A stretch of 64,000 nucleotides of DNA from positions 1,417,421 to 1,481,420 of the forward strand of contig NZ_JAVKGN010000001.1 in assembly GCF_031432215.1 (NCBI RefSeq), in the 5' to 3' direction. This stretch comes from Halodesulfurarchaeum sp. HSR-GB. GTDB lineage: Archaea; Halobacteriota; Halobacteria; Halobacteriales; Halobacteriaceae. The position numbers and the translations under genes were made by a program. Positions 1-64,000 of the stretch are shown piece after piece. How positions within the stretch are numbered: position 1 is the first letter of the stretch; the number at the start of each line of letters is the position of its first letter. Under the pieces are notes generated by a model. It saw only the letters and a list, made by a program, of their open reading frames with translations, did not search any database and was not told the origin of the DNA.

Positions 1-1
1 C

Positions 2-793
2 TGGGTCCGGGAGTTCGTCCTCGGCCGGGCCGTTGCGGTTCGGATGGACGAGTCGGGATTGCTCACGTTCGCCGGCCCCGAGGGTGAGTTCGATGCCGAG
101 GAACCCCCCTGGTCGCTCCGTCGATCCATCGAGGCCGTTCGGTCGAACCTCGACCGTGACCGGCTTCGCAACGCCGCTGATGACGCCGGGGCGTACACCT
201 TCTACCTGCTCGCGCCGCTCTCGATCGGTATCGACTACGATTTTGATACCCTCCCTCCGGCACTGGGAGTGGATATCTGGGATAGCTCCGCCGGGGAGTA
301 CACCACCCTCGACGTGACCGAGCGGGTTTTCGAGGGAATCGGCCTGTGGACGGCCCCGACCATTGCGCGGGAAGTGCCTGCACGGGACCTCTCGCCGGAG
401 ACCTACGAACTCCCGAGGTCGCACTGGGCGGACGAACAGGCCGCCGGCGTCGTCTTCCGGAAGAAACACGGTGGGGCCGTCAGACTCCTTCGAACCCCCT
501 TCGAAAACACGACGTGGGAATCCCCGGAGTCGGCCGGCGTCCCGGATTTCGACGATTGGATCGGAGCGCATCTGGATGCTGACCGCGCCAGGTCACTTCT
601 CAAGCGGACTGATCAGTCCCTCGATTCCGTGGGAATCGAAGCGGCGACTGCCCTAATCGGGGCTTCACTGGCCCAGCGGCAGTACGCAACGGTGGGTCAG
701 ATCGCCGATTCGGATCCGGAACGGTTCCGAACGGCGATCCGAGACCGCCTCGTCGAAATACGCGAGACAGAAGCAAGCGAATCGGCTTCCTAA
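2..793 (+). CDS. RNA-ligase-like nucleotidyltransferase fold protein (partial, 5' end outside the window)
   Basis: The frame is open to the left edge: residues WVREFVLGRAVAVR precede the first in-window Met (position 44), so the true start lies outside. The stop is at 791-793. The visible order of segments, an 'FYLLAPLS' strand, a 'VDIWD' strand, a 'GLWTAPTI' turn and then 'AAGVVFRKK', resembles motifs III, IIIa and IV of RNA/DNA ligases, where motif IV is usually EGxVxR/K. The catalytic Lys motif (KxDG) would lie upstream and cannot be checked. The family call is inference from weak motif resemblance; the gene could be a haloarchaeal protein of another fold. It lies 42 bases before the pilus operon and runs the same way. 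Confidence 0.5.
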   Translation, partial: WVREFVLGRAVAVRMDESGLLTFAGPEGEFDAEEPPWSLRRSIEAVRSNLDRDRLRNAADDAGAYTFYLLAPLSIGIDYDFDTLPPALGVDIWDSSAGEYTTLDVTERVFEGIGLWTAPTIAREVPARDLSPETYELPRSHWADEQAAGVVFRKKHGGAVRLLRTPFENTTWESPESAGVPDFDDWIGAHLDADRARSLLKRTDQSLDSVGIEAATALIGASLAQRQYATVGQIADSDPERFRTAIRDRLVEIRETEASESAS

Positions 794-835
794 CCTCCTA
801 CAACTTTAACTGCGTGGTCGGTTAATCGGGGCATA

Positions 836-3439
836 ATGGGAACTGAGGAGGGTGGTGGGGAGGACGGGGCCACGAACCCGTCAGTCGATCCGGACGGTGG
901 GGCGAGGGCACCGGATCAGGCTGAAACGAGCACCGCGGACAGAACGGACATGGAACGGGACGACAACGGAGATTTTTCCGGGCCGGCCGATCTTCGAGAA
1001 GCCATTCAGCGAGGTGTTACCGTAGCGGCTCGACTCGACGAAACCGTCACTCGTGCCCGACTGGGCCAGGCCGCGACGGACGCGGACAACCTCGACACGG
1101 CGGTCACCAATCTCATCGAGGGCACCGTCCCCGTCCGGAAAGGCGTCTACTCCTGGCTTCACTTCAAGTGGGAATACTACCTGGACGAGGTGGGCGACCC
1201 ACCACGGGACGACGACGGGACCCCTGAACCCTTCGATAAGGCAGCGTATCTCGGGTTCGAGCCCGGGGACATCGAGTCCACACTCAGCTACGGGGAATCA
1301 CGCGCGGACGCCCTTGCCGATCTTATCGAGGAACGAACCGTCAACGTCCAACCAGACCTCGACGAGGACGCCTTTTTCTCCACGGTCTCGGGGGCGACGA
1401 CGCTCACGAACCGCTACGACCTCGAACGGGCCGTCCCGATGGCGAAGAAGACCCACTTCGTCGAGGAGGAGCGCTACTGGGTGAACAAGCCCTATGCCTT
1501 CGTCGTCATCTTTCACTCCCGGAAGGAAAACGAGAAGAAGTACTACCTCATCGAGCCCTACCGCACGCCGATCGAGGCCGACCTCCGTGAGTTTCTCACC
1601 GAAAAGCTCCGGACGGCCATCAAATACGCCGAGGAAGGGGTTACAATCGGCGGGTCAGACGCCGAACGCCGGGCCGTCATCGAGCGTGAGACCGACCGGC
1701 TGTTGAACCGCTATGATCTCTACGACACGGCGCCGGACCGTGGGTTCAGGGAGACGATTGCCGACGGACTGGACTTCGGAGACCGGGATGGGTTCCTGGG
1801 CCGATTCACTGGGGACACTGGGGCAGTGGGCCAGCTCCGGAACTGGCTCGCCCCCGAGGCTGGACCCGAGGCAGATTCGAACCCGGAAGCACTCTCGGGA
1901 ATCGCGGCCAGGCCCGAACCGGCCCTTCTCGCGGAGGACGATCCCGAGTTAAACGAATACCAGGTGGAGAAGCTCCGGTACTTTCTGGCCCGGGATTTCA
2001 CCGGGTACGAGCGGATCGACGGTATCAAACACGACATCAACGTCGAGGACATCTCGTGTGACGGCTACGAGAGCCCCGTGTTCGTCTATCACACGGATTA
2101 CGAACAGCTCATCTCGAATGTCACGCATGGCACCGAGCAACTCGATGACTTCGTGGTGAAACTCGCCCAGCGCTCGGGCAAGGGGATCAGCAAGCGCCAG
2201 CCACAGGTCGATGCGACCCTGCCGGACGGCTCCCGTGCCCAGTTGACTCTCGGAACCGAAGTGTCCGATCACGGGACGAACTACACCATCCGGCAGTTCA
2301 AGGACGTCCCGTTCACGCCGGTCGATCTCATCAACTGGAAGACCTTCTCGCTGGAGGAGATGGCCTTCCTCTGGCTCTGTATCGAGAACAACAAGTCCCT
2401 GCTCTTTGCCGGCGGCACGGCCTCGGGGAAGACGACCAGCCTGAACGCGGTCTCGCTTTTCGTCCCCAGCAACGCCAAGATCGTCTCCATCGAGGACACC
2501 CGGGAGGTGGAACTGCCCCAGCGCAACTGGATCGCGTCGGTCACACGCCCCTCGTTTGGCGAGGACGAAGCCGGCGACATCGACGAGTTCGACCTCCTGG
2601 AGGCGGCCCTGCGCCAGCGCCCCGACTACATCATCATGGGTGAGGTCCGGGGGGAAGAGGGGCGAACGCTCTTCCAGGTCATGTCGACGGGCCACACCAC
2701 CTACACCACCTTCCACGCGGACAACGTCAGCGAGGTCATCAAGCGGTTCACCACCGAACCGATCAACGTCTCGAAGACCCTCTTTACCGCCCTGGATCTG
2801 GTGTCGATCCAGGCCTCGACCAGGGTCCGCGGGAAGAAAGTACGGCGCAGCCGAAATATTACCGAAATCCGGCGGTACGACGCCGAGAACGACGAGATCA
2901 ACGTCAACGACGTCTTCCAGTGGCGGCCCGAGACCGACACCTATCGCAGCACCGCCGAGTCGACCACGCTCGACGAGATCAAGTTCGACCGGGGCTGGTC
3001 GGAAGCCGAGTTGCAACAGCAACTCTTCGAACGGCGGGTCGTCCTCGCCTCGCTCATCGAGCAGGGGCTCAACACGTACAGCGAGGTGGCAGCGACTCTC
3101 CAGGCCTACATCAACGACCCGGAGACGCTGCTTACCCTCATCGCGAACGACGAACTCGAGGAGGCACTCGGTGACCTTCGGGAACTGGAAAGTGTTCTGA
3201 TCGACGTCGATCCCGAACTCGAAGCGATGGTGCCACGGCCCGAACCGGACGCGGACATCCTCGAAACGACCACCGAAATCCTCGACCGGGCCGAGGAGGA
3301 ACTCTTCCCCGAGTATCGCGGCGAGCGAGGGGCCGAACTCGTCGACATCCTTCCCGATCAGGACGACAGCAAGGCGCCGAGCGAAACTGACAGGCCGGGG
3401 GCGGATGAGCCCGATCACTCGGAGGATTCGACCGCATGA
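836..3439 (+). CDS. pilB: Type IV pilus / type II secretion assembly ATPase (PilB/TadA-like)
   Basis: An 867-residue hexameric secretion ATPase that powers pilin assembly at the cytoplasmic face. The first ~110 residues are acidic and low in complexity. The ATPase core carries Walker A 'GGTASGKTT' near residue 526, an Asp/His box region around 'EDTREVELP', and a Walker B region 'DYIIMGEVRGEEG' near residue 595. An acidic tail follows. It is long compared with bacterial PilB (about 560), as is usual for haloarchaeal PilB homologues. The ATG at 836 follows an AT-rich stretch (taactttaactg...ggttaatc), consistent with an operon promoter. Its stop overlaps the start of the membrane platform gene by 4 bases (ATGA), which indicates translational coupling. 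Confidence 0.93.
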   Translation: MGTEEGGGEDGATNPSVDPDGGARAPDQAETSTADRTDMERDDNGDFSGPADLREAIQRGVTVAARLDETVTRARLGQAATDADNLDTAVTNLIEGTVPVRKGVYSWLHFKWEYYLDEVGDPPRDDDGTPEPFDKAAYLGFEPGDIESTLSYGESRADALADLIEERTVNVQPDLDEDAFFSTVSGATTLTNRYDLERAVPMAKKTHFVEEERYWVNKPYAFVVIFHSRKENEKKYYLIEPYRTPIEADLREFLTEKLRTAIKYAEEGVTIGGSDAERRAVIERETDRLLNRYDLYDTAPDRGFRETIADGLDFGDRDGFLGRFTGDTGAVGQLRNWLAPEAGPEADSNPEALSGIAARPEPALLAEDDPELNEYQVEKLRYFLARDFTGYERIDGIKHDINVEDISCDGYESPVFVYHTDYEQLISNVTHGTEQLDDFVVKLAQRSGKGISKRQPQVDATLPDGSRAQLTLGTEVSDHGTNYTIRQFKDVPFTPVDLINWKTFSLEEMAFLWLCIENNKSLLFAGGTASGKTTSLNAVSLFVPSNAKIVSIEDTREVELPQRNWIASVTRPSFGEDEAGDIDEFDLLEAALRQRPDYIIMGEVRGEEGRTLFQVMSTGHTTYTTFHADNVSEVIKRFTTEPINVSKTLFTALDLVSIQASTRVRGKKVRRSRNITEIRRYDAENDEINVNDVFQWRPETDTYRSTAESTTLDEIKFDRGWSEAELQQQLFERRVVLASLIEQGLNTYSEVAATLQAYINDPETLLTLIANDELEEALGDLRELESVLIDVDPELEAMVPRPEPDADILETTTEILDRAEEELFPEYRGERGAELVDILPDQDDSKAPSETDRPGADEPDHSEDSTA

Positions 3440-5442
3440 GCACCGACCATCTGGGTGGCCGCTCGGAGCAGTTCGCCGACCTGTTCTATCCGCTCTTCGA
3501 GTGGCTATTCGGCGAGGACTCCGAGTTCGTCGCTGACCTCGAACGCAAACTCGCCGAGGCCCGGATGGAGGAAACTGTCGAACTGTACGTCTCCCGGGCG
3601 ATCGGGTATGGCGTTCTCGCTGGCCTGTTTCTCTGGGTTCTTGGAACCGGTCTCGGATATGCGCTCTTTGGATTGGGGCTCGTTGGAACCGACGTGTCGA
3701 TCGGGTTGCCGGTCTCGAACCCGGCGATCGCTGCGTTCCTGGAGGCACTCAAAGTGCCCGCGCTCGTCCTCGTCACTGGCCTCTTCTTCGGGGCGATCGG
3801 GTTCGTCACCGGCTTCGGGATGCTGGTGCTCATGCCCTACAACAGGGCCGCCTCGCGAAAGCGGGAGATCAACATGTTGCTCCCCGACGCCGTCTCGTTC
3901 ATGTATGCGCTCTCGATCGGCGGGCTCAATCAACTGGAGATTCTCGAGGCGATGGCCCAGGCCGAGGACACCTACGGGGAGGTCGCCCTGGAGTTCCGGA
4001 CGATCGTCCAGGAGACTGAATACTTCGACGTGGACTATCGAACCGCGATCCGCCGGCGCTCGATGGAGACCCCCAGTGAGGACCTCTCGCAGTTCTTCAC
4101 GGACATGCTCTCGATCATCAACAGCGGCGGGGACATGGCGGCGTTCCTCGAGGACAAGAAGGAGACCCACATGCGAACCGCAAAACAGCAACAGGAGCTC
4201 ACCCTGCAGACTCTCGAGCTGTTCGGCGAGATGTACATGACCCTCTCGCTGTTCCCGCTCTTGCTCATCATCGTCCTGGTCGTGATGAGCATGCTGGGCC
4301 AGTCCCAGGAGTTCCTCCTCTACGCGACGGTCTATGTCCTGTTACCGATGGTGAGTGTCGCCTTTCTCGTCATGGTCTCCACGGTCAAGCAGGACGAACC
4401 CGGGGATGGCTATCTCGATCTGGGGGCCGTGCAGGACGGCGACGAACTCACCCGGACGGTGGGTGACGGCGGGGCTACCCCACCGGCCGAAACCGCTCTC
4501 CACCGCCGACTCGAAAGCCGCGAGCGCAGGTACGCCCTCTCACAATTCCTCCGCCAGCCTCACTACTACTTCCGGGAACACCCGCTTATCACGCTCGTCC
4601 TGACACTTCCCCTTACCATCGGGATCCTGGCGCATGCGATCACCAGCGGGTTGGTTCCGCTCTCGTTCTCGGGACTGGTCGACAATCCCGTCGGATCGAC
4701 GTTCATCTACGTCTACGTGCCACTCTACGTCGTCGGAGTCCCACTCGCCGTGTTCTACGAGTGGAACCAGCACACCCGGAATCGAATCACGGGCAAACTT
4801 TCGGAGAACCTTCGAAAGCTTTCGAGTGCGAACGACACGGGACTCACACTCCTGGAGTCCATCAGGACGGTCGCCGATACCTCGAGTGGCCGGCTCGCCG
4901 ACGAGTTCGACGAGATGTACGCCAAGGTTACCTACGGCATGACCCTCTCCCGCGCGCTCGTGGAGTTCAACAACAAGTACCACGTGCCTCGACTCGCCCG
5001 AACGGTGAACCTCGTCACGAAGGCCCAGGAGGCTTCGAGTCGCATCACGGCCGTCCTTTCGACGGCCGCCCAGGCGAGTGAGAACCAGGACGATATCGAA
5101 CGGGAACGGACCTCGCGGGCCCGCATGCAGGTCGTCATCATCGTGATGACCTACCTGACGCTTCTGGCCGTGATGGTGATCCTTCAGACCCAGTTCCTGG
5201 AAGTCCTCTCGGGCCTGACCAGTTCGGCCGAGGGGGCCAGCGGCGGTGCCGTCGGTGGGGCATCCTTTGGCGCCAGCCTCGACGTGGAGCTCCTGAAGTT
5301 GCTCTTCTTCCACGCGGTGACGATTCAGGGCATCCTCGCGGGGGTCATCTCCGGGTACATCAGTCACGCCCGCCTGCTTGCCGGGTTGAAGTACGCCATC
5401 GTTCTCCCGACCATCGCACTCGTGGTGTGGGCTTTCATATGA
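3436..5442 (+). CDS. pilC: Type IV pilus / type II secretion membrane platform protein (PilC/TadC-like)
   Basis: A 668-residue integral membrane protein with two T2SF-type cytoplasmic domains, one near residues 145-265 ('LPDAVSFMYALSIGG', 'LSQFFTDMLSIINSGGD') and one near 450-560 ('LSENLRKLSSANDTG', 'TYGMTLSRAL'). Several hydrophobic helix pairs flank them. The doubled form is the usual haloarchaeal arrangement; bacterial TadC proteins carry one such domain. It should form the inner-membrane base on which the ATPase acts. It overlaps the ATPase gene upstream and the first pilin-like gene downstream by 4 bases each. Confidence 0.92.
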   Translation: MSTDHLGGRSEQFADLFYPLFEWLFGEDSEFVADLERKLAEARMEETVELYVSRAIGYGVLAGLFLWVLGTGLGYALFGLGLVGTDVSIGLPVSNPAIAAFLEALKVPALVLVTGLFFGAIGFVTGFGMLVLMPYNRAASRKREINMLLPDAVSFMYALSIGGLNQLEILEAMAQAEDTYGEVALEFRTIVQETEYFDVDYRTAIRRRSMETPSEDLSQFFTDMLSIINSGGDMAAFLEDKKETHMRTAKQQQELTLQTLELFGEMYMTLSLFPLLLIIVLVVMSMLGQSQEFLLYATVYVLLPMVSVAFLVMVSTVKQDEPGDGYLDLGAVQDGDELTRTVGDGGATPPAETALHRRLESRERRYALSQFLRQPHYYFREHPLITLVLTLPLTIGILAHAITSGLVPLSFSGLVDNPVGSTFIYVYVPLYVVGVPLAVFYEWNQHTRNRITGKLSENLRKLSSANDTGLTLLESIRTVADTSSGRLADEFDEMYAKVTYGMTLSRALVEFNNKYHVPRLARTVNLVTKAQEASSRITAVLSTAAQASENQDDIERERTSRARMQVVIIVMTYLTLLAVMVILQTQFLEVLSGLTSSAEGASGGAVGGASFGASLDVELLKLLFFHAVTIQGILAGVISGYISHARLLAGLKYAIVLPTIALVVWAFI

Positions 5443-5873
5443 ACGACCGTGGCCAGTCCACTCTCGACTTCCTGCTGGGGATCGTGCTCTTCCTGCTCGC
5501 CGTTACGATGGTCGTCGGGTTCGTGCCCGGGATGCTCGATCCGTTCGTAACCGGAACGGAGGGTCATCCAGTGACCGCGGACCGGGCGGTGTCAACCCTC
5601 ACCAGCGACAAACTGGCGACCGGAGAGTCTCCGTACGTCACGACCCGTGAGCGGGTATGGGCCGTCATCAATGATTCCACCGAGGCTGAACTGGCCACGG
5701 CTCTCGGTGTCGGCAACGGGGCTCGACTCAACGTCACCGTGACGAACCGAACCGCGCCGGTCGAACAGGTCGGCCCGGTCCCACCTGATACGGGGTCGGT
5801 GACGACTGCCCACCGGGTGATATCGATCGACGGCCAGGCGGCGACGGTGACACTCCGGGTGTGGAAACCGTGA
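5439..5873 (+). CDS. Pilin-like membrane protein 1 of the pilus operon
   Basis: The N-terminus reads NDRGQSTLDFLLG, followed by about 20 hydrophobic residues. This is the 'charged residue, short polar link, single helix' layout of archaeal pilin-like proteins. A GTG at 5427 would add four residues (MGFH). I prefer the ATG at 5439 because it forms an ATGA overlap with the preceding stop, matching the spacing in the rest of the operon. The remainder, about 110 residues, is a mostly beta, Thr/Val-rich extracellular-type domain. The role is inferred from position: a minor pilin or pseudopilin. A prepilin peptidase site is not certain. Confidence 0.8.
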   Translation: MNDRGQSTLDFLLGIVLFLLAVTMVVGFVPGMLDPFVTGTEGHPVTADRAVSTLTSDKLATGESPYVTTRERVWAVINDSTEAELATALGVGNGARLNVTVTNRTAPVEQVGPVPPDTGSVTTAHRVISIDGQAATVTLRVWKP

Positions 5874-6490
5874 GCCGGACCGAGCCACGCGAACGGTTCG
5901 GCGACCGCGGCCAGGCCCACGCACTCGAAGGCATCGCGGCTGCCCTCCTGGTGCTGGCCAGTCTCACCTTTGCCCTCCAGGTCACGGCGGTCACGCCATT
6001 GACCGCGAGTACGGCGAGTCAACACCTCCAGACCCAGGGGAGTGGGGTCGCAAACGGCGTCCTGGTGACGGCGGACGAAGCCGAGGAGCTCAGAGAGACC
6101 GTGCTTTACTGGAACGAGAGTGCCAGCCCCCCTCGCTTTCACGACTCCGGGACGAGTGGGACCTACGCCGGAGCACCACCCACTGCGTTCGGGGACCGGC
6201 TCGCCGGGACCCTGGGGGAGACGGGAATGGTCTACAACGTACATCTCAGATACCTCAGTTCGTCGGGCGATCAGCGAGTTCGGACGCTGGTCGATCAAGG
6301 GAACCCATCAGACCAGGCAGTGACCGCCTCCCGGACCGTCGTCCTGTACGACGACGACCAGATCCGGGCCGCAGATGGGTCCCCGACCGACCAAACGGTC
6401 TCGGACGTGTCGGGATACTTCGCCCACGACACCGCTCCGGGTCCGCTTTACAACGTGATTCGTGTGGAGGTGGTCGTATGGCGCGTGTAG
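5870..6490 (+). CDS. Pilin-like membrane protein 2 of the pilus operon
   Basis: About 206 residues. The chosen GTG (5870) overlaps the previous stop as GTGA; another in-frame GTG lies three codons upstream at 5861. The N-terminus is charged (SRTEPRERFGDRGQAHALEG) and runs into a hydrophobic helix 'IAAALLVLASLTFALQV'. The remaining domain is soluble and rich in Ser, Thr and Asp, as expected outside a haloarchaeal cell. The 'DRGQ' before the helix matches the neighbouring gene. It is a likely minor subunit of the pilus; no enzyme motif is visible. Confidence 0.8.
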   Translation: MSRTEPRERFGDRGQAHALEGIAAALLVLASLTFALQVTAVTPLTASTASQHLQTQGSGVANGVLVTADEAEELRETVLYWNESASPPRFHDSGTSGTYAGAPPTAFGDRLAGTLGETGMVYNVHLRYLSSSGDQRVRTLVDQGNPSDQAVTASRTVVLYDDDQIRAADGSPTDQTVSDVSGYFAHDTAPGPLYNVIRVEVVVWRV

Positions 6491-6918
6491 ATCGAGGCGT
6501 TTCGACGGCCGTGGGCTACGTCCTGAACCTCGGGATCGCGACGCTGCTCGTCACGGGACTGCTGGTCGCCGGTTCCGGACTCGTCGCGGACCAGCGGGAG
6601 CGCGCTGCGGGGGCCGAACTGGATGTGATCGGCAATCGAATCGCGGCCGACCTGGAGACGGCTGACCGGCTGGTCCGGAACGGGAATGGCTCAGTGACGG
6701 TCCGCACGTCGCTTCCGAACACCGTCGCTGGCAGCAGCTATCGGGTGGCCATCGAATCGACCGGCGGAAATGCGACGGTGATCGTCTCGACCAACGACCC
6801 GTCTCTCGCCCGCACGGTCCCAGTCGTGAACGAGACGCCGATCCGACCAACGACGGTCAGCGGTGGCTCAATCGTCGTGCGTGGCAATCAAACCGGACTG
6901 GAGGTGACCGATGGATAG
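6478..6918 (+). CDS. Pilin-like membrane protein 3 of the pilus operon
   Basis: 146 residues, overlapping the preceding gene by 13 bases. The start MARVDRGVSTAVGYVLN has the Arg-Gly-Val-Ser then hydrophobic-helix layout seen in haloarchaeal pilins ('R[GA]VS..[IV]G' before the helix). After the helix comes a short beta-rich domain with several Asn-X-Thr/Ser motifs (NGS, NAT, NET), which may be N-glycosylated. It probably contributes a minor pilin or a tip subunit. Confidence 0.8.
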   Translation: MARVDRGVSTAVGYVLNLGIATLLVTGLLVAGSGLVADQRERAAGAELDVIGNRIAADLETADRLVRNGNGSVTVRTSLPNTVAGSSYRVAIESTGGNATVIVSTNDPSLARTVPVVNETPIRPTTVSGGSIVVRGNQTGLEVTDG

Positions 6919-7615
6919 AGCCGTCAGTGACTTGGTTGGCTATGTCCTCATATTCGCGTTGATCACCAGTTCGGTCGCGGTCGTGACCGTCGGGGGGTAC
7001 GACAGTCTGGGCAGCGTCCGTGACGCCGAGCGGTTCGAGAACGCCCAACGTGTCTTTGACGTGCTGGGGACGAACGTCGACGATCACCTCGAATCACACG
7101 TCGAATCCCGCGGCACCGAGATTCGCCTCGCGGACGCCCGTCTCGGGTTCAGTGATCCAGTGACGGTGAACGTCACCGTCGAGGGTGTCGGTTCCAACCA
7201 GACGACGATCGATCCACTCGTGTATACCCAGGGTGCCGACAGACAGATCGCCTATACCGGCGGGGCGGTGCTCCGTGCCGAGGGGGGCGGTGCACTCGTC
7301 ACGACCGGGCCGCCGTTCCGCTTTGGCGATGAAATGATGATCACGATGGTCAAAACGCGGGGTCGAGACCCCGGTATCGCCGGGTCGGGTCGGGTGCTCG
7401 TCCGGACCGAGGCGACCACCCGGTCGACGCATGCCTACACCGACGGCCCCTACACCATCTCCGTCACCGTCAACGATTCCTATCCGGATGCCTGGGAACG
7501 GTGGTTCGAATCAGAGACCGACGAGGACTGTACGGCAACCGGTGGGACCGTTACCTGTGACGGAGTCGAGTCGGTGTACGTCCGGACTGTCGCGATCGAC
7601 ATCTACCTCGAGTGA
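6911..7615 (+). CDS. Pilin-like membrane protein 4 of the pilus operon
   Basis: 234 residues, overlapping the preceding gene by 8 bases. The start MDRAVSDLVGYVLIFAL again has the RAVS plus helix signature of haloarchaeal pilin-type proteins. The extracellular domain contains Asn-X-Ser/Thr sites and, near the C-terminus, two Cys ('EDCTATGGTVTCDG') placed for a disulfide, which is unusual for a haloarchaeal protein and suggests a structured external domain. It is the last gene of the operon; the next gene converges and ends at the adjacent base. Confidence 0.8.
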   Translation: MDRAVSDLVGYVLIFALITSSVAVVTVGGYDSLGSVRDAERFENAQRVFDVLGTNVDDHLESHVESRGTEIRLADARLGFSDPVTVNVTVEGVGSNQTTIDPLVYTQGADRQIAYTGGAVLRAEGGGALVTTGPPFRFGDEMMITMVKTRGRDPGIAGSGRVLVRTEATTRSTHAYTDGPYTISVTVNDSYPDAWERWFESETDEDCTATGGTVTCDGVESVYVRTVAIDIYLE

Positions 7616-8092
7616 TCACTCGGTGCTCTCGGCCTGCGTGAGGGCGTCCTCAAAGGTTGTTTCGGGAAAGAGGCCCCGAACCTCGGGGTACCCAAGTGTG
7701 CGGATCAACGCGTCTGCGGACCCGGTTACCAGCAGGACGCCCATCTCTTCGGCGTTCTCGGCGACGCTGAGCCGTTCGTCCGAAGCGATCCGGTCTTCGA
7801 ACGTGGCTGCGGCCTCGCCCAGTAACTCCTGCTCGGCCGCGTACAGTTGCTGTTGTGCCTCGGTCTGGTTGAGCGACCCGTTCTGGAGCTGTTCGGAGAG
7901 CGAGGTCTGTTTTTCCTGGAGTGTCTCTTGGTCGATTTCAAGCGCGATGGTGACCGTGGCCGACCCGTCACCCTGTTCGTCCGTGGCTGCCTGACCGTCC
8001 GACGGTACGGGTGCGCTACAGCCGGCGATCGACAAGGTGAGTCCAGTACCCGCAGTCTGGAGGAAACGGCGACGATTCGTTCGAAGTTCCAT
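7616..8092 (-). CDS. Tat-exported lipoprotein, function unknown
   Basis: 158 residues. The N-terminus carries a twin-arginine signal (TNRRRFLQT) and a lipobox-like 'SIAGC' at about residues 21-25, so the mature protein should be lipid-anchored outside the cell after Tat export, the usual route in haloarchaea. The mature part has a Gln/Glu-rich predicted coiled coil (about residues 50-95, 'LQEKQTSLSEQLQNG') and then a short alpha/beta region. No enzyme motif is visible. It converges with the pilus operon without a gap, and its promoter faces the divergent surface protein gene. Confidence 0.75.
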   Translation of the reverse strand: MELRTNRRRFLQTAGTGLTLSIAGCSAPVPSDGQAATDEQGDGSATVTIALEIDQETLQEKQTSLSEQLQNGSLNQTEAQQQLYAAEQELLGEAAATFEDRIASDERLSVAENAEEMGVLLVTGSADALIRTLGYPEVRGLFPETTFEDALTQAESTE

Positions 8093-8189
8093 ACCCGGAC
8101 ATTCAAAGGTGGGCGGAAAAGGGTTGGCAAATAGCCGTGTCCGTCCCCGGAGGTTTTAACCCGACAGTCGGGAAACAGGGAAAACAGTT

Positions 8190-9689
8190 ATGCCAGAGGG
8201 GCGATCGATCACGGCACTCGTCGTCTTGCTCGTCACGCTTTTGATGGTCGTGAGCCTCGTCCCCGTTGCTGGCGCCGCAGACTCGCCCCGAATCCAGGTT
8301 TCGGTCAACGAGGACCCGATCGAAGACGGTGAGTGGATCGTCGTCGACGAGTCGAACTTCTCGATCGGGGTTTCGGCAAACGACACGATCGAATCGATCG
8401 TGGTTCGGGTGAACGACCGAGACGTCGTGGAGGCCACCCCGGAGGGTCGAACGTACCAGACGAACCTGGTGGCCCCACTGACTGCCCGGTGGAATACCGT
8501 TCAGGTGGTCGCCACGACCACGTCGGGCACACTCTCGACACATCAGTTCAAGATCTACAAGGACACGATCGCACCCGAAATTGGGCTCACCAGTCCCGTC
8601 TCCGTCGAGGCTGGGCACCGATTTCCCGACGAGACCCGACTCACGGACGGGGCCATCAACCTGACCGGCACCGTCGAGGACACCTCGAATGTCACTGACT
8701 TCTCCGCGACGCTCAGCGGGGCCGGCCAGTCGGTCGAACTCACGAACCACTCGAATGGCAGGTTCGACCTCAACACCACCCTCGCCCCCGGGAATCACAC
8801 GCTCAGCGTTCGTGCGACCGACGAATACGGAAACGAGGTGCGGCGGTTCACCCGACTCCGAGTGATCGACGAGGACGACCCAAGCGTCTCGATCCGCGAC
8901 TGGCCGACGAATACGAGTGCCGACGCCATTGCGCCCACCGCCGTGGCGACTGACGATATCGCCGTTCGCTCGCTCTCGTACCGTGTCTCCGGCCAGCCAG
9001 AGCGAACAGTCATCGAACCCACGAGTCGGTTGCTCGGGGCCGGCCGGACGAACGTCAATCGATCGATTCCCATCGAGTTCTACCGGGCCGGGACCTACGA
9101 GGTAACCTTCAACGTGACCGACTATGCCGGTCGCTACACCACGCTCACGAAGGAACTCAGGTACGACCCCGTCACGCCCGAGGAACGTGCTGCCCCCGAG
9201 ATCACCGTTCACGAGAACCGGTCCGGGCTCGTGAACGAGACGTTGTACCACCTCGAAGCGAGTGTCGATAACGGGTCGATCGAGCGTGTCGTCCTCGAAG
9301 CCGCCAGCAACCGATCCGGCCGGGTCACGGCGTACGAACGAGTTTACGACGGAAACGCGACCACAACCGTCTCGGTGCGGCAGAACCTGACACTCGCGTC
9401 TGGAGTAACCGATCTCACACTCAATGCGACGGATTCCGTCGGTGAGGAACACACGGTCACGTGGCAGGTAGATCTCGAAACTACCCGCCCCTATCGAACG
9501 ACGGCGTCGGGGAGCCCGACTACCGACGAGGATTCGACGGTGCGAACATCGCCGCAGCCCACCGAAATTTCAGTTACCGAACCGACACCATTGGCTCCGG
9601 TCACGGAGACGAAAGCGCCAATATCGCCCGTGCTGACCGGTGTGGCACTCTTGCTCGTGAGTGGTCTCCTGGTTCGCTGGTTCCGCTAA
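8190..9689 (+). CDS. Membrane-anchored surface protein with Ig-like repeats
   Basis: 499 residues. A Sec-type signal peptide occupies about residues 1-29 (ends 'VPVAGAADS'). A series of beta-sandwich-like modules of about 90-100 residues follows, with recurring 'VRATDEYGNEV', 'FNVTDYAGRYT' and 'LNATDSVGEEHT' strands, typical of bacterial/archaeal Ig-like surface repeats, and many Asn-X-Ser/Thr sites. A Thr/Ser/Pro-rich stalk (about 425-475) and one C-terminal helix with a short basic tail (LLVRWFR) anchor it. A TATA-like 'ttttaac' at about 8154-8160 gives a short leader. It may be an adhesion or cell-wall component; its ligand is unknown. Confidence 0.75.
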   Translation: MPEGRSITALVVLLVTLLMVVSLVPVAGAADSPRIQVSVNEDPIEDGEWIVVDESNFSIGVSANDTIESIVVRVNDRDVVEATPEGRTYQTNLVAPLTARWNTVQVVATTTSGTLSTHQFKIYKDTIAPEIGLTSPVSVEAGHRFPDETRLTDGAINLTGTVEDTSNVTDFSATLSGAGQSVELTNHSNGRFDLNTTLAPGNHTLSVRATDEYGNEVRRFTRLRVIDEDDPSVSIRDWPTNTSADAIAPTAVATDDIAVRSLSYRVSGQPERTVIEPTSRLLGAGRTNVNRSIPIEFYRAGTYEVTFNVTDYAGRYTTLTKELRYDPVTPEERAAPEITVHENRSGLVNETLYHLEASVDNGSIERVVLEAASNRSGRVTAYERVYDGNATTTVSVRQNLTLASGVTDLTLNATDSVGEEHTVTWQVDLETTRPYRTTASGSPTTDEDSTVRTSPQPTEISVTEPTPLAPVTETKAPISPVLTGVALLLVSGLLVRWFR

Positions 9690-9710
9690 GCTGATACGTC
9701 AACCGTCAGC

Positions 9711-9727
9711 GAAAAGTGTTAAGTTCC
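9711..9727 (+). promoter_or_regulatory. Archaeal promoter (BRE/TATA-like) for the structured RNA
   Basis: A purine-rich 'gaaaa' (9711-9715), which could be a BRE, is followed by a TATA-like 'gtgttaag' (9716-9723), about 27 bases before the 5' end of the long terminal helix at 9748. Spacing and composition match haloarchaeal promoters. The box is weak, so confidence is moderate. Confidence 0.45.
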
Positions 9728-9747
9728 TAACTGGCATAGTGTAACAT

Positions 9748-10154
9748 CCCCCAAGAGAGTCGCGGGGGTACGCTGGTCGCCACGTTCCGGATCGAAACGC
9801 GAAACGGAACGCGGTAGGGGCCACAACCAAAGCGTCCGTCACAGGGCGGCAAGGTCACAGGTCCCGAAGGAGAACCACACCGACCCAGCTTCGACCGCCA
9901 TGGCGGTCGAATGAGAAGGCCGAGTACCGGAGTACGCGAAAGCGGACTTCGGGAATCGATGACGGCCGGTGAAAATCCGGTTCGTTAGCTCGGGACCGAA
10001 TCGAATCGAGCCGACCCCGTTCCTTTGAACGGGACCGGCGAGGTTCGAGCGCCCGAGTTGGCAAGACCGGATCGACTCCGGGTTTCCGTCGTCGTGCGCC
10101 GTACGGGTCGGGGACAACGTCTCCCGTCCAGGCCCAAGCCGTGACTTTCTGGGG
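9748..10154 (+). ncRNA. Large structured non-coding RNA candidate (about 405 nt), family unknown
   Basis: No credible protein is encoded in this stretch, but it folds strongly. The two ends pair: 9749-9764 with 10140-10154, about 14-15 pairs with one bulged A at 9754 and G-U pairs at 9757/10147 and 9762/10142, which fit plus-strand transcription better than minus. Internal hairpins include 9771-9777/9826-9834, 9783-9789/9805-9811, a 10-bp stem 9890-9899/9902-9911, 9924-9927/9932-9935, a GAAA-capped stem 9935-9944, 9966-9969/9977-9980 and 10016-10022/10027-10033. The 3' end is followed by 'gggttttcg'. It lacks SRP signatures (present at 17.7 kb) and the RNase P GGAAAGUCC and ACAGAA boxes. The end points and plus orientation are inferred from folding. 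Confidence 0.55.
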
Positions 10155-10182
10155 TTTTCGACCCGTTAGTTATGTAGCGGAG

Positions 10183-10256
10183 AGCCGCGGGAGGGATTCG
10201 AACCCTCGACCAGTTGATTACAAATCAACTGCTCTACCAGGCTGAGCTACCGCGGC
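10183..10256 (-). tRNA. tRNA-Thr (anticodon TGT)
   Basis: On the minus strand the acceptor GCCGCGG pairs with CCGCGGC, with discriminator T. The D arm has 'TAGCTCAGCCTGGTAGAGCA', the anticodon stem GTTGA/TCAAC encloses loop TTTGTAA (anticodon TGT, Thr), and the T arm reads GAGGGTTCGAATCCCTC. CCA is not encoded and no intron is present. It lies 28 bases beyond the 3' end of the structured RNA and in the opposite orientation. Confidence 0.96.
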
Positions 10257-10307
10257 GCAGCCGATCATTGGCAAGGGGGGGCCAAGTGCGTGACGATTCG
10301 CCGGCAG

Positions 10308-11984
10308 TCAGTCCATCCCGTTTGACCTGGTCGTTGCGGGCACGTCGAGAGTCACGACCGACCCCCTGGGGTCCCGTTCACTGAACGAGACTGTTCCGCC
10401 CGCGATCTCTGTTCCCCACTTGATCAACCAGAGCCCGAGCCCGCTCGTGTGTTTCAGCTGTGATTCCGAGCCCTCTTCGAGGGTCTCGATCTCGTACTCG
10501 CCGAGGCCCGGTCCGTCGTCGGCCACCGAGATCTTCACCCGCCCGTTCGCGCGTTCCACGGTCACCCAGACCTGTGGGTCCGGGGCAGGATTGTGTTCCA
10601 CCGCGTTCTCGATCACGTTAGTCAGCACCGTTTCGATCAGCGAGGAGACCTCAATTTGCTCCTCGGGAGGGCGATCGTGAATCGTCGCGTTCGGATACTG
10701 GGATGCCAGGGTCCCAACACTTCGTTCGATGGCCCCCTGAAGATCGACCTGGCGATCGGTGTTCGCGTCCCGCTCGAACATTGCTGTGAGGTCTCGAGCC
10801 TTGTCGCCGATCTTCTCGATAGCCCTCGCACGGGCTTTGATCGATTCGACCGGGTCTGATTCCTTGGGCAGTCGCTCGGCCTGGCCCAGGATCAACTGTG
10901 ATTCGGTCCGAAGGTTGTGTCTGAACACCCGGTTTAGAACCTGGTACCGCTGCTCGCGCCGGACGTAGTCCGTCACGTCGTGGAACGTGAGCACGTGGCC
11001 GATCTTTCGGTCGTGCAAATTGGTGATCGAAGTGACTCCAACCTGGTAGGTTCGCTCGGATCCATCCAGACACTTTTTCATTTCCATCGACTCCCCCTGC
11101 ATTTCGAGCAAATTTGAATAATCGGAGAGGACGTCTGGCACCGGTGTTCCCAGCAACTCACCTCGCTGTTGTTCGAAGAGGGACTCGGCACTCCGATTCA
11201 AATCGACGATGTGGTCATCGTTGTCGACGACGATGGCCATCTCCTCCATCCCTTCGAAGACCAATCGCTTGCCACGTTTGTTCGGGGCCGGATTCGCACT
11301 GAGTAGTTCGTATCTTCTGATGGCAAACAGGTATGCGACCCCGGAGAAGGAGAACGCAATCGGCGTCGGATCGATTCCGATATCGACGACTCCCGTGATG
11401 TGTGACAGGTTTGTTGCCCAGGGTACCACCAGGCCCACGAACAGCGCGAGCCCCTGTTTTCGAAAGGTGAACGCCTGACTCACGATCAGTTCGAGGAGCA
11501 ATGCGATGCCGATCGCTCCAAGCGCGTAGGTGTACGCCGCCACCACCCAGTACCAGTTGCCGGTGTATTCGGCTCGAAGCACCCCGTTCGGGGTGTAACC
11601 CACATGAACGACGTTTAACAGGTCGTGGAAGGATCCTGTGGCGACGAGTAGAATCGTGAGCAACGGAATCGGGGTGATCAGAGCCAGATACTTGGTTTTC
11701 AAGAACCGGTCTCGACCCGAGTATTCGAGCGCGAACAGCAACCAGGCCAGTGGGATGATGACGACACCGACCCACAAAACCATCAGCCAGAACAACTTCG
11801 ACTCCACGGTCGCAGCCCGCAAACGGAAAAAACTCGAGATGGACCACCAGACCTGCCCCACGAGCAAGAACGCGAGGGGCCTGGCACCGGGTTCTGGCCC
11901 CTCCCGCCAGGCCAGAATCGCCGCTGCAGACCCCAGAACAATCGAAAGCGAGAGTGCAGCGAGAAGGATAAGCGGAGTTGTCAC
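10308..11984 (-). CDS. Membrane sensor histidine kinase with 7-TM N-terminus and PAS domain
   Basis: About 558 residues. The N-terminal ~220 residues form seven hydrophobic helices of the haloarchaeal '7TM histidine kinase N-terminal' type. A PAS domain follows (about 230-350, 'MEEMAIVVDNDDHIVDLNRSAE'). The phospho-acceptor H-box is 'VFRHNLRTE', the N-box 'NVIENAVEHN', and the G-boxes 'DDGPGLG' and 'SGLGLWLIKWG'. No receiver domain is attached and no response regulator lies nearby, so its partner is elsewhere. I chose the GTG at 11984 because a TATA-like 'ttcttaag' (about 12012-12019) lies about 30 bases upstream; the GTG at 12008 would put the start almost on the box. The signal sensed is unknown. 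Confidence 0.88.
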   Translation of the reverse strand: MTTPLILLAALSLSIVLGSAAAILAWREGPEPGARPLAFLLVGQVWWSISSFFRLRAATVESKLFWLMVLWVGVVIIPLAWLLFALEYSGRDRFLKTKYLALITPIPLLTILLVATGSFHDLLNVVHVGYTPNGVLRAEYTGNWYWVVAAYTYALGAIGIALLLELIVSQAFTFRKQGLALFVGLVVPWATNLSHITGVVDIGIDPTPIAFSFSGVAYLFAIRRYELLSANPAPNKRGKRLVFEGMEEMAIVVDNDDHIVDLNRSAESLFEQQRGELLGTPVPDVLSDYSNLLEMQGESMEMKKCLDGSERTYQVGVTSITNLHDRKIGHVLTFHDVTDYVRREQRYQVLNRVFRHNLRTESQLILGQAERLPKESDPVESIKARARAIEKIGDKARDLTAMFERDANTDRQVDLQGAIERSVGTLASQYPNATIHDRPPEEQIEVSSLIETVLTNVIENAVEHNPAPDPQVWVTVERANGRVKISVADDGPGLGEYEIETLEEGSESQLKHTSGLGLWLIKWGTEIAGGTVSFSERDPRGSVVTLDVPATTRSNGMD

Positions 11985-12088
11985 GTGTCTGCTGACAACT
12001 ACCTCCACCCTTAAGAATTGTTGTGGCCACTTTTCGGATTGAAAATCCTGCGACGACCGACCTGTCTTGGAAAGGAAGAACCGCTTTC

Positions 12089-13027
12089 TCAGCTCAGAAC
12101 GACCACGAGCAAGAGCAGACCGACGATGACATGTTTCATCTCACCGAGCAGTTCGAGTTGGCGGTAATTCTCGACCCGTCCAAGGAACCCGTTCAATATG
12201 ATTCCGTAGAGGCGACCGACAATGATCGCTCCAACGACGACCAGCGGAAGCCACTCGTGGACGTAGGCGATGCTGATGATGGCGACGAGGAAGATGTTGA
12301 TCGAGTAGAGAATGTGGCGAGTCCGGCGCGTCCCGAAGACGATCGGGAGCGTCGAGACGCCGTTTGCTGCATCGTCCTCGATGTCGCGGAAGTTGGGGAC
12401 TTCGGCATTGATGTAAATGTCAAAGAAGAAGTACGCGAAGAGCACGATGACAGTCGGCGTGATCGAGGCGTTGGCAAAGGAAACTGGGAGGAACACGACG
12501 GCTGTAGCCCAGGCGAAGGCCACGACCGAGGAATTGACGAAGAGGATGTTCTTCAGCCGTTTGACCGACGTACCGACCGAATCGAGCCAGTCGGAGGCGT
12601 ATAAAATCCAGAATATGCCGGGAACGAGGGTTATGGCGAGTGCCAGGGGGCCACCAAACACCGAAATCGCAATCGCTAGGCCGTAGGCAAGCGCCGAACT
12701 GACCGACAACACGCTCTTGTGTCGACGCATGAACGCGGAGCGGTCGGAGGTCGCATTCGGTTCACGTTTGATGTCACTGATTCTGTCACCGACGTACACG
12801 CCGAAGGTGACGAGTCCGATGACGAGGGGGGCCGGCGAGAGCGGCAGTGACATGACGAACATCACCGTCAGCACCCCAGCGACTCCCATCCCCACGATGT
12901 CGAGTTGGGTGTACACGAAGAGATCTTTCACTCGCTCACCGAATTTGAGCAATGATGCGAGGAACTGCCAGTACAATTTCGGGGTAGCCCCCGTTTGTTC
13001 GGGTGTGGTTATTGTTTCACTTGACAT
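12089..13027 (-). CDS. UbiA-family membrane prenyltransferase, substrate unknown
   Basis: About 312 residues with 8-9 hydrophobic helices. Two Asp-rich motifs of the UbiA fold are present: 'VGDRISDIKRE' near residue 85 and 'NFRDIEDDAANG' near residue 205, which bind the Mg-prenyl diphosphate. The first Asp motif lacks the usual leading Asn (NDxxD). It differs clearly from the lipid-biosynthesis prenyltransferase at 16.5 kb. Candidates are carotenoid elongation (lycopene elongase type) or a quinone/lipid modification; the sequence alone does not decide. The ATG at 13027 is preferred to an in-frame GTG at 13057. The next gene upstream on this strand is far away, so it appears monocistronic. Confidence 0.82.
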   Translation of the reverse strand: MSSETITTPEQTGATPKLYWQFLASLLKFGERVKDLFVYTQLDIVGMGVAGVLTVMFVMSLPLSPAPLVIGLVTFGVYVGDRISDIKREPNATSDRSAFMRRHKSVLSVSSALAYGLAIAISVFGGPLALAITLVPGIFWILYASDWLDSVGTSVKRLKNILFVNSSVVAFAWATAVVFLPVSFANASITPTVIVLFAYFFFDIYINAEVPNFRDIEDDAANGVSTLPIVFGTRRTRHILYSINIFLVAIISIAYVHEWLPLVVVGAIIVGRLYGIILNGFLGRVENYRQLELLGEMKHVIVGLLLLVVVLS

Positions 13028-13232
13028 AGGTTTTACGAGCAACCGATCGGATGGCACCGATCATCTGGTCGCTCTATTTTTGTTAGAAGTTCTCACATTA
13101 TCAAACCTGGGTGCCGTTTTCACACCGTTTTCCCGTCGAAATCGCAAAATCCGGGCTCCGCCGGCGAATAAGCGTGTTAGAATTGCGAAACAGGGTCGTG
13201 ATAGATCCATGATACTACTGTGTGGGAAACGA

Positions 13233-13241
13233 CTTATATTT
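13233..13241 (+). promoter_or_regulatory. TATA box for the small ORF at 13265
   Basis: The 'cttatattt' at 13233-13241 is one of the clearest TATA boxes in the window. It is preceded by 'gggaaacga' (BRE-like) and placed about 27 bases before the ATG at 13265. This is the geometry of a leaderless haloarchaeal transcript. Confidence 0.6.
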
Positions 13242-13264
13242 GGTAACTGATAAATAACGTTCGT

Positions 13265-13435
13265 ATGTTGCCGCTCGAACAGAACCGCCGTATGGCGACA
13301 ACGGCACTGCAACACGTCAGGCTGATCGAGATACCTGATTCGAGCCGTCCGGTCTCGAATGTGAGCATCCTAGTCACCGAGCAAGAAGCTAACGAGGAGT
13401 TCAGCGATGACCGTGAGTTGAGGGAAGACGAGTAA
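13265..13435 (+). CDS. Small protein, 56 residues, leaderless, unknown
   Basis: An open frame from ATG 13265 to TAA 13433-13435, starting MLPLEQNRRMATTAL and ending in an acidic tail (DDRELREDE). The middle has a short beta-like stretch ('HVRLIEIP', 'VSNVSILVTEQ'). Support comes from the strong TATA box at leaderless distance and the haloarchaeal-style acidic C-terminus. No family is recognised. It is read in the same direction as the GIY-YIG gene that starts 58 bases later and may share its transcript. Confidence 0.5.
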   Translation: MLPLEQNRRMATTALQHVRLIEIPDSSRPVSNVSILVTEQEANEEFSDDRELREDE

Positions 13436-13493
13436 TAGGTTTTCGCTAACCGACAGCGGTTTTTGTCCGCTCGGGTTGGATTCGCTGTAGGAG

Positions 13494-13784
13494 ATGCATT
13501 ATGTCTACCTTTTGCACTGCGGTGACGGATCTCTCTACACAGGGTACACCACCGACGTTCGTCGCCGGGTAGCCGAACATCGAGCGGGCGAGGGTGCGAA
13601 GTACACCCGCGGTCGGGGCCCGTTGACCCTTCGCCGAGTGGAGGCATACCGCTCCCGTTCCGCCGCCCAATCTCGGGAGTACGAGATCAAACAGCTCTCG
13701 CGGTCGGCGAAAACGCGACTCGTCCCCGATCAGACCGATCGAATCGCACTCGGTGGGCTGTTCGTCGGCGACGCGGTTCAGTGA
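13494..13784 (+). CDS. GIY-YIG nuclease-superfamily protein (YhbQ/UPF0213-like)
   Basis: 96 residues, essentially one GIY-YIG domain. 'YVYLLHCGDGSLYTGYT' (residues 3-19) gives the YVY and YTG signature, followed by Arg in 'DVRRRVAEH' and a Glu in 'SREYEIKQLSR'. Single-domain proteins of this YhbQ/UPF0213 class occur widely in bacteria and haloarchaea and are thought to cut or bind branched or damaged DNA; the substrate is not established. The last 7 bases overlap the end of the convergent membrane hydrolase gene. Confidence 0.88.
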   Translation: MHYVYLLHCGDGSLYTGYTTDVRRRVAEHRAGEGAKYTRGRGPLTLRRVEAYRSRSAAQSREYEIKQLSRSAKTRLVPDQTDRIALGGLFVGDAVQ

Positions 13785-14353
13785 CGGTGACGACCGAGTT
13801 CGAGGCATGGACAACCGGGGGCACCGTCAACAAGCCAGAGTAGACCGACCAACAGGACAAAGATCAATTCGATCCCGACCCATCCGAGGGCGGAAAATTC
13901 GCCGGCCACGAGCAGTCGGAGTTGACCGCCGAGTTCGGAGAGTTGGCCCACGAAGGAGTAGTCATTCGAGAGGGTCGGGTGCGGAGCAAAGGGCCAGTTC
14001 CAGAAGAAGAGCGCTTCGGGATCACCAGCCACCAGGTCGGGGACGGCATCGGCGAGAATGTGGCCGACGTATCCAAAGAGGAACACGCCGGCTTGGCGCC
14101 GCCGGCCCGGATTTCTGATCAGCAGAACACTGCCGGCCCCGAGAACCCCGGCCGTGAGAAGCGAGTGAGCCAGCGAGCGCCCGCTCGGGAGGATTGAGAG
14201 GGTCCAGGCCAGTGGTTTATCGACGAGATCGGGGGCCAGAGCACCGAGTATTAGGATCCCCAGTGTTCCGCCGGCAATCGCGGCCCGACCCCGCAAACGT
14301 GTCCACCCTCGATAGGTCACGTAGGCGAACGCGAGGTGTCCCCAGGGCCACAT
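13778..14353 (-). CDS. Membrane-bound metal-dependent hydrolase family protein (DUF457/YdjM-like)
   Basis: 191 residues with about four or five hydrophobic helices. Conserved His/Asp pairs on the helices are visible: 'WGHLAFAY' at the N-terminus, 'APDLVDKP' (~41-48), 'GRSLAHSLL' (~58-66) and 'GHILADAVPD' (~97-106). This pattern defines the YdjM/DUF457 family of predicted membrane metal-dependent hydrolases. The physiological substrate is not known. The gene is divergent from the SDR dehydrogenase and convergent with the GIY-YIG gene. Confidence 0.82.
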   Translation of the reverse strand: MWPWGHLAFAYVTYRGWTRLRGRAAIAGGTLGILILGALAPDLVDKPLAWTLSILPSGRSLAHSLLTAGVLGAGSVLLIRNPGRRRQAGVFLFGYVGHILADAVPDLVAGDPEALFFWNWPFAPHPTLSNDYSFVGQLSELGGQLRLLVAGEFSALGWVGIELIFVLLVGLLWLVDGAPGCPCLELGRHRH

Positions 14354-14493
14354 TGGCCGTTGATACGGGAGCGTAACCGTTTGTCAGCTTCGATTGACCC
14401 GGTCACGCAGCCCACGGTTGGGCGATTGGCAGAACCGGTTCGGAATACGCCGCTGCCCGAAAGGTAATACGTATTGAAATGCTTACTATTGGT

Positions 14494-15258
14494 ATGGTAG
14501 AACTCAGCAATGGTGTTGCGGTCGTAACCGGCGCGGGATCGGGAATCGGACGGCAGACCGCCGAAGAGTTCGGGGAGCGAGGGGCGGCCGTCGTCGTCGC
14601 AGATGTGGACGTCGAAGGCGGCGAAGAGACCGTCTCGCGGATCGAATCGGCTGGCGGCGAGGCCCGGTTCGTCGAGGCAGACGTCACGGATCCCGAACAG
14701 ACCGAAGCGATGGTAGCAGTCGCTCTCGAGGAGTTCGGTCGACTCGACTTTGCGTTCAACAACGCCGGGATCGGCGGGCCACAGACCCCAATCCAGGAGA
14801 CCGACCCCGAGGACTGGCAGACGGTCGTCGATATCAACCTGGTGGGCGTGTTCAACTCGATGCACGCCGAGCTCGATGCGATGCAGGACCAGGAGGAGGG
14901 CGGCGTGATCGTCAACAACTCCTCCGTGCTGGGGCAGGTCGGATTCGAGGGTGCTTCCGGATACGTCGCGGCAAAACACGGCGTCCTCGGGTTGACGAAA
15001 ACGGCGGCGCTGGAGAACGGGGAGACTGGTGTGCGGATCAACGCGATCAGCCCCGGATTCATCGATACGCCGCTACTGGAGGAAGGGGGCATCACGAGCG
15101 ATCCCGCAGTCCGGGACGCAATCGAGGGTCGCCACGCGATGAACCGTCTCGGGGACCCTGCGGAGATCTCGTCGGCAGTCGTCTGGCTCTGTAGTGACGA
15201 GGCGTCGTTTGTAACCGGCGAGACGCTCGCGGTGGATGGTGGCTACCTGAGCCAGTGA
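14494..15258 (+). CDS. SDR-family NAD(P)-dependent oxidoreductase
   Basis: 254 residues. The Rossmann motif is 'TGAGSGIGRQ' (~11-20), 'NNAG' is near 88, the catalytic Ser is in 'NNSSVLGQ' and the Tyr/Lys pair in 'GYVAAKHG'. The C-terminal 'FVTGETLAVDGG' is typical of classical SDRs. An Asp at the end of beta-2 (VADVD) points to NAD(H) preference. I chose ATG 14494 because 'aatacgta' at 14466-14473 is a TATA-like box about 27 bases upstream; an ATG at 14479 would add five residues. The substrate cannot be told. Confidence 0.9.
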   Translation: MVELSNGVAVVTGAGSGIGRQTAEEFGERGAAVVVADVDVEGGEETVSRIESAGGEARFVEADVTDPEQTEAMVAVALEEFGRLDFAFNNAGIGGPQTPIQETDPEDWQTVVDINLVGVFNSMHAELDAMQDQEEGGVIVNNSSVLGQVGFEGASGYVAAKHGVLGLTKTAALENGETGVRINAISPGFIDTPLLEEGGITSDPAVRDAIEGRHAMNRLGDPAEISSAVVWLCSDEASFVTGETLAVDGGYLSQ

Positions 15259-15275
15259 CTTCGGGGTGGTACCGT

Positions 15276-15308
15276 TCGTCGGAAAATGGGCGTTGCAGGA
15301 TTTGAACC
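15276..15308. repeat. 33-bp direct repeat copy A: duplicated tRNA-Arg 3' end
   Basis: Bases 15276-15308 are identical to 15384-15416. The repeat covers the last 21 bases of the tRNA-Arg gene, its discriminator and 11 bases beyond. Copy A is not part of an intact tRNA. Between the copies, 15346-15357 carries a short inverted version ('gggttcaaatcc'), so copy A can pair with it to form a hairpin. The layout resembles an attachment site left after loss of an integrated element. Confidence 0.75.
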
Positions 15309-15383
15309 GGAGGAAGGATCGCTCCCGCTGGTCGCTCTGCTTCCAGGGTTCAAATCCAGCCAATTTCCACGACTCGCTGACGC

Positions 15384-15416
15384 TCGTCGGAAAATGGGCG
15401 TTGCAGGATTTGAACC
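15384..15416. repeat. 33-bp direct repeat copy B, within the 3' end of tRNA-Arg
   Basis: An exact partner of 15276-15308, 108 bases to the right. It overlaps the 3' end of the intact tRNA-Arg gene (15395-15469, minus strand), the classic target of tyrosine-recombinase integrases. Confidence 0.75.
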
Positions 15417-15469
15417 CGCGACCCCTTGGTCCGAAGCCAAGTGCTCTGTCCAAGCTGAGCTAAACGCCC
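15395..15469 (-). tRNA. tRNA-Arg (anticodon TCG)
   Basis: On the minus strand the acceptor GGGCGTT pairs with AACGCCC, discriminator A. The D-arm begins TAGCTCAGC, the anticodon stem CTTGG/CCAAG holds loop CTTCGGA (anticodon TCG, Arg), and the T arm reads CGCGGGTTCAAATCCTGC. CCA is not encoded. A TATA-like 'gtttaac' (minus strand, about 15497-15503) is placed about 30 bases upstream. The 3' end is duplicated 108 bases away. Confidence 0.95.
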
Positions 15470-15666
15470 GCAAATCCTGGTATGCCGAGGGGCCTGTTAA
15501 ACTTCCCGATGCGACGGCGCGCACACGACTGTAAGAACCCCGCGGGCCCGTCGATACCAATTTGTGAAAACACGAAAACATCTCTATGGATGTACCGAAC
15601 TATCCCCGCGCGTCCGCTCTTAGACCCGCACGGTTGTGAAACCGCGAGGCGGAGGTGGAATTCGGG

Positions 15667-16413
15667 ATGACCCGCTTCGAGACTGGTCGGGAGTGGCTCG
15701 ACGCCCCGTTGCAGGATGGCATTTCGACACCGTCTGCGACAGTCATCTCGGGCCCAGGTGGCGCCGGCAAGCCCCTCATCGCGCTCGGTGTCGTGACCTC
15801 GTGGCTCCAGGCCGGCGGGAGCGTCATCGGAGCCCCGCTGCAGTTCCCCGATCCGGATTTCCTGGCCCATGCAGCGGCTGATCTCTACGATTACGATCTT
15901 CGTGAATCCGGTGAGTACGTCCACGTCAGGTTCGACCCGGACATCGACGGGGTGCAGCACACCGGTGAGAAAGCCCTGCGTGCGAACCTGGTCGATCCCG
16001 AGAACTGGGAGCAAACTCTCGACACCGCGATCGAGTCGGTGGGTGGCGGGGGTCCCGGCATCCTCTTTTTCGCCACCGCGTTGAACCTGCCCCTGCTCTC
16101 CCCGACCCATGCCGACCCCCTGATCGAGACGGTGGGTGACGTGTTCGATCGTGAGGTAACCTCACTGGTCTGTGTGTCGACCTCGATGCTCGCGAATCGA
16201 GCCCGGGCGGTCGGTGACCTCGCCGACACGCTGGTAACCGCTTCGGTTCTCGAAGCGCCCAAACGCCTGCAGTTCACGGTCGAACGACAGGACGGGGAGC
16301 CAGTCGAGTCGAATTCGGTCGAGGCGCCATTCGACCCGACGCTCTTGGAGTCGATCCAGCAGCGGGCCGAGCGCGCGAAAGTCGTCCCGACCGAGACGAT
16401 CCGGAACATCTGA
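15667..16413 (+). CDS. RecA/KaiC-superfamily ATPase-like protein with altered P-loop
   Basis: 248 residues. A Shine-Dalgarno-like 'gaggcggaggtgg' (15646-15658) precedes ATG 15667, which decides this start over an in-frame GTG at 15655. The P-loop is 'SGPGGAGKPLIALG': GxGGxGK is kept but the following Ser/Thr is Pro, so Mg-ATP binding may be weak. A Walker-B-like strand 'GILFFATALNLPLL' ends without a clear acidic residue. The fold resembles haloarchaeal RecA/RadA/KaiC paralogues with probable regulatory roles. It is transcribed towards the lipid prenyltransferase gene. Confidence 0.72.
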   Translation: MTRFETGREWLDAPLQDGISTPSATVISGPGGAGKPLIALGVVTSWLQAGGSVIGAPLQFPDPDFLAHAAADLYDYDLRESGEYVHVRFDPDIDGVQHTGEKALRANLVDPENWEQTLDTAIESVGGGGPGILFFATALNLPLLSPTHADPLIETVGDVFDREVTSLVCVSTSMLANRARAVGDLADTLVTASVLEAPKRLQFTVERQDGEPVESNSVEAPFDPTLLESIQQRAERAKVVPTETIRNI

Positions 16414-16465
16414 CCCGCCGACTGGAGTCGTCTCACTTATCCCCCCGGCGACAGTGAGCGCCTGT

Positions 16466-17305
16466 ATGAGCGGGGCCCCGTGGAGCTATCTGGAACTCAC
16501 ACGGCCGGTGAACAGCGTTGCAGCCGGCGTTCTCACGCTGATTGGTGGATTCGTCGCTGCCGGGTTGGCCGCCGATAGCTGGCCGCTCGGCGCAGCCGTG
16601 CTTGCGACTGTCCTCGCGACCGGTGCGGGCAATGCCATCAACGATTACTTCGACCGGGAGATCGACCGGATCAACAACCCCGAGCGCCCGATTCCACGTG
16701 GCGACGTGCCCCCAATGGGGGCGCTTCTGTGGAGTGTGGGCCTGTTCGCTGTCGCGATCGCGCTCGCGGTGACGCTGCCACCGGTGGCAATTCTGATCGC
16801 GATCCTCAATTTCCTCGGCCTGGTGGCCTATACGACGCTGTTCAAGGGTCGCCCGGGAGCGGGGAACGCACTGGTGGCGTACCTGGGCGGAAGTACGTTC
16901 CTCTTCGGTGCTGCTGCTGTGGGCCGGGCCCGTGACGGGGTCGTCCTGTTCGCGCTCGCGGCGCTCTCGACGTTCGCCCGCGAGGTGATCAAAGATATCG
17001 AGGACATCGCGGGCGATCGGGCCGAGGGCCTCAATACGCTCCCGATCGCGCTGGGGGCGGATCGCGCCCTCGGGATCGCGGCAATCGCACTCGTGGTTGC
17101 CGTCCTCGCGAGTCCGGTCCCGTATCTCACCGGCCTGTTCGGATTGTCCTATCTCCTCGTGGTAGTTCCAGCCGACCTCCTCATGGTCGCGGCCCTGCTG
17201 CGAAGTCGGGCGCACCCCGACACCGGTCAGCAGTGGCTGAAGTACGGAATGTTTCTCGCGGCGGCGGCGTTTATCGTCGGCAGAGTCAGTGTCGTTTTTG
17301 GCTAG
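16466..17305 (+). CDS. Digeranylgeranylglyceryl phosphate synthase (UbiA-type geranylgeranyltransferase)
   Basis: 279 residues, 8-9 membrane helices. The enzyme adds the second geranylgeranyl chain to geranylgeranylglyceryl phosphate in archaeal core lipid synthesis. Both Asp motifs are intact: 'NDYFDREIDRINNP' near residue 55 and 'KDIEDIAGDRAEG' near residue 175. The N-terminal 'YLELTRPVNSVAAG' and 'RPIPRG' after the first motif match archaeal DGGGP synthases. ATG 16466 (MSGAPW) is preferred over an upstream in-frame GTG at 16454. It follows the RecA-like gene by 52 bases. Confidence 0.9.
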   Translation: MSGAPWSYLELTRPVNSVAAGVLTLIGGFVAAGLAADSWPLGAAVLATVLATGAGNAINDYFDREIDRINNPERPIPRGDVPPMGALLWSVGLFAVAIALAVTLPPVAILIAILNFLGLVAYTTLFKGRPGAGNALVAYLGGSTFLFGAAAVGRARDGVVLFALAALSTFAREVIKDIEDIAGDRAEGLNTLPIALGADRALGIAAIALVVAVLASPVPYLTGLFGLSYLLVVVPADLLMVAALLRSRAHPDTGQQWLKYGMFLAAAAFIVGRVSVVFG

Positions 17306-17320
17306 TTCCGGGGCCTGTAC

Positions 17321-17614
17321 CTACTGAGCGTTGTCGGCCGGATCGGAGTCTGTCCCTTCGGAGTTTGGTAGTTGGGAGTCTGTTTGTTCAGTGTCTACCT
17401 GTTCGACCTCGATCCCTTCGGCGACTGCGATTTCTTTCAGAAGTTCGCGTTGGTCGGCTAGCTCCTCTTCGACGGATTTGACACGGCTGTTCGTCTCTTC
17501 GATCGTGTCACGCATCGCCGCGAGATCCGATTTGAGGTCGTTGATCTTGGCGTAGAGGTCGTCGGCCACGTCGACGACCTGCTGTAGTTTCTTCGCCGTG
17601 CTTCCCAGTCCCAT
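17321..17614 (-). CDS. Haloarchaeal coiled-coil protein (DUF5798-like)
   Basis: 97 residues. It starts MGLGSTAKKLQQVVDVADDLY, then a continuous amphipathic helix (about 25-70, 'INDLKSDLAAMRDTIEETNS') with heptad spacing, then a short acidic disordered tail. This layout matches a haloarchaeal conserved family I know as DUF5798; the assignment is from memory and not searched. No membrane segment or catalytic motif is visible. It converges with the prenyltransferase gene (15 bases apart). Confidence 0.7.
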   Translation of the reverse strand: MGLGSTAKKLQQVVDVADDLYAKINDLKSDLAAMRDTIEETNSRVKSVEEELADQRELLKEIAVAEGIEVEQVDTEQTDSQLPNSEGTDSDPADNAQ

Positions 17615-17676
17615 ACCCGATTATGGGAGAGTGGCCCTTTGGCCGTTTCGGCGTGTGGACGGTCGCCGACCCGAAA

Positions 17677-17688
17677 GGCCCTTAATGG
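17677..17688 (+). promoter_or_regulatory. Promoter of SRP RNA
   Basis: 'cccttaat' (17679-17686) is a TATA-like box, preceded by a BRE-like 'ccgaaagg' (17671-17678). It lies about 22-27 bases upstream of the SRP RNA 5' helix at 17705. Confidence 0.5.
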
Positions 17689-17704
17689 CGAGTCGTGTAT
17701 CGCC

Positions 17705-18018
17705 AGGTGGACTAGGCCGGGCGGTTTGGCCCCGCCCTTCGCCCGCACCATGGTCATTAGCGGGGGCCGAACGCCGAGGGCGTCCGGACAGACCGGTCCG
17801 GACCCCGGAAGCCGACAGCGAAGCCTCGTCCTTCGGGGACACCGGCTTGCGGGTCACCCCTGCAGGGGGGTCGATACCGCGACTTGTCGGTGGCAACCCG
17901 TCAGGCACGGAAGTGAGCAGCGGACCACCGAACGGGCGTCGCTCGAAGGGTCACGGGGTGGAGGAGGCGACCGGGACTATCCGGGTCGGAACGCCGGGCC
18001 ACCTCGGCCCGTCCACCT
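17705..18018 (+). ncRNA. ffs: Signal recognition particle RNA (7S RNA)
   Basis: The ends pair as helix 1: AGGTGGAC (17705-17712) with GTCCACCT (18011-18018). Just inside are 'taggcc' and 'ggccc'. The 5' domain contains the paired 'ggcggtttggcc' / 'cgcccttcgcccg' elements of the Alu-like fold. The S domain contains the diagnostic helix 8 element 'GTCAGGCACGGAAGTGAGCAG' split at 17900-17920 (a GGAA loop flanked by the asymmetric bulge bases), which binds SRP54. The length of about 314 nt matches haloarchaeal 7S RNA (about 300). It is followed by 'tattcatct', a weak T-rich end, before the convergent MscS gene. Confidence 0.92.
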
Positions 18019-18036
18019 ATTCATCTCGCTATTCGA

Positions 18037-18915
18037 TCAGTCAGCGAGTGCCGACTCCTCGACCGAGAGGTCCCCGTGCAGGACCCGCTGGGGATACGGA
18101 ATGTCGATCCCTGCATCCTCGAGGGCCTCCTTTGTCGATTTGACGAACTCGGATTGGACCTTGACGAAATCGGACCGACTCGGATCTTCGATCCAGACTC
18201 GGGCCTGTAGCCCCACCGATGAGTCATCGAGTGAGACGACACGCACGGAGGGACCGGGCTCGTTCATGATGCCCTCGTGGGCGGTCGCCTCGTCGATGAT
18301 GATCTCGGTGGCTTCCTCGATGTCGTCCTCGTACCCGATCCCGAAGACGAAGGTTCGCCGGAGCTTATCGCCATCGACGGGATTCTTGATGACGCCGTCG
18401 GTCAACTGGGAGTTTGGAACTGTCAGCAACTCGTTGTCGAAAGTACGGATACGGGAGACCCGCAGCGAGATGTCTTCGACGACCCCAGAATAATTGTCCC
18501 ACTCGATCCAGTCGCCGATCCGGAAGGGCCGGTCGGTGTAGATGAACACCCCCGCGACGAAGTTCTTGATGACGTCCTGGAGGGCAAAGCCGATGGCTAA
18601 CGTTCCGGCGGCAGCGATCGTCGCGAGTGACTGCAGAAAGCCGGTGAAGCCAGCCGCACCGAATGCCACGGCGATCGCCACGAAGACGATCAGTCCGTTC
18701 ATGAGCCGACGGATCGGTGTTCGGGCGTGGGCGTCGAGCTTTCGACGGTCCATCCCTCGATTGATAAGCGGCTGAACGAGGCCTTTCCCCAGGGTGTAAA
18801 TGATCAGGAACACGACGACAAAGGTAATCGCCGAGCCGAGCGGGGCGGCAAAGGGAATCCCCATCCCGTCGAGAGCGGACCCGACGGGGCCCACCGCGAG
18901 TGGGGCCCCTATCAT
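18037..18915 (-). CDS. MscS-type mechanosensitive channel
   Basis: 292 residues. Three N-terminal helices are followed by the pore helix 'LQSLATIAAAGTLAIGFALQDVIKNFVAGVFIYTDRPFRIGDWIEW', the MscS hallmark (cited in parts: 'AIGFALQDVIKNF', 'RPFRIGDWIEW'). A cytoplasmic beta domain with 'VPNSQLTDGVIKNP' and a C-terminal 'DIPYPQRVLHGD' complete it. It should gate in response to membrane tension during hypo-osmotic shock. Its start overlaps the end of the yhbY-like gene (ATGA), forming a translationally coupled pair. A second MscS homologue lies at 61.6 kb. Confidence 0.92.
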   Translation of the reverse strand: MIGAPLAVGPVGSALDGMGIPFAAPLGSAITFVVVFLIIYTLGKGLVQPLINRGMDRRKLDAHARTPIRRLMNGLIVFVAIAVAFGAAGFTGFLQSLATIAAAGTLAIGFALQDVIKNFVAGVFIYTDRPFRIGDWIEWDNYSGVVEDISLRVSRIRTFDNELLTVPNSQLTDGVIKNPVDGDKLRRTFVFGIGYEDDIEEATEIIIDEATAHEGIMNEPGPSVRVVSLDDSSVGLQARVWIEDPSRSDFVKVQSEFVKSTKEALEDAGIDIPYPQRVLHGDLSVEESALAD

Positions 18916-19157
18916 CGATGGTATACCCCCGTGTTGCCTCGTGTCTCGATCAGTTCAGCGTCGACCATCTCAGCGAGGTCGGCCGCGAGTTCGTCAGTCG
19001 AGGTTCCGCCTCGGGCAGACCGAAGGAACTTCACCTTCACCAGTTCCCGATCGGTCAGTTGGTCGTCCAGTTCGTCCCGGACAGCTTCGATGCCGGACTT
19101 GCCGACCCAGACCGTGACGTCGAGGTCCTGGGCCTGCGCGCGGTACTTTTCGCTCAT
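18912..19157 (-). CDS. yhbY: YhbY-family (CRM domain) RNA-binding protein
   Basis: 81 residues, one CRS1-YhbY domain. 'VWVGKSGIEAVRDELDDQL' holds the conserved GKxG turn and 'LVKVKFLRSARG' forms the following strand. Such proteins bind RNA and are linked to ribosome assembly in bacteria; the archaeal role is inferred. ATG 19157 (MSEKYRA) is preferred to a TTG at 19169. It is placed between rnp4 and mscS on the same strand, a grouping consistent with an RNA-processing operon. Confidence 0.88.
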   Translation of the reverse strand: MSEKYRAQAQDLDVTVWVGKSGIEAVRDELDDQLTDRELVKVKFLRSARGGTSTDELAADLAEMVDAELIETRGNTGVYHR

Positions 19158-19206
19158 CGATTCGAACAAACCGGGGTAGCCACGTCAAAGTTTGTTCTCC
19201 GGGCCG

Positions 19207-19479
19207 CTAGTAGGGATAGCGCTTCTGGGCCCCACACGAGCAGGTCAGGACCACGTGTCCCGACTGCGTGCGGACTCTGGCGTTCCGGCCAGGGATGAGA
19301 TAGGCATCACAGCCATTACAGGTGAAGCGATCGAGTCGGGTCGGGAGGGATAGCCGATTTCGCTCGGCGATCCGGCGGGCCAGTCGCACGTACCGGCGGG
19401 CCCGGTCCATCCGGTCGGCCTTCGCGGCGGCGTGAGCGAGATCCGTCAACCGCTCGATGCGTTCTGCCGGGATGGACAT
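19207..19479 (-). CDS. rnp4: RNase P protein component 4 (Rpp21/Rpr2 family)
   Basis: 90 residues. An N-terminal helical pair ('AERIERLTDLAHAAAK', 'ARRYVRLARRIAERN') is followed by a zinc ribbon with Cys pairs in 'FTCNGCDAYL' and 'LTCSCGAQKR'. 'LDRFTCNGC' and 'NARVRT' are typical of archaeal Rnp4. It binds the RNase P RNA with Rnp1 for 5' maturation of tRNAs. It precedes the YhbY gene by 49 bases. Confidence 0.92.
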   Translation of the reverse strand: MSIPAERIERLTDLAHAAAKADRMDRARRYVRLARRIAERNRLSLPTRLDRFTCNGCDAYLIPGRNARVRTQSGHVVLTCSCGAQKRYPY

Positions 19480-19533
19480 GGGAGTGGAATCGGTACGGGC
19501 GGAAAAGAACGTGTCGCGTCACGCCCGGAGTGG

Positions 19534-19543
19534 TGGATATTTA
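19534..19543 (+). promoter_or_regulatory. TATA-like box for the glycosyltransferase gene
   Basis: 'atatttattg' at 19534-19543 lies about 45 bases upstream of ATG 19583, giving a leader of roughly 15-20 bases. The neighbouring gene is divergent. Confidence 0.45.
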
Positions 19544-19582
19544 TTGCCGCCTCGCCTGGCCTCACACGACACCGGGGCGAAA

Positions 19583-20581
19583 ATGAGGGTAAGTCACTAC
19601 TTCGAATGGGAGCAGCACATTACGGGCGGGCACGCACAGTCCGTCAAAAATCAGCGGACGATGCTGGACCGGGCCGGCATCGAGTACACCACCCGCCCCT
19701 CGCTGGACGTGGACCTCCTGCATCTCAACAACATGGGGCCCCGCTCATTGCTCGCGGCCAAGCGTGCCCAGGCCGCCTCCGTTCCCGTTCTCATCCACAC
19801 CCACCAGACTGCGGAGGACTTCGAGGGGAGTTTTGCCCTCTCCGATTTCCTCGCGAAACCGCTGCGCCCCTACCTGGAGTACGCCTACGACCAGGGCGAT
19901 CACTTGATCTGCCCCTCCGAGTACAACCAGCGAACGATCCGCACCTACACCGACACGCCCTCCACGGTCATCTCGAACGGCTACGATCCCGAGAAGATCG
20001 CCGGGTTCGAGTCGTTGCGTGAGACGTATCTGGATCGGTATGACCTCTCGCCGCCAGTCGTGTTCAACGTCGGGCACGTCATTCCCCGGAAGGGCCTGGA
20101 GACGTTCGTCGAGACGGCCAGGCGGCTCCCCGACCTCGATTTCGCCTGGTTTGGCTTCCTGAACCCGACCGGGGGCCACTTCGATCGGATCCTCCGGAGT
20201 CGTGAGACCGAACGGCTCGTCGAATCCGCCCCCGAGAACGTCACGTTCACGGGATACATCGAAGATATCCGGGGGGCCTACGCGGCCGGTGACATCTTCT
20301 TCTTCCCGACGCACAACGAGAACGAAGGGATGGCGCTGCTCGAAGCGATGGCCGCCGGGGCCCCGCCGGTCGTGCGGGACATCCCGACCTTCGAGTGGCT
20401 GGATGAGGGCCGGGACTGTCTCAAAGCCGAGACCGATTTCGTCCCGGCGATCGAATCCCTGCTGTCCGAAAAGCGGCGTGCGGAGATCGGGGCCCAGGCC
20501 AAGGCCCGAAGCGAGGCGTTCACCCTGGATGCGGTACAGGCCGATCTCGTCTCGCTTTATCGGGCGATCGTGGGCGAGTGA
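19583..20581 (+). CDS. Glycosyltransferase family 4 protein (1)
   Basis: 332 residues with a GT-B fold. The N-terminal domain carries 'WEQHITGGHAQSVKNQR' (substrate side) and 'LLHLNNMGP'. The C-terminal domain has 'VVFNVGHVIPRKGLETF' (nucleotide-sugar binding, Arg-Lys pair) and 'HNENEGMALLEAMAAG' (the EX7E motif). It begins at ATG 19583. Directly followed by a second GT4 gene 36 bases later, it probably works in the same glycan or glycolipid pathway. Donor and acceptor cannot be told from sequence. Confidence 0.88.
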   Translation: MRVSHYFEWEQHITGGHAQSVKNQRTMLDRAGIEYTTRPSLDVDLLHLNNMGPRSLLAAKRAQAASVPVLIHTHQTAEDFEGSFALSDFLAKPLRPYLEYAYDQGDHLICPSEYNQRTIRTYTDTPSTVISNGYDPEKIAGFESLRETYLDRYDLSPPVVFNVGHVIPRKGLETFVETARRLPDLDFAWFGFLNPTGGHFDRILRSRETERLVESAPENVTFTGYIEDIRGAYAAGDIFFFPTHNENEGMALLEAMAAGAPPVVRDIPTFEWLDEGRDCLKAETDFVPAIESLLSEKRRAEIGAQAKARSEAFTLDAVQADLVSLYRAIVGE

Positions 20582-20617
20582 GTAGGCTCTTAACGACCGA
20601 CCACAAACCCGGGACTA

Positions 20618-21715
20618 ATGCCACCTGCGGTCGCCGCCTTCACGGACACGTATCTGCCGACCGTGAACGGCGTGACCTACACGATCTCCGCCTGGCGGGA
20701 CCGCTACATCGAACGGGACGGCCGCATGGACGTGGTCTATCCCAGCAGTTCCTATGATCCGGCTCCGGGCGAACATCCCGTCCGGAGTTTCCCGTTTCCC
20801 TTCTACGAGGGCTACCGGCTGGGCGTCCCCAGCGTGCCCGAGTCGGTGGCCGACGTGGATCTCGTCCACGCACACTCACCCTTTGCCGTCGGCGTGGCTG
20901 GATACCGACTTGCCCGTCGCGAATCGCTTCCGTTCGTCGTGAGCTATCACACCCCCACGGCCGAGTACGCCTCCTACGTCGCACCAGGGCCCCTCGCGGG
21001 CCCCGTGGCGGCCGTGAGCAGTCGGTGGGAACAGTGGTTTCTCGAGCGTGCTGACCTGGTTCTCGCTCCGAGCGACCGGACCGCCCGCTCGCTCCGAAAA
21101 CGGCTCCACGGGGTGGTCGTGGAGGACCTTCCAAACGGCGTGGACACCACTCGGTTCGAGCCCCAGGACCCGACGACGTTCAAGGAAACATACGGGCTCC
21201 CCATGGATCGACCGCTCGTGGGATACACGGGCCGACATGGTCACGAGAAGAATTTGGGAGCGATCATCGACGCGGTCGAACCGCTTGACGTCACGGTCGT
21301 CTTCGGCGGCGAAGGTCCGGCGACACAGTCCCTTCGGGAAGCAGCCGCGGCCCAGGACGTGGACGCCCGCTTCCTTGGCTTTCTCGACCGCGAGGAGTTA
21401 CCGGCCTTCTACAGCGCTCTCGACGTTTTCGCGTTCCCGAGCCCCGTCGAGACCCAGGGGATCGTCGCCTTGGAGGCTACGGCCTGTGGGACGCCGGTCG
21501 TGGGAGTGAACGCAGGAGCGCTCAGAGAGACGATCGTGGCGGGTGAAACTGGCTATCACTACGAGCGAGGGGATATCGCTGACTTCCGGGATGGAATTCA
21601 GCGTGCACTGGCCGCCCAGGAACAACTCGCCGAAACCTGTCTGGCCCACCGATCCGAGATCAGTCTCTCGAACGCCATCACCCAGATCGAAACCGCGTAC
21701 GATCGGGTGCGTTGA
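20618..21715 (+). CDS. Glycosyltransferase family 4 protein (2)
   Basis: 365 residues, GT-B fold. The N-terminus 'FTDTYLPTVNGVTYTI' is typical of bacterial/archaeal mannosyl- or glucosyltransferases that act on lipids. 'VHAHSPFAVG', 'SYHTPTAEY', 'LPNGVDTTRFEP', 'YTGRHGHEKNL' and the EX7E-type 'SPVETQGIVALEATACG' follow. A role as glycolipid transferase alongside the upstream GT4 is plausible; the sugar is unknown. Confidence 0.9.
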   Translation: MPPAVAAFTDTYLPTVNGVTYTISAWRDRYIERDGRMDVVYPSSSYDPAPGEHPVRSFPFPFYEGYRLGVPSVPESVADVDLVHAHSPFAVGVAGYRLARRESLPFVVSYHTPTAEYASYVAPGPLAGPVAAVSSRWEQWFLERADLVLAPSDRTARSLRKRLHGVVVEDLPNGVDTTRFEPQDPTTFKETYGLPMDRPLVGYTGRHGHEKNLGAIIDAVEPLDVTVVFGGEGPATQSLREAAAAQDVDARFLGFLDREELPAFYSALDVFAFPSPVETQGIVALEATACGTPVVGVNAGALRETIVAGETGYHYERGDIADFRDGIQRALAAQEQLAETCLAHRSEISLSNAITQIETAYDRVR

Positions 21716-21768
21716 TCCCGGTCGAGTTTGATACCAAACGTTACGGCCACGTCGGGCGAACCGCGGGT

Positions 21769-22335
21769 ATGATCGAGACTGACGATCTGGATACCGAATC
21801 GGTCCTGGAACTCGCAGCCGACTATGCGGACGAACACGACATCGAGGACGTGGTCGTCGCTTCGACGTCCGGGGCAACTGGCGAACAGGCCGCGGAGATT
21901 TTCGACCTCGCTGCGCGAAACCTGACCGTCGTGGGTCACGCCGTGGGCTACAGCGAGCCTAACGAGCAGGAGTTCGACGACGGCGCACGCGAGGCCATCG
22001 AGGCGGCCGGTGGCACGGTGTTCCTGGGACCGATGGTCTTCAGCAACGTCGGCGCGGCCATCAAAGAAAAGGACGGCTTCTCGGCCCACGAACTGGTCGC
22101 AGACGTGCTCAGGCTCTTCGGTCAGGGGACGAAAGTCACACTGGAATGTGTCCTGGAGGCGTGTGATGCCGGGCACGTCCCGGCCGGAAAGACTGTCCTG
22201 GCCGTGGCCGGAACCGGCGACGGGGCCGATACGGTGCTCGCGATCAAGTCCGCGAACAGTCGGGACCTCTTCGAGGCCCGAATCTTGAATGTCCTCGCGA
22301 AGCCAAGCGACCCCGAGAACCTCTTCTACTGGTAA
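21769..22335 (+). CDS. Pyruvate kinase alpha/beta domain-like protein
   Basis: 188 residues, matching only the C-terminal (PK_C) domain of pyruvate kinase: 'VVVASTSGATGEQAAEIFD' and 'GKTVLAVAGTGDGADTVLAI'. The TIM-barrel catalytic domain is absent, so it is not a pyruvate kinase. In archaea such stand-alone domains are conserved and their function is unknown. The start at ATG 21769 (MIETDDLD) is chosen because the domain begins there; an in-frame alternative start at 21712 would overlap the glycosyltransferase end. Confidence 0.82.
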   Translation: MIETDDLDTESVLELAADYADEHDIEDVVVASTSGATGEQAAEIFDLAARNLTVVGHAVGYSEPNEQEFDDGAREAIEAAGGTVFLGPMVFSNVGAAIKEKDGFSAHELVADVLRLFGQGTKVTLECVLEACDAGHVPAGKTVLAVAGTGDGADTVLAIKSANSRDLFEARILNVLAKPSDPENLFYW

Positions 22336-22665
22336 TTACTCGTCTTCCAGCGCGTCGGCGATGCGTTCGAGCTGGTCGGTCGCCGCACTGACCTCGTCAC
22401 GGAGCGCTTCGATCTCTCGGGCCAGGCGAACGTTGTCGCCGCCTTCGCTTCGGCCGCCGCCCATGCCGCCGGGGCCGCCACCCATCATGCCGCCCATCAT
22501 CTGTGCGAAGGGGTTACCGCCCATGCCGCCGGGTTCGCCACCCATCATCTCCTCCATTCGCTCGCGGCGATCCTCTTCGCCCCCTTCTTCCTCGCGCTGC
22601 TCGCGGATCTCTTCGACGCGTTCCCGGAAGGACTTCTCCTCGTCGTCAGCGGATTCGTCTGCCAT
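22336..22665 (-). CDS. Gly/Met-rich low-complexity protein with terminal coiled coils, unknown
   Basis: 109 residues. A highly charged N-terminal helix (about 1-40, 'FRERVEEIREQREEEGG') is followed by a Met/Gly segment (about 41-73, repeats of 'MMGG' and 'GGMGG') and a C-terminal helix (about 79-109, 'LAREIEALRDEVSAATDQ'). The Met-Gly part may form a flexible or sticky linker between helices. No family was recognised with certainty. Its stop abuts the stop of the convergent gene. Confidence 0.65.
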   Translation of the reverse strand: MADESADDEEKSFRERVEEIREQREEEGGEEDRRERMEEMMGGEPGGMGGNPFAQMMGGMMGGGPGGMGGGRSEGGDNVRLAREIEALRDEVSAATDQLERIADALEDE

Positions 22666-22709
22666 GGCCCGGCTTTTGATGGGACGACTGAAAAGCTACC
22701 CGCAATCGG

Positions 22710-23474
22710 TTAACGTCGGTCGAACGCGCCCAGGCTGGCCTGTCGTTCAGACTCGGCAGCGTCGTCCTGCAGTTCGAACCCGACAAGATCGCGCAAATCG
22801 ATGGCATAGGTACTCTCACCGCGCTCCAGGACGAGCACACGGCCTCGTGTCCCACGCACCGTTCCGGCTGCCATGGTAGCCGTGATCGGGCGCGTCGAGA
22901 GGTCCAGGCCCCAGTCGAACTCGACCGCTTCTTCGATGGTGTGGGATTCGATCACCGATTCCCAGGCTGCGTGGTCCAGCGTCTGAGCGAGCCCGTCGAT
23001 TTTCCACTCGACTGGGATTCTATCGGGAACCTCGGCTGCCAGGTCGGCCTCGATCTGTCTGGCGATCCGCCCGTTCTCGACCGTCTTGATCTGTACCCCA
23101 CGGCGTGCGCCCTGCTCAGCGAGACGGCGCTCGAACCGCCAGGAGCGGGTCACGCCGACTTTGAACGTCGCCGGCTCGAACGCGGCCAGGTAGACCACGT
23201 GTTCCTCGTGACACGTCTCCAGGGGCATCCCACAGTTTCCACGGCAGGTCGCACAGGCCCAGGTCGTCGAGTGGATGTCACAGTAGGGAGCCGTCGGACG
23301 AGCGCAAGCATGGTGGTCCGTTCCGTCCGTCGCACCTGCACAGTGACGCTCACCGAGGCCGTAATCAAGGGTTTTCCCCCGAGTGAGTTCCAAGGTACTG
23401 ACGGTGCCGTCGGTGGCGAGTTCGAGGGCCGCCGGTGCCGTCGGCGTCCCGGGTTCGTAGCCCACTACTTGCAC
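22710..23474 (-). CDS. DUF2797 family protein with Cys/His-rich metal site
   Basis: 254 residues from GTG 23474 (VQVVGYEPG). Cys/His residues in 'RHCAGATDG', 'CARPTAPYCDIHS', 'ACATCRGNCGMPLETC' and 'CHEEHVVYLA' suggest zinc or Fe-S binding. The central part has 'YLAAFEPATFKVGVTR', which in DUF2797 proteins resembles a degenerate GIY-YIG-like core. The biochemical function is unknown. The long upstream extension of the frame is antisense to glutamate dehydrogenase and is not used. It is divergent from gdhA. Confidence 0.72.
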   Translation of the reverse strand: MQVVGYEPGTPTAPAALELATDGTVSTLELTRGKTLDYGLGERHCAGATDGTDHHACARPTAPYCDIHSTTWACATCRGNCGMPLETCHEEHVVYLAAFEPATFKVGVTRSWRFERRLAEQGARRGVQIKTVENGRIARQIEADLAAEVPDRIPVEWKIDGLAQTLDHAAWESVIESHTIEEAVEFDWGLDLSTRPITATMAAGTVRGTRGRVLVLERGESTYAIDLRDLVGFELQDDAAESERQASLGAFDRR

Positions 23475-23564
23475 GTTCGCAGTTCGGGCAGGGGGCGGTA
23501 AATCGGTACCGTTCCGTTTGACGGGGGCGACATGCTTTTCGGCGTTCACCCGGAGTGTTTGCGC

Positions 23565-24815
23565 ATGGATAGCACGAACCCGCTCGCGAGCCTCCGGGCA
23601 CAGGTAGCCCGGGCCGCCGAGCCCCTGGATCTCGATCCGGGGATTCTTGACGGCCTCAAAGCCCCCGATCGGCTCCTCGAAACGACACTCGAAGTGCGGA
23701 TGGACGATGGCCGGATCGAGACCTTCACGGCCTATCGCTCGCAGTTCGATGGGGCTCGCGGTCCATACAAGGGTGGGATCAGGTACCACCCCCAAGTGAC
23801 TCGCGAGGAGGTAATCGCACTCTCGGGGTGGATGACGTTCAAGACCGCTGTCGTGGGACTGCCCTTCGGCGGGGGCAAGGGCGGCATTGCCTTCGACCCT
23901 CGCTCGTACTCGGCGGCCGAAATCGAGCGGATCACGCGCTCGTACGCGACCGAACTTCGACCCATCATCGGAGTCGACACAGACATTCCAGCCCCCGACG
24001 TAAACACCGGGCAGCGCGAGATGAACTGGCTGAAAGACACCTACGAGACCCTCGAAGGGACCACCGAACCGGGGGTCGTGACCGGGAAGGCGATCGAGAG
24101 CGGTGGGAGTGCCGGCCGCGTCGAGGCGACCGGGCGCTCTGTCTTTCTCGCCGCCCGGGAGGTCTTTTCCTATCTGGACCGGGGCCTGCGTGGAGCCACG
24201 GTGGCCGTCCAGGGCTTCGGGAACGTCGGGGCGACGGCCGCCCGATTCCTCCACGAGGCCGGGGCCAACGTGGTCGCAGTGAGTGATTCCTCGGGTGGGG
24301 TCTATCTGGAGTCGGGCCTGGATCCTGAGGCTGTGCTGGGGACAAAGCGCGAGGAGCGTTCGGTGGTCGATCACGAACCCGGGGAACAAATCACGAACGA
24401 GGAGATCCTGACTCGAGACGTGGACCTGCTGATTCCGGCCGCGCTCGAAGGCGCGATCGACGCCGACCTCGCGCCGGCCGTCCAGGCCGACGTGATCGTC
24501 GAGGGGGCAAACGGCCCGCTCACGGACGACGCCGACCGACAGCTCCAATCTCGGGGTGTCACGATCGTGCCTGACATCCTCGCGAATGCGGGAGGCGTGA
24601 TCGTGTCCTACCTCGAGTGGGTGCAAAACCGACAGCGTCACTACTGGGAGGAATCGCGGGTCAACGCGGAACTGGAGGATCGAATCGTCTCGGCCTTCGA
24701 TGAGATAACCGAGTCCGTCGAGGAGCGAGGCGTTTCGGACCTCCGGACGGCGGCCTATACCGTTGCAATCGACCGCATCCGGCAGGCGGCAGCGGAACGT
24801 GGCGTCTGGCCCTAA
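23565..24815 (+). CDS. gdhA: NAD(P)-dependent glutamate dehydrogenase
   Basis: 416 residues, a normal hexameric GDH length. It interconverts glutamate with 2-oxoglutarate and ammonia. Conserved elements are '[11 protein letters not shown]' (substrate Lys), '[10 protein letters not shown]' (catalytic Lys), '[10 protein letters not shown]', the Rossmann '[10 protein letters not shown]' and '[12 protein letters not shown]'. ATG 23565 (MDSTNPLAS) is preferred over an ATG at 23532. The final codons overlap the stop of the convergent aminotransferase by 4 bases. Confidence 0.94.
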
Positions 24816-25960
24816 TTACCGAGGAAACCGGCCTCGGCGAGACGGTCGACGCCTTCTCGGAGGCGCGTTTCGTCGGCCGCGTAGGAGAGGCGGGCGTAGC
24901 CCGGCGCGCCAAACGCGCTGCCCGGAACCGTCGCGACGTGGGCCTCTTCTAAGGCTGCTTTACACCAGGCTTCGTCGTCATCATCGACGGGAAGCATCAT
25001 GTAGAAGGCCCCCTCCGGGGTCGGCACGTCGATGCCGTGTTCGGCAAACGCCTCGATAAGCATGTCCCGCCGGTCCTCGAAGGCCTCGACCATCTCGGCG
25101 GTCGGCTCCGAGGGCCCTTCCAGCGCTTCGAGGCCCGCATGCTGGACGAAGGTTGCCGCGGAGGAGACCGAATGGGACTGGATCTTGCCGGCCTGCTCGA
25201 TCAGGCCTTCGGGCGCGGCGAAGTAGCCCAGTCGCCAGCCGGTCATGGCATACGCTTTCGAGAAGCCGTTGACCGTGACGGTGCGCTCGCCCATCCCGTC
25301 GAGGGTCGCCAGGCTCACGTGCTCGCCCGCGTACCGGATCTGTTCGTAGATCTCGTCCGCGATGACCGTAATGTCATACTCCACCGCGAGGTCACGAACG
25401 CCTTCCATGGCCGCCCGTGAGTAAACCGCGCCGCTGGGATTGTTCGGCGAGTTGACGATCAGGAGCTCGGTGTCCGAGGAGACGGCCGCTTCGAGGGCGT
25501 CGAGTGCCGGTTCGAGCTGGAAGTCGGTCTCCCGCAGATCGACCCGGGTCAGGTCCGCACCGGCGATCTCGGCCATCGCCGCATACGAGACCCAGGCGGG
25601 GTCGAGAAGGACGACCTCGTCGCCGTCCTCGACGACCGTGTGGACGACCTCGAAGAGCGCCTGTTTCGCACCGGGCGTGACCATCACGTTCTCCGGACCG
25701 TAGGGCATTCCCTGGGCGGCAAGGTCCTCCGCGATGGCCTCGCGGAGTTCGGGGATCCCCTTCGATGGCGAGTAGTGGGTCTCGCCACGGGTGATCGCGT
25801 CCCGGCCGGCAACTTTGATGTGCTCGGGGGTCTCGAAGTCCGGTTCACCGACCGAGAGGTCGACCACGTCAACACCGTCCGCGGTCAGTTCGGCGGCGAG
25901 CGAACTCACGGCGAGGGTCGCACTCGGCTCGACCCGCGTAACACGAGTAGTGTAGTTCAT
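24812..25960 (-). CDS. PLP-dependent class I aminotransferase
   Basis: 382 residues, fold type I. The PLP Lys lies in '[16 protein letters not shown]'. Other landmarks are '[11 protein letters not shown]' (Asn that binds PLP), 'VIADEIYEQ' and the C-terminal 'YARLSYA' (Arg for the substrate carboxylate). Substrate probably aspartate or an aromatic/branched amino acid; it cannot be separated by motif. Its start overlaps the stop of ribH (ATGA), so the pair is co-translated. Its paralogue at 44.3 kb is about the same length. Confidence 0.9.
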
Positions 25961-26358
25961 CGGTCCTCCGCGAGTGCGATTGCACTCTCCACGGTTTCGG
26001 CTCCTTTGTCGATCCGGTCGCGGGCTTCCTCGGCAGTCATGCCCGGGCCCGTGACTCCGAACGCGACCGGAGTGTCCCGATCGAGGCTCACGTCGGTGAG
26101 CCCCTGCGCGCAGGCGTTCGCGATGACCTGGTCGTGGTCCGTGTCGCCCGTGATGATCGTCCCGAGGACGGCGACCGCGTCGATGTCCGCCCGGCGGGCG
26201 AGTCGGTCGGCGGCGAGTGGCGTGTCGTACGCACCGGGAACCTGAATCGTCTCGCGTATCTCGACGCCCGCCTCGGCGGCGGCCTCGTTGGCGGCGGCCT
26301 CCATCTGTTCGGTTATGTGTCGGTTGAATTCGGCGACGACTAACCCAAGAACCACCAT
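25957..26358 (-). CDS. ribH: 6,7-dimethyl-8-ribityllumazine synthase
   Basis: 133 residues. It catalyses the penultimate step of riboflavin synthesis, joining a pyrimidine with 3,4-dihydroxybutanone phosphate. Signatures: 'VVAEFNRHITEQM' (substrate Phe/Asn), 'QVPGAYDTPLAA' (the PGA[FY]E-type loop), 'VLGTIITGDTDHD' with the catalytic His region, and 'PVAFGVTGPG'. ATG 26358 (MVVLGLVV) is chosen over an upstream TTG. It is the first gene of the ribH-aminotransferase pair. Confidence 0.92.
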   Translation of the reverse strand: MVVLGLVVAEFNRHITEQMEAAANEAAAEAGVEIRETIQVPGAYDTPLAADRLARRADIDAVAVLGTIITGDTDHDQVIANACAQGLTDVSLDRDTPVAFGVTGPGMTAEEARDRIDKGAETVESAIALAEDR

Positions 26359-26413
26359 GGCCGACCGGTCGGTCGCCGCGCTCAAAACGCTACCGTTCCC
26401 CCGCCCGTTCGGG

Positions 26414-26563
26414 TTACTCGGAGTAGCCCTCCTGCATGAACGCCCCGTCGGTCTCGTACATCGTGACGAGCTCTAAGATGAACTCCTCGACTGATTCCCC
26501 CTCTTCACAGTGGCCCTGGAGCCGTTCGTAGAGGTCAGCGTCGATTTCGATTGTGGTCCCCAT
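26414..26563 (-). CDS. Small VapB-like/ribbon-type protein (DUF7557-like), 49 residues
   Basis: Starts MGTTIEIDADLYERLQGH and ends FMQEGYSE. The beta strand followed by helices ('TTIEIDADLYERL', 'ESVEEFILELVTMYE') matches short haloarchaeal antitoxin-like proteins of the ribbon-helix-helix type. No toxin gene is next to it, so a toxin-antitoxin role is not supported. The gene is divergent from the Agl23-type gene. The longer upstream frame would run through the neighbour's promoter and is not used. Confidence 0.65.
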   Translation of the reverse strand: MGTTIEIDADLYERLQGHCEEGESVEEFILELVTMYETDGAFMQEGYSE

Positions 26564-26654
26564 CACGCTAGTCTTTGACGGGCACCCCTGTAGGTTCTTC
26601 GGCGGTTCGACCCGGACCCGCTCACTTTTTGTTTCGGGGCCTGAAATCCCGGCC

Positions 26655-28310
26655 ATGAATCTCCGCCGGGTCGATCGCCGCCACGTCCTCGCGGCGCTCG
26701 CCGTTCTCACTGCGTTCGGGCTGCTCGCCCGTTTTGCGGTCCTCGGCGGGCGGGTCTTTCACTGGGACGAAGCCCGGGTGGGTTACTGGACGCTTCGCTA
26801 CCTCGAAACCGGTGTCTGGGAGTACCGGCCGATCGTCCACGGCCCGGTGCTCTTTCACGTCAACGCGTTTCTCTTCGAGACCGTGGGAACGAGCGACGCG
26901 GTCGCCCGTTCGGTCGTCGCGCTGGTGGGTGGGTTGCTCCCGCTCGCGGCGTACCTGTTCCGTTCGCGACTCTCGAATTACGAGGTGATCTTCTTCGGCC
27001 TGATCCTCGCCGTGGAGCCGGTCTTGCTCTACTACGGGCGATTCATGCGAAACGACGTGCTGGCCGCCGGGTTCGCGCTGGTCGCGCTTGGGTTCGTCCT
27101 CCGGTTCATCGACACCCGTCGCGAGTGGAACCTGTACGCGGCCGTCCCGGGGCTGGTGCTTGCCCTTGGGACGAAGGAGATCGCACTGGTTTACGTGGGG
27201 GTGTGGCTCGGGGCACTCCTTCTCCTGCTCGATCATCGCCTCTTCGTCGCTCGCGAGGAAGGACGGACCTGGCTGGCGGTCACTGAGCCCCTGGTGAAGC
27301 GACTCGTTCGCGGTCTCAAACGGTACCGATGGCCGATCGGCCTCGCTCTCGGGGAATTTCTCTTCCTCGTCGTGTTGCTGTTCGCGCCGCGCCCGGACCT
27401 GTACCAGGCCCTGGCCGCTCCGAGTAAACTTCCCGGGGTCGTCCACGCGGCCACGGTGGAGAGCGCCCGGGCCCTGTTCGGCCAGTGGATCGCGGGTGGC
27501 CACGAGCACAGCTACGTTGCATTCCTCGGCGAGGCACTGTTGACGACCGCCACAGTGAGTCTCCCGCTCGTTTCCTTTGCCGTCTTCGGGTTCCTCGCGG
27601 ATCGGTACACTGGCGACCGCCCGCGGGATCTCGTCTCGTTTGCGTTCTATACGGGAATCACGATTTACCTGCTCTATCCCGCGATCACGGACATCTCGGC
27701 CCCGTGGAGTCTCGTTCACGCGTTCGTTCCGCTCGCGATTCCGGCTGCGGTGGGGCTCAGAGTTCTCTTGGACTGGGGCCTGGATGCCTGGGACACCGAG
27801 GATTGGATCGGAATCGCGCTCGTGGCGATCGTTCTCCTGTCCGTGGTCGGACAGGTCGGATTCACCGCTTACGACACGTCCTATCGGGCCCCGCAGGACG
27901 ACGACAACCCGCTCGTACAATACGGCCAGCCGGCGGGAGATCTCCGACCCACGCTCACGGACATCGACGCGGTAGTGCAGGCGAACACTGGGACTGACGT
28001 GGTCTTCTATGGTGATCACTTCGGCGTGGCCGACGAGTCGGTGGCCGATCAGTATCCCGCGAACTCGAACTGGCTGAATCGGCTCCCGCTCGCGTGGTAT
28101 CTGGAGCGGTCCGGAGCGACGACGGCCAGCGCGACCAGTCCGAACGAACTGCCGGAGGACCCGCCGGTCGTCATCGCCCGGGTCGAACACTACGGTGAAC
28201 TCGCGGACCACCTCGAAGGCTACGAGTCCCGGACCTATGAGTTGACCTCCCACGGAACCGAAACGGTCGTCTTTCTGGACCCCGCGGCCCTGGATAATCC
28301 ACGAACGTGA
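26655..28310 (+). CDS. Flippase activity-associated protein, Agl23/TIGR03663 family
   Basis: 551 residues with about 12 hydrophobic helices and a C-terminal soluble domain (after ~440). The N-terminal 'HWDEARVGYWTLRYLETG' with 'YRPIVHGPVLFH' is the GT-C-like signature of TIGR03663, a haloarchaeal family associated with lipid-linked glycan flipping or transfer. ATG 26655 (MNLRRVD) is chosen over an upstream ATG at 26553 that overlaps the divergent gene. It may serve S-layer N-glycosylation; its exact step is unproven. Confidence 0.82.
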   Translation: MNLRRVDRRHVLAALAVLTAFGLLARFAVLGGRVFHWDEARVGYWTLRYLETGVWEYRPIVHGPVLFHVNAFLFETVGTSDAVARSVVALVGGLLPLAAYLFRSRLSNYEVIFFGLILAVEPVLLYYGRFMRNDVLAAGFALVALGFVLRFIDTRREWNLYAAVPGLVLALGTKEIALVYVGVWLGALLLLLDHRLFVAREEGRTWLAVTEPLVKRLVRGLKRYRWPIGLALGEFLFLVVLLFAPRPDLYQALAAPSKLPGVVHAATVESARALFGQWIAGGHEHSYVAFLGEALLTTATVSLPLVSFAVFGFLADRYTGDRPRDLVSFAFYTGITIYLLYPAITDISAPWSLVHAFVPLAIPAAVGLRVLLDWGLDAWDTEDWIGIALVAIVLLSVVGQVGFTAYDTSYRAPQDDDNPLVQYGQPAGDLRPTLTDIDAVVQANTGTDVVFYGDHFGVADESVADQYPANSNWLNRLPLAWYLERSGATTASATSPNELPEDPPVVIARVEHYGELADHLEGYESRTYELTSHGTETVVFLDPAALDNPRT

Positions 28311-28368
28311 GTATTTCGCTCCTCACTCGGCAACGTTTATCCACTTCCGTCCACAACCGTTCCACCGA

Positions 28369-29523
28369 ATGACGGATTCGCTTCCCGAGACGACCCTCGG
28401 AATCGTGGGTGGCGGTCAACTCGGCCGGATGCTGGGTGAGGCGGCCAGTCCACTGGGGGTCGAGACTGTCGTGCTCGATCCGACACCGGACTGTCCGGCC
28501 TTTCCGCCGGCCGCTGACCAGATCGAAGCGGCGTTCGACGACCAGTCTGCCGTGCAAGCGCTTGCCGAACGCGTAGATACCCTCACCCTGGAGATCGAAC
28601 TCGCTGATCCGGAGAGTCTGGAAGCGGTCGCCGAATCGACGGGGACACCAGTCCATCCGGCGCCGCAGGACCTCCGGGTGACCCGGGACAAACTGACCGA
28701 GAAGGAGACACTCGATGCGGCTGGCATTCCGGTCGCTCCCTATCGGGGGGTGGATTCAGCGGCCGAACTCGAGTCTGCTCTCGCGGAACTCGGCTCGCCG
28801 CTGATGCTCAAAGCCCGGACTGGCGGGTACGACGGGCGTGGCAACGCGATCGTCGACAGCGTCGATGCGGCCACCGCCGCGTTCGGCTCGCTTTCGGGAC
28901 TCGTGGCTGAGTCCCTCGTGGATTTCGAACGGGAGCTCAGCGTCATCGGGGTTCGGGGAGACGGGGAGACGGCGACCTACCCCGTCGGAGAGAACGTCCA
29001 CGAGGAAGAGATCCTTCGTGAGACACTCGTGCCGGCTCGGACGACCGAATCGCGTCGCGAGCGAGCGAGTGAGGTCGCCCGTTCGGTCCTCTCGGTTTTC
29101 GAGGGACGTGGTGTCTTCGGGATCGAACTCTTCGAAACGAGCGATGGCGAAATTCTGGTCAACGAGATCGCCCCGCGACCGCACAATTCCGGACACTACA
29201 CCATCGAGGGAGCCGTGACCTCCCAGTTCGAACAGCACGTTCGAGCGGTTCTGGGCCTCCCGCTTGGATCGACCACCCTCCGGGAGCCGACCGCCATGGC
29301 GAACCTGCTCGGCGACGGCGGTGACTCGCGACCGGTCTCGCTTCTCGGAGTTGATGCCCTGCTCGGAATGGATGGCGTTCACCTCCACTGGTACGGCAAA
29401 CGGGAGGTGCGGCCCCTGCGAAAGCTGGGCCACGTGACGACAACCGGGTCGGACCTGGCTGCGAACCACGAGCGAGTCAAAGCGGCGAGGGAAACACTCA
29501 GGTTCGGGCCGGCGGATACCTGA
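28369..29523 (+). CDS. purK: 5-(carboxyamino)imidazole ribonucleotide synthase
   Basis: 384 residues, ATP-grasp. It carboxylates AIR with ATP and bicarbonate to N5-CAIR in purine synthesis. Motifs: 'GIVGGGQLGRML' at the N-terminus, 'GYDGRGNAIV' (ATP loop), 'FEREL SVIG'-type strand, 'EIAPRPHNSGHYTIEG' (metal and CAIR binding) and 'HLHWYGK'. It precedes purE with 3 bases between stop and start. Confidence 0.94.
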   Translation: MTDSLPETTLGIVGGGQLGRMLGEAASPLGVETVVLDPTPDCPAFPPAADQIEAAFDDQSAVQALAERVDTLTLEIELADPESLEAVAESTGTPVHPAPQDLRVTRDKLTEKETLDAAGIPVAPYRGVDSAAELESALAELGSPLMLKARTGGYDGRGNAIVDSVDAATAAFGSLSGLVAESLVDFERELSVIGVRGDGETATYPVGENVHEEEILRETLVPARTTESRRERASEVARSVLSVFEGRGVFGIELFETSDGEILVNEIAPRPHNSGHYTIEGAVTSQFEQHVRAVLGLPLGSTTLREPTAMANLLGDGGDSRPVSLLGVDALLGMDGVHLHWYGKREVRPLRKLGHVTTTGSDLAANHERVKAARETLRFGPADT

Positions 29524-29526
29524 GCC

Positions 29527-30138
29527 ATGACCGACGTTGCTGCTCTTCGAAAGTTGTTCGAGGCCGAAGCCGAGCGGGACCGTCCGGAGAGCGACCGGCC
29601 GGACGTGGGTATTATCATGGGAAGTGATTCCGATCTGGATGTGATGGCTGGGGCTGGGGAGGCCCTAGATGAACTGGGATTTGTCGAACTCACTGATTAC
29701 GATGACCCCCCAGCGGCCGAGTACACCTACGAGTCATGGGTCGTCTCGGCTCATCGGACTCCCGATCTGCTCTATGCGTACGCCGAAACTGCCCCGGATC
29801 GGGGGCTGGACGTCATCCTCGCCGGTGCGGGCGGCAAATCCGCCGACCTGCCGAACATGACGGCGTCGATCGCGTATCCGATCCCGGTGATCGGGATTCC
29901 AGTTCAGGAGAAGTCCGTCGACTCCGTGCTTGGCATGCCGAAAGGCGCACCGATTACCGCCGTCGACGCTGGGAAATCATTCAACGCGGCGCTCTCGGCG
30001 GTTCAGATCCTCGCCCGGACCGACGAAACACTGCGGGAGCGGCTGGTGGAGCGCCAGGAAACACAGGCCGCCGACGTGGCGACGGTTTCGGAGTCGCTGC
30101 ACCGTCAGGGGACGACGGCGTTCCGCGAATCGCGGTAA
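29527..30138 (+). CDS. purE: N5-CAIR mutase
   Basis: 203 residues; the mutase domain ends near residue 175. It moves the carboxylate from N5-CAIR to C4 to give CAIR, the product step after PurK. Motifs: 'GSDSDLDVMAGAGEAL' near 29-44, 'VVSAHRTPDLLY' and 'AGAGGKSADLPNM'. The first ~25 residues and the last ~25 are extra relative to bacterial PurE (about 160-170). It is in an operon with purK, which supports the two-step (class I) pathway. Confidence 0.94.
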   Translation: MTDVAALRKLFEAEAERDRPESDRPDVGIIMGSDSDLDVMAGAGEALDELGFVELTDYDDPPAAEYTYESWVVSAHRTPDLLYAYAETAPDRGLDVILAGAGGKSADLPNMTASIAYPIPVIGIPVQEKSVDSVLGMPKGAPITAVDAGKSFNAALSAVQILARTDETLRERLVERQETQAADVATVSESLHRQGTTAFRESR

Positions 30139-31950
30139 CTACTTCCGGGTCGTTCGGCCGTTGCCGACTCGCTGTTTGAGGTCCTGCACGAGTAGCTTCG
30201 CACCGAGGCCAGCCAGCGCGAGACCGTTCCTGAATCCGTTGCTCGGCCACCAGAGCTCGTCCGCGCCGGCGATGCTGTTCTCGCCGAAGTCGTCGAAGGC
30301 CGAGTACTCGTCGAAGAGTGCCTTGAGCTTCTCGTCCCGTTCGGCCTCGGGGGTGTTCTCGTACACCTCGTCGACCCGATTGACGAGTTCCTCTGAAGTC
30401 TCCAGGCGCTCCATCATCGTTTCGTAGGTATCTTGCTCCAGCAGCCCGTGTTCGTACTTCAGCCTGTTCATCTTCCGGGCGGCCTCGTAGGTCGCATCCG
30501 CGATGTCGTCCCGGCTGAGGTGCTCGGTCTCGTAGCTCAACATCCGCTTCCAGCTGGGTTCGAGCAGGAGTTGGCGATAATCCTCCAGGGAGTCGGCATG
30601 AACCTCGAAGCCGTACTCCCCGCGCTGCTCGAAGGCCGGGCTCCCCGGGTCGAGGAACGGGGCGTAGGGTGCGACGAACGGGATGATTCGCTCGTCGTCG
30701 ATGTCCTCCAGAATGTGTTCGGCGTACTCCACGCACCCGACCGCGTCCTCGTAGGTCTGGTCCGGGAGGCCGATCATGTAGAAGAGGTCGATGTTCTGAC
30801 AGCCGTTGTCCAGGGCCGCCTGCATCGTGTTCTCGATGGCTTCGTTCGAGACGGCGAACTTCCCCATCTCCTTGCGAACCTCGGGGACGTGGGATTCGGG
30901 GCTCAACTCCAGGCTGTAGCTCTCGACGGCCTCGTCGATCATCTGGAAGTACTCCTCGTCGGCCGGGCCGAAAAGTTCGAAGATGAACTCGTTCGGGATG
31001 TCCTCGCTCGCGAGTCTGTCGAAGAACTCCTGGGCGTAATCCCAGCCGCCCATCCGCAGGTCGTGGACGACGAATATCGGCCCCTCCGAGAACGAGCGGA
31101 TCGTCCTGATGTCCTCGATCAGTTTCTCGGGCGACCGGAATGCCGGCTCTTGCCGGCCGTGGACGTCGCCATACGAGTTTGCGCCGCCACAGAACGAGCA
31201 GGCGTGCCGACAGCCCCGCGATGTGAGCAACATCGTGATAGGCTTGTCGAGCCACCCCCGGTGCGGAATCACCTTGCGGACACTCCCGTACTTGAACACG
31301 GACTTGACCGCGTAGGTGTAGGAGGGAATCGAGGAGTCGTCGAGGGCCTCCGGCATGTAGGTCAGTTCGTTGACGACCGTTTCGCCCTCTGCCTGGTAGG
31401 TCAGGTTTGGAACCTCGGAGAGGTCACCGCCCGTTTTGATCGTTTCGACGAGCTTTGCGACCGGCTCCTCGGTCGAATCCCCTCGAACCACGTAGTCAAC
31501 GGAGGGATACTCGATGAGGTCTTCGTGGAAGTACGTCGAACTGAGCCCCCCGAAGACGACCGGGGCCTCCGGGTGGTGTTTCTTGATGAGTCGCGCGATC
31601 TCGATCGCCCCGTGGGCGTGTGGGAGCCAGTGGAGGTCCACGCCGAACATCCAGGCGTCGGATTCGGCGATCTCTCGTTCGACATCGAACTCGGAGTCGA
31701 CGAGCATCTCGTGGGCCAGATTGACGATCTGGGCGTTGTACCCGTTCCGTTCCAGGGTGTCCGCGATACTCGTCAGCCCGATCGGATACATCTCGAAGAC
31801 CGGCGATGACGGGATGACGTCGCTGATCGGTCCGATGACTTCCGGACGCTCCCGGAAGTCGTAGATACTGGGTGGGTGAAAGAAGGTCACGTCCGGTTCG
31901 GAGACGAACATGTCCGTCACCCCATCGAGACCGAGCGTCTTCAGGCCCAT
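30139..31950 (-). CDS. B12-binding domain radical SAM protein
   Basis: 603 residues. An N-terminal cobalamin-binding-like domain ('LVDSEFDVEREI', 'GVDLHWLPHAHG', 'VFGGLSSTY') precedes a radical SAM barrel with the cluster motif 'TSRGCRHACSFCGGANSYGD' (CxxxCxxC). Later 'DLFYMIGLPDQTYEDA' is typical of the Elp3/MiaB-like barrel. The C-terminal ~150 residues are helical. It matches a haloarchaeal family of B12-binding radical SAM enzymes (I recall TIGR04190) whose reaction is unknown. It is convergent with purE (adjacent stops). Confidence 0.85.
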   Translation of the reverse strand: MGLKTLGLDGVTDMFVSEPDVTFFHPPSIYDFRERPEVIGPISDVIPSSPVFEMYPIGLTSIADTLERNGYNAQIVNLAHEMLVDSEFDVEREIAESDAWMFGVDLHWLPHAHGAIEIARLIKKHHPEAPVVFGGLSSTYFHEDLIEYPSVDYVVRGDSTEEPVAKLVETIKTGGDLSEVPNLTYQAEGETVVNELTYMPEALDDSSIPSYTYAVKSVFKYGSVRKVIPHRGWLDKPITMLLTSRGCRHACSFCGGANSYGDVHGRQEPAFRSPEKLIEDIRTIRSFSEGPIFVVHDLRMGGWDYAQEFFDRLASEDIPNEFIFELFGPADEEYFQMIDEAVESYSLELSPESHVPEVRKEMGKFAVSNEAIENTMQAALDNGCQNIDLFYMIGLPDQTYEDAVGCVEYAEHILEDIDDERIIPFVAPYAPFLDPGSPAFEQRGEYGFEVHADSLEDYRQLLLEPSWKRMLSYETEHLSRDDIADATYEAARKMNRLKYEHGLLEQDTYETMMERLETSEELVNRVDEVYENTPEAERDEKLKALFDEYSAFDDFGENSIAGADELWWPSNGFRNGLALAGLGAKLLVQDLKQRVGNGRTTRK

Positions 31951-32426
31951 ACCTTTCCTATCGGCTCAAGTAACAAGGCCCTGGTGGTTTCACTCAAGAA
32001 TCACTGGTTTCGCGAGACGCCCAATACTGCCCGAAAACCCGGGCTAAATCGTGCTACCAATTCTCTAGCTGTTCCGACCTCTCCGATTCATATCACAGAT
32101 TCGGGATGTCATCCCAACGGGGAGACACCGGTCAGGCCCGGGCCCCGTTCGTCTGGTGTCTCTATCCCTTCGGCTGTCCGAGGGTGGAAAATTAGTCCCA
32201 CGCCCGGTGCTCGCCTGTATCGATCTCTCTCAGAAATCGGTCAGCTCTCAACTGCCAGACACGAGTGAAGGCGAATTGAAGGATGTCACCACGACTCGAA
32301 TGTGTGTCAATCCTCTGCATATGGTAACAGCTGAAACACCCAAAAATACGGGTTACACGGGAACTATCGCAAGAATCAATGTTTATAGTGGGGGGAAACA
32401 AAGCCCCGAGTGTTACGAATCCACTT
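31951..32426. other. Intergenic region upstream of the nuo operon (476 bp)
   Basis: No convincing protein-coding frame. It is more AT-rich than its neighbours. It contains an inverted repeat gagacacc (32122-32129) / ggtgtctc (32155-32162) around a GC-rich loop, and a TATA-like 'tttatagt' at 32384-32391 that would start the nuo transcript about 15 bases before ATG 32427. An internal small RNA cannot be excluded. Confidence 0.5.
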
Positions 32427-32834
32427 ATGAATCCATGGATCGCTGTCGGCATGTTGGCCGTCGTCGCGATTGCCATCATCGGGGCGATGATGGGTATATC
32501 GCGACTGCTGCGCCCTGACGTGCCGGAACAAAGCAAACGGACGACCTACGAAAGTGGGGAAGTACCGACTGGTAACACACACGTGCGGTTCAACATCCAG
32601 TACTACATGGTCGCGCTGTTGTTCCTCGTGTTCGACATCGAGACCGTGTTGATATTCCCGTGGACGTCGATCTACCGGGATATCGCTGGGACGGAAGGCC
32701 TGCTGTGGGCCCTGGGGCCGATGGTCCTGTTCATCGGCATTTTGATCGTGGCCCTGGCCTGGGCCTGGCGCAACGGCGCGCTCGGCTGGGTGCGGAACCC
32801 GCGCTACGAACGGAGGATGTCGAGACATGAGTAG
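32427..32834 (+). CDS. nuoA: NADH-quinone oxidoreductase-like complex, subunit A
   Basis: 135 residues with three hydrophobic helices. 'LLRPDVPEQSKRTTYESGEVPTG' contains the conserved loop of NuoA, with an acidic pair and Glu near residue 42 (cited in parts: 'YESGEVP'). 'FNIQYYMVALLFLVFDIETV' is the classic NuoA helix. ATG 32427 (MNPWIAVG) is chosen over an upstream start because the TATA box at 32384 would otherwise sit inside the coding frame. Operon of 12 genes follows, mostly overlapping. Confidence 0.92.
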   Translation: MNPWIAVGMLAVVAIAIIGAMMGISRLLRPDVPEQSKRTTYESGEVPTGNTHVRFNIQYYMVALLFLVFDIETVLIFPWTSIYRDIAGTEGLLWALGPMVLFIGILIVALAWAWRNGALGWVRNPRYERRMSRHE

Positions 32835-33534
32835 AGAACAGCCACGAGACGACGTCGTCGAACCGGCTGCTCCCTCCACCGACACCCGGGACACCCGGAT
32901 CGGCGAGGGCGTGGACAACCGGTTCAACTCGAAGCTTCGAGAGGCGCTCGGGTCGACCCCGTTCATCTTGACCAAGCTGGACAAGTTCATGAACTGGGCC
33001 CGGGGGTCCTCGATGTTCATGCTGCAGTTCGGGATCGCCTGCTGCAGCATCGAGATGATGCACAGTTACTCGGTGAAACACGACCTCGACCGCTTCCACT
33101 CCGGCGTTCCGCGGGCCTCCCCGCGGCAGGCCGACGTGATGATCATTCCGGGGACGATCGTCTCGAAGTTCGCCCCCCGGATGAAGCGGGTCTACGATCA
33201 GATGCCCGAGCCCAAGTTCGTCGTGAACATGGGCAACTGCTCGGCCTCCGGCGGTCCGTTCCAGGAGGGTTACAACGTGGTGAAAGGCGCCGAGGAGATC
33301 GTTCCGGTCGACATCCACGTTCCGGGCTGCCCGCCGCGGCCCGAGGCGCTCATCTACGGCATCGTCAAGCTTCAGGAGCGCATCGCCAACGGGGAGTCCT
33401 CGGCGGTGACGGTGAAACCCTACGAACTCGAACAGTTCGGGGACCTGGACCGCGACGAGGTTGTCGACCACCTCGCAAGCGAGATCGACGAAGAAACGCT
33501 GGTTATGCGGTACAACTGGGCTGATTCACCATGA
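32827..33534 (+). CDS. nuoB: NADH-quinone oxidoreductase-like complex, subunit B (N2 cluster)
   Basis: 235 residues; the NuoB core spans about 50-190. The N2 cluster ligands are the tandem Cys in '[10 protein letters not shown]', the Cys in 'GNCSASGG', and the Cys in 'GCPPRPEAL'. The N-terminal ~45 residues and the C-terminal tail are haloarchaeal additions. It delivers electrons to the quinone site. It overlaps nuoA by 8 bases and nuoCD by 4. Confidence 0.95.
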
Positions 33535-35204
33535 GCACGCAGGACGAAACAGCGACGGAGCCGGACGCCGGTGCGGTGGATTACGACGCGCTGGAAGAGC
33601 TCCTGGGAGACAGTGTGGTCGATCGCGAGACCCATCACAACGCCGAGGCCTTCGTCGTTCGTGGCGACGCCGTGCAGGACGCGTTGTCCACGCTGAAGGC
33701 CGAGGGCTTCGACCACCTCGCAAGCGTGAGCGCACAGGAACTCGATGACCGTTACGAGTCCATCTATCACCTTCGGCAGTACGACGACGCCCAGGCCGAA
33801 GTGAGCGTCGTGGTCCCGACACCGCGTAACGATCCGTCCCACGAAAGCGCGGCACCGGTCTACTCGACGGCGAACTGGCACGAGCGCGAGGCGTATGACC
33901 TCGTGGGCATGAACTACGAGGGGCACCCCGATCTGCGACGTATTCTGCTGCCACAGACCTGGCAGGGACACCCCCTCAGCAAGGACTACGATCAGGACAA
34001 ACCCCAGATCGTCGCCCTCGAGAAGCACAAGAATCCGATCGAGGAGGACATGCAGGTCGAGACCGACGGCGACGATCTGGACACGATGTTCCTCAACATC
34101 GGGCCCCATCACCCCGCCACCCACGGCGTCTTGCACCTCAAGACGGTCCTGGACGGGGAGCAGGTGGCCGACGTCGAACCCGACATCGGTTACCTGCACC
34201 GGTGTCAGGAGCAGATGTGTCAGAACAGCACGTTCCGACACCAGATCATGCCCTACCCGGATCGCTGGGACTACACGCCGGCGGGCATCCTGAACGAGTG
34301 GGCCTACGCGCGTGCGATCGAAGACCTCGCGGACATCGAGGTTCCGTACTACGCCCAGGTCGTCCGGACGATGGCCGCGGAACTCACTCGCATCTCGGCT
34401 CACTTGCTCGCGGTGGCGACGTTCGGACTCGACATCGTCGGGGACTTCGCGGCCGTGTTCATGTACGCGATGCGGGACCGGGACTACGTGATGGACATCC
34501 TGGAGGACCTCACCGGCCAGCGGATGATGTACAACTATCTCCGCCTCGGCGGGGTCGTCTGGGACCTGCCCGAGCCCCGGGACGAGTTCTTCGAGAAGAT
34601 CCGCCAGTTCCTCGAGCAGCTGCCGGAGAAGACCGACGAGTACCACAACGTCCTCACGCAGAACGAACTCTTCCAGATGCGGACGGTGAACACCGGCTAC
34701 CTGGCCCCCGAAGTCGCCAAGGACTACGGGGCGACCGGGCCGGTCGCTCGTGCCTCCGGCATCGACTATGACCTTCGGCGTGATGACCCCTATGGCATCT
34801 ACGACGAACTCGACTGGGACGTCATCACCAAGGAGGGCGGGGACAACTACGCTCGTCTGATGGTCCGGATGCAGGAGGTCGAAGAGTCCGCGAAGATCAT
34901 CGAGCAGTGTATCAACATCCTCGAGGACTTCGACGAAGAGGAACGCGAGATCCAGTCCAACGTTCCGCGCAGCCTCAAGCCCGACCCGGGCCAGGAGATC
35001 TACAAGGCCGTGGAAGGGGCGAAAGGCGAACTCGGCATCTACATCCGAACGGACGGAACGGAGAAGCCCGCTCGCTTCAAGATCCGTGGTCCGAGTTTCG
35101 TCAACCTCTCGGCTCTCAAGGAGATGTCGGAAGGTGAGCTGATCTCCGACCTGGTCGCGACCATCGGAAGCCTCGACATCGTCCTGGCGGAGGTGGATCG
35201 CTGA
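33531..35204 (+). CDS. nuoCD: NADH-quinone oxidoreductase-like complex, fused subunit CD
   Basis: 557 residues. The C domain is about residues 50-165 ('[13 protein letters not shown]', '[27 protein letters not shown]'). The D domain follows, with '[15 protein letters not shown]' (quinone-binding loop), '[12 protein letters not shown]', '[10 protein letters not shown]' and the C-terminal 'IVLAEVDR'. The D subunit shapes the quinone pocket next to N2. Fusion of C and D occurs in some bacteria and in haloarchaea. It ends one base past the start of nuoH. Confidence 0.95.
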
Positions 35205-36268
35205 TGGCTTCGTCCGCACCGCTGGTCGATCACATCTCCGGGCTGTTGAACCTGGAGGGACTCCTGGGGGAGATCGTCTCCGGGATCCTCGGCTCCCTGA
35301 TCATCGCGGTCATCGTGTTGCTGTTTGCGGCCCTCGCGGGCCCGTACATGAAGCGGAAGATCACGTCGGCGTTTACCGACCGGATCTCCGTCGACCGGGT
35401 TGGTCCCTACGGGATCGGAACGATCGCAGTAGACGCGATCCGTCTGCTTACCAAGGAACGGATCGTTCCCGAGAACGTGGATCGGCCGGCCTGGGACCTC
35501 GGTCCGATGCTGGTCGTCATCTCCGCGACGATGGGCTTTGCCGTCATCCCGTTCGGGAGCGGCCTTCACCTGGCCGATCCGTCGGTCGGTGTTGTCTACC
35601 TGTTCGCCGTCTCTTCGATCGCCTCCCTTGGGATGGTTTCGGGCGCGTACGCGTCGAACAACAAATACTCGTTCCTGGGCGGACTCCGGGCGGTCTCACA
35701 GAACATCGCCTACGAGATTCCGCTCGTGCTGACGGGCGCGTCGGTCGTCATCTTCGCCGGTTCGCTCCGGATTTCTGACATCGTCGCTGCCCAGGCAGTC
35801 GACCTGATCTCCCTGGGCCCGATTGCGATTCCGGCCTGGTTCGGCTTCGTCAACCCCTTCGCCTTCGCGCTGTTCATGGTCGCGAATATGGCCGAGATCG
35901 GTCGGAACCCCTTCGACCTGCCGGAGGCACCGAACGACCTCGTGGCGGGGTATCAGACGGAGTACTCGTCGGTGTACTTCGTCCTCTTCTACCTGGGAGA
36001 GTTCCTCCACATCTTCCTGGGCGCCGGGATCATCACGACTCTGTTCCTCGGCGGCCCGACGGCCCCGATCACCGCGCTGAACTTCATTCCCGGTATCGTC
36101 TGGTTCATCGCGAAAGTCTGGGGCGTGTTCTTCTTCACCCAGTGGGCCCGGTCGGCGGTCCCACGGGTTCGGCCTGACCAGCTGCTCGACATCGGCTGGA
36201 AGGGGATGCTCGGACTGGCCTTCGTGAACCTGCTCCTGACGGCCGTGATCGTCGGGGTGATCGTATGA
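35204..36268 (+). CDS. nuoH: NADH-quinone oxidoreductase-like complex, subunit H
   Basis: 354 residues, about eight helices. Motifs: 'RVGPYG' (the RxGPxx quinone-entry loop), 'EIPLVLTGASVVIFAG', 'AEIGRNPFDLPEAPNDLVAGYQTEYSS' (quoted in part) and 'RVRPDQLLDIGWK'. The acidic residues in 'DLPEAPNDLVAGYQTEY' line the proton and quinone channel. It starts with a TGATG overlap with nuoCD. Confidence 0.95.
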   Translation: MASSAPLVDHISGLLNLEGLLGEIVSGILGSLIIAVIVLLFAALAGPYMKRKITSAFTDRISVDRVGPYGIGTIAVDAIRLLTKERIVPENVDRPAWDLGPMLVVISATMGFAVIPFGSGLHLADPSVGVVYLFAVSSIASLGMVSGAYASNNKYSFLGGLRAVSQNIAYEIPLVLTGASVVIFAGSLRISDIVAAQAVDLISLGPIAIPAWFGFVNPFAFALFMVANMAEIGRNPFDLPEAPNDLVAGYQTEYSSVYFVLFYLGEFLHIFLGAGIITTLFLGGPTAPITALNFIPGIVWFIAKVWGVFFFTQWARSAVPRVRPDQLLDIGWKGMLGLAFVNLLLTAVIVGVIV

Positions 36269-36726
36269 TAGGCGTACTCAAATCTCTCGCGACGACGATG
36301 AAGCATGCCCTCAACGGGGACACGATCACCGTTGAGTATCCCGAAGAGGCACCGGAAGTGAGCCCCCGATTCAGGGGCATTCACAAGTGGAGCCAGGAGC
36401 GGTGTATCTGGTGTCGCCAGTGTGAGACGGTCTGTCCCAACGACACGATTCAGATCGTGATGGACGAGGATCGCAACGGCGAGCAGTACAACCTCCACGT
36501 CGGGCAGTGCATTTACTGCCGGCTCTGTGAGGAGGTCTGTCCCGTCGAGGCGATTCTCCTGACGGAGAACTTCGAGTTCACCGGCGACACCAAACACGAC
36601 CTGGCCTACAACAAAGAACAGCTCAAGAACGTACCGTGGTACAAGGACATGGACCCGGTCAACGCTCGCGAATCGGATCGTGAGGCCTGGGTCGACGAGG
36701 GTGAAGGCGAGGTGGACTACCAATGA
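36265..36726 (+). CDS. nuoI: NADH-quinone oxidoreductase-like complex, subunit I (two 4Fe-4S clusters)
   Basis: 153 residues, 8Fe ferredoxin-type. Two CxxCxxCxxxCP motifs are seen: 'CIWCRQCETVCP' and 'CIYCRLCEEVCP', the N6a and N6b ligands. The rest is acidic. In haloarchaea, which lack NuoEFG, this subunit is the probable entry point for electrons from ferredoxin or another donor. Confidence 0.95.
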   Translation: MIGVLKSLATTMKHALNGDTITVEYPEEAPEVSPRFRGIHKWSQERCIWCRQCETVCPNDTIQIVMDEDRNGEQYNLHVGQCIYCRLCEEVCPVEAILLTENFEFTGDTKHDLAYNKEQLKNVPWYKDMDPVNARESDREAWVDEGEGEVDYQ

Positions 36727-36980
36727 TCGAACAACTCACCTTCCTCCTCTTCGCGCTGTTCACCATCGGCAGCAGTCTGGGCGTGGTCCTCGTGGACGAC
36801 GTCTGGCACTCCGCCCTCTTCCTCGGTGGCGCACTGCTCAGTGTCGCTGTCCACTTCCTCCTGCTGCAGGCCGCCTTCCTCGCGGCTGTACAGGTGCTGG
36901 TCTACGTGGGCGGTGTGCTGATCCTGATCGCCTTCGCGGTCATGCTGACCCGCGATCCTGACGGAGGTGTTGGCGCATGA
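36723..36980 (+). CDS. nuoJ1: NuoJ N-terminal half (NuoJ1)
   Basis: 85 residues with three helices. 'VQVLVYVGGVLILIAFAVMLTRD' is the conserved NuoJ helix with the pi-bulge and 'YVGG'. The C-terminal half of NuoJ is encoded separately in the next gene, as in other haloarchaea, so this is a natural split and not a frameshift: both halves have their own ATGA-coupled start. Confidence 0.9.
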   Translation: MIEQLTFLLFALFTIGSSLGVVLVDDVWHSALFLGGALLSVAVHFLLLQAAFLAAVQVLVYVGGVLILIAFAVMLTRDPDGGVGA

Positions 36981-37276
36981 CGACCCGGCCGGAAATTTCC
37001 ACGAACATCGACGTATTGCCCGGCATCGCGGCCCTTGCGCTGTTTGCCGCGATGGCAGTCGCCATTCTGACCGCCGATTTCGGCGCGATCGCGGGCTTCG
37101 AGTCGGCCGCAGAAATCACCCGCAGCATCGGCTATGCCCTCTTTAACCTCGACCGGGCCGCACCGATCGTGGGCGGTGAGGGTTTCCTCCTGCCCTTCTT
37201 CGTCGTGGCGTTCGTGCTGGACGCCGCGCTGGGGGCGGCCGTGATGCTCTCGCGACGTGATGGAGGTGAGAACTGA
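36977..37276 (+). CDS. nuoJ2: NuoJ C-terminal half (NuoJ2)
   Basis: 99 residues: two helices ('PGIAALALFAAMAVAILTADF' cited in part; 'LPFFVVAFVLDAALGAAVML') and a mid loop. 'IGYALFN' recalls the loop of bacterial NuoJ that precedes its last helix. It overlaps nuoJ1 by 4 bases and nuoK by 1. Confidence 0.85.
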   Translation: MTTRPEISTNIDVLPGIAALALFAAMAVAILTADFGAIAGFESAAEITRSIGYALFNLDRAAPIVGGEGFLLPFFVVAFVLDAALGAAVMLSRRDGGEN

Positions 37277-37581
37277 TGGTAGTCGAAACACAGTACTACG
37301 TGCTGCTCTCGGCGGCGATGTTCAGCATCGGTGTGTTCGGCCTGCTGACTCGCCGCAACGCACTCCGGTTCCTCATGTCGGTCGAACTCATGCTGAACGC
37401 GGCCAACGTCAATCTGGTCGCTTTCTCGGCCCAGTGGGGGAACGTTACCGGACAGACGTTCAGCCTGTTCGTACTCGCATTGGCAGCCGCTGAAGTCGCG
37501 GTCGGTATCGGGATCATCCTGGTGCTGTTCCGCAACTTCAGGGACGTAGACGTAACCGAACCTACAACGATGAGGTGGTAA
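37276..37581 (+). CDS. nuoK: NADH-quinone oxidoreductase-like complex, subunit K
   Basis: 101 residues, three helices. 'SVELMLNAANVNLVAFS' carries the Glu of the MrpC-like proton channel and 'ALAAAEVAVGIGIILVLFRN' the second Glu, which are the two channel Glu of NuoK. Starts one base inside the nuoJ2 stop. Confidence 0.95.
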   Translation: MVVETQYYVLLSAAMFSIGVFGLLTRRNALRFLMSVELMLNAANVNLVAFSAQWGNVTGQTFSLFVLALAAAEVAVGIGIILVLFRNFRDVDVTEPTTMRW

Positions 37582-37582
37582 G

Positions 37583-39640
37583 ATGGCAGGTGCATTTGAC
37601 TTCGCCGCGGCGATCGCGCTGTTGCCGTTTGCCTCCTTCGTGGTCGCGATCCTCGCGGGGTACTTCACCCCGCGGCTCCTGCCGAAAGGCGGCGCGATCC
37701 CGGGGATCCTGGCAACGCTCGGCTCGCTGCTCGTGTCGGTGTGGCTTCTGGTCACAGTCAGTGGTACAGAGCAGTATTACAACGAAGAGATATACACGTG
37801 GACGACCGGGCTCGCGGGGGAGACCTTCGATCTGTCCTTCGGCCTCCTCCTCGATCCGCTGTCCTCGTACATGCTGGTCATCGTCGCGCTGATCAGCTTC
37901 CTCGTGCACGTGTTCAGCCTCGGGTACATGAACGACGAGGGCGAGATCGGCCTGCCCCGGTACTACGCCGGGCTCGGCCTGTTCTCGTTCTCGATGCTCG
38001 CCTTCGTGATGGCCTCGAACATCCTGATGGCCTTCATGTTCTTCGAGCTCGTGGGCCTGTGTTCCTGGCTGCTCATCGGCTTCTGGTTCCGCCAGGAGGG
38101 GCCGCCGAGCGCGGCCAAGAAGGCGTTTCTGGTCACCCGCTTTGGGGACTACTTCTTCCTCATCGGTGTGGTGGCCATCTTCGCGACCTTCGGCACCGGC
38201 CTGTTCGCCCCGCGCGGGGACGAACTCGGCTTCCCGCAGCTCGCGACGGAGGCACTGAGCGGCGAGATGCCCGCTGTCGTCTCGAACTTCCTCGGGACGA
38301 TCGGCATGGAGCCACAGACGTGGTTCGCGATCATCGGCCTGCTCGTGCTGGGCGGCGTGATCGGGAAGTCCGCACAGTTCCCGCTTCACACCTGGCTGCC
38401 CGACGCGATGGAGGGCCCGACGCCGGTCTCGGCGCTCATCCACGCAGCGACGATGGTCGCAGCCGGTGTCTACCTGGTCATGCGGATGTACGGCTTCTAC
38501 GCACAGCTTCCGACCGTGCTGGCGCTGATCGCGCTGGTCGGTGGCTTCACAGCCCTGATGGCCGCGACGATGGCCATCGTCAAGCGGGAGATCAAGCAGG
38601 TGCTCGCGTACTCGACGATCTCCCAGTACGGGTATATGATGCTCGCGCTGGGGGCCGGCGGCTACGTCGCCGCGACCTTCCACCTGATGACACACGCCTT
38701 CTTCAAGGCGCTGCTGTTCCTTGGAGCGGGCTCGGTCATCATCGCGATGCACCACAACGAGAACATGTGGGACATGGGCGGCCTGCGCAAGCGCATGCCC
38801 GTGACCTACTACACCTTCCTCTCCGGCTCACTCGCCCTGGCCGGCATCTTTCCCTTCGCCGGCTTCTGGTCGAAAGACGAGATCCTCTACGAGGCGCTGA
38901 TCCATGGCCTGGGCGGCCAGCCGCTGATCCTTCTGGCGTATGCCTTCGGACTCATCGCCGTGTTCTTCACCGGCTTCTACACCTTCCGGATGGTCATCCT
39001 GACCTTCCACGGTGAGGCCCGTTCGGAGACGGCCGAGGATCCCCATCCCGTGCGCTGGAACGTCAAGTTCCCGCTCGTGGTGCTGGGCATCCTCGCGGCC
39101 GTGATGGGCCTGGTGAACATGGCCCCGGTCAAGGAGCTGACCGGCTGGGACATCACCTATCTGCATCACTGGTTCGAGACCGGCCTGCCGCAGGTTTCAC
39201 TCACCGAGTATCATCACCTGCTCGAGTCCGCAGCTGGTTATCACGCCGCGGATCTCGCGCCGTTCCTGCCGGCGGCACTCTCCCTCGGACTGGCCCTTGC
39301 CGGGGCGCTCCTGGCGATGGTCCTCTACCGTGGGCCGGCGCCGACCGCACACACGGACAAACTCGGTTCGATCAAGACGCTGCTCTACAACAACTACTAC
39401 CAGGACGAGTACCAGGTCTGGCTCGCGCAGGGCCTGACCCTGCCGCTCGCACGAGTCGCGGACAAGTTCGATCAGGGTATCATCGACGGTGTCGTCAACG
39501 GCATCTCCTCGGTGGCCCTGTTCGGTGGCTCGCGCATCCGGCGGCTCCAGACGGGACGGGTGACGAACTACGCCGCCCTCCTCACGCTGGGGCTGGTGGT
39601 TCTCGTCGTGGCAATCGCCCTCGTCGGGGGGTGGTTCTAA
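37583..39640 (+). CDS. nuoL: NADH-quinone oxidoreductase-like complex, subunit L (antiporter-like)
   Basis: 685 residues, about 16 helices. 'FFELVGLCSWLLIGFWF' holds the channel Glu, 'GKSAQFPLHTWLPDAMEGPTPVSALIHAATMV' (quoted in part: 'HTWLPDAMEGPTP') the antiporter core, 'KREIKQVLAYSTISQYGYMM' the channel Lys (cited in part), and a long C-terminal lateral helix ends the protein. It pumps protons across the membrane during quinone reduction. Only 1 base separates it from nuoK. Confidence 0.95.
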   Translation: MAGAFDFAAAIALLPFASFVVAILAGYFTPRLLPKGGAIPGILATLGSLLVSVWLLVTVSGTEQYYNEEIYTWTTGLAGETFDLSFGLLLDPLSSYMLVIVALISFLVHVFSLGYMNDEGEIGLPRYYAGLGLFSFSMLAFVMASNILMAFMFFELVGLCSWLLIGFWFRQEGPPSAAKKAFLVTRFGDYFFLIGVVAIFATFGTGLFAPRGDELGFPQLATEALSGEMPAVVSNFLGTIGMEPQTWFAIIGLLVLGGVIGKSAQFPLHTWLPDAMEGPTPVSALIHAATMVAAGVYLVMRMYGFYAQLPTVLALIALVGGFTALMAATMAIVKREIKQVLAYSTISQYGYMMLALGAGGYVAATFHLMTHAFFKALLFLGAGSVIIAMHHNENMWDMGGLRKRMPVTYYTFLSGSLALAGIFPFAGFWSKDEILYEALIHGLGGQPLILLAYAFGLIAVFFTGFYTFRMVILTFHGEARSETAEDPHPVRWNVKFPLVVLGILAAVMGLVNMAPVKELTGWDITYLHHWFETGLPQVSLTEYHHLLESAAGYHAADLAPFLPAALSLGLALAGALLAMVLYRGPAPTAHTDKLGSIKTLLYNNYYQDEYQVWLAQGLTLPLARVADKFDQGIIDGVVNGISSVALFGGSRIRRLQTGRVTNYAALLTLGLVVLVVAIALVGGWF

Positions 39641-41164
39641 ATGATGATCGAGGCACTCATTCTCGTGACGGTGGCAAGCGCCGTCGCGGTCATGTTCGCG
39701 GACGACGAGCGAGCCGGTCGCCTCGCCTTCGGGCTGAGTCTGCTGCCCCTCGTTGGGTCGCTTCTGATGTTCCTGGGCTTCGATGGCTCCGGGAACGCAC
39801 TGCTCGGCGGCGAGATCGCCTACGAAACACAACTGAGCTGGATCACGCTCGGGGACCTGGAAGTCGGCTACCACGTCGGTGTCGACGGGATCGCGCTCTC
39901 CCTCGTGGTCCTCACCACGGTGCTGATGAGCCTGGCGCTGCTCTCGGCCTGGACGCCGATCGACGAGCGCCAGTCCCAGTTCTACGGCCTGATGCTGTTC
40001 ATGGAGGCCAGCCTCCTCGGTGTCTTCACGGCACTCGACTTCCTGGCCTGGTTCGTCGCCTGGGAGTTCGTCCTCGTGCCGATGTACTTCCTCATCGGCA
40101 TCTGGGGTGGCCCGCGTCGCAAGTACGCGGCGATCAAGTTCTTCGTCTACACCAACGTGGCCAGCCTGGTGATGTTCATCGGCTTTGTCGCGCTGGTCTT
40201 TGGCCTGCCGGTCAACACGTTCGACCTGCCGACGATCGCCCAGTCCCTGCAGGCTGGCGAACTCGGCTCGCTGGCTGGCATCGCGCCCGAGACGCTCAAG
40301 GCCGTGGCATTCGTCGCGATCTTCGCCGGCTTCGCCGTGAAGGTCCCGATGGTCCCGTTCCACACCTGGCTTCCGGACGCCCACGTCGAGGCCCCCACGC
40401 CGGTGTCGGTCATCCTGGCGGGGGTCCTCCTGAAGATGGGGACCTACGCGATGCTTCGATTCAACTTCACGATGCTCTCCGACCAGGCTCAGGCGTTTGC
40501 GGTCCCGATCGCGATCTTCGCGGTCGTGAGCGTGATCTACGGGGCCATGCTCGCCTTGGGGCAGCAGGACCTCAAGCGGATCGTGGCGTACTCTTCGGTC
40601 TCCTCGATGGGCTATGTCCTTCTGGGACTGGTCGCGTACAACCTCTATGGCCTGGGTGGCGCGACCTTCCAGATGGTCGCCCACGGCCTCATCTCCGGAC
40701 TGATGTTCATGTCCGTCGGTGTGGTCTACAACGTCGCCCACACGCGTATGGTGGGTGACCTCTCCGGGATCGCCGATCGGATGCCGCTGACGGCCACGGT
40801 CTTCACGGCCGCGGCCTTCGGGTACATGGGCCTGCCGCTGATGGCTGGCTTCGCCGGGGAGCTTTACATCTTCCTGGGCGGCATGCAGTCGACGGCGCTG
40901 CCCTACGCGCCGATCTTCACCGCGCTCGCGATGTTCGGCATCGTGATCGTGGCCGGCTACCTGCTCTTCGCGATGCAGCGGGTCCTCTTCGGGCCCTTCG
41001 AGGCGGACACCGACCACGAGATCGTTCCGGCACCGGTCACCGACCGGATCGCCATCGTGGCACTGGTCCTCCTCGTGATCCTGCTCGGGACCGCGCCCGA
41101 CCTGATCTACGGGATGATCCAGGACGCGGTGCAACCGATCCTCACAATCGGAGGTGGACTGTAG
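39641..41164 (+). CDS. nuoM: NADH-quinone oxidoreductase-like complex, subunit M (antiporter-like)
   Basis: 507 residues, about 14 helices. 'FLAWFVAWEFVLVPMYFLI' with the channel Glu, 'VPMVPFHTWLPDAHVEAPTPVSVILAG' (antiporter core, cited in part 'HTWLPDAHVEAPTP') and 'QDLKRIVAYSSVSSMGYV'. It starts with tandem ATG (MM) directly after the nuoL stop. Confidence 0.95.
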   Translation: MMIEALILVTVASAVAVMFADDERAGRLAFGLSLLPLVGSLLMFLGFDGSGNALLGGEIAYETQLSWITLGDLEVGYHVGVDGIALSLVVLTTVLMSLALLSAWTPIDERQSQFYGLMLFMEASLLGVFTALDFLAWFVAWEFVLVPMYFLIGIWGGPRRKYAAIKFFVYTNVASLVMFIGFVALVFGLPVNTFDLPTIAQSLQAGELGSLAGIAPETLKAVAFVAIFAGFAVKVPMVPFHTWLPDAHVEAPTPVSVILAGVLLKMGTYAMLRFNFTMLSDQAQAFAVPIAIFAVVSVIYGAMLALGQQDLKRIVAYSSVSSMGYVLLGLVAYNLYGLGGATFQMVAHGLISGLMFMSVGVVYNVAHTRMVGDLSGIADRMPLTATVFTAAAFGYMGLPLMAGFAGELYIFLGGMQSTALPYAPIFTALAMFGIVIVAGYLLFAMQRVLFGPFEADTDHEIVPAPVTDRIAIVALVLLVILLGTAPDLIYGMIQDAVQPILTIGGGL

Positions 41165-42664
41165 ATGGTCGAACTGCCCTATCTGACGCCGCAGTATCTG
41201 TTCGCGATCACGGCCATGGCGCTGCTGATCGCCGATACGATCTACCCCAAATCGCGTCGGCCCGACCTGCTGGCGGCGATCGCCGGTATCGGCCCGGCGC
41301 TGGTCGCATTGAGCAGTGCCTGGTTCCTCGCAGCCGGGACGGGTCAGGCAGCGACGGTCCCGGCCCTGTTCGAGGGCATGGTCGTGGTCGACGGGATGAG
41401 CCTGTTCTTCACGTTCATCTTCGGGGCCGTAACCCTGCTCGTGGTGATCGCGAGTTACGATTACCTCGAGGGGTCCGAACGGATGGCGGAGTACTACTCG
41501 CTCGTCGTCCTGGCGGCCCTCGGGATGAGCTTGATGGCCAGCGCGAACAACCTCGCGATGGTCTTCATCAGCCTCGAACTGGCCTCCCTGCCCTCCTACG
41601 GGCTGGTGGCCTACCTCAAGCGTGACCAGGGAAGTGTCGAAGCCGGTCTGAAGTACTTCCTCATCGGCGCGCTGTCCTCGGCGATCATGGTCTACGGTAT
41701 CAGCCTGGTCTACGGGGCGACCGGCACGCTGCATCTCGCCGGTATTGCCGAAGCCATTCCCTCGCTCGGTGGGCTTGACGGCCTGCTGGGTCTCGGACTG
41801 GTGATGGTGCTGGGCGGCTTCCTCTTCAAGACCGCCAGCGTGCCCTTCCACTTCTGGGCGCCCGAGGCATACGAGGGGGCACCGGCGCCGATTTCGGCGT
41901 TCATCTCCTCGGCCTCGAAGGCGGCCGGCTTCGCCGTTGCCTTCCGCGTGCTCGTGTGGGGCTTCCCACTCGACGCCGTCGCCGAGACGGTCCCATGGGC
42001 CTGGGTGCTCGTGATCCTCGCGATCGTCACGATGACTCTCGGGAACTTCGCCGCCGCGACCCAGGAGCGGGTCAAGCGGATGCTCGCGTACTCCTCGATC
42101 GGACACGCGGGCTATGTCCTCATCGGGCTGGCCGCCCTGGCCGGGCCCGGTGACCTGGCGACGGACTCCCTGGTGCTCGGGGCTGCGATGATGCACCTGC
42201 TGGTCTATGGCTTCATGAACACCGGGGCCTTCCTCTTCGTGGCCCTGGCCGAACACTGGGACGTCGGCCGGACCTTCGAGGACTACAACGGCCTCGCCCG
42301 GAAGGCGCCGTACGTGAGCGTCGCGATGACCATCTTCATGTTCAGCCTGGCCGGGCTCCCGGTCGGGGGCGGCTTCCTCTCGAAGTACGTCCTCTTTGCC
42401 GGGGCCGTCCAGGCCGGGTTCTGGTGGCTCGCCGGGATCGCCGCGATCAATAGTGCGATCTCGCTGTTCTACTACTCACGGGTCGTGAAGGCCCTCTGGA
42501 TCGAGGACCCGGCCGACTCACTCTCCATCGGTGAGACGCCGACGGGGATGTACGCGGCTGTGATCGGTGCCGCTGCAGTGACCGTCGTGTTGCTGTTCGC
42601 CTTCGACCCCGTCGCCGAGACGGCCATCTCTGCGGCCTCGCTGCTGCTCGAAGGCGGCGTCTGA
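41165..42664 (+). CDS. nuoN: NADH-quinone oxidoreductase-like complex, subunit N (antiporter-like)
   Basis: 499 residues, about 14 helices. 'VFISLELASLPSYGLVAYLK' (channel Glu), 'FKTASVPFHFWAPEAYEGAPAPISA' (cited in part: 'HFWAPEAYEGAP') and 'VKRMLAYSSIGHAGYV'. Last gene of the operon, starting directly after the nuoM stop. No nuoEFG follows, so the operon encodes a membrane arm plus the N2/N6 connecting arm only. Confidence 0.95.
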   Translation: MVELPYLTPQYLFAITAMALLIADTIYPKSRRPDLLAAIAGIGPALVALSSAWFLAAGTGQAATVPALFEGMVVVDGMSLFFTFIFGAVTLLVVIASYDYLEGSERMAEYYSLVVLAALGMSLMASANNLAMVFISLELASLPSYGLVAYLKRDQGSVEAGLKYFLIGALSSAIMVYGISLVYGATGTLHLAGIAEAIPSLGGLDGLLGLGLVMVLGGFLFKTASVPFHFWAPEAYEGAPAPISAFISSASKAAGFAVAFRVLVWGFPLDAVAETVPWAWVLVILAIVTMTLGNFAAATQERVKRMLAYSSIGHAGYVLIGLAALAGPGDLATDSLVLGAAMMHLLVYGFMNTGAFLFVALAEHWDVGRTFEDYNGLARKAPYVSVAMTIFMFSLAGLPVGGGFLSKYVLFAGAVQAGFWWLAGIAAINSAISLFYYSRVVKALWIEDPADSLSIGETPTGMYAAVIGAAAVTVVLLFAFDPVAETAISAASLLLEGGV

Positions 42665-42710
42665 CCGGAGAGACAACTGTTTTCACTCCGGGCGACACAA
42701 TTTGGGTCGC

Positions 42711-44129
42711 ATGGTCGACCGGCTCGTGCTGGGTTGTGGGGAACTCTGCCGCGGCATCATTACTGAGATCCGCGATTGGCAGGGCGATCTGATGGTGATC
42801 GACCCGGACGAGCGGGCAGTCGATCATCTCCGGGACGTGTCGGTCAACGCGGAGGTTGGTGACATTACCGATCCGGACGCGATCGGCGAACGTGGCATCG
42901 ACCCGGACGTGATCGTCGTGTTGACCGAGTATCGACCACGGGCGACCGCGGCTGCCCACGCAGCCCGCGAGGCCTATCCCGGGGCCCAACTGCTCTCCTT
43001 GCCGGGCGAAACGGGCGACTATACACAGATTCCGGCGGTGGTCGACGGCGTGATCTCACCGGGTGGGCTGCTGCTCGACGAACTCGACGAACGGTACTTT
43101 GCGGCCGAGCCGGATCGATTGGCGGCGCTTCGGGATACGTTGCGGGTGATGGACGGGACACTCACCATCTGCACACACGACAATCCGGACCCGGATGCGC
43201 TGGGCGCTGCGCTGGCGCTTCGGGCGATCGCGGAGCGCTTTTCGGTGCCAGCCAAGATTTGCTATTTCGGGGATATCACTCACCAGGAGAACCGAGCCTT
43301 CGTTAATCTGCTCGACGTGGATCTGGAGGCGCTGGCGGACCCAGCGGAGTTCGAGGCGGATCACCTCGCCCTGGTCGATCACAGCCGTCCGGGGGTAAAC
43401 GACCAGCTCGCGCCCGATACACCCGTCGACATCGTGATCGATCATCACCCGCCGACGGAACTCCCGGAGGCGTCCTTCGTGGACGTCCGCTCGGATGTCG
43501 GGGCCACCAGTACGCTGCTCGTCGATTACCTCCGTGGGTACGACATCGACGTCGAGACCGAGGTGGCCACTGGACTCCTCTACGGGATCCGTGTCGACAC
43601 GCGGGATTTCGGGCGTGAGACCACCGAACGGGACTTCGAGGCGGCCGCCTGGCTGCTCCCTCGGGCCGATCTCGACGCGCTGGTTCGAATCGAAAGTCCC
43701 TCACTGAGTCCAACCACCCTCGAGACGATCGGCGAGGCGATTCGGAAACGGCACGTGGCAGATGGGGTGCTCACGACCTGTGTGGGGATGATCCAGTCGC
43801 GTGACTCGCTGGCCCAGGCGGCGGATCGACTCCTGGGATTAGAGGATGTCACAGTGACGGTGGTCTACGGCTACACTGACGATACAGTACACCTTTCCGG
43901 GCGAGCGCGAGGTGGGACGGCCGACCTCGGACAGGTGTTTCGCCAGGCGTTTGACGACCTCGGGAGCGCTGGGGGCCACGAGTCGATGGCGGGCGCACAG
44001 CTCTCACTCGGGATTTTCCAGGCCCTCGGGGACGAACGCGTGCAAACCCAGCTCACCGAGATCGTCGAGGAGCAGATCGAGGGCCGTCTTCGGGCCGCCC
44101 TGAAGGATCTGGACGCAAACGTTGCCTGA
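42711..44129 (+). CDS. TrkA-N domain / DHH phosphoesterase fusion
   Basis: 472 residues. Residues ~1-125 form a Rossmann-like TrkA-N domain ('LVLGCGELCRGII', 'DVSVNAEVGDITDP', 'VIVVLTEY'). The rest is a DHH/DHHA1 phosphoesterase: 'HDNPDPDALGAALAL', 'ALVDHSRPG', 'VIDHHPP' and the DHHA1 'SGRARGGTADLGQVFRQAF'. Proteins of this kind could degrade cyclic dinucleotides or nanoRNA with nucleotide sensing by the TrkA part; the substrate is not fixed by sequence. ATG 42711 (MVDRLVLG) follows the upstream gene by 46 bases. Confidence 0.85.
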   Translation: MVDRLVLGCGELCRGIITEIRDWQGDLMVIDPDERAVDHLRDVSVNAEVGDITDPDAIGERGIDPDVIVVLTEYRPRATAAAHAAREAYPGAQLLSLPGETGDYTQIPAVVDGVISPGGLLLDELDERYFAAEPDRLAALRDTLRVMDGTLTICTHDNPDPDALGAALALRAIAERFSVPAKICYFGDITHQENRAFVNLLDVDLEALADPAEFEADHLALVDHSRPGVNDQLAPDTPVDIVIDHHPPTELPEASFVDVRSDVGATSTLLVDYLRGYDIDVETEVATGLLYGIRVDTRDFGRETTERDFEAAAWLLPRADLDALVRIESPSLSPTTLETIGEAIRKRHVADGVLTTCVGMIQSRDSLAQAADRLLGLEDVTVTVVYGYTDDTVHLSGRARGGTADLGQVFRQAFDDLGSAGGHESMAGAQLSLGIFQALGDERVQTQLTEIVEEQIEGRLRAALKDLDANVA

Positions 44130-44162
44130 AACGGGGGTCACAGGCCCGAGAGTCGAACGAAA

Positions 44163-44171
44163 CCTATTTTT
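44163..44171 (+). promoter_or_regulatory. TATA box upstream of the leader ORF
   Basis: 'cctattttt' at 44163-44171 is a good TATA-like box. ATG 44200 lies about 30 bases downstream, so the transcript is expected to start at or just before this ATG. Confidence 0.55.
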
Positions 44172-44199
44172 GACGCTATCGAGTTTCCCCAATCACACC

Positions 44200-44292
44200 A
44201 TGGCAATCCGTACCGGAGCCACGCCGGAGCCACGATTTGTACCCGTCCCCACGGAAGGGAGCCGGAACCACTCGATTCGAGGTGACCGCTAA
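44200..44292 (+). CDS. 30-residue leader ORF coupled to the aminotransferase
   Basis: ATG 44200 to TAA 44290-44292: starts MAIRTGATPEPRF and ends NHSIRGDR. The last base of its stop is the first base of the aminotransferase ATG (TAATG), the tightest stop/start coupling possible. It follows a TATA box at leaderless distance, and no Shine-Dalgarno sequence is seen directly in front of the downstream gene apart from 'gaggtgacc'. It may set translation of the downstream gene. The peptide has no recognised family. It is basic (four Arg), unlike most proteins in this window. Confidence 0.5.
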   Translation: MAIRTGATPEPRFVPVPTEGSRNHSIRGDR

Positions 44293-45452
44293 TGGAGTTC
44301 GCCGAGCGCGTCCACGCTGTCGAACCGGCGGCCCCCTTCGTCATTTCGAATCTCGTCTCCGAGCTCGAGGAACAGGAAGACGCCGACATCGTCGATCTGA
44401 GTGTCGGCCAACCAGACGTCGAGACGCCCCAGCACGTCATCGACGCGACCAAGGATGCTCTCGACGCCGGACACACGACCTACACACCCTCCAACGGCCT
44501 GCTCTCCCTGCGCGAGTCGATCGCAGGCTACCTCCAGGATCGGTTCGATCTGGATTACGGGCCCGAGAACATCATCGCGACCCCGGGTGGCAAGCACGCC
44601 CTCTACGAGACCCTGCAGGCCATCGTCGACCCCGGCGACGAGGTCATCGTCATCGACCCGGTCTGGTCCTCCTACGAGCCGATGGTCAAGCTGGCCGGTG
44701 GCGAGGCCGTCCACGTCGGGACCGCGCCGTATGACTTCCAGCTCGAGCCGGCACTCGACGATCTGGAGGCCGCTGTCAGCGACGACACGGCTCTCATCAT
44801 GCTCAACTCGCCGAACAACCCCAGCGGGATGGTGTTCTCCGAGGCCGCCTTCGAGGGCGTCCGTGACATCGCGGTGGAGTATGACCTCCCGGTACTCTCC
44901 GATGAGATCTACGCCGAGTTGCTCTACGGTGACAACGAGCAGCGCAGCCTCGCGACCTACGACGGCATGATGGAGCGGACGATCACCATCAACGGGTTCT
45001 CCAAGACCTTCTCGATGACCGGTTACCGGCTGGGCTTCATGGCCGCGCCGACCGATCACACCACCCAGGCCGGCAAGGTTCACTCCCACTCGGTCTCCTG
45101 TGCCTCGAACTTCGTCCAGCGCGCGGGCATCGAGGCTCTGGAGAACACCGACATCGACGCTTTCACGGGCGACATGATGGAGACCTTCGAGGCCCGTCGG
45201 GATCTCCTGGTCGACCTGCTGGAGGAGCGGGACATCAACGTCATGGTCCCGGAAGGAGCCTTCTACGTGATGTTCGAGATCGACTCCGATGACGACATGG
45301 AGTATTGCAAGGACGCCGTCCGCGAGGCGGGTGTCGGCCTCGTGCCCGGTCAGGCCTTCAACACGCCGGGCTATGTCCGTGCGTCACTCGTCGAGACCGA
45401 GTCCCGCATCCAGGAAGGGATCGACCGGCTCGAGGACGCCGGCTTCCTGTAG
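44292..45452 (+). CDS. PLP-dependent class I aminotransferase (2)
   Basis: 386 residues, fold type I. 'YTPSNGLLSLRESIAGYL', 'SPNNPSGMVFSEA', 'VLSDEIYAELLYG', PLP Lys in 'NGFSKTFSMTGYRLGF' and 'GYVRASLVE' (substrate Arg). It resembles the paralogue at 24.8 kb. It is followed by a 2-hydroxyacid dehydrogenase, so one plausible job is interconversion of serine, alanine or glyoxylate with hydroxypyruvate or pyruvate. That pairing is inference. Translation is probably coupled to the leader ORF ending at 44292. Confidence 0.9.
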   Translation: MEFAERVHAVEPAAPFVISNLVSELEEQEDADIVDLSVGQPDVETPQHVIDATKDALDAGHTTYTPSNGLLSLRESIAGYLQDRFDLDYGPENIIATPGGKHALYETLQAIVDPGDEVIVIDPVWSSYEPMVKLAGGEAVHVGTAPYDFQLEPALDDLEAAVSDDTALIMLNSPNNPSGMVFSEAAFEGVRDIAVEYDLPVLSDEIYAELLYGDNEQRSLATYDGMMERTITINGFSKTFSMTGYRLGFMAAPTDHTTQAGKVHSHSVSCASNFVQRAGIEALENTDIDAFTGDMMETFEARRDLLVDLLEERDINVMVPEGAFYVMFEIDSDDDMEYCKDAVREAGVGLVPGQAFNTPGYVRASLVETESRIQEGIDRLEDAGFL

Positions 45453-45508
45453 TCGCAAAATTTCACCCGACCCCGACCTTCAAACCCACCCCACAAGGAG
45501 ACATATCC

Positions 45509-46507
45509 ATGGCAGACAAACCGACTGTATACGTCACGCGTCGAATCCCCGACGCCGGTATCGAACGCCTCGAAGAAAATTATGACGTCCACGTCTGGGA
45601 GGAGAAGACACCACCCTCCAAAGAACACATCATCGAGACCCTGGCAGACCTCGAAGCGGAGGGACTGCTCTGTCTGCTCTCCGATGACATCGACGGTGAG
45701 GTGATGGACGCCTCGCCGAACCTCGAAGTCATTTCCACGTTCTCGGTCGGCTATGACCACATCGACATGGACGCGGCGGCCGAACGGGACATCCCCGTCG
45801 GACACACGCCGGGTGTCCTCTCGGAGACGACCGCCGACTTCGCCTGGTCGCTTCTGATGACCACCGCCCGCCGGACCGTCGAGGGTCAGGACTACGTCCT
45901 CGATGGCGAGTGGGAGACCTGGGGTCCGACCCTGCTGACCGGGCCGGACGTTCACCACGCGACTCTCGGTGTGATCGGGATGGGCAACATCGGAACGGAG
46001 GTCGCCCGCCGGGCGGCCGGCTTCGACATGGACGTGCTTTACTCCGACGTCGAGCCCAACGAGGACGCCGAGGCCGAACTCGCCGAAGTCGGCGTCGACG
46101 CCCAGTTCGTCGACCAGGACGAACTGCTGGCTCAGAGTGACTTCGTCTCGCTACATGTCCCGCTGATGGACGCGACCCACCACCTCATCGGCGAGTCGGA
46201 GTTCCAGCAGATGAAGGAGGAAGCCATCCTGATCAACACCAGCCGCGGCCCGGTCGTGGACCCCGACGCGCTGTACACGGCCCTGGAAAAGGACTGGATC
46301 ACCCGTGCCGGGCTTGACGTGACCGAACCCGAGCCGCTGCCGGCGGATCACGAACTGACCGACCACATCCCCGAAAAGCTGGTCGTGACCCCGCACATTG
46401 CGAGCGCGAGCATCCAGACCCGGAACAAGATGGCCCGGATGGCCGCGGACAACCTTGCCGCCGGGCTCGAGGGCAATCCGCTGCCGAACTCCGCCCACCA
46501 GGACTGA
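45509..46507 (+). CDS. D-2-hydroxyacid dehydrogenase (hydroxypyruvate/glyoxylate reductase type)
   Basis: 332 residues. The Rossmann motif is 'LGVIGMGNIGTEVARR' (~150-165), the catalytic Arg is in 'ILINTSRGPVVD', a Glu follows in 'VTEPEPLP' and the His in 'VVTPHIASAS'. Position of Asp/Ser after beta-2 ('YSDVEPNEDA') leaves NAD versus NADP open. A clear Shine-Dalgarno 'aaggaga' (45494-45500) precedes ATG 45509. It follows the aminotransferase by 56 bases and probably acts with it. Confidence 0.9.
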   Translation: MADKPTVYVTRRIPDAGIERLEENYDVHVWEEKTPPSKEHIIETLADLEAEGLLCLLSDDIDGEVMDASPNLEVISTFSVGYDHIDMDAAAERDIPVGHTPGVLSETTADFAWSLLMTTARRTVEGQDYVLDGEWETWGPTLLTGPDVHHATLGVIGMGNIGTEVARRAAGFDMDVLYSDVEPNEDAEAELAEVGVDAQFVDQDELLAQSDFVSLHVPLMDATHHLIGESEFQQMKEEAILINTSRGPVVDPDALYTALEKDWITRAGLDVTEPEPLPADHELTDHIPEKLVVTPHIASASIQTRNKMARMAADNLAAGLEGNPLPNSAHQD

Positions 46508-46581
46508 AAAGAGGGAAGGACGGCGGGCCCCAAACCCGCGTATGAACCACGAGACGAGACCGCGATCGAAAGGAGGAGACG

Positions 46582-47403
46582 ATGGACTCGCCGTTTGAAA
46601 CCGACCTCGAGAGTAGCTCCGATCGCCCTCGGGTCGAGGAGTACATGACCCAGGACGTGGCCACAGTTTCGGCCGACGAGACTGTCGGGGCCGTCGCCAA
46701 GCGGATTATCGAAAGCGAGGATCATAACGGCTTCCCGGTGACCGACGGTCGGCGGGTCGAGGGATTTGTTTCGGCCCGCGATCTTCTACTGGTGGATCCG
46801 GACACGCCACTCTTCCGAGTGATGAGCGAGGAGCTCATCGTCGCCCATCCGGAGATGAAAGTCACAGACGCCGCCAGAGTTATCCTCCGGTCGGGCATCC
46901 AGAAACTCCCCGTGGTCGACGACGCCGGGAACCTGGTCGGAATTATCTCGAACGCCGACGTGATCCGCAGCCAGATCGAACGGGCGACCCCCGAGAAGGT
47001 CGGCAAACTCAAGCGGACCCTGGAGACAATCCACGACATCGAGGCCGACGAGGAGCGCCGCACGATATCGCTTGGGGATCTCACGCCGACACAGAGCACT
47101 GTGTATGCGGACGAACTCGAAGGCCGCGAGTACGAACTCGAACGTGGTCTCGCCGAACCCCTGGTCGTCATCGACAACGGCGGTGACCTGCTCCTGGCCG
47201 ACGGACACCACCGGGTCATGGCGGCTCGCCGGGCCGGAATCGAGGAGATGGACGCCTACGTCATCGTGCTTCCGGGCCGGATCGATCTCGGGATGGCCCG
47301 GACCGCCCGCAAAGAGGGACTGGAATCGCTGGCTGACGTGGAGATCGTCGATTACGCCCGACACCCGCTCGTCGAAGCGACCGAACGGCTGACAGACGAG
47401 TGA
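46582..47403 (+). CDS. CBS-pair protein with C-terminal ParB/Spo0J-like nuclease-type domain
   Basis: 273 residues. Two CBS motifs at about 20-75 and 85-130 ('MTQDVATVSADETVGAV', 'GFPVTDGRRVEGFV', 'KLPVVDDAGNLVGIISNADV') bind an adenine nucleotide in many families. The C-terminal part carries 'LAEPLVVIDNGGDLLLADGHHRVMAARR', close to the ParB/Srx 'ADGHHR' core that in ParB binds CTP. There is no HTH of plasmid ParB. A Shine-Dalgarno 'aaggagga' (46570-46577) precedes ATG 46582. The role is not known; a nucleotide-sensing regulator or phosphatase/kinase-like activity is possible. Confidence 0.85.
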   Translation: MDSPFETDLESSSDRPRVEEYMTQDVATVSADETVGAVAKRIIESEDHNGFPVTDGRRVEGFVSARDLLLVDPDTPLFRVMSEELIVAHPEMKVTDAARVILRSGIQKLPVVDDAGNLVGIISNADVIRSQIERATPEKVGKLKRTLETIHDIEADEERRTISLGDLTPTQSTVYADELEGREYELERGLAEPLVVIDNGGDLLLADGHHRVMAARRAGIEEMDAYVIVLPGRIDLGMARTARKEGLESLADVEIVDYARHPLVEATERLTDE

Positions 47404-47407
47404 AAGC

Positions 47408-47797
47408 TCAGACCGGTTCGAAGACGACGAGTCGATCGCCGTCGGTCTCGGTTTCACCGATCGTGATCGTCACTTCCTGACCGTTCTCGACATCCTGGGG
47501 GTCGATGCCGCGAACCTGGCCAGTCACGTTGACAGGTCCGAAGTCCACGATCGCGGTGGCATAGGGCGTATCGTCCAGGAACCGTGGGGTGGGAACGTGG
47601 ACGACGTTGTGGGCCACGATCGTCCCGACCTCGGGAAGTCCCGATTCGGAGAGTTCAGTTGCGCCACAGTCGGGACAGACCTGCCGCGGTGGTAGCGAGC
47701 CGTGTCCCTCTGGGCACTCCAGGTAGTAGGGTTCGCCCGCCGCGATGGCATCGAGGAAGTCGTCGTAGCCGGCGTCCCGGGCGGGTTCGTCGCTCAT
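47408..47797 (-). CDS. Zn-ribbon/OB-fold DUF35 protein partner of thiolase
   Basis: 129 residues. The zinc ribbon has Cys in 'LECPEGHGSLPPRQVCPDCG', followed by the OB-fold ('VGTIVAHNVVHVPTPRF', 'AIVDFGPVNVTGQVRG'). In archaea DUF35 proteins form a channel between acetoacetyl-CoA thiolase and HMG-CoA synthase, moving the acyl-CoA intermediate. Its start overlaps the stop of the thiolase gene by 4 bases, which supports that complex. HMG-CoA synthase is not in the window. Confidence 0.88.
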   Translation of the reverse strand: MSDEPARDAGYDDFLDAIAAGEPYYLECPEGHGSLPPRQVCPDCGATELSESGLPEVGTIVAHNVVHVPTPRFLDDTPYATAIVDFGPVNVTGQVRGIDPQDVENGQEVTITIGETETDGDRLVVFEPV

Positions 47798-48960
47798 TCG
47801 ACCACCTCCAGGACGTGAACGGCGGTACTGGCGACCGTGCCCCCGGCGTTGTGTGTCACCCCGACCGTGGCGTCGGCCACGGCGTCGGAATTGTGATGCG
47901 TGCCCGCCAGGAGCTTTGCCATCTCGACGACCTGGCTCGCGCCGGTCGCCCCAACCGGATGCCCCTTCGCCTTCAGACCGCCCGAGAGGTTGACCGGGAG
48001 GTCACCCGTGGCCGTCGTCTCGCCGCGACGGGCGGCGGCGATCCCCTCGCCGGGTTCGAAAAAGCCCAGCGCCTCGATGGCCAGCGCCTCGGCGATGGTG
48101 AAACAGTCATGGACTTCCGCGAGGTCCACGTCGTCGGGATCGATTCCCGCGTCCGCGAAGGCCTCCGCACCCGCATCCTCGGCGGCGGGCGTGCGGGTCA
48201 GTTCTTCGCGGTCCTGCAACGCGAGTCGATCGCTGCCCTGTCCGGTCCCCGTGATCGCGACCGGGGCATCGAGGTCGTGTTCCTCCGCATAGGAGTCACT
48301 GACCAGGACCATCGCGGCCGCGCCGTCGGTGATCGGGCAGGCGTCGTAAAGGTGGATGGGCTCCGCGACCGGCGGGGCCTCCATCGCCGTCTCGACGTCG
48401 ATCTCCTTCTGGAACTGGGCGTACTCGTTCCCGAGTGCGTTCTGGTGGTTCTTCACGGCGATGTGGGCCAGATCCTCCCGTGTGCCGCCGTGTTCCTCGA
48501 AGTAGGCGTCCTCCATGAGCGCGTACGCGCCCGGGAAGGTCATCCCCGCTCGCACCTCGTAGAGGTCGTCGGCGGCGATCGCCAGCGCGTCGGTCGTCTC
48601 CGCCGTGGGCAGGTTGTTCATCCGCTCGGCCCCGCCGACGAGCACCACGTCAGCCTCGCCGTTGCGGACGTTCTGCACGGCCTGTCTGACAGCCACGCCG
48701 CTTGAGGCACACGCACTCTCGTATCGGGTCGAGGGGGCGTCGATGCCCAGGGCCTCGGCGGCGAGCGGGCCCATGTGGCCCTGGTGCTCGGCGAGTTCGC
48801 CCATGAAGTTCCCGAAGAACACCGATTCTACGTCTTCGCGGTCGACTCCGGCGTCCTCCAGGGCCGCCTCGCCTGCTTCCCCGAAGAGCGCTCGACTCGT
48901 TCGCTCCGGATGGACGCCGAAGTGGGTCAATCCACCCCCAGCGACTCGTACCCGCGTCAT
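47794..48960 (-). CDS. Thiolase family protein (acetyl-CoA C-acetyltransferase type)
   Basis: 388 residues, SCPx/archaeal thiolase-like. Catalytic Cys in 'YESACASSGVAVRQAV' (~84), 'GGLKAKGHPVGATGAS' (His) and 'GVTHNAGGTVAS' near the C-terminus. It condenses two acetyl-CoA for mevalonate synthesis (isoprenoid lipids) or cleaves acetoacetyl-CoA. It is followed by DUF35 in the same operon, the usual archaeal mevalonate arrangement. Confidence 0.9.
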   Translation of the reverse strand: MTRVRVAGGGLTHFGVHPERTSRALFGEAGEAALEDAGVDREDVESVFFGNFMGELAEHQGHMGPLAAEALGIDAPSTRYESACASSGVAVRQAVQNVRNGEADVVLVGGAERMNNLPTAETTDALAIAADDLYEVRAGMTFPGAYALMEDAYFEEHGGTREDLAHIAVKNHQNALGNEYAQFQKEIDVETAMEAPPVAEPIHLYDACPITDGAAAMVLVSDSYAEEHDLDAPVAITGTGQGSDRLALQDREELTRTPAAEDAGAEAFADAGIDPDDVDLAEVHDCFTIAEALAIEALGFFEPGEGIAAARRGETTATGDLPVNLSGGLKAKGHPVGATGASQVVEMAKLLAGTHHNSDAVADATVGVTHNAGGTVASTAVHVLEVVE

Positions 48961-49083
48961 GAGTACCCGATACTTGTCGACGGGCGATAAAAGTCATCGG
49001 GTATCGGGGCGAGCACCGGCCAGTCGACTGTGTACCATTGGTTGTGGTAACACTCAAGCCACTTGCCGGTCACCCCTTGCAGT

Positions 49084-49695
49084 GTGCCCGAGGAACTGAC
49101 CGCGCTGACCCACGTCGGGCCAGCGACTGCGGCCGTCCTCGAAGCCGCCGACATCGAGCCAGGGGACATCAGTAACCGTCAGGTCTCTCACGCGCAGCTG
49201 ATCGACGTCGGGGTCAATCCGGGCGTCGCCGCCCGAATCCGTCGGGAACATTCCTTGCCGTGGTCCTTCGACGGCAGTGGGGACGACCTGGATCGCCGCG
49301 CCGAGCAGGTCCGTGGGCTCCAGGACGGGGAGCGCGAGTGGGTCGCCGCGAGCGCGAACGGCTGGGACACGACCAAGCGCGGTGAGGAGGTCAAGACGAC
49401 CACGGAAGACGATTCGGGCTGGGAGCGCCGCCCCTGGCCCACCGAACCGGACCCGGAAACCGAGTTCGAGGCCGAAGCCGAGTGGCGCGAGCGAAGTCGG
49501 CCGACGCCGCTCTCGGAACTTCCCGAACTCGACGAGTCGGCGACGGCCACTCTCGCGGAGGCTGGGATCACTTCGGTCTCCCGTCTCGCGAGTTGTCATC
49601 CCGAACGGGTCGCCGACTCGCTGGGTATTGCAGCCGAGACCGTCCGGTCGTGGCGGGCGGCGGCCCGAGACCACAGTCCAGACGGGTTCAGTTAG
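49084..49695 (+). CDS. Helix-hairpin-helix haloarchaeal protein, unknown
   Basis: About 203 residues. Two helix-hairpin-helix-like units flank an acidic linker: 'LTALTHVGPATAAVLEAADI' near the N-terminus and 'LPELDESATATLAEAGITSV' near the C-terminus. HhH units bind DNA non-specifically or act in protein contacts. GTG 49084 (PEELTAL) is chosen because the domain starts there; an in-frame start at 49063 would add seven residues. The central linker is rich in Trp, Glu and Asp. The exact role is unknown. It is followed by fba. Confidence 0.72.
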   Translation: MPEELTALTHVGPATAAVLEAADIEPGDISNRQVSHAQLIDVGVNPGVAARIRREHSLPWSFDGSGDDLDRRAEQVRGLQDGEREWVAASANGWDTTKRGEEVKTTTEDDSGWERRPWPTEPDPETEFEAEAEWRERSRPTPLSELPELDESATATLAEAGITSVSRLASCHPERVADSLGIAAETVRSWRAAARDHSPDGFS

Positions 49696-49705
49696 ACTAT
49701 TATAC
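49694..49705 (+). promoter_or_regulatory. TATA box of the fba-fbp operon
   Basis: 'gactattatacg' (49695-49706) is a good TATA box, about 27 bases before ATG 49728, so the transcript is likely leaderless. It partly overlaps the end of the HhH gene. Confidence 0.6.
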
Positions 49706-49727
49706 GTGTCTCCCCCAGTTTTCCCTG

Positions 49728-50519
49728 ATGCGATCACTCGAAGGTTCCCCGATCGCGAGGGACGGCAAACTGCTGGTCCTCGCCTACGATCACGGACTGG
49801 AGCACGGGCCGACTGACTTCGATCCGGTGCCGGAGACGATGGACCCGGAGACGGTCTTCGATCTCGCGACCCACGACGCGGTCACCGGCTTCGCCGTCCA
49901 GAAGGGCGTCGCCGAGGCCTACTATCCCTCTTATGAGGACAGCGTGAACCTCGTCGCGAAGCTCAACGGCACGTCGAACCTCTGGATGGGCGAGTACGAC
50001 AGTGCCGTCAACTGGTCGGTCGAGTACGCGAACGAGCTGGGGGCCGACGCGATCGGCTTCACGCTCTATGGCGGCTCGAATCACGAGGTCGAGATGGCCG
50101 AGGAGTTCGCGCAGGCTCAGGAGGCCGCCCGCGAGCACGACCTGCCAGCCATCATGTGGTCCTATCCGCGTGGCCAGGGTGTGAAAAACGACACCAAAGA
50201 CGAGATCATCGCCTACGCGGCCCGCCAGGCCCTGGAACTCGGGGCCGACGTGGCCAAGGTCAAATACCCCGGGAGTCCGAAGGCCATGGAGTGGGTCACT
50301 GAGTCGGCCGGGCCGGTCAAGGTGATTATGAGCGGTGGGTCGAAAACCTCCGACCGCGAGTTCCTCGAATCCGTTCAGAACGTGCTCGACGCTGGCGGCG
50401 ACGGCCTGGCCGTGGGCCGGAACGTCTGGCAGCGCGAGAACGCCGAGGCGATGCTCGACGCCCTCGAAGCCCTCATCTTCGAGGAGTCCGGGGTCGATGC
50501 CGCACTCGATCGGATGTAG
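49728..50519 (+). CDS. fba: Fructose-bisphosphate aldolase, archaeal class I (FbaB-like)
   Basis: 263 residues, TIM barrel with a Schiff-base Lys. 'LAYDHGLEHGPTDF' near the N-terminus, 'GVKNDTKDEIIAYAARQALELGADVAKVKYPG' (cited in part: 'ADVAKVKYPG') with the barrel Lys, and 'KVIMSGGSKTSD' are typical of the archaeal DhnA family. It cleaves or forms fructose-1,6-bisphosphate. The leaderless TATA box decides ATG 49728. It is directly followed by fbp. Confidence 0.92.
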   Translation: MRSLEGSPIARDGKLLVLAYDHGLEHGPTDFDPVPETMDPETVFDLATHDAVTGFAVQKGVAEAYYPSYEDSVNLVAKLNGTSNLWMGEYDSAVNWSVEYANELGADAIGFTLYGGSNHEVEMAEEFAQAQEAAREHDLPAIMWSYPRGQGVKNDTKDEIIAYAARQALELGADVAKVKYPGSPKAMEWVTESAGPVKVIMSGGSKTSDREFLESVQNVLDAGGDGLAVGRNVWQRENAEAMLDALEALIFEESGVDAALDRM

Positions 50520-51365
50520 ATGGCGACGGACACAGACCCAATCGAGGCCGTCTTCGAGGTCGTAGCGAGTGTCGCCCCCGAGATCCGTGCTGGGCTGCCA
50601 GGTCGTCGAACCGCCCTCGACTCGGAGAACGTCACCGGCGACACCCAGCTGGCCGCCGACGTCTGGGCCGACGAACTGCTCTACGACCGGCTTGGCGAGG
50701 TCGAGGGGATCGGCGAGTACGCCAGTGAGGAACGGGAAACCGTAACAGACATCGGCGAGGGCTATGCTGTCGCCCTGGATCCCCTCGATGGCTCCTCGAA
50801 CCTCCGGTCGAACAACCCGATGGGGACGGTCGTCGGGGTTTACGACGGTTCGCTTCCCACTTCGGGACAGGACCTGGTCGCCGCCGGGTTCGTCCTGTAC
50901 GGACCCATAACCACCATGGTTATCGCCCAGGAGGGGCAGCCCGAGGGGTACGTCGTCGAGGACGGCACCCGTCGGTCGACCGGCCCGGTTGAACTGCCCG
51001 CCGACCCGACCGTGTATGGATTTGGCGGTCGGGTTCCGGAGTGGTCCGAAGCCTTCGATGAGTACGTGAGCGAGGTGCAGGACGAACTGAAGCTCCGCTA
51101 TGGCGGCGCGATGATTGCGGACGTAAGTCAGGTGCTCACCTACGGTGGCATCTTCGGCTATCCGGCACTGTCCTCCCGTCCGAACGGAAAACTCCGACTG
51201 CTCTTCGAATCCGCGCCGATCGCCTACGTGGTCGAACAGGCCGGCGGGGCCTCGACTGACGGCGAGCAGTCGCTGCTGGACATCGAGGCCACGGACCTTC
51301 ACCAGCGGACGCCCACCTTCGTGGGCAACGAATCGTACATCCACCGACTGGAAGAAGCGGTGTAG
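50520..51365 (+). CDS. fbp: Fructose-1,6-bisphosphatase (FBPase/IMPase fold)
   Basis: 281 residues. 'ALDPLDGSSNLRSNNPMGTVVGVY' (cited in part: 'DPLDGSSNLRSN') is the metal-binding Asp motif, with an upstream acidic 'YASEERETV' and a C-terminal 'ALSSRPNGKLRLLFESAPIAYVVEQAGG' (cited in part: 'YVVEQAGG'). It releases phosphate from fructose-1,6-bisphosphate, the irreversible gluconeogenic step. Its ATG follows the fba stop directly (tagATG), so the two are translated together. Confidence 0.9.
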   Translation: MATDTDPIEAVFEVVASVAPEIRAGLPGRRTALDSENVTGDTQLAADVWADELLYDRLGEVEGIGEYASEERETVTDIGEGYAVALDPLDGSSNLRSNNPMGTVVGVYDGSLPTSGQDLVAAGFVLYGPITTMVIAQEGQPEGYVVEDGTRRSTGPVELPADPTVYGFGGRVPEWSEAFDEYVSEVQDELKLRYGGAMIADVSQVLTYGGIFGYPALSSRPNGKLRLLFESAPIAYVVEQAGGASTDGEQSLLDIEATDLHQRTPTFVGNESYIHRLEEAV

Positions 51366-51415
51366 GCGTTTTCGGCCTGAACTTTGATGCCCCCGGAGCC
51401 CCACGTTTCTGGGGT

Positions 51416-52663
51416 ATGACCGGGATAGCCTACGCGGACTTCGTGGATACGGACTACCAGCCAGCGCCAGAGGAACTCGTCTGTGATTTTGCCATCGAAC
51501 CCGCGTCGGGGTTGTCGATGGAAGACGCAGCCGGGCGTGTCGCCTCGGAAAGTTCCAATGGAACCTGGGCCGCGCTGGCGGTCGGCGAAGACTTCACCGA
51601 CGTGGGCGCGACAGCCTTCGAGATCGGTGACGGAACGATTCGAGTCGCCTACCCCGAGACGCTGTTCGAGTTCGGGAACATGCCCCAGGTCCTCTCCTGT
51701 GTCGCGGGCAACATTATGGGGATGAAGGCTGTGGACTCGATTCGACTCCAGGACTGTTCGTGGCCGGCCGACTTGGCCACGTCCTTCCCGGGCCCGCAGT
51801 TCGGTTCGGCCGTCAAAGAAACGTTCCTGGACGCCGGGGACAGACCCGCGCTGGCGACGGTCCCCAAGCCGAAAGTCGGGCTCTCGACGAAGCGCCACGC
51901 TGAGATCGGCTACGAGGCCTGGACCGGTGGCATCGATCTGTTGAAAGACGACGAGAACCTGACCGACCAGTCCTTCAACAGCTTTGCCGACCGGGTCACC
52001 GAGAGCTTCGAAATGCGGGATCGGGCACAGGACGAGACCGGCGACCGCAAGGATTACCTGGTGAACATCACCGCCGACGTCGAGACGATGAAAGAGCGGG
52101 CCGACTTCGTGGCCGACCAGGGCGGGAACTTCGTCATGGTCGATGTCATCACCACCGGCTGGGGCGCGGTCCAGTCGGTCCGGGAGCACACCGAAAAGCG
52201 CGGGCTCGCGATCCACGCTCACCGGGCGATGCACGCGGCCTTCGATCGACTCTCCCATCACGGCGTCTCGATGCGCGTGCTCGCCCAGATCGCTCGTCTC
52301 ACGGGCGTCGATCACATTCACACCGGGACGGCAAACCTGGGAAAACTCGAAAACGAGGACACGGCGGGCATCAACGAGTGGTTACAATCCGACCTGCACG
52401 GGATGAACGACGTTCTCCCAGTTGCGTCGGGCGGCCTCCATCCGGGCACCGTCGAACCACTCCTGGACGCGTTGGGCACGGATCTCATCGTCCAGGCTGG
52501 CGGTGGCATCCACGGCCATCCAGACGGGACTCACGCCGGCGCTAAAGCGCTCCGCCAGGCGGTCGACGCCTACATGGCCGGCGAATCCGTAACGGACGCG
52601 GGCGAGAGCCACGAGGAACTCGGCCGTGCCCTCGATGAGTGGGGCGCAGAGACGCCTATCTGA
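51416..52663 (+). CDS. rbcL: Ribulose-1,5-bisphosphate carboxylase, archaeal form III
   Basis: 415 residues, about 60 shorter than plant large subunits, as usual for form III. All active-site elements are present: 'TVPKPKVGLS' (Lys151/153), 'GGIDLLKDDEN' (carbamylated Lys177 with Asp179, Glu180), 'IHAHRAMH' (267-273), 'TGTANLGKLEN' (loop-6 Lys310), 'VASGGLHPG' and 'QAGGGIHGHPDG'. The catalytic machinery therefore appears complete. A weak hairpin (51399-51403/51410-51414) lies just before ATG 51416. In haloarchaea this enzyme normally acts in the AMP/NMP pathway (ribulose-1,5-bisphosphate to two 3-phosphoglycerate). It ends overlapping the convergent uracil-DNA glycosylase-like gene by 8 bases. 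Confidence 0.94.
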   Translation: MTGIAYADFVDTDYQPAPEELVCDFAIEPASGLSMEDAAGRVASESSNGTWAALAVGEDFTDVGATAFEIGDGTIRVAYPETLFEFGNMPQVLSCVAGNIMGMKAVDSIRLQDCSWPADLATSFPGPQFGSAVKETFLDAGDRPALATVPKPKVGLSTKRHAEIGYEAWTGGIDLLKDDENLTDQSFNSFADRVTESFEMRDRAQDETGDRKDYLVNITADVETMKERADFVADQGGNFVMVDVITTGWGAVQSVREHTEKRGLAIHAHRAMHAAFDRLSHHGVSMRVLAQIARLTGVDHIHTGTANLGKLENEDTAGINEWLQSDLHGMNDVLPVASGGLHPGTVEPLLDALGTDLIVQAGGGIHGHPDGTHAGAKALRQAVDAYMAGESVTDAGESHEELGRALDEWGAETPI

Positions 52664-53255
52664 CGCGGTAGCTTCCCGGCCCGGTCACGTGACGGCCGAG
52701 GTCACTCTCGCGGCGGTAGTCGAAGGATCGAAGCGATTGCAGGGTTGCTTCGAGCGTTTCGGCGTCACCGGGTTCCCACACCGTCGGGTCACGGATGGGC
52801 ACGATGATCCAGGAACCGTTCGTAATTTCGGTTCCGTGGATCGCCGCCGATTGTTCGCCCGGGGCAATCGAACTGTAGTTCCGAAGGGCGTATTCGATGG
52901 CCGCCTCGCCCACCGGAAGCAATACGTGGGCGGTGATCGCCCTGAGTTCGGCGTCGAAGAGGGCTTCGGCGGCCTCGCGGGTCGCGGGCGTCGGTTCGCC
53001 GTTCTGGTAACACGGGTACAGATAGGACGTATAGAGGCCACCCGGCGCACCACCATTTAGCAAACCGACTGCTTCGAGGACGGCTCGAAGCGGTTCGAAG
53101 CGCTCGTCCTCGAGGAGAGCCGTTGCAGTCGGTTCGGACGGCCGATCTCCGATCAGGTGAAAATCGGCGTTTGGATCCCCACTGCCCGGGATGAACTCCT
53201 CACAGGGCGGGGAGAATCCGAACGGATTTCGCGTGCGATCAGTGATGACCTTCAC
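52656..53255 (-). CDS. Uracil-DNA glycosylase superfamily protein
   Basis: 199 residues. 'PPCEEFIPGSGDPNADFHLIGD' (cited in part: 'FIPGSGDPNADFHLIGD') is the UDG-family motif-A region and 'SYLYPCYQNGEPTPATREAAE' follows, with 'HVLLPVGEAAIEYAL'. The superfamily excises uracil from DNA, but motif details of the classes were not checked, and the Cys residues could be cluster ligands as in family 4/5 enzymes. GTG 53255 is the start. It overlaps rbcL's stop by 8 bases. Confidence 0.75.
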   Translation of the reverse strand: MKVITDRTRNPFGFSPPCEEFIPGSGDPNADFHLIGDRPSEPTATALLEDERFEPLRAVLEAVGLLNGGAPGGLYTSYLYPCYQNGEPTPATREAAEALFDAELRAITAHVLLPVGEAAIEYALRNYSSIAPGEQSAAIHGTEITNGSWIIVPIRDPTVWEPGDAETLEATLQSLRSFDYRRESDLGRHVTGPGSYRVR

Positions 53256-53298
53256 AGCCGTTGAGACGGCGCGAGAAAAAATGAGCCCGTCGGTCGAG

Positions 53299-53559
53299 TT
53301 AGACCTCGGCCTCGGCCGGGCCGTCGGTACCGGGTGTCGAGAGCGTGTAGAGGTTCTGCCGAGCGTCGGGAATGTAGATGTTCTTCTCGACGATGGTTCG
53401 ATCCTGAAGCCGCTCGAGGGCGTCTCGGACCGTCCGCTGAGAGAGCCTGGATTTATCGACGATCTGTTTCTGTGTGAGACCGCCGTTGTATTCGAGGACC
53501 TTCAGGACGAGCTTGGCACTCGGGGGCAGGTCTTCCACCTGGGTTTCAGCTACCACCAT
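53299..53559 (-). CDS. Winged HTH (MarR/TrmB-like) transcriptional regulator
   Basis: 86 residues. The HTH is 'GLTQKQIVDKSRLSQRTVRDALERLQD' (cited in part: 'LSQRTVRDALERL'), followed by a wing 'IYIPDARQNLYTLS'. There is no clear effector domain. The TATA-like 'ctttatacc' (53586-53594) gives a near-leaderless transcript on the minus strand. A palindrome (53609-53623) upstream of this box could be its own operator. It lies next to the copper genes but separated by that palindrome; a copper role is unproven. Confidence 0.82.
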   Translation of the reverse strand: MVVAETQVEDLPPSAKLVLKVLEYNGGLTQKQIVDKSRLSQRTVRDALERLQDRTIVEKNIYIPDARQNLYTLSTPGTDGPAEAEV

Positions 53560-53608
53560 GGTAGTTAACCCAAAGTACGGAGGGACTTTATACCTAATGG
53601 GATGGATC

Positions 53609-53634
53609 GGTAACCTGGTTACCCGATGGTAACC
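53609..53634. promoter_or_regulatory. Palindromic operator-like repeats upstream of the HTH gene
   Basis: The palindrome GGTAACC-T-GGTTACC occupies 53609-53623, followed by another GGTAACC half-site at 53628-53634; a related 'ggtagttaacc' lies near 53560-53570. Perfect 7-base inverted repeats with one central base suit a dimeric winged HTH regulator. They sit between the minus-strand TATA box of the HTH gene and the end of the HMA gene. Confidence 0.55.
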
Positions 53635-53660
53635 TCACTTGACGACACCGAAAACGGGCG

Positions 53661-53903
53661 TTACTCCTCGGACTCGTCCTGTTCGTCGGCGGCCTCGTCC
53701 CCCGGCTGGAACTCGGCGGTATAGCCGGCGTAATCTACGGCGTCGAGTAGGTCCTCGACGTCCGCGTCGCCCTCGACGACGGCGGTATTCGCCTCGTGAT
53801 CGGCACTTGCTTCCTCGACCCCGGAGACCTCCTCGAGGGCAGTTTCGACGATGTCTTCACAGCCGTCACAGCTCATATCCTCGACGCGAAGCGTGATGGA
53901 CAT
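53661..53903 (-). CDS. Heavy-metal-associated (HMA) copper chaperone
   Basis: 80 residues, one HMA domain. 'VEDMSCDGCEDIVETAL' has the MxCxxC metal-binding loop near residues 10-15. The C-terminal ~20 residues are acidic (haloarchaeal tail). It probably passes Cu(I) to the CopA HMA domains, as CopZ does. The gene ends 26 bases before the palindrome and is 49 bases downstream of copA on the same strand. Confidence 0.9.
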   Translation of the reverse strand: MSITLRVEDMSCDGCEDIVETALEEVSGVEEASADHEANTAVVEGDADVEDLLDAVDYAGYTAEFQPGDEAADEQDESEE

Positions 53904-53952
53904 GCAAGCGGGTTGGGGATGGGGGGCTTAGGGCGTTTCGGGTTCGACCGGG

Positions 53953-56544
53953 TCAGCGCCGGAACCGACCCAGGAGCTGATAGTCGTGATCCGGGGTGTA
54001 GTTCCGGAACGTGAGACTGTTCGTGAGCACGCTCACGCTGGAACTCGCCATCGCGGCCGCGGCCGCGACTGGCTGGAGCAACCCGAGTGAGGCAAGCGGG
54101 ATCATCACCGTGTTGTACCCCAGCGCCCAGAAGAGGTTCTGCCTGATCTTCTGGAGGGTCGCCACGGAGAGCCGGATGGCCTTGAGCACGTCCCGGGGAT
54201 CGTCCCGGACGAGAGTGACGTCCCCGGCCTCGATGGCGACGTCCGTCCCACTGCCGATCGCTGCCCCCACGGCGGCCTCGGTGAGGGCGGGCGCGTCGTT
54301 GACGCCGTCCCCGACCATCATCGCGTCGCCGCTTGCGTCCTGAATTTCTCTGACGACTGAAGCCTTTTCGGCCGGGAGGACCTCCGCACGGATGTTCGTC
54401 GACGGGATGCCGACGACCTCGGCCACACTCCGGGCGGTTCGCTCGTTGTCCCCGGTGAGCATCCAGACGTCGATCCCTCGGTCCTGAAGCTGTTCCACGG
54501 CCGCTTTGGCCGATTCCTTGACCGTGTCGGCTGTCGCAACGATGCCCGCTACCTGGCCGTCGACCGCGACGACGATTCCGGTCTTGCCGGCCGCTTCGAG
54601 TTCGGTCAGTTGATCCTCCAGGGGGCCGAGTTCGATCCCCGCCTCCTGGAGCAGTTTTCGGTTCCCCAGGTGGAGTTCTCGGCCGTCGACGGTCGCCGTG
54701 ATCCCACGACCCGGTTCGTTTTCGAAGGTTTCGGGCTCCCCGACCTCCAGGTCGCGATCCGCGGCCGCGCTGACGATCGCCCGTGCGATCGGGTGTTCGC
54801 TCCCCGACTCGGCGCTCGCGGCCAATCTGAGTAATTCGTCCTGGTCGATCGATTGCTCGGTCAGGAGCCCGCCGTCTGCACGGGGCTCGGAGACGATCAC
54901 GTCACTGACTGCCATCGAGCCTTCGGTGAGCGTCCCGGTTTTGTCGAAGATGACTGTCTGGACGTCCCTGACCCGTTCGAGCACGTCCCCGCCCGCGAAG
55001 AGGACGCCGTTTCGCGCCCCGATTGCCGTCCCGACCATCGTGGCCGCGGGTGTCGCCAGGCCGAGCGCACAGGGACAGGCGATGAGGACCGCACTCGCGA
55101 AGACGACGATGGCGAACTCGACGGTGCTCACAGTTCCGCCGACGATCGCTGGTCCGCCTGCGATTAGCCCCCAGATCGGGAGCATCTCGACGAACCCCGC
55201 GAGCTGCTGGGGGAAGAGGAACCAGAGCCCGCCCCAGAACAGTGCGTTGATGATCACTGCCGGGACGAAGTGAGCGCTGATCCGGTCGGCCAGTCGCTGG
55301 ACGTCCGGCTGGCGGGACTGGGCTTCTCTGACTAGCTCGACGATCCGCTGCACCGTCGAATCCTCGCCCACGCGGGTCGCCCGCACGCGCAACACGCCGT
55401 TCTCGTTGATCGTGCCCCCGAGCACCTCGTCGCCCGGGCCCCGTTCGACCGGCACCGACTCGCCAGTCACCATCGACTCGTCGACGGCGCTCTCGCCGCC
55501 GATCACCTCGCCGTCCGTAGGAATCCGCTCGCCGGGGCGGACTTTCAAAATGTCCCCGACCTGGACCTCGGTCCGGTCGACCTCGCGCTCGCTTCCGTCC
55601 GGGCCGATGAGGGTGGCCGTTTCGGCCTCCATCTCCAGGAGTTCCCGCATCGCGTCCCCGGCCTGGCCTTTCGAGCGCGCTTCGAGGTAATTACCCAGCG
55701 TGATGAAGAGCAGGATCAAGGCGGCCGAGTCGAAGTACAGCCCCCCTGGAATCGCGCCCAGGAGGACCGCGACGCTGTAGCCATAGGCCGTGGTGGAGCC
55801 CAGGGCGATGAGGACGTCCATGTTCGCGGTTCGGTTGCGGAAGAGGGCGGTGTAGGAATTGCGATAGAACTCCCGGCCCAGGACGACCTGCACGGGGGTC
55901 GCGAGGCCGAAGGCGATCCAGCCCATTGGAACTCCGAGGATCGACTCCGGGAAGGAGCCAGGCGCGAAGAGTTCGCCGGCCATCATCAAGAGCAGCGGGA
56001 TCGAGAAGGCCGCACCGAACGCCACGAGACGAAGTTGTTTCGTGATCTCCTGATTGCGAGCAACGTCGCTGGCTGACTCCTCACTCTCTTCGTCGTCCCC
56101 TGACGGGCGAACCGGAGAATACCCGGCGGCTTCGATCCCGTCGAATAGGTCCGCCTGAGTGACTGTCGCCGGGTTGTAGGTCACCGTCGCGTCGTCAGTC
56201 GCGTAGTTGACCTCCGCGCTGAGCACGCCGGCCATCCCTTCGAGGTTGGAGGCAATCGTCTCGGCGCAGTTCGCACAGTGCATGTCCGCGACGTCGATCC
56301 GGTGCCGGTCGGTCACGCCTTCGTAGCCTGCGTCCTCGATTGCCTCGTAGATCGCGCTCAAGGAGACTCCTTCGGGGTCGTATTCGACGCGTGCCTCCTC
56401 GGTCGCAGCGTTTACGTCAGCCGAGGCGACCCCGTCGAGTGATTCGAGGGCGCTGGTAACGGTGCTGGCACAGTTCGCACACGTCATGCCACGCACCGAG
56501 AGCCGTTCGGTAAGCATGTCCTGTAGTAGGGGCTCGTATTTCAT
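53953..56544 (-). CDS. copA: Copper-exporting P1B-type ATPase
   Basis: 863 residues. Two N-terminal HMA domains bear 'GMTCANCAS' (~19-27) and 'MHCANCAET' (~87-95). The membrane domain has the 'CPCALGLATP' metal site (~488), phosphorylation Asp in 'DKTGTLTEGS' (~532), 'TGES' in the actuator ('SMVTGESVPV') and 'MVGDGVNDAPAL' at the hinge, followed by two more helices. It exports Cu(I) (or Ag(I)). ATG 56544 is used; a second in-frame ATG at 56517 is also possible. It forms an operon with the HMA chaperone; the TRASH-type regulator is immediately upstream on the same strand. Confidence 0.95.
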   Translation of the reverse strand: MKYEPLLQDMLTERLSVRGMTCANCASTVTSALESLDGVASADVNAATEEARVEYDPEGVSLSAIYEAIEDAGYEGVTDRHRIDVADMHCANCAETIASNLEGMAGVLSAEVNYATDDATVTYNPATVTQADLFDGIEAAGYSPVRPSGDDEESEESASDVARNQEITKQLRLVAFGAAFSIPLLLMMAGELFAPGSFPESILGVPMGWIAFGLATPVQVVLGREFYRNSYTALFRNRTANMDVLIALGSTTAYGYSVAVLLGAIPGGLYFDSAALILLFITLGNYLEARSKGQAGDAMRELLEMEAETATLIGPDGSEREVDRTEVQVGDILKVRPGERIPTDGEVIGGESAVDESMVTGESVPVERGPGDEVLGGTINENGVLRVRATRVGEDSTVQRIVELVREAQSRQPDVQRLADRISAHFVPAVIINALFWGGLWFLFPQQLAGFVEMLPIWGLIAGGPAIVGGTVSTVEFAIVVFASAVLIACPCALGLATPAATMVGTAIGARNGVLFAGGDVLERVRDVQTVIFDKTGTLTEGSMAVSDVIVSEPRADGGLLTEQSIDQDELLRLAASAESGSEHPIARAIVSAAADRDLEVGEPETFENEPGRGITATVDGRELHLGNRKLLQEAGIELGPLEDQLTELEAAGKTGIVVAVDGQVAGIVATADTVKESAKAAVEQLQDRGIDVWMLTGDNERTARSVAEVVGIPSTNIRAEVLPAEKASVVREIQDASGDAMMVGDGVNDAPALTEAAVGAAIGSGTDVAIEAGDVTLVRDDPRDVLKAIRLSVATLQKIRQNLFWALGYNTVMIPLASLGLLQPVAAAAAMASSSVSVLTNSLTFRNYTPDHDYQLLGRFRR

Positions 56545-56600
56545 CCCGATTGTTCCTCACGAACCGAAGAAAAACGGGCCAGGAAATTTTGAATCGAAAG

Positions 56601-57188
56601 TCAGGCGTCGGATCGCAACTCCTCGTAGCGCTCCACGTACCGTGCCTCACAGGAGGGACAGCAGAACTGCTTGACCTCGCCCCCGACACGGGTCGTGACC
56701 CCTTCACTGGTGACGGTGTTCCCACACTCATCACAGACCAGGGCGAAGTCGCTTGCCCCGACGGTTGGTGACCACTGGCTCTCTCGCAACAGCGAAACGG
56801 CAACGTCACGCACCCCCTGGACCTCGAGGACCTGATCGAGCCACGGGCCGACCTCCCCAGGGGCGTTCGCGTGAAAGATCACGTGTCCGTCGACGGTCAC
56901 GTAGACGTGTTCCACGGCGTCGAGTTCTCCGACGACGTCCCTGATGCCGGCAGCGGACTCCGGAGCGACCTCGAGATCCACCAGAACCGGTGTCCCCTCC
57001 CGGAGCTGTCGGCGATCGATATCGGCCGTGAACCGACGGATGACACCCTGTTCTTTCAGCCGGGAGACCCGATCCGAGACTGCGGGCGCGGAGAGGTCGA
57101 CGGCCTCGGCGATCTCGCGAAAGGGTCGTCTGGCGTCCGCGACGAGCAACCGAAGGATTTCCAGGTCGGTCTCGTCTAGATCGTGCAT
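56601..57188 (-). CDS. Lrp/AsnC-type regulator with C-terminal TRASH-like metal domain
   Basis: 195 residues. An N-terminal HTH ('DETDLEILRLLVADARR', 'LSAPAVSDRVSRLKEQGV'), a central alpha/beta (RAM-like) domain ('PVLVDLEVAPESAAGIRDV', 'HVYVTVDGHVIF') and a C-terminal Cys cluster 'LVCDECGNTV' and 'QFCCPSCEARY' with the TRASH-type C-x2-C spacing. In archaea such proteins sense copper and control copA. It lies upstream of copA on the same strand (56 bases), supporting that role. ATG 57188 (MHDLDETD) starts the domain. Confidence 0.85.
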   Translation of the reverse strand: MHDLDETDLEILRLLVADARRPFREIAEAVDLSAPAVSDRVSRLKEQGVIRRFTADIDRRQLREGTPVLVDLEVAPESAAGIRDVVGELDAVEHVYVTVDGHVIFHANAPGEVGPWLDQVLEVQGVRDVAVSLLRESQWSPTVGASDFALVCDECGNTVTSEGVTTRVGGEVKQFCCPSCEARYVERYEELRSDA

Positions 57189-57296
57189 ACCCGGCTTTCG
57201 TGACGGGGCCCAATACGTGTTTTCGAGGGCCGCATCTACGCGCCCGATCGGCACCGTGGCCCGATGGTTTATGGTTCGGGAACGGACAGACACGGT

Positions 57297-58934
57297 ATGG
57301 AACGGACCCGACGGCGGGGGGTGTACTACGTCCTCTCTTTCCTGGGCGCCCTCGTTCTCTACACGATACTCTACAAGTTCGGTATGAGCGCCTTCGAAGG
57401 CGAACACCGGACTGTTATCCAGGCCTTCCAGATCGTCGTCGAGAGTTTTACCACCACTGGATATGGTGAAGACGCGCCGTGGAGTTCACCCCAGATACAG
57501 ATCCTCGTCGTGTTGATGCAGTTCACCGGGATCTTCTTCATCTTTCTCACGCTGCCATTGTTTCTGGTGCCCTGGATCGAGGAACGGCTCGAGGACACGA
57601 TTCCCCGGACCTACCAGGGGGAAGACCACGTCGTCATCTGTGGGTTCAGTGACCGTTCGGACGTGTTGATCGACGACCTGGAGGTTCACGGACTCGATTA
57701 CGTGCTCCTGGTGGATGCGGAGGATCGGGCCCGCTCGTTGTCCCGCGCGGGCTACAACGTGGTCCTCGGCGACCCGGAATCAACCGCGACGTTCTCGAAT
57801 TTGAACGTCGGGTCCGCCCAGGCGGTCGTGCTTGACGGGCCGGACGAACGAAACGCGGCGATGGCGCTCTCGGTTCGAGAACTGAACGACACGGTCCGGC
57901 TGGTGGCGTTCGTCGAGGATCCCTCGCTGACGCGGTACCTGCTTCTGGCCGGTGTCGACGAGCCGCTTCACCCCCGTGAGCTACTGGGCCGTGGCCTCGC
58001 GGACAAGGTTTCGAGTGTCATCACGACCCAACTCGGTGAAACCGTCGATATCAGTGCCGACCTGGAGGTCATCGAACTCCCGGTGTTCGCCGGGAGTGAC
58101 GTTCACGGTGAGACACTCGGCTCGGCCGGGATCCGGGAACAGACGGGGGCCGCAGTGATCGGTGCCTGGGTCGACGGGAAATTCGTCCCGAACCCGACCC
58201 CGGAGACGACACTGACAGACCGAACTGTGCTGCTGGTCGCTGGGACTGAATCCCAGCTCGAGGCGGTCATGGACCGCACCCGGGCCGGCGACCGCTTGGC
58301 ACACGAGGACGTCGTGATGGCAGGGTACGGTGAGGTTGGCGAAGCAGTCTGTAACGCACTGCAGTCCGCGAACGTCACCTGTCGGATTATCGACCTTGTG
58401 GACCGCAACGCGGTCGACGTCGTCGGGAACGCGACCGAGGCCGCGGTCCTCCGGGAGGCTGGTCTCGCGGAGGCCGGTGCCTTCATCGTCTCGTTGAACT
58501 CCGACACCGACGCCATTTTCGCGACCCTTGTCGCCCGCGAGCTGAACCCCGATCTCGAAATCATCGTCCGGGCCAACGACGCTGACAACGTGGCGAAACT
58601 GTACTCGGCCGGTGCCGACTACGTGTTGCCGTTGCCGACTGTTTCCGGGCGTATGCTCGCCTCGAGCATCCTCGATGAGGACGTCATCTCCTATGACACC
58701 CAGATCGACATCGTCAGGATGCAGGCGCCCGGCTTCGAGGGATCCACGATCGAGGAGGCCGCGATTCGAGAACGGACCGGCTGTACGATCATCGCCGTCG
58801 AACGCGGTGAGGAGACTTACTCCGATGTGGGCCCCGAATTCGAGATTCGTGACGGTGACTCCCTCGTGGTCGTCGGGACGGACGAGGACTTGCTTCGGTT
58901 CCAGGAACTGGGGGGCGTGGGATCGTTGCGGTGA
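57297..58934 (+). CDS. Potassium channel with two TrkA (RCK) domains
   Basis: 545 residues. Two helices flank the pore; the selectivity filter 'TTGYGED' (53-59) is clear. Two RCK/TrkA-N domains follow, 'HVVICGFSDRSDVLIDDL' and 'DVVMAGYGEVGEAVCNAL', and TrkA-C-like beta segments. The first TrkA-N domain lacks the full GxGxxG ('GFSDRS'), so only the second is a likely nucleotide binder. Gates K+ flux by ligand. ATG 57297 starts the membrane domain. Divergent from the copper regulator. Confidence 0.9.
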   Translation: MERTRRRGVYYVLSFLGALVLYTILYKFGMSAFEGEHRTVIQAFQIVVESFTTTGYGEDAPWSSPQIQILVVLMQFTGIFFIFLTLPLFLVPWIEERLEDTIPRTYQGEDHVVICGFSDRSDVLIDDLEVHGLDYVLLVDAEDRARSLSRAGYNVVLGDPESTATFSNLNVGSAQAVVLDGPDERNAAMALSVRELNDTVRLVAFVEDPSLTRYLLLAGVDEPLHPRELLGRGLADKVSSVITTQLGETVDISADLEVIELPVFAGSDVHGETLGSAGIREQTGAAVIGAWVDGKFVPNPTPETTLTDRTVLLVAGTESQLEAVMDRTRAGDRLAHEDVVMAGYGEVGEAVCNALQSANVTCRIIDLVDRNAVDVVGNATEAAVLREAGLAEAGAFIVSLNSDTDAIFATLVARELNPDLEIIVRANDADNVAKLYSAGADYVLPLPTVSGRMLASSILDEDVISYDTQIDIVRMQAPGFEGSTIEEAAIRERTGCTIIAVERGEETYSDVGPEFEIRDGDSLVVVGTDEDLLRFQELGGVGSLR

Positions 58935-58957
58935 TCGTGTGGGCGCGTATCCATGTA

Positions 58958-58965
58958 CACTTATG
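58958..58965 (+). promoter_or_regulatory. TATA-like box before the second KaiC-like gene
   Basis: 'acttatgt' at 58958-58965 lies about 65 bases before ATG 59032 and is followed by a perfect inverted repeat (59002-59008 / 59011-59017) and an upstream ATG at 59001. The leader would be about 40 bases. Confidence 0.35.
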
Positions 58966-59031
58966 TTCCGTGGGCCTACATTCGGGAACAGACCGTCTCG
59001 ATGGAGGGCACCCTCCACATAGTCAGGAACA

Positions 59032-59685
59032 ATGAGCTATCAACTCGGTGACACCGTGCCCGCCCCGCTCGCGGACTCCGTCGACCCGGGGACCAACATC
59101 CTCGTCAGTGGTCCCGCGATGTCCGGCAAGCGAGCGTTGATGCTCGAGATACTGGGCCACGGTGCCAGACAGGGCGATGGATCGGTCGTCGTGACGGCAA
59201 ACGACGGCGGCGCGCAGATCTACAGGGAGTACCGCGAGATCGCCCCCGCCGATGAGGCCTACGTTCGTATCATCGATAGCATCGGGTCGACCGGGAATGG
59301 CGATCTGGAGGGGATCGTCGAATCGGTCAGTTCGCCAGGCGATTTGACCGGTATGGGGATCGAGTTCTCCCAGATCTCGAAGGATGCCGCGGGCAACGGG
59401 GTCGACCGAATTCGGGTGGCCTTCGACTCGCTTTCGGCCCTGTTGATGTACGTCGACCTGGAACGGCTCTTCCGGTTCTTGCACGTGTTCACCCGACAGA
59501 TCCAGTCGAAAGACTGGATCGGCATGTTCGCAATCGACCCGGACTCTCACGAGTCGAAGGTCATCAACACGCTAAACCAACTGTTCGACGGCGTGTTCGA
59601 GATCCGGGTTCCGGATGCGGGCGGTCGGGAAATACGGGCCCGTGGCTTTGGAAACCCGCCGACGGAGTGGGTCCCCCTCGATTGA
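59032..59685 (+). CDS. RecA/KaiC-superfamily ATPase-like protein (RAD55 family) with altered P-loop
   Basis: 217 residues. The P-loop 'VSGPAMSGKRALMLEI' keeps GPxxSGK but replaces the usual Ser/Thr with Arg. A Walker-B-like strand 'IRVAFDSLSALLMYVD' contains Asp and Ser as in KaiC. The C-terminus carries 'LFDGVFEIRVPD'. Similar haloarchaeal proteins (RAD55 or HTR-like ATPases) are often next to signalling genes. The nucleotide-binding ability is uncertain. Compare the paralogue at 15.7 kb, which has Pro at that position. Confidence 0.78.
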   Translation: MSYQLGDTVPAPLADSVDPGTNILVSGPAMSGKRALMLEILGHGARQGDGSVVVTANDGGAQIYREYREIAPADEAYVRIIDSIGSTGNGDLEGIVESVSSPGDLTGMGIEFSQISKDAAGNGVDRIRVAFDSLSALLMYVDLERLFRFLHVFTRQIQSKDWIGMFAIDPDSHESKVINTLNQLFDGVFEIRVPDAGGREIRARGFGNPPTEWVPLD

Positions 59686-59699
59686 GTTCTCCGCCAAAC

Positions 59700-60110
59700 T
59701 CAGGCCGGGTCCTCGTGGCACGTCGCGATCGAATCCACGAGTGACTCACGATCTGCACTGTAGGTCAGATGACTCACACACGAACAGTCAGTCGCCCCGA
59801 TACCCGTGATCGGGTCGCCCGAAAGCGAACGGGCGATCTCACACTCTCGGTCCGCTTCTGGGGTGATCCACACGCCCACCCAACTCGTTCCCTCGGCCCC
59901 AAGGAGGTAGTCGACGTGCCAGTGTCGGGTATCGTTTTCGCCAGCCGCTACCCGTCGATGGCGATCGACCCGGGAGAGGCCGCCGGGACCGAATGCACTC
60001 CCGGTGTAGGCGTAGTATCCCGCGTCGAGTGATCGTTCGCCGGCGGCCCCGAACGTGATCGGTCTCGCGGTGTCGAGTTTCACGAGGACCGTGTAGGTTC
60101 CGGGACCCAT
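59700..60110 (-). CDS. DUF123 (GIY-YIG-like) nuclease domain protein
   Basis: 136 residues. 'GTYTVLVKLDTARPITFGAAGERSLDAGYYAYTGSAFGPGGLSRV' (cited in part: 'GYYAYTGSAFGPGGL') is the DUF123 form of the GIY-YIG core, with 'RVDRHRR', 'HWHVDYLL' and Cys residues near the C-terminus. In archaea this domain is often fused to endonuclease III or stands alone; a DNA repair role is inferred. Starts one base inside the stop of the following flavoprotein gene, so it is the second gene of that operon. Confidence 0.82.
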   Translation of the reverse strand: MGPGTYTVLVKLDTARPITFGAAGERSLDAGYYAYTGSAFGPGGLSRVDRHRRVAAGENDTRHWHVDYLLGAEGTSWVGVWITPEADRECEIARSLSGDPITGIGATDCSCVSHLTYSADRESLVDSIATCHEDPA

Positions 60111-61486
60111 CAGTGCTCGTAGTCGCGTTCGGCGATTTGCACGACACGATCGCCTCGGAGCCCGAACTTCGTGTACCGGTAGGCAAGAAAGAGCTTGAGC
60201 GCTGGAACGCCCACCGAGAGCGCCGAGCGAATGTTCGGTACCGCCCCGGCCTGGTTCTCGAGCATCCGGTTCCCGATCCCCAGGACTCGGTCCCAGTCCC
60301 CGGGCCCGTAGCCACGGACCATATCCGCCAGCGCGACGTTCCGCCGAACTTCCGCGCCTGCCACGTCCTTCCAGGCTTGATTGTACTCGCCCAGATTATC
60401 AGTCGCTGCGAACTCACCGGCGAGCCGGCCTGTCCGAAGTGCGAGATGGTCACCCCCTTCGTGGAAGGCCGACGTAGCCCCCATCGCCCCGCCGACGACG
60501 GCGATGCCCAGATCGGTCGGTGAGTCGATCGGCCTGGTCGAGGAGATCGGATAGGTCTCGGTGCCGGCGTCTTTCCCGTAGTTCTCAAGCCGGGGCATCT
60601 CGGACTCGATATCGTACTCCGCACCGTAGACGGTCTCTAGGAAGCGATCGAGGAACTCCCGGGGCGAGGGCATCGACTCGTCCTCCGGCTTCAGGAGTTC
60701 GTAGGCCTGCGGATTCGGGACGTCGTCGAGTGACATTCCGATCGGCATCGTGAGCCCCACGCGGGCGACCCGATCGCTGTTTGGGAACACCCACGGGTAG
60801 GCCGTGTGGCCGGGGAGCCAGCCCCACCAGAACTTGATCCGATCCGCATCGAAGGCGTCCGCCGGGAACCGGCGGTACTCCTGGTAGGCGATGTGGTTGG
60901 CCTCGGGTGGGGACAGGAGTTTCGAGGCCGCCTTCTCCGTCGGCAGGTACTCATCAAGTACTCCCATCGTGATCCGCCGCTGGGGGCCATCAGCGAGTAC
61001 AAGGTAGTCGGCCCGTATCTCAGCGCCGTCCGCGAGGACGAGATTGTGGGTTGGCGTGCCTGTGTGTGTCGTTTCGACGTCACGGACGCCGGTTCCAACT
61101 CGGTAGTCGGCGCCAGCGGCTTCTGCCTGCTCCCGGTGCCAGTCGTCGAACTTCGCACGGTCGAACGCGAAGCCGAAATGCGGATACTCCGAATCGATGC
61201 CGGTATTCGAGAGGGTGACTGATTCGGTCGGCCCGACGAACTCGGCCCCCGTGAGTGTCTGGTGGATCACCCCGTCGGGAAGCGTGTCGGGATCGAGGCC
61301 CGCAATTTCGGTCCAGTAATCGAGGAAGCCGGCTGCGTCAGTCGAGTCCGGACCGAGACGGTCTCTATCCGCCCGTGGGACCCCTTTTTCCAGCACGAGT
61401 GCCGACGCTCCGCGCGTTGCTGCCGCCCGTGCCGCCGCCGTCCCGGCCGGTCCCCCGCCGACGATAGCGACGTCGACCTGCTCCAT
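60110..61486 (-). CDS. FAD-dependent oxidoreductase, geranylgeranyl reductase-like
   Basis: 458 residues. The N-terminal FAD motif is 'VDVAIVGGGPAGTAAA' and a second FAD-binding element 'GIAVVGGAMGATSAFHEGGDH' (cited in part: 'VVGGAMGATSAFHEGG') is near 320. The layout matches the GGR/digeranylgeranylglycerophospholipid reductase superfamily, which saturates isoprenoid chains of archaeal lipids; other members act on quinones or chlorophyll precursors. The substrate is not certain. It is the first gene of a two-gene operon. Confidence 0.82.
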   Translation of the reverse strand: MEQVDVAIVGGGPAGTAAARAAATRGASALVLEKGVPRADRDRLGPDSTDAAGFLDYWTEIAGLDPDTLPDGVIHQTLTGAEFVGPTESVTLSNTGIDSEYPHFGFAFDRAKFDDWHREQAEAAGADYRVGTGVRDVETTHTGTPTHNLVLADGAEIRADYLVLADGPQRRITMGVLDEYLPTEKAASKLLSPPEANHIAYQEYRRFPADAFDADRIKFWWGWLPGHTAYPWVFPNSDRVARVGLTMPIGMSLDDVPNPQAYELLKPEDESMPSPREFLDRFLETVYGAEYDIESEMPRLENYGKDAGTETYPISSTRPIDSPTDLGIAVVGGAMGATSAFHEGGDHLALRTGRLAGEFAATDNLGEYNQAWKDVAGAEVRRNVALADMVRGYGPGDWDRVLGIGNRMLENQAGAVPNIRSALSVGVPALKLFLAYRYTKFGLRGDRVVQIAERDYEH

Positions 61487-61579
61487 ACTCCATCAAGGAA
61501 AAGCGCGATTAAGAATGTTCGCCACTCGGGTCGGCCCGTGCCAGCACCACTAAGTAGTGGGGTTTCGAACCCCGGATAA

Positions 61580-62752
61580 ATGGTAGTGGGCAGTGGGTAC
61601 GACTGGAGTGCGATCTTTCACGGTGGTGGCTCCCTCGAGACACAGGTGCTATTGACGGCAATCGTTCTCGGAATCGCGGTCTTTCTCGTCGCCGTGTTAG
61701 TCCCCGTTTTCGTGCGACTGGTCTTCCTGGGGATCGAGTGGGTCTTCGGACTGGTGGGGCTGACGGCGGTCTACAATGCCGTTCACCGCCCGGAAGCGAA
61801 CTGGGGGCCCGAGTCGTTGATCGTCAAACTGCTACGGGTGGTCGTGGTCGTTATCGCTGGGATTGGGATATTGGCTATCTGGGGTGAAATCGAACCGGTC
61901 CTGCGGGTCGTCCAGACGTTCTCGATTCCCTCCTCGCTCGTCATTCAGAGTGTGATTACCGTTCTGCTCTTTGTCGGTGCGTACACTGGGATGGGGATTC
62001 TTCACCACTGGGTCGAGGAGCTGACGGCCCGATCGGACCGCATCACGGCCCATCAGGAGGAAATCTCGCTTCGGGTCGTACAGATCATCTTCCTCACTGC
62101 AGCGGCGATCGCTGCACTCTCCCTGTGGGGGATCGACCTCGGGGGCCTGCTAGTCGGGGCCGGCTTCCTCGGTATCGTGGCGGGGCTGGCCGCCCAGCAG
62201 ACGCTTGGCTCCCTCATCGCCGGTTTCGTCCTCATGTTGTCCCGTCCCTTCGAGATCGGCGACTGGGTCCAGATCGGTGAACATGAGGGAATCGTCAGCG
62301 AGGTCACGATCGTCAACACCCGGCTCGAGAACTTCGACGGCGAGCTCGTCGTGTTACCAAATGACGCGGTCGGCAACGCCACGATCGTGAACCGGACGAC
62401 CAAGGGACGGCTCCGCCTCCGTGTCGAGGTTGGAATCGACTATTCGGCGGACCCGGACCGCGCCATGGATGTCGCGAACGAGGCCTTATCTGAGGTGGAC
62501 AACATCCTCTCTGTCCCCCGGCCCAGGGTCATTACCAGTCGCCTGGACGACTCGGCGATCGTCCTCGAACTCCGGTTCTGGATCGACAAGCCGAGTGCCC
62601 GTCGCCGGGCCAAGGCGATCAGTGCAGCCATTCGGGCCGTCTCGGGAGCCTTCCAGGAGGCCGGAATCAAGATTCCGTTCCCCCAGCGGGAACTCTCCGG
62701 TCGGGGAGAAACTGGCGGGTTCCACGTGGTCGAGAGCGGTGCGGAGGACTGA
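61580..62752 (+). CDS. MscS-type mechanosensitive channel (2)
   Basis: 390 residues. Four or five N-terminal helices, then the pore helix containing 'GLLVGAGFLGIVAGLAAQQTLGSLIAGFVLML' (cited in part: 'AGLAAQQTLGSLIAG'), 'RPFEIGDWVQIGEHEG', the beta domain 'VLPNDAVGNATIVN', and 'KIPFPQREL' at the C-terminus. It is longer at the N-terminus than the paralogue at 18 kb. Gates on hypo-osmotic shock. The start at ATG 61580 is the first codon after the promoter-like region. Confidence 0.9.
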   Translation: MVVGSGYDWSAIFHGGGSLETQVLLTAIVLGIAVFLVAVLVPVFVRLVFLGIEWVFGLVGLTAVYNAVHRPEANWGPESLIVKLLRVVVVVIAGIGILAIWGEIEPVLRVVQTFSIPSSLVIQSVITVLLFVGAYTGMGILHHWVEELTARSDRITAHQEEISLRVVQIIFLTAAAIAALSLWGIDLGGLLVGAGFLGIVAGLAAQQTLGSLIAGFVLMLSRPFEIGDWVQIGEHEGIVSEVTIVNTRLENFDGELVVLPNDAVGNATIVNRTTKGRLRLRVEVGIDYSADPDRAMDVANEALSEVDNILSVPRPRVITSRLDDSAIVLELRFWIDKPSARRRAKAISAAIRAVSGAFQEAGIKIPFPQRELSGRGETGGFHVVESGAED

Positions 62753-62792
62753 GCGGACAAACGGTTTTATCGCCGGCTTTCGTTGAGCCAGT

Positions 62793-62996
62793 ATGGACTA
62801 CGGCCGGGCGTTCTATATTGCGGCCCGGGTCTACGTCTGGGGATTGCTGCTGGCTGGAGTGGCCACTATCTCCGTTCTCTTCTTGCCATCGGGGCTTCCG
62901 AGTCCCCGGCTGGCTGGTATCTGGTTCGCACTGGGAGGATTCGGGTCGTTGGTGCTTGTAACCGCGATTCTGATCTACCTCCTGCAAAACTGGTGA
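62793..62996 (+). CDS. Small two-helix membrane protein, unknown
   Basis: 67 residues. Two hydrophobic helices ('VYVWGLLLAGVATISVLFL' and 'LGGFGSLVLVTAILIYLLQ') are joined by a short loop with 'PSGLPSPRLAG'; ends QNW. No family recognised with certainty; similar small membrane proteins are frequent in haloarchaea. It follows the MscS gene by 40 bases and may be co-transcribed. Confidence 0.65.
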   Translation: MDYGRAFYIAARVYVWGLLLAGVATISVLFLPSGLPSPRLAGIWFALGGFGSLVLVTAILIYLLQNW

Positions 62997-63054
62997 GAAC
63001 ACCCGTCGAGACAAAAGGAGTCAGTCGGCCGCGATAGTGAAGGGGATGAGCGCG

Positions 63055-64000
63055 CTATTCAGATTCTTGTGGCGGTCCCTGGTTCCCGGACCCTGGGTTC
63101 TGGTTGCCCGCGTCCGTCGGTGGTCCGGTCTGTCCAGAGGGGCCGCCACCGTTTCCGCTGTTCGAGCCGGGGGAGTTCTCATCAGGCGGACCCATCGTCC
63201 GGTTGTCCGCTGATGGTCCCGTCGTTCGGTTGTCCGCTGATGGTCCCATTGACTCGTTCGCTGCTGGCCCAGTCGTGTTATCGCCGGGTCCCATCGCCCC
63301 GTTACCGGGGGCGTCCTCAGGTGGGCCTGCGTGTGCGGGTGGGCCCTGTCCCATGTGCTGTCCAGGGTTCGGTCCAACGACCGACCGTGCGACGGCTGCG
63401 GTCTCCGGACCGCTCATGTTCCGGGCCTGGGATCGAAGGGTTTCGAGCTGGGTCGTGTTGATTCCGTGGGCTTGCCGGACGTCCTCGGGGATCGCCTCGC
63501 TCGTCGATTCCGTCTGGTTGATTAGCCGTTCCATGGAGGTAATCTGGGCCTCCAGTCGGGAGACATGCGCGTAGTACGCGCCCTCGGGGATGGTTCCGTT
63601 CTCGTGGGCCTGTTCGAATTCTTCGGTCTGATTTCGGAGGTGGGCCAGTTGGCGTTCGAGCTGTTCGGTCTCGTTCGCCACGAGCCGTGCTTTCGACTGG
63701 TTCGAGTGGGCAGCTGCGACCGAGAGGCCAAAGGCGCGTTCCGAGACACTCCCGCGGATCTCAGCTTGCTGGGTGCTCACGATGGCCGAGAGCTGTGCGC
63801 CCGGAGCCACCGTCTCCGTGGTTTCGTTGGTCTCGTTGAGCGAGTCGGTCTCGTTCGTGTCCGTGTCGTTCACCGGTTCAGTTTCGTTCAAATCCGTCGT
63901 GTTTTCTGTCGTCGTGTTGTCGTCGACCGTCGTGTTTTCCGTGGTCGTATTTTCGTCCGCTATCGTAGTGGTCGTTTCAGTCGTGTTATTCGTGTCCGCA
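63055..64000 (-). CDS. Secreted-type Thr/Asn-rich protein with coiled coil (DUF7096-like), partial at right edge
   Basis: The frame stays open to the right edge, so the N-terminus (and signal peptide) lies outside. The visible N-terminal part is low complexity, rich in Thr, Asn and Asp/Glu (runs of 'NTTTE', 'NTT'). The middle (about 63400-63780) is a predicted alpha-helical coiled coil ('LERQLAHLRNQTEEFEQAHENG', cited in part). The C-terminus is Pro/Gly/Asn-rich with a tandem unit 'GPSADNRT' repeated twice ('GPSADNRTTGPSADNRTMGP', 20 residues). Many Asn-X-Thr/Ser sites suggest surface glycosylation. The family name is from memory. Function unknown. Confidence 0.7.
   Translation of the reverse strand, partial: ADTNNTTETTTTIADENTTTENTTVDDNTTTENTTDLNETEPVNDTDTNETDSLNETNETTETVAPGAQLSAIVSTQQAEIRGSVSERAFGLSVAAAHSNQSKARLVANETEQLERQLAHLRNQTEEFEQAHENGTIPEGAYYAHVSRLEAQITSMERLINQTESTSEAIPEDVRQAHGINTTQLETLRSQARNMSGPETAAVARSVVGPNPGQHMGQGPPAHAGPPEDAPGNGAMGPGDNTTGPAANESMGPSADNRTTGPSADNRTMGPPDENSPGSNSGNGGGPSGQTGPPTDAGNQNPGSGNQGPPQESE

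Follow-up and report, generated by a model that had tools for sequence, protein, structure and literature searches.

A structured RNA family genomically linked to the protein-only RNase P HARP in halophilic archaea

Introduction

The 64,000-nucleotide stretch of the Halodesulfurarchaeum sp. HSR-GB genome analysed here (the window) holds an interval of about 400 nt between a surface-protein gene and a tRNA-Thr gene, which the original prediction read as an unassigned structured RNA. We asked whether this RNA is real, whether it belongs to a family, and which partner it might have. Large, complex and conserved non-coding RNAs without an obvious protein product, such as OLE, GOLLD, ROOL and raiA, are known from bacteria. 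The annotated genome of Haloferax gibbonsii lists only 7S RNA, RNase P RNA and one H/ACA guide RNA as non-coding RNAs (PMC7921747). We found no description of the present RNA in the open-access literature on haloarchaeal structured RNAs or on HARP; one may exist outside it, for instance as an sRNA entered without a name in a table of RNA-seq results.

HARP, the protein to which our results lead, forms oligomers up to dodecamers. In the proposed mechanism, one dimer grips the elbow of the tRNA with a spike-helix, and the cut at the 5' end is made by the next dimer (PMC8266387, PMC10941002). All HARP-carrying archaea also possess an RNA-based RNase P, deletion of HARP had no growth effect in Haloferax volcanii or Methanosarcina mazei, and its job in archaea is an open question (PMC10941002, PMC12153264). 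A link between HARP and the ligase Rnl3 was reported in 2025 by Seshadri and Gopalan, without any RNA (PMC12153264).

Results

The window encodes a structured RNA on its plus strand

The plus strand of window interval 9744–10160 folded with a minimum free energy of −217.8 kcal/mol, lower than every one of 100 dinucleotide shuffles (z = −8.4), whereas the minus strand gave a z of only −2.6. The original prediction had therefore called the RNA on the right strand. Its claim that no protein frame is present also held: plus-strand ORFs of at least 60 amino acids were absent within the interval, and the ORFs found there lay on the minus strand. The proposed terminal helix (9749–9764 with 10140–10154) reappeared in the predicted fold at about 9749–9765/10139–10154, and its counterpart in relatives shows compensatory changes. 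The proposed transcription signals fared less well. The TATA-like box is weak taken alone, although a comparable A/T-rich element precedes the RNA of relatives by about as much, and the 3' T-run is there (TTTT at 10155–10158) but is short and weak.

Searching Rfam 15, as the original prediction had advised, yielded no family match; at the gathering score or E ≤ 10, only the neighbouring tRNA-type match and sub-threshold chance matches appeared over the window RNA. Archaeal RNase P RNA (RF00373) gave no match at E ≤ 10, and neither the archaeal SRP RNA model (RF01857) nor the cobalamin riboswitch model matched. The true RNase P RNA is a separate gene elsewhere in the same genome (164 bits), and the archaeal SRP (7S) RNA gene, the known large RNA of the window, lies at 17705–18018 on the plus strand (190.6 bits). 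A lack of conservation in relatives or of covarying pairs had been named as grounds for abandoning the prediction; homologues were found, and covariation was strong. With the folding score and the missing Rfam family, these results support the reading as an unassigned plus-strand RNA of about 400 nt: 9748–10154 is the gene of a real, undescribed family of structured non-coding RNA. Its parts in the window are as follows.

9717–9724, plus strand: TATA-like promoter element tgttaag, about 25–30 nt 5' of the RNA (consensus reading; A/T-rich counterpart in relatives)
9748–10154, plus strand: whole RNA, long form of the HARP-associated RNA (z −8.4; covariance-model match of 93.9 bits; homologues in 111 of 392 genomes)
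9749–9765, plus strand: 5' arm of terminal helix P0, pairing with 10139–10154 (fold and compensatory changes)
9766–9779, plus strand: P1a (9766–9769), a linker, and the P1 5' arm CUGGUCG (9773–9779)
9783–9811, plus strand: P2 hairpin (predicted fold; hairpin at this place in relatives)
9817–9865, plus strand: P4 (9817–9822/9860–9865 and 9826–9828/9853–9855) enclosing P3 (9833–9837/9844–9848) (covariation, helices 1–3)
9866–9879, plus strand: conserved unpaired strand GAAGGAGAACCACA (near-invariant GAAGGAGAACCG in relatives)
9880–9886, plus strand: 5' arm of long-range helix P6, pairing with 10105–10111 (covariation, helix 4)
9890–9911, plus strand: P5 hairpin (covariation, helix 5)
9916–9926, plus strand: conserved AAGGCCGAGUA, including the P7 5' arm GGC(C), which pairs with about 10098–10100 (covariation, helix 6)
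9927–9952, plus strand: P8 hairpin capped by a GAAA tetraloop at 9938–9941 (covariation, helix 7)
9964–9982, plus strand: T-loop hairpin GGCCGG-UGAAAAU-CCGGUU, a tRNA T-arm mimic (T-loop pattern scan)
10019–10035, plus strand: second hairpin with a 7-nt T-loop-like loop, GUUCC-UUUGAAC-GGGAC (T-loop pattern scan)
10067–10081, plus strand: degenerate third copy CCGG-AUCGACU-CCGG (aligned with the canonical CCCGG-UGNRANY-CCGGG of relatives)
10105–10111, plus strand: P6 3' arm (covariation, helix 4)
10112–10131, plus strand: most conserved block GGACAACGUCUCCCGUCCAG, an unpaired part followed by the P1 3' arm (conservation in relatives)
10125–10131 and 10132–10135, plus strand: partners of P1 and P1a, respectively (compensatory P1 pairs across the family)
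10139–10154, plus strand: P0 3' arm (fold and compensatory changes)
10155–10158, plus strand: short T-run 3' of the terminal helix (read from the letters; weak)

The surface-protein gene and the tRNA-Thr gene are incidental neighbours; a link to either was rejected, since the RNA has them at its side in the window's own genus only. The tRNA-Thr gene is convergent and 40 relatives had no conserved downstream gene, in line with the earlier remark that nothing downstream could be regulated. Upstream of the 499-residue surface-type ORF at 8190–9689, a run of short ORFs (5861–7615, plus strand) has beginnings such as MARVDRGVSTAVGYVLNLGIATLLVTG that, judged by eye, recall archaeal type IV pilins or secreted proteins. 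Members of a family of small twin-arginine-type lipoprotein ORFs (RRFLQxAGTG...SIAGCSA) were seen within about 2.3 kb of the RNA at three loci of different genera (L105, L130 and window 7616–8092, minus strand); this may be chance.

Covarying helices close the RNA on itself

The structure was drawn by hand from 28 sequences (alignment A1), and its pairs were then counted. The 5' and 3' ends are paired by P0, P1a and P1, which form a terminal helix broken by a 3-nt bulge. Inside it lie P2, P4 enclosing P3, and the conserved single strand GAAGGAGAACCG, followed by the long-range helix P6 that encloses P5, and by P7 enclosing the GNRA-capped P8 and P9. Short forms measure about 260–270 nt; long forms, including that of the window (about 400 nt), carry extra hairpins at P9. 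The window RNA has the P6/P7/P8 core with the AAGRCCAAGUA and GGAAAACGUCUC strands (models R1–R3, 93.9 bits), as well as the terminal helix joining both ends.

Across the 28 sequences, 88.0% of the cells of internal pairs were paired, compared with 71.9% in shuffles, and the covariation score was 0.476 against 0.196. Changes on both sides occurred in 38 of the 48 internal pairs, spread over eight internal helices. Controls with slid partners reached 31–45% of cells paired, a comparison that favours the structure because it was derived from the same sequences; compensatory changes were still far above the shuffles (232 vs 81 cells). For the terminal helix we used an anchored test, with P1 strings copied by hand. 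P0, P1a and P1 were 86%, 97% and 97% paired, while the maxima in 2000 shuffles were 81%, 91% and 90%. P1 occurs as CCGGACG/CGUCCGG, CUGGACG/CGUCCAG, CCGAACG/CGUUCGG, CCAGCCG/CGGCUGG, CUGGGUG/CACCCAG and others; the window version has a single mismatch, U9777–U10127. When P1 was sought without an anchor, as the best match anywhere within 145 nt, own and foreign tails alike yielded 7-mers, and the search did not discriminate.

Three other readings of the structure were discarded. A kink-turn at the P3/P4 internal loop misfits the sequence of some members, a local CUCC-GAA-GGAG hairpin was superseded by the covarying GGAGC/GCUCC helix (P4), and a local ACGGG/CCCGU hairpin at the 3' end gave way to the long-range P6 and P1, both of which covary.

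Long forms carry T-loop hairpins

Scanning 46 RNAs for a 7-nt loop U[GU]NRANY on at least four pairs detected 21 T-loop hairpins, where composition shuffles predict 0.8; the antisense strand had none. One or two are present in each of thirteen scanned long forms, among them the window RNA. Canonical T-loops are confined to the long forms; in short forms, including those of Haloferax, another hairpin occupies the position, and one of the 21 sits elsewhere, in P5 of Haloferax. Many follow GG-UGNRANY-CC, which comes within one step of GG-UUCRANY-CC, the T-arm of tRNA. This arm belongs to the tRNA elbow, the proposed binding site of HARP. The original prediction had pointed to a weakly cobalamin-like stretch. 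The letters CCGG-UGAAAAU-CCGG at 9966–9980 are real, but the likeness is not homology, and the stretch is better read as one that would fold into a T-loop hairpin. T-loop modules of tRNA, RNase P RNA, T-box and cobalamin riboswitches share the 7-nt UGNRANY loop closed by GG/CC; here, in contrast, one or several such hairpins lie inside a free-standing RNA, and the likeness is one of sequence pattern.

The family occurs across the order and beyond

BLAST located partial homologues of the window RNA in relatives. With at most one mismatch allowed, 50 of the 293 genomes searched in the order contain the 3' motif GGRMAACGTCTCCCGTCC, with 1 occurrence of the reversed-pattern control among the matches listed. 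Most motif matches carry the remainder of the element; some lone ones are chance. Carriers of the exact motif include Haloferax (many species), Haladaptatus, Halorussus, Halosimplex, Halorarius, Halorubellus, Haloglomus and others. When 392 genomes of the order were searched with covariance model R1, calibrated briefly like the other models, 111 of them, from 42 of 95 genera, proved to carry the RNA, a few in two copies. It occurs throughout the Haloferax genomes sampled, which belong to species related to H. volcanii.

A search of the phylum revealed three carriers outside the order, G400 and G409 in one family and G418 in another, whose RNAs had no Rfam match either. Their P1 uses different pairs to form the same helix. 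Aligned with the haloarchaeal members, they gave 91.9% of cells paired and a covariation score of 0.518 vs 0.204. The broader model R3 added no further carriers, and a very weak match outside the known carriers (G456) was judged chance. A viral or phage origin was rejected: the exact motif was absent from IMG/VR viral contigs, and the RNA had no phage matches.

Some copies are arranged unusually. Genome G201 has two in tandem on the same strand, about 440 nt apart (L123, 8065–8208 and 8509–8651). Two plasmids of Natrinema sp. SYSU A 869 (NZ_CP082247.1 and NZ_CP082248.1; L255 and L256) carry unannotated partial matches with 69–71% identity over about 130 nt, and one of these megaplasmid copies lies among transposases.

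The RNA and HARP come and go together

Clustering of the genes around 40 RNA copies showed one gene family recurrently adjoining the RNA, namely TIGR03875/PF08745, a PINc ribonuclease annotated as "RNA ligase partner". By its sequence, this neighbour is HARP, the protein-only RNase P. The window genome encodes HARP (G000:C1:1041528-1042139) beside the Rnl3 ligase (TIGR01209), and the protein matches PDB entries for "RNA-free ribonuclease P" with E-values down to 2e-37.

In the 392 genomes, with HARP absence scored by TIGR03875 alone, 103 had both RNA and HARP, 8 the RNA only, 59 HARP only, and 222 neither (odds ratio of 48; Fisher p = 1e-41 for genomes that are not independent). Because of this dependence, the link was also tested within genera, from tables assembled by hand. 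In the 13 varying genera, both were present in 31 genomes vs 18.2 expected (p = 1.2e-11), and no genus contained both kinds of discordance. The Halorussus sample comprised 5 genomes with both, 13 with neither and 0 discordant, and HARP is encoded by each of the three RNA carriers outside the order. Six of the eight RNA-only genomes are less than 90% complete.

The RNA model match lies 77–298 nt from HARP in at least 16 genomes. Halorussus and Haladaptatus have the two in divergent orientation, and two other genera have them convergent. Clusters that include the ligase run HARP–ligase–RNA in G094 and RNA–HARP–ligase in G035. The window's genome and Haloferax have the RNA and HARP far apart, and the Haloferax RNA locus lies beside an inositol-monophosphatase gene. 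Four of the 59 HARP genomes without an R1 match, all four with HARP and ligase, contain divergent copies (G207, G388, G290 and G219). A second model, R2, applied to 40 of the R1-negative HARP genomes, recovered two clear copies (G290 and G219) and gave no convincing match in 40 HARP-negative controls. So few recoveries imply that HARP probably works without the RNA as well, and the remaining R1-negative HARP genomes may truly lack it.

The link runs through HARP, not through its ligase

When Rnl3 was included, the 392 genomes fell into HARP with RNA and ligase (58), HARP with RNA (45), HARP with ligase (58) and none of the three (221). HARP was alone in 1 genome (a partial match in an 85% complete assembly), the RNA in 8, and the ligase in 1 (a fragment in a 61% complete assembly). 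In the whole-family listing, 115 of 116 ligase genomes have HARP. The RNA is present in 45 of the 46 HARP genomes without a HARP-linked Rnl3, and in 161 of 162 genomes HARP is accompanied by at least one of RNA and ligase. These counts tie the RNA to HARP and not to the ligase; a link made through the ligase was rejected on account of the 45 ligase-less HARP genomes with the RNA.

The ligase itself showed some irregularities. In two genomes of the same genus (G151 C1:2159049-2160188 and G349 C8:75916-77070), the match of Rnl3 to its family is split in two by a gap within a single open frame, where an insertion may be present. The Rnl3 frame beside HARP and the RNA in G035 (L125) contains a single in-frame TAG stop.

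Discussion

The RNA is genomically linked to HARP, and its covarying architecture is closed by its paired 5' and 3' ends. We consider it more probable than any other reading, at roughly 0.6, that the RNA is a dedicated partner of HARP in halophilic archaea. In such a partnership the HARP oligomer would bind the RNA, which we regard as probable. Tentatively, the tRNA-imitating elements, that is, the T-loop hairpins and the long terminal helix, may hold the RNA on the elbow-binding spike helices of HARP. With somewhat less assurance, we suggest that the chief role of the RNA could be that of a regulator or scaffold, which by occupying the oligomer would restrain the nuclease or redirect it, with Rnl3 repairing or closing the RNA ends where it is present. 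The RNA may be a regulator, a scaffold or a substrate. HARP in halophilic archaea might be a ribonucleoprotein, with a 260–400 nt RNA bearing T-arm mimics as a standing partner that sets its cuts or shields tRNA; we hold this open as a real possibility, short of an expectation.

The RNA could instead be the main substrate of HARP, its 5' or terminal-helix end trimmed like a pre-tRNA and its ends joined into a circle by Rnl3 where present, with the mature RNA serving separately. A conserved helix that holds the ends together is a natural layout for end processing and circularisation, HARP and Rnl3 have been proposed to mature and circularise RNAs, in that case C/D box sRNAs (PMC12153264), and the RNA and HARP are lost together. 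We nevertheless find this unlikely: 45 of the 46 ligase-less HARP genomes keep the RNA, so circularisation by Rnl3 is not its purpose, a separate role predicts persistence without HARP more often than in 8 of 111 genomes, and no leader or tRNA-like cleavage site was found.

The presence of at least one of two possible guards, the RNA or the ligase, in 161 of the 162 HARP genomes brings to mind a toxin–antitoxin-like module, with the PIN nuclease as toxin, the tRNA-mimicking RNA as antitoxin and the ligase as repair antidote. The patchy distribution, the tRNA T-arm mimics and the tie of HARP to toxin–antitoxin origins (PMC6380272, PMC12153264) would fit. However, known RNA antitoxins are much smaller and less conserved than this RNA, which usually does not adjoin the putative toxin gene and is present across whole genera such as Haloferax, so we give this arrangement a low chance. 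An independent halophile ribozyme or ribonucleoprotein, covarying with HARP only through a common lifestyle or joint horizontal transfer, seems improbable. All carriers found belong to halophile-type lineages and two copies sit on Natrinema megaplasmids, but matching is tight within single genera, adjacency recurs in varied orders and orientations, and most copies are single, chromosomal in their sequence context and away from mobile genes in the neighbourhoods read. Finally, despite the resemblance of CCGGUGAAAAUCCGG to a cobalamin riboswitch element, a cis-regulatory leader or cobalamin-like riboswitch of a downstream gene is hardly credible for an RNA with no Rfam cobalamin match, no conserved downstream gene, a convergent tRNA gene behind it and a structure that closes on itself.

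The dedicated-partner reading can be set beside known systems. The new RNA resembles archaeal RNase P RNA (RF00373) in being a large structured RNA with T-loop modules, a long-range core and a partner system that acts on tRNA 5' ends; RNase P RNA is, however, encoded by a separate gene, and the new RNA has no Rfam match and a protein companion regarded as RNA-free. It is like OLE, GOLLD, ROOL and raiA in its size, complexity, conservation and lack of an obvious protein product, but it has no sequence or family relation to them (no Rfam match), is archaeal, and comes with a strong candidate protein partner. The HARP–Rnl3 pair (PMC12153264), the same two families, co-occurring and often neighbouring, was reproduced here; the difference is a third component, an RNA that tracks HARP even without the ligase.

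Since the RNA and HARP come and go together, the RNA is a strong lead to the function of archaeal HARP and a concrete molecule to seek in HARP complexes. Its presence throughout the sampled Haloferax, a genus with good genetics, makes the question testable. If the partnership is true, another large structured RNA family would join the few known in archaea, and the "RNA-free" label would come into question for part of the HARP enzyme family.
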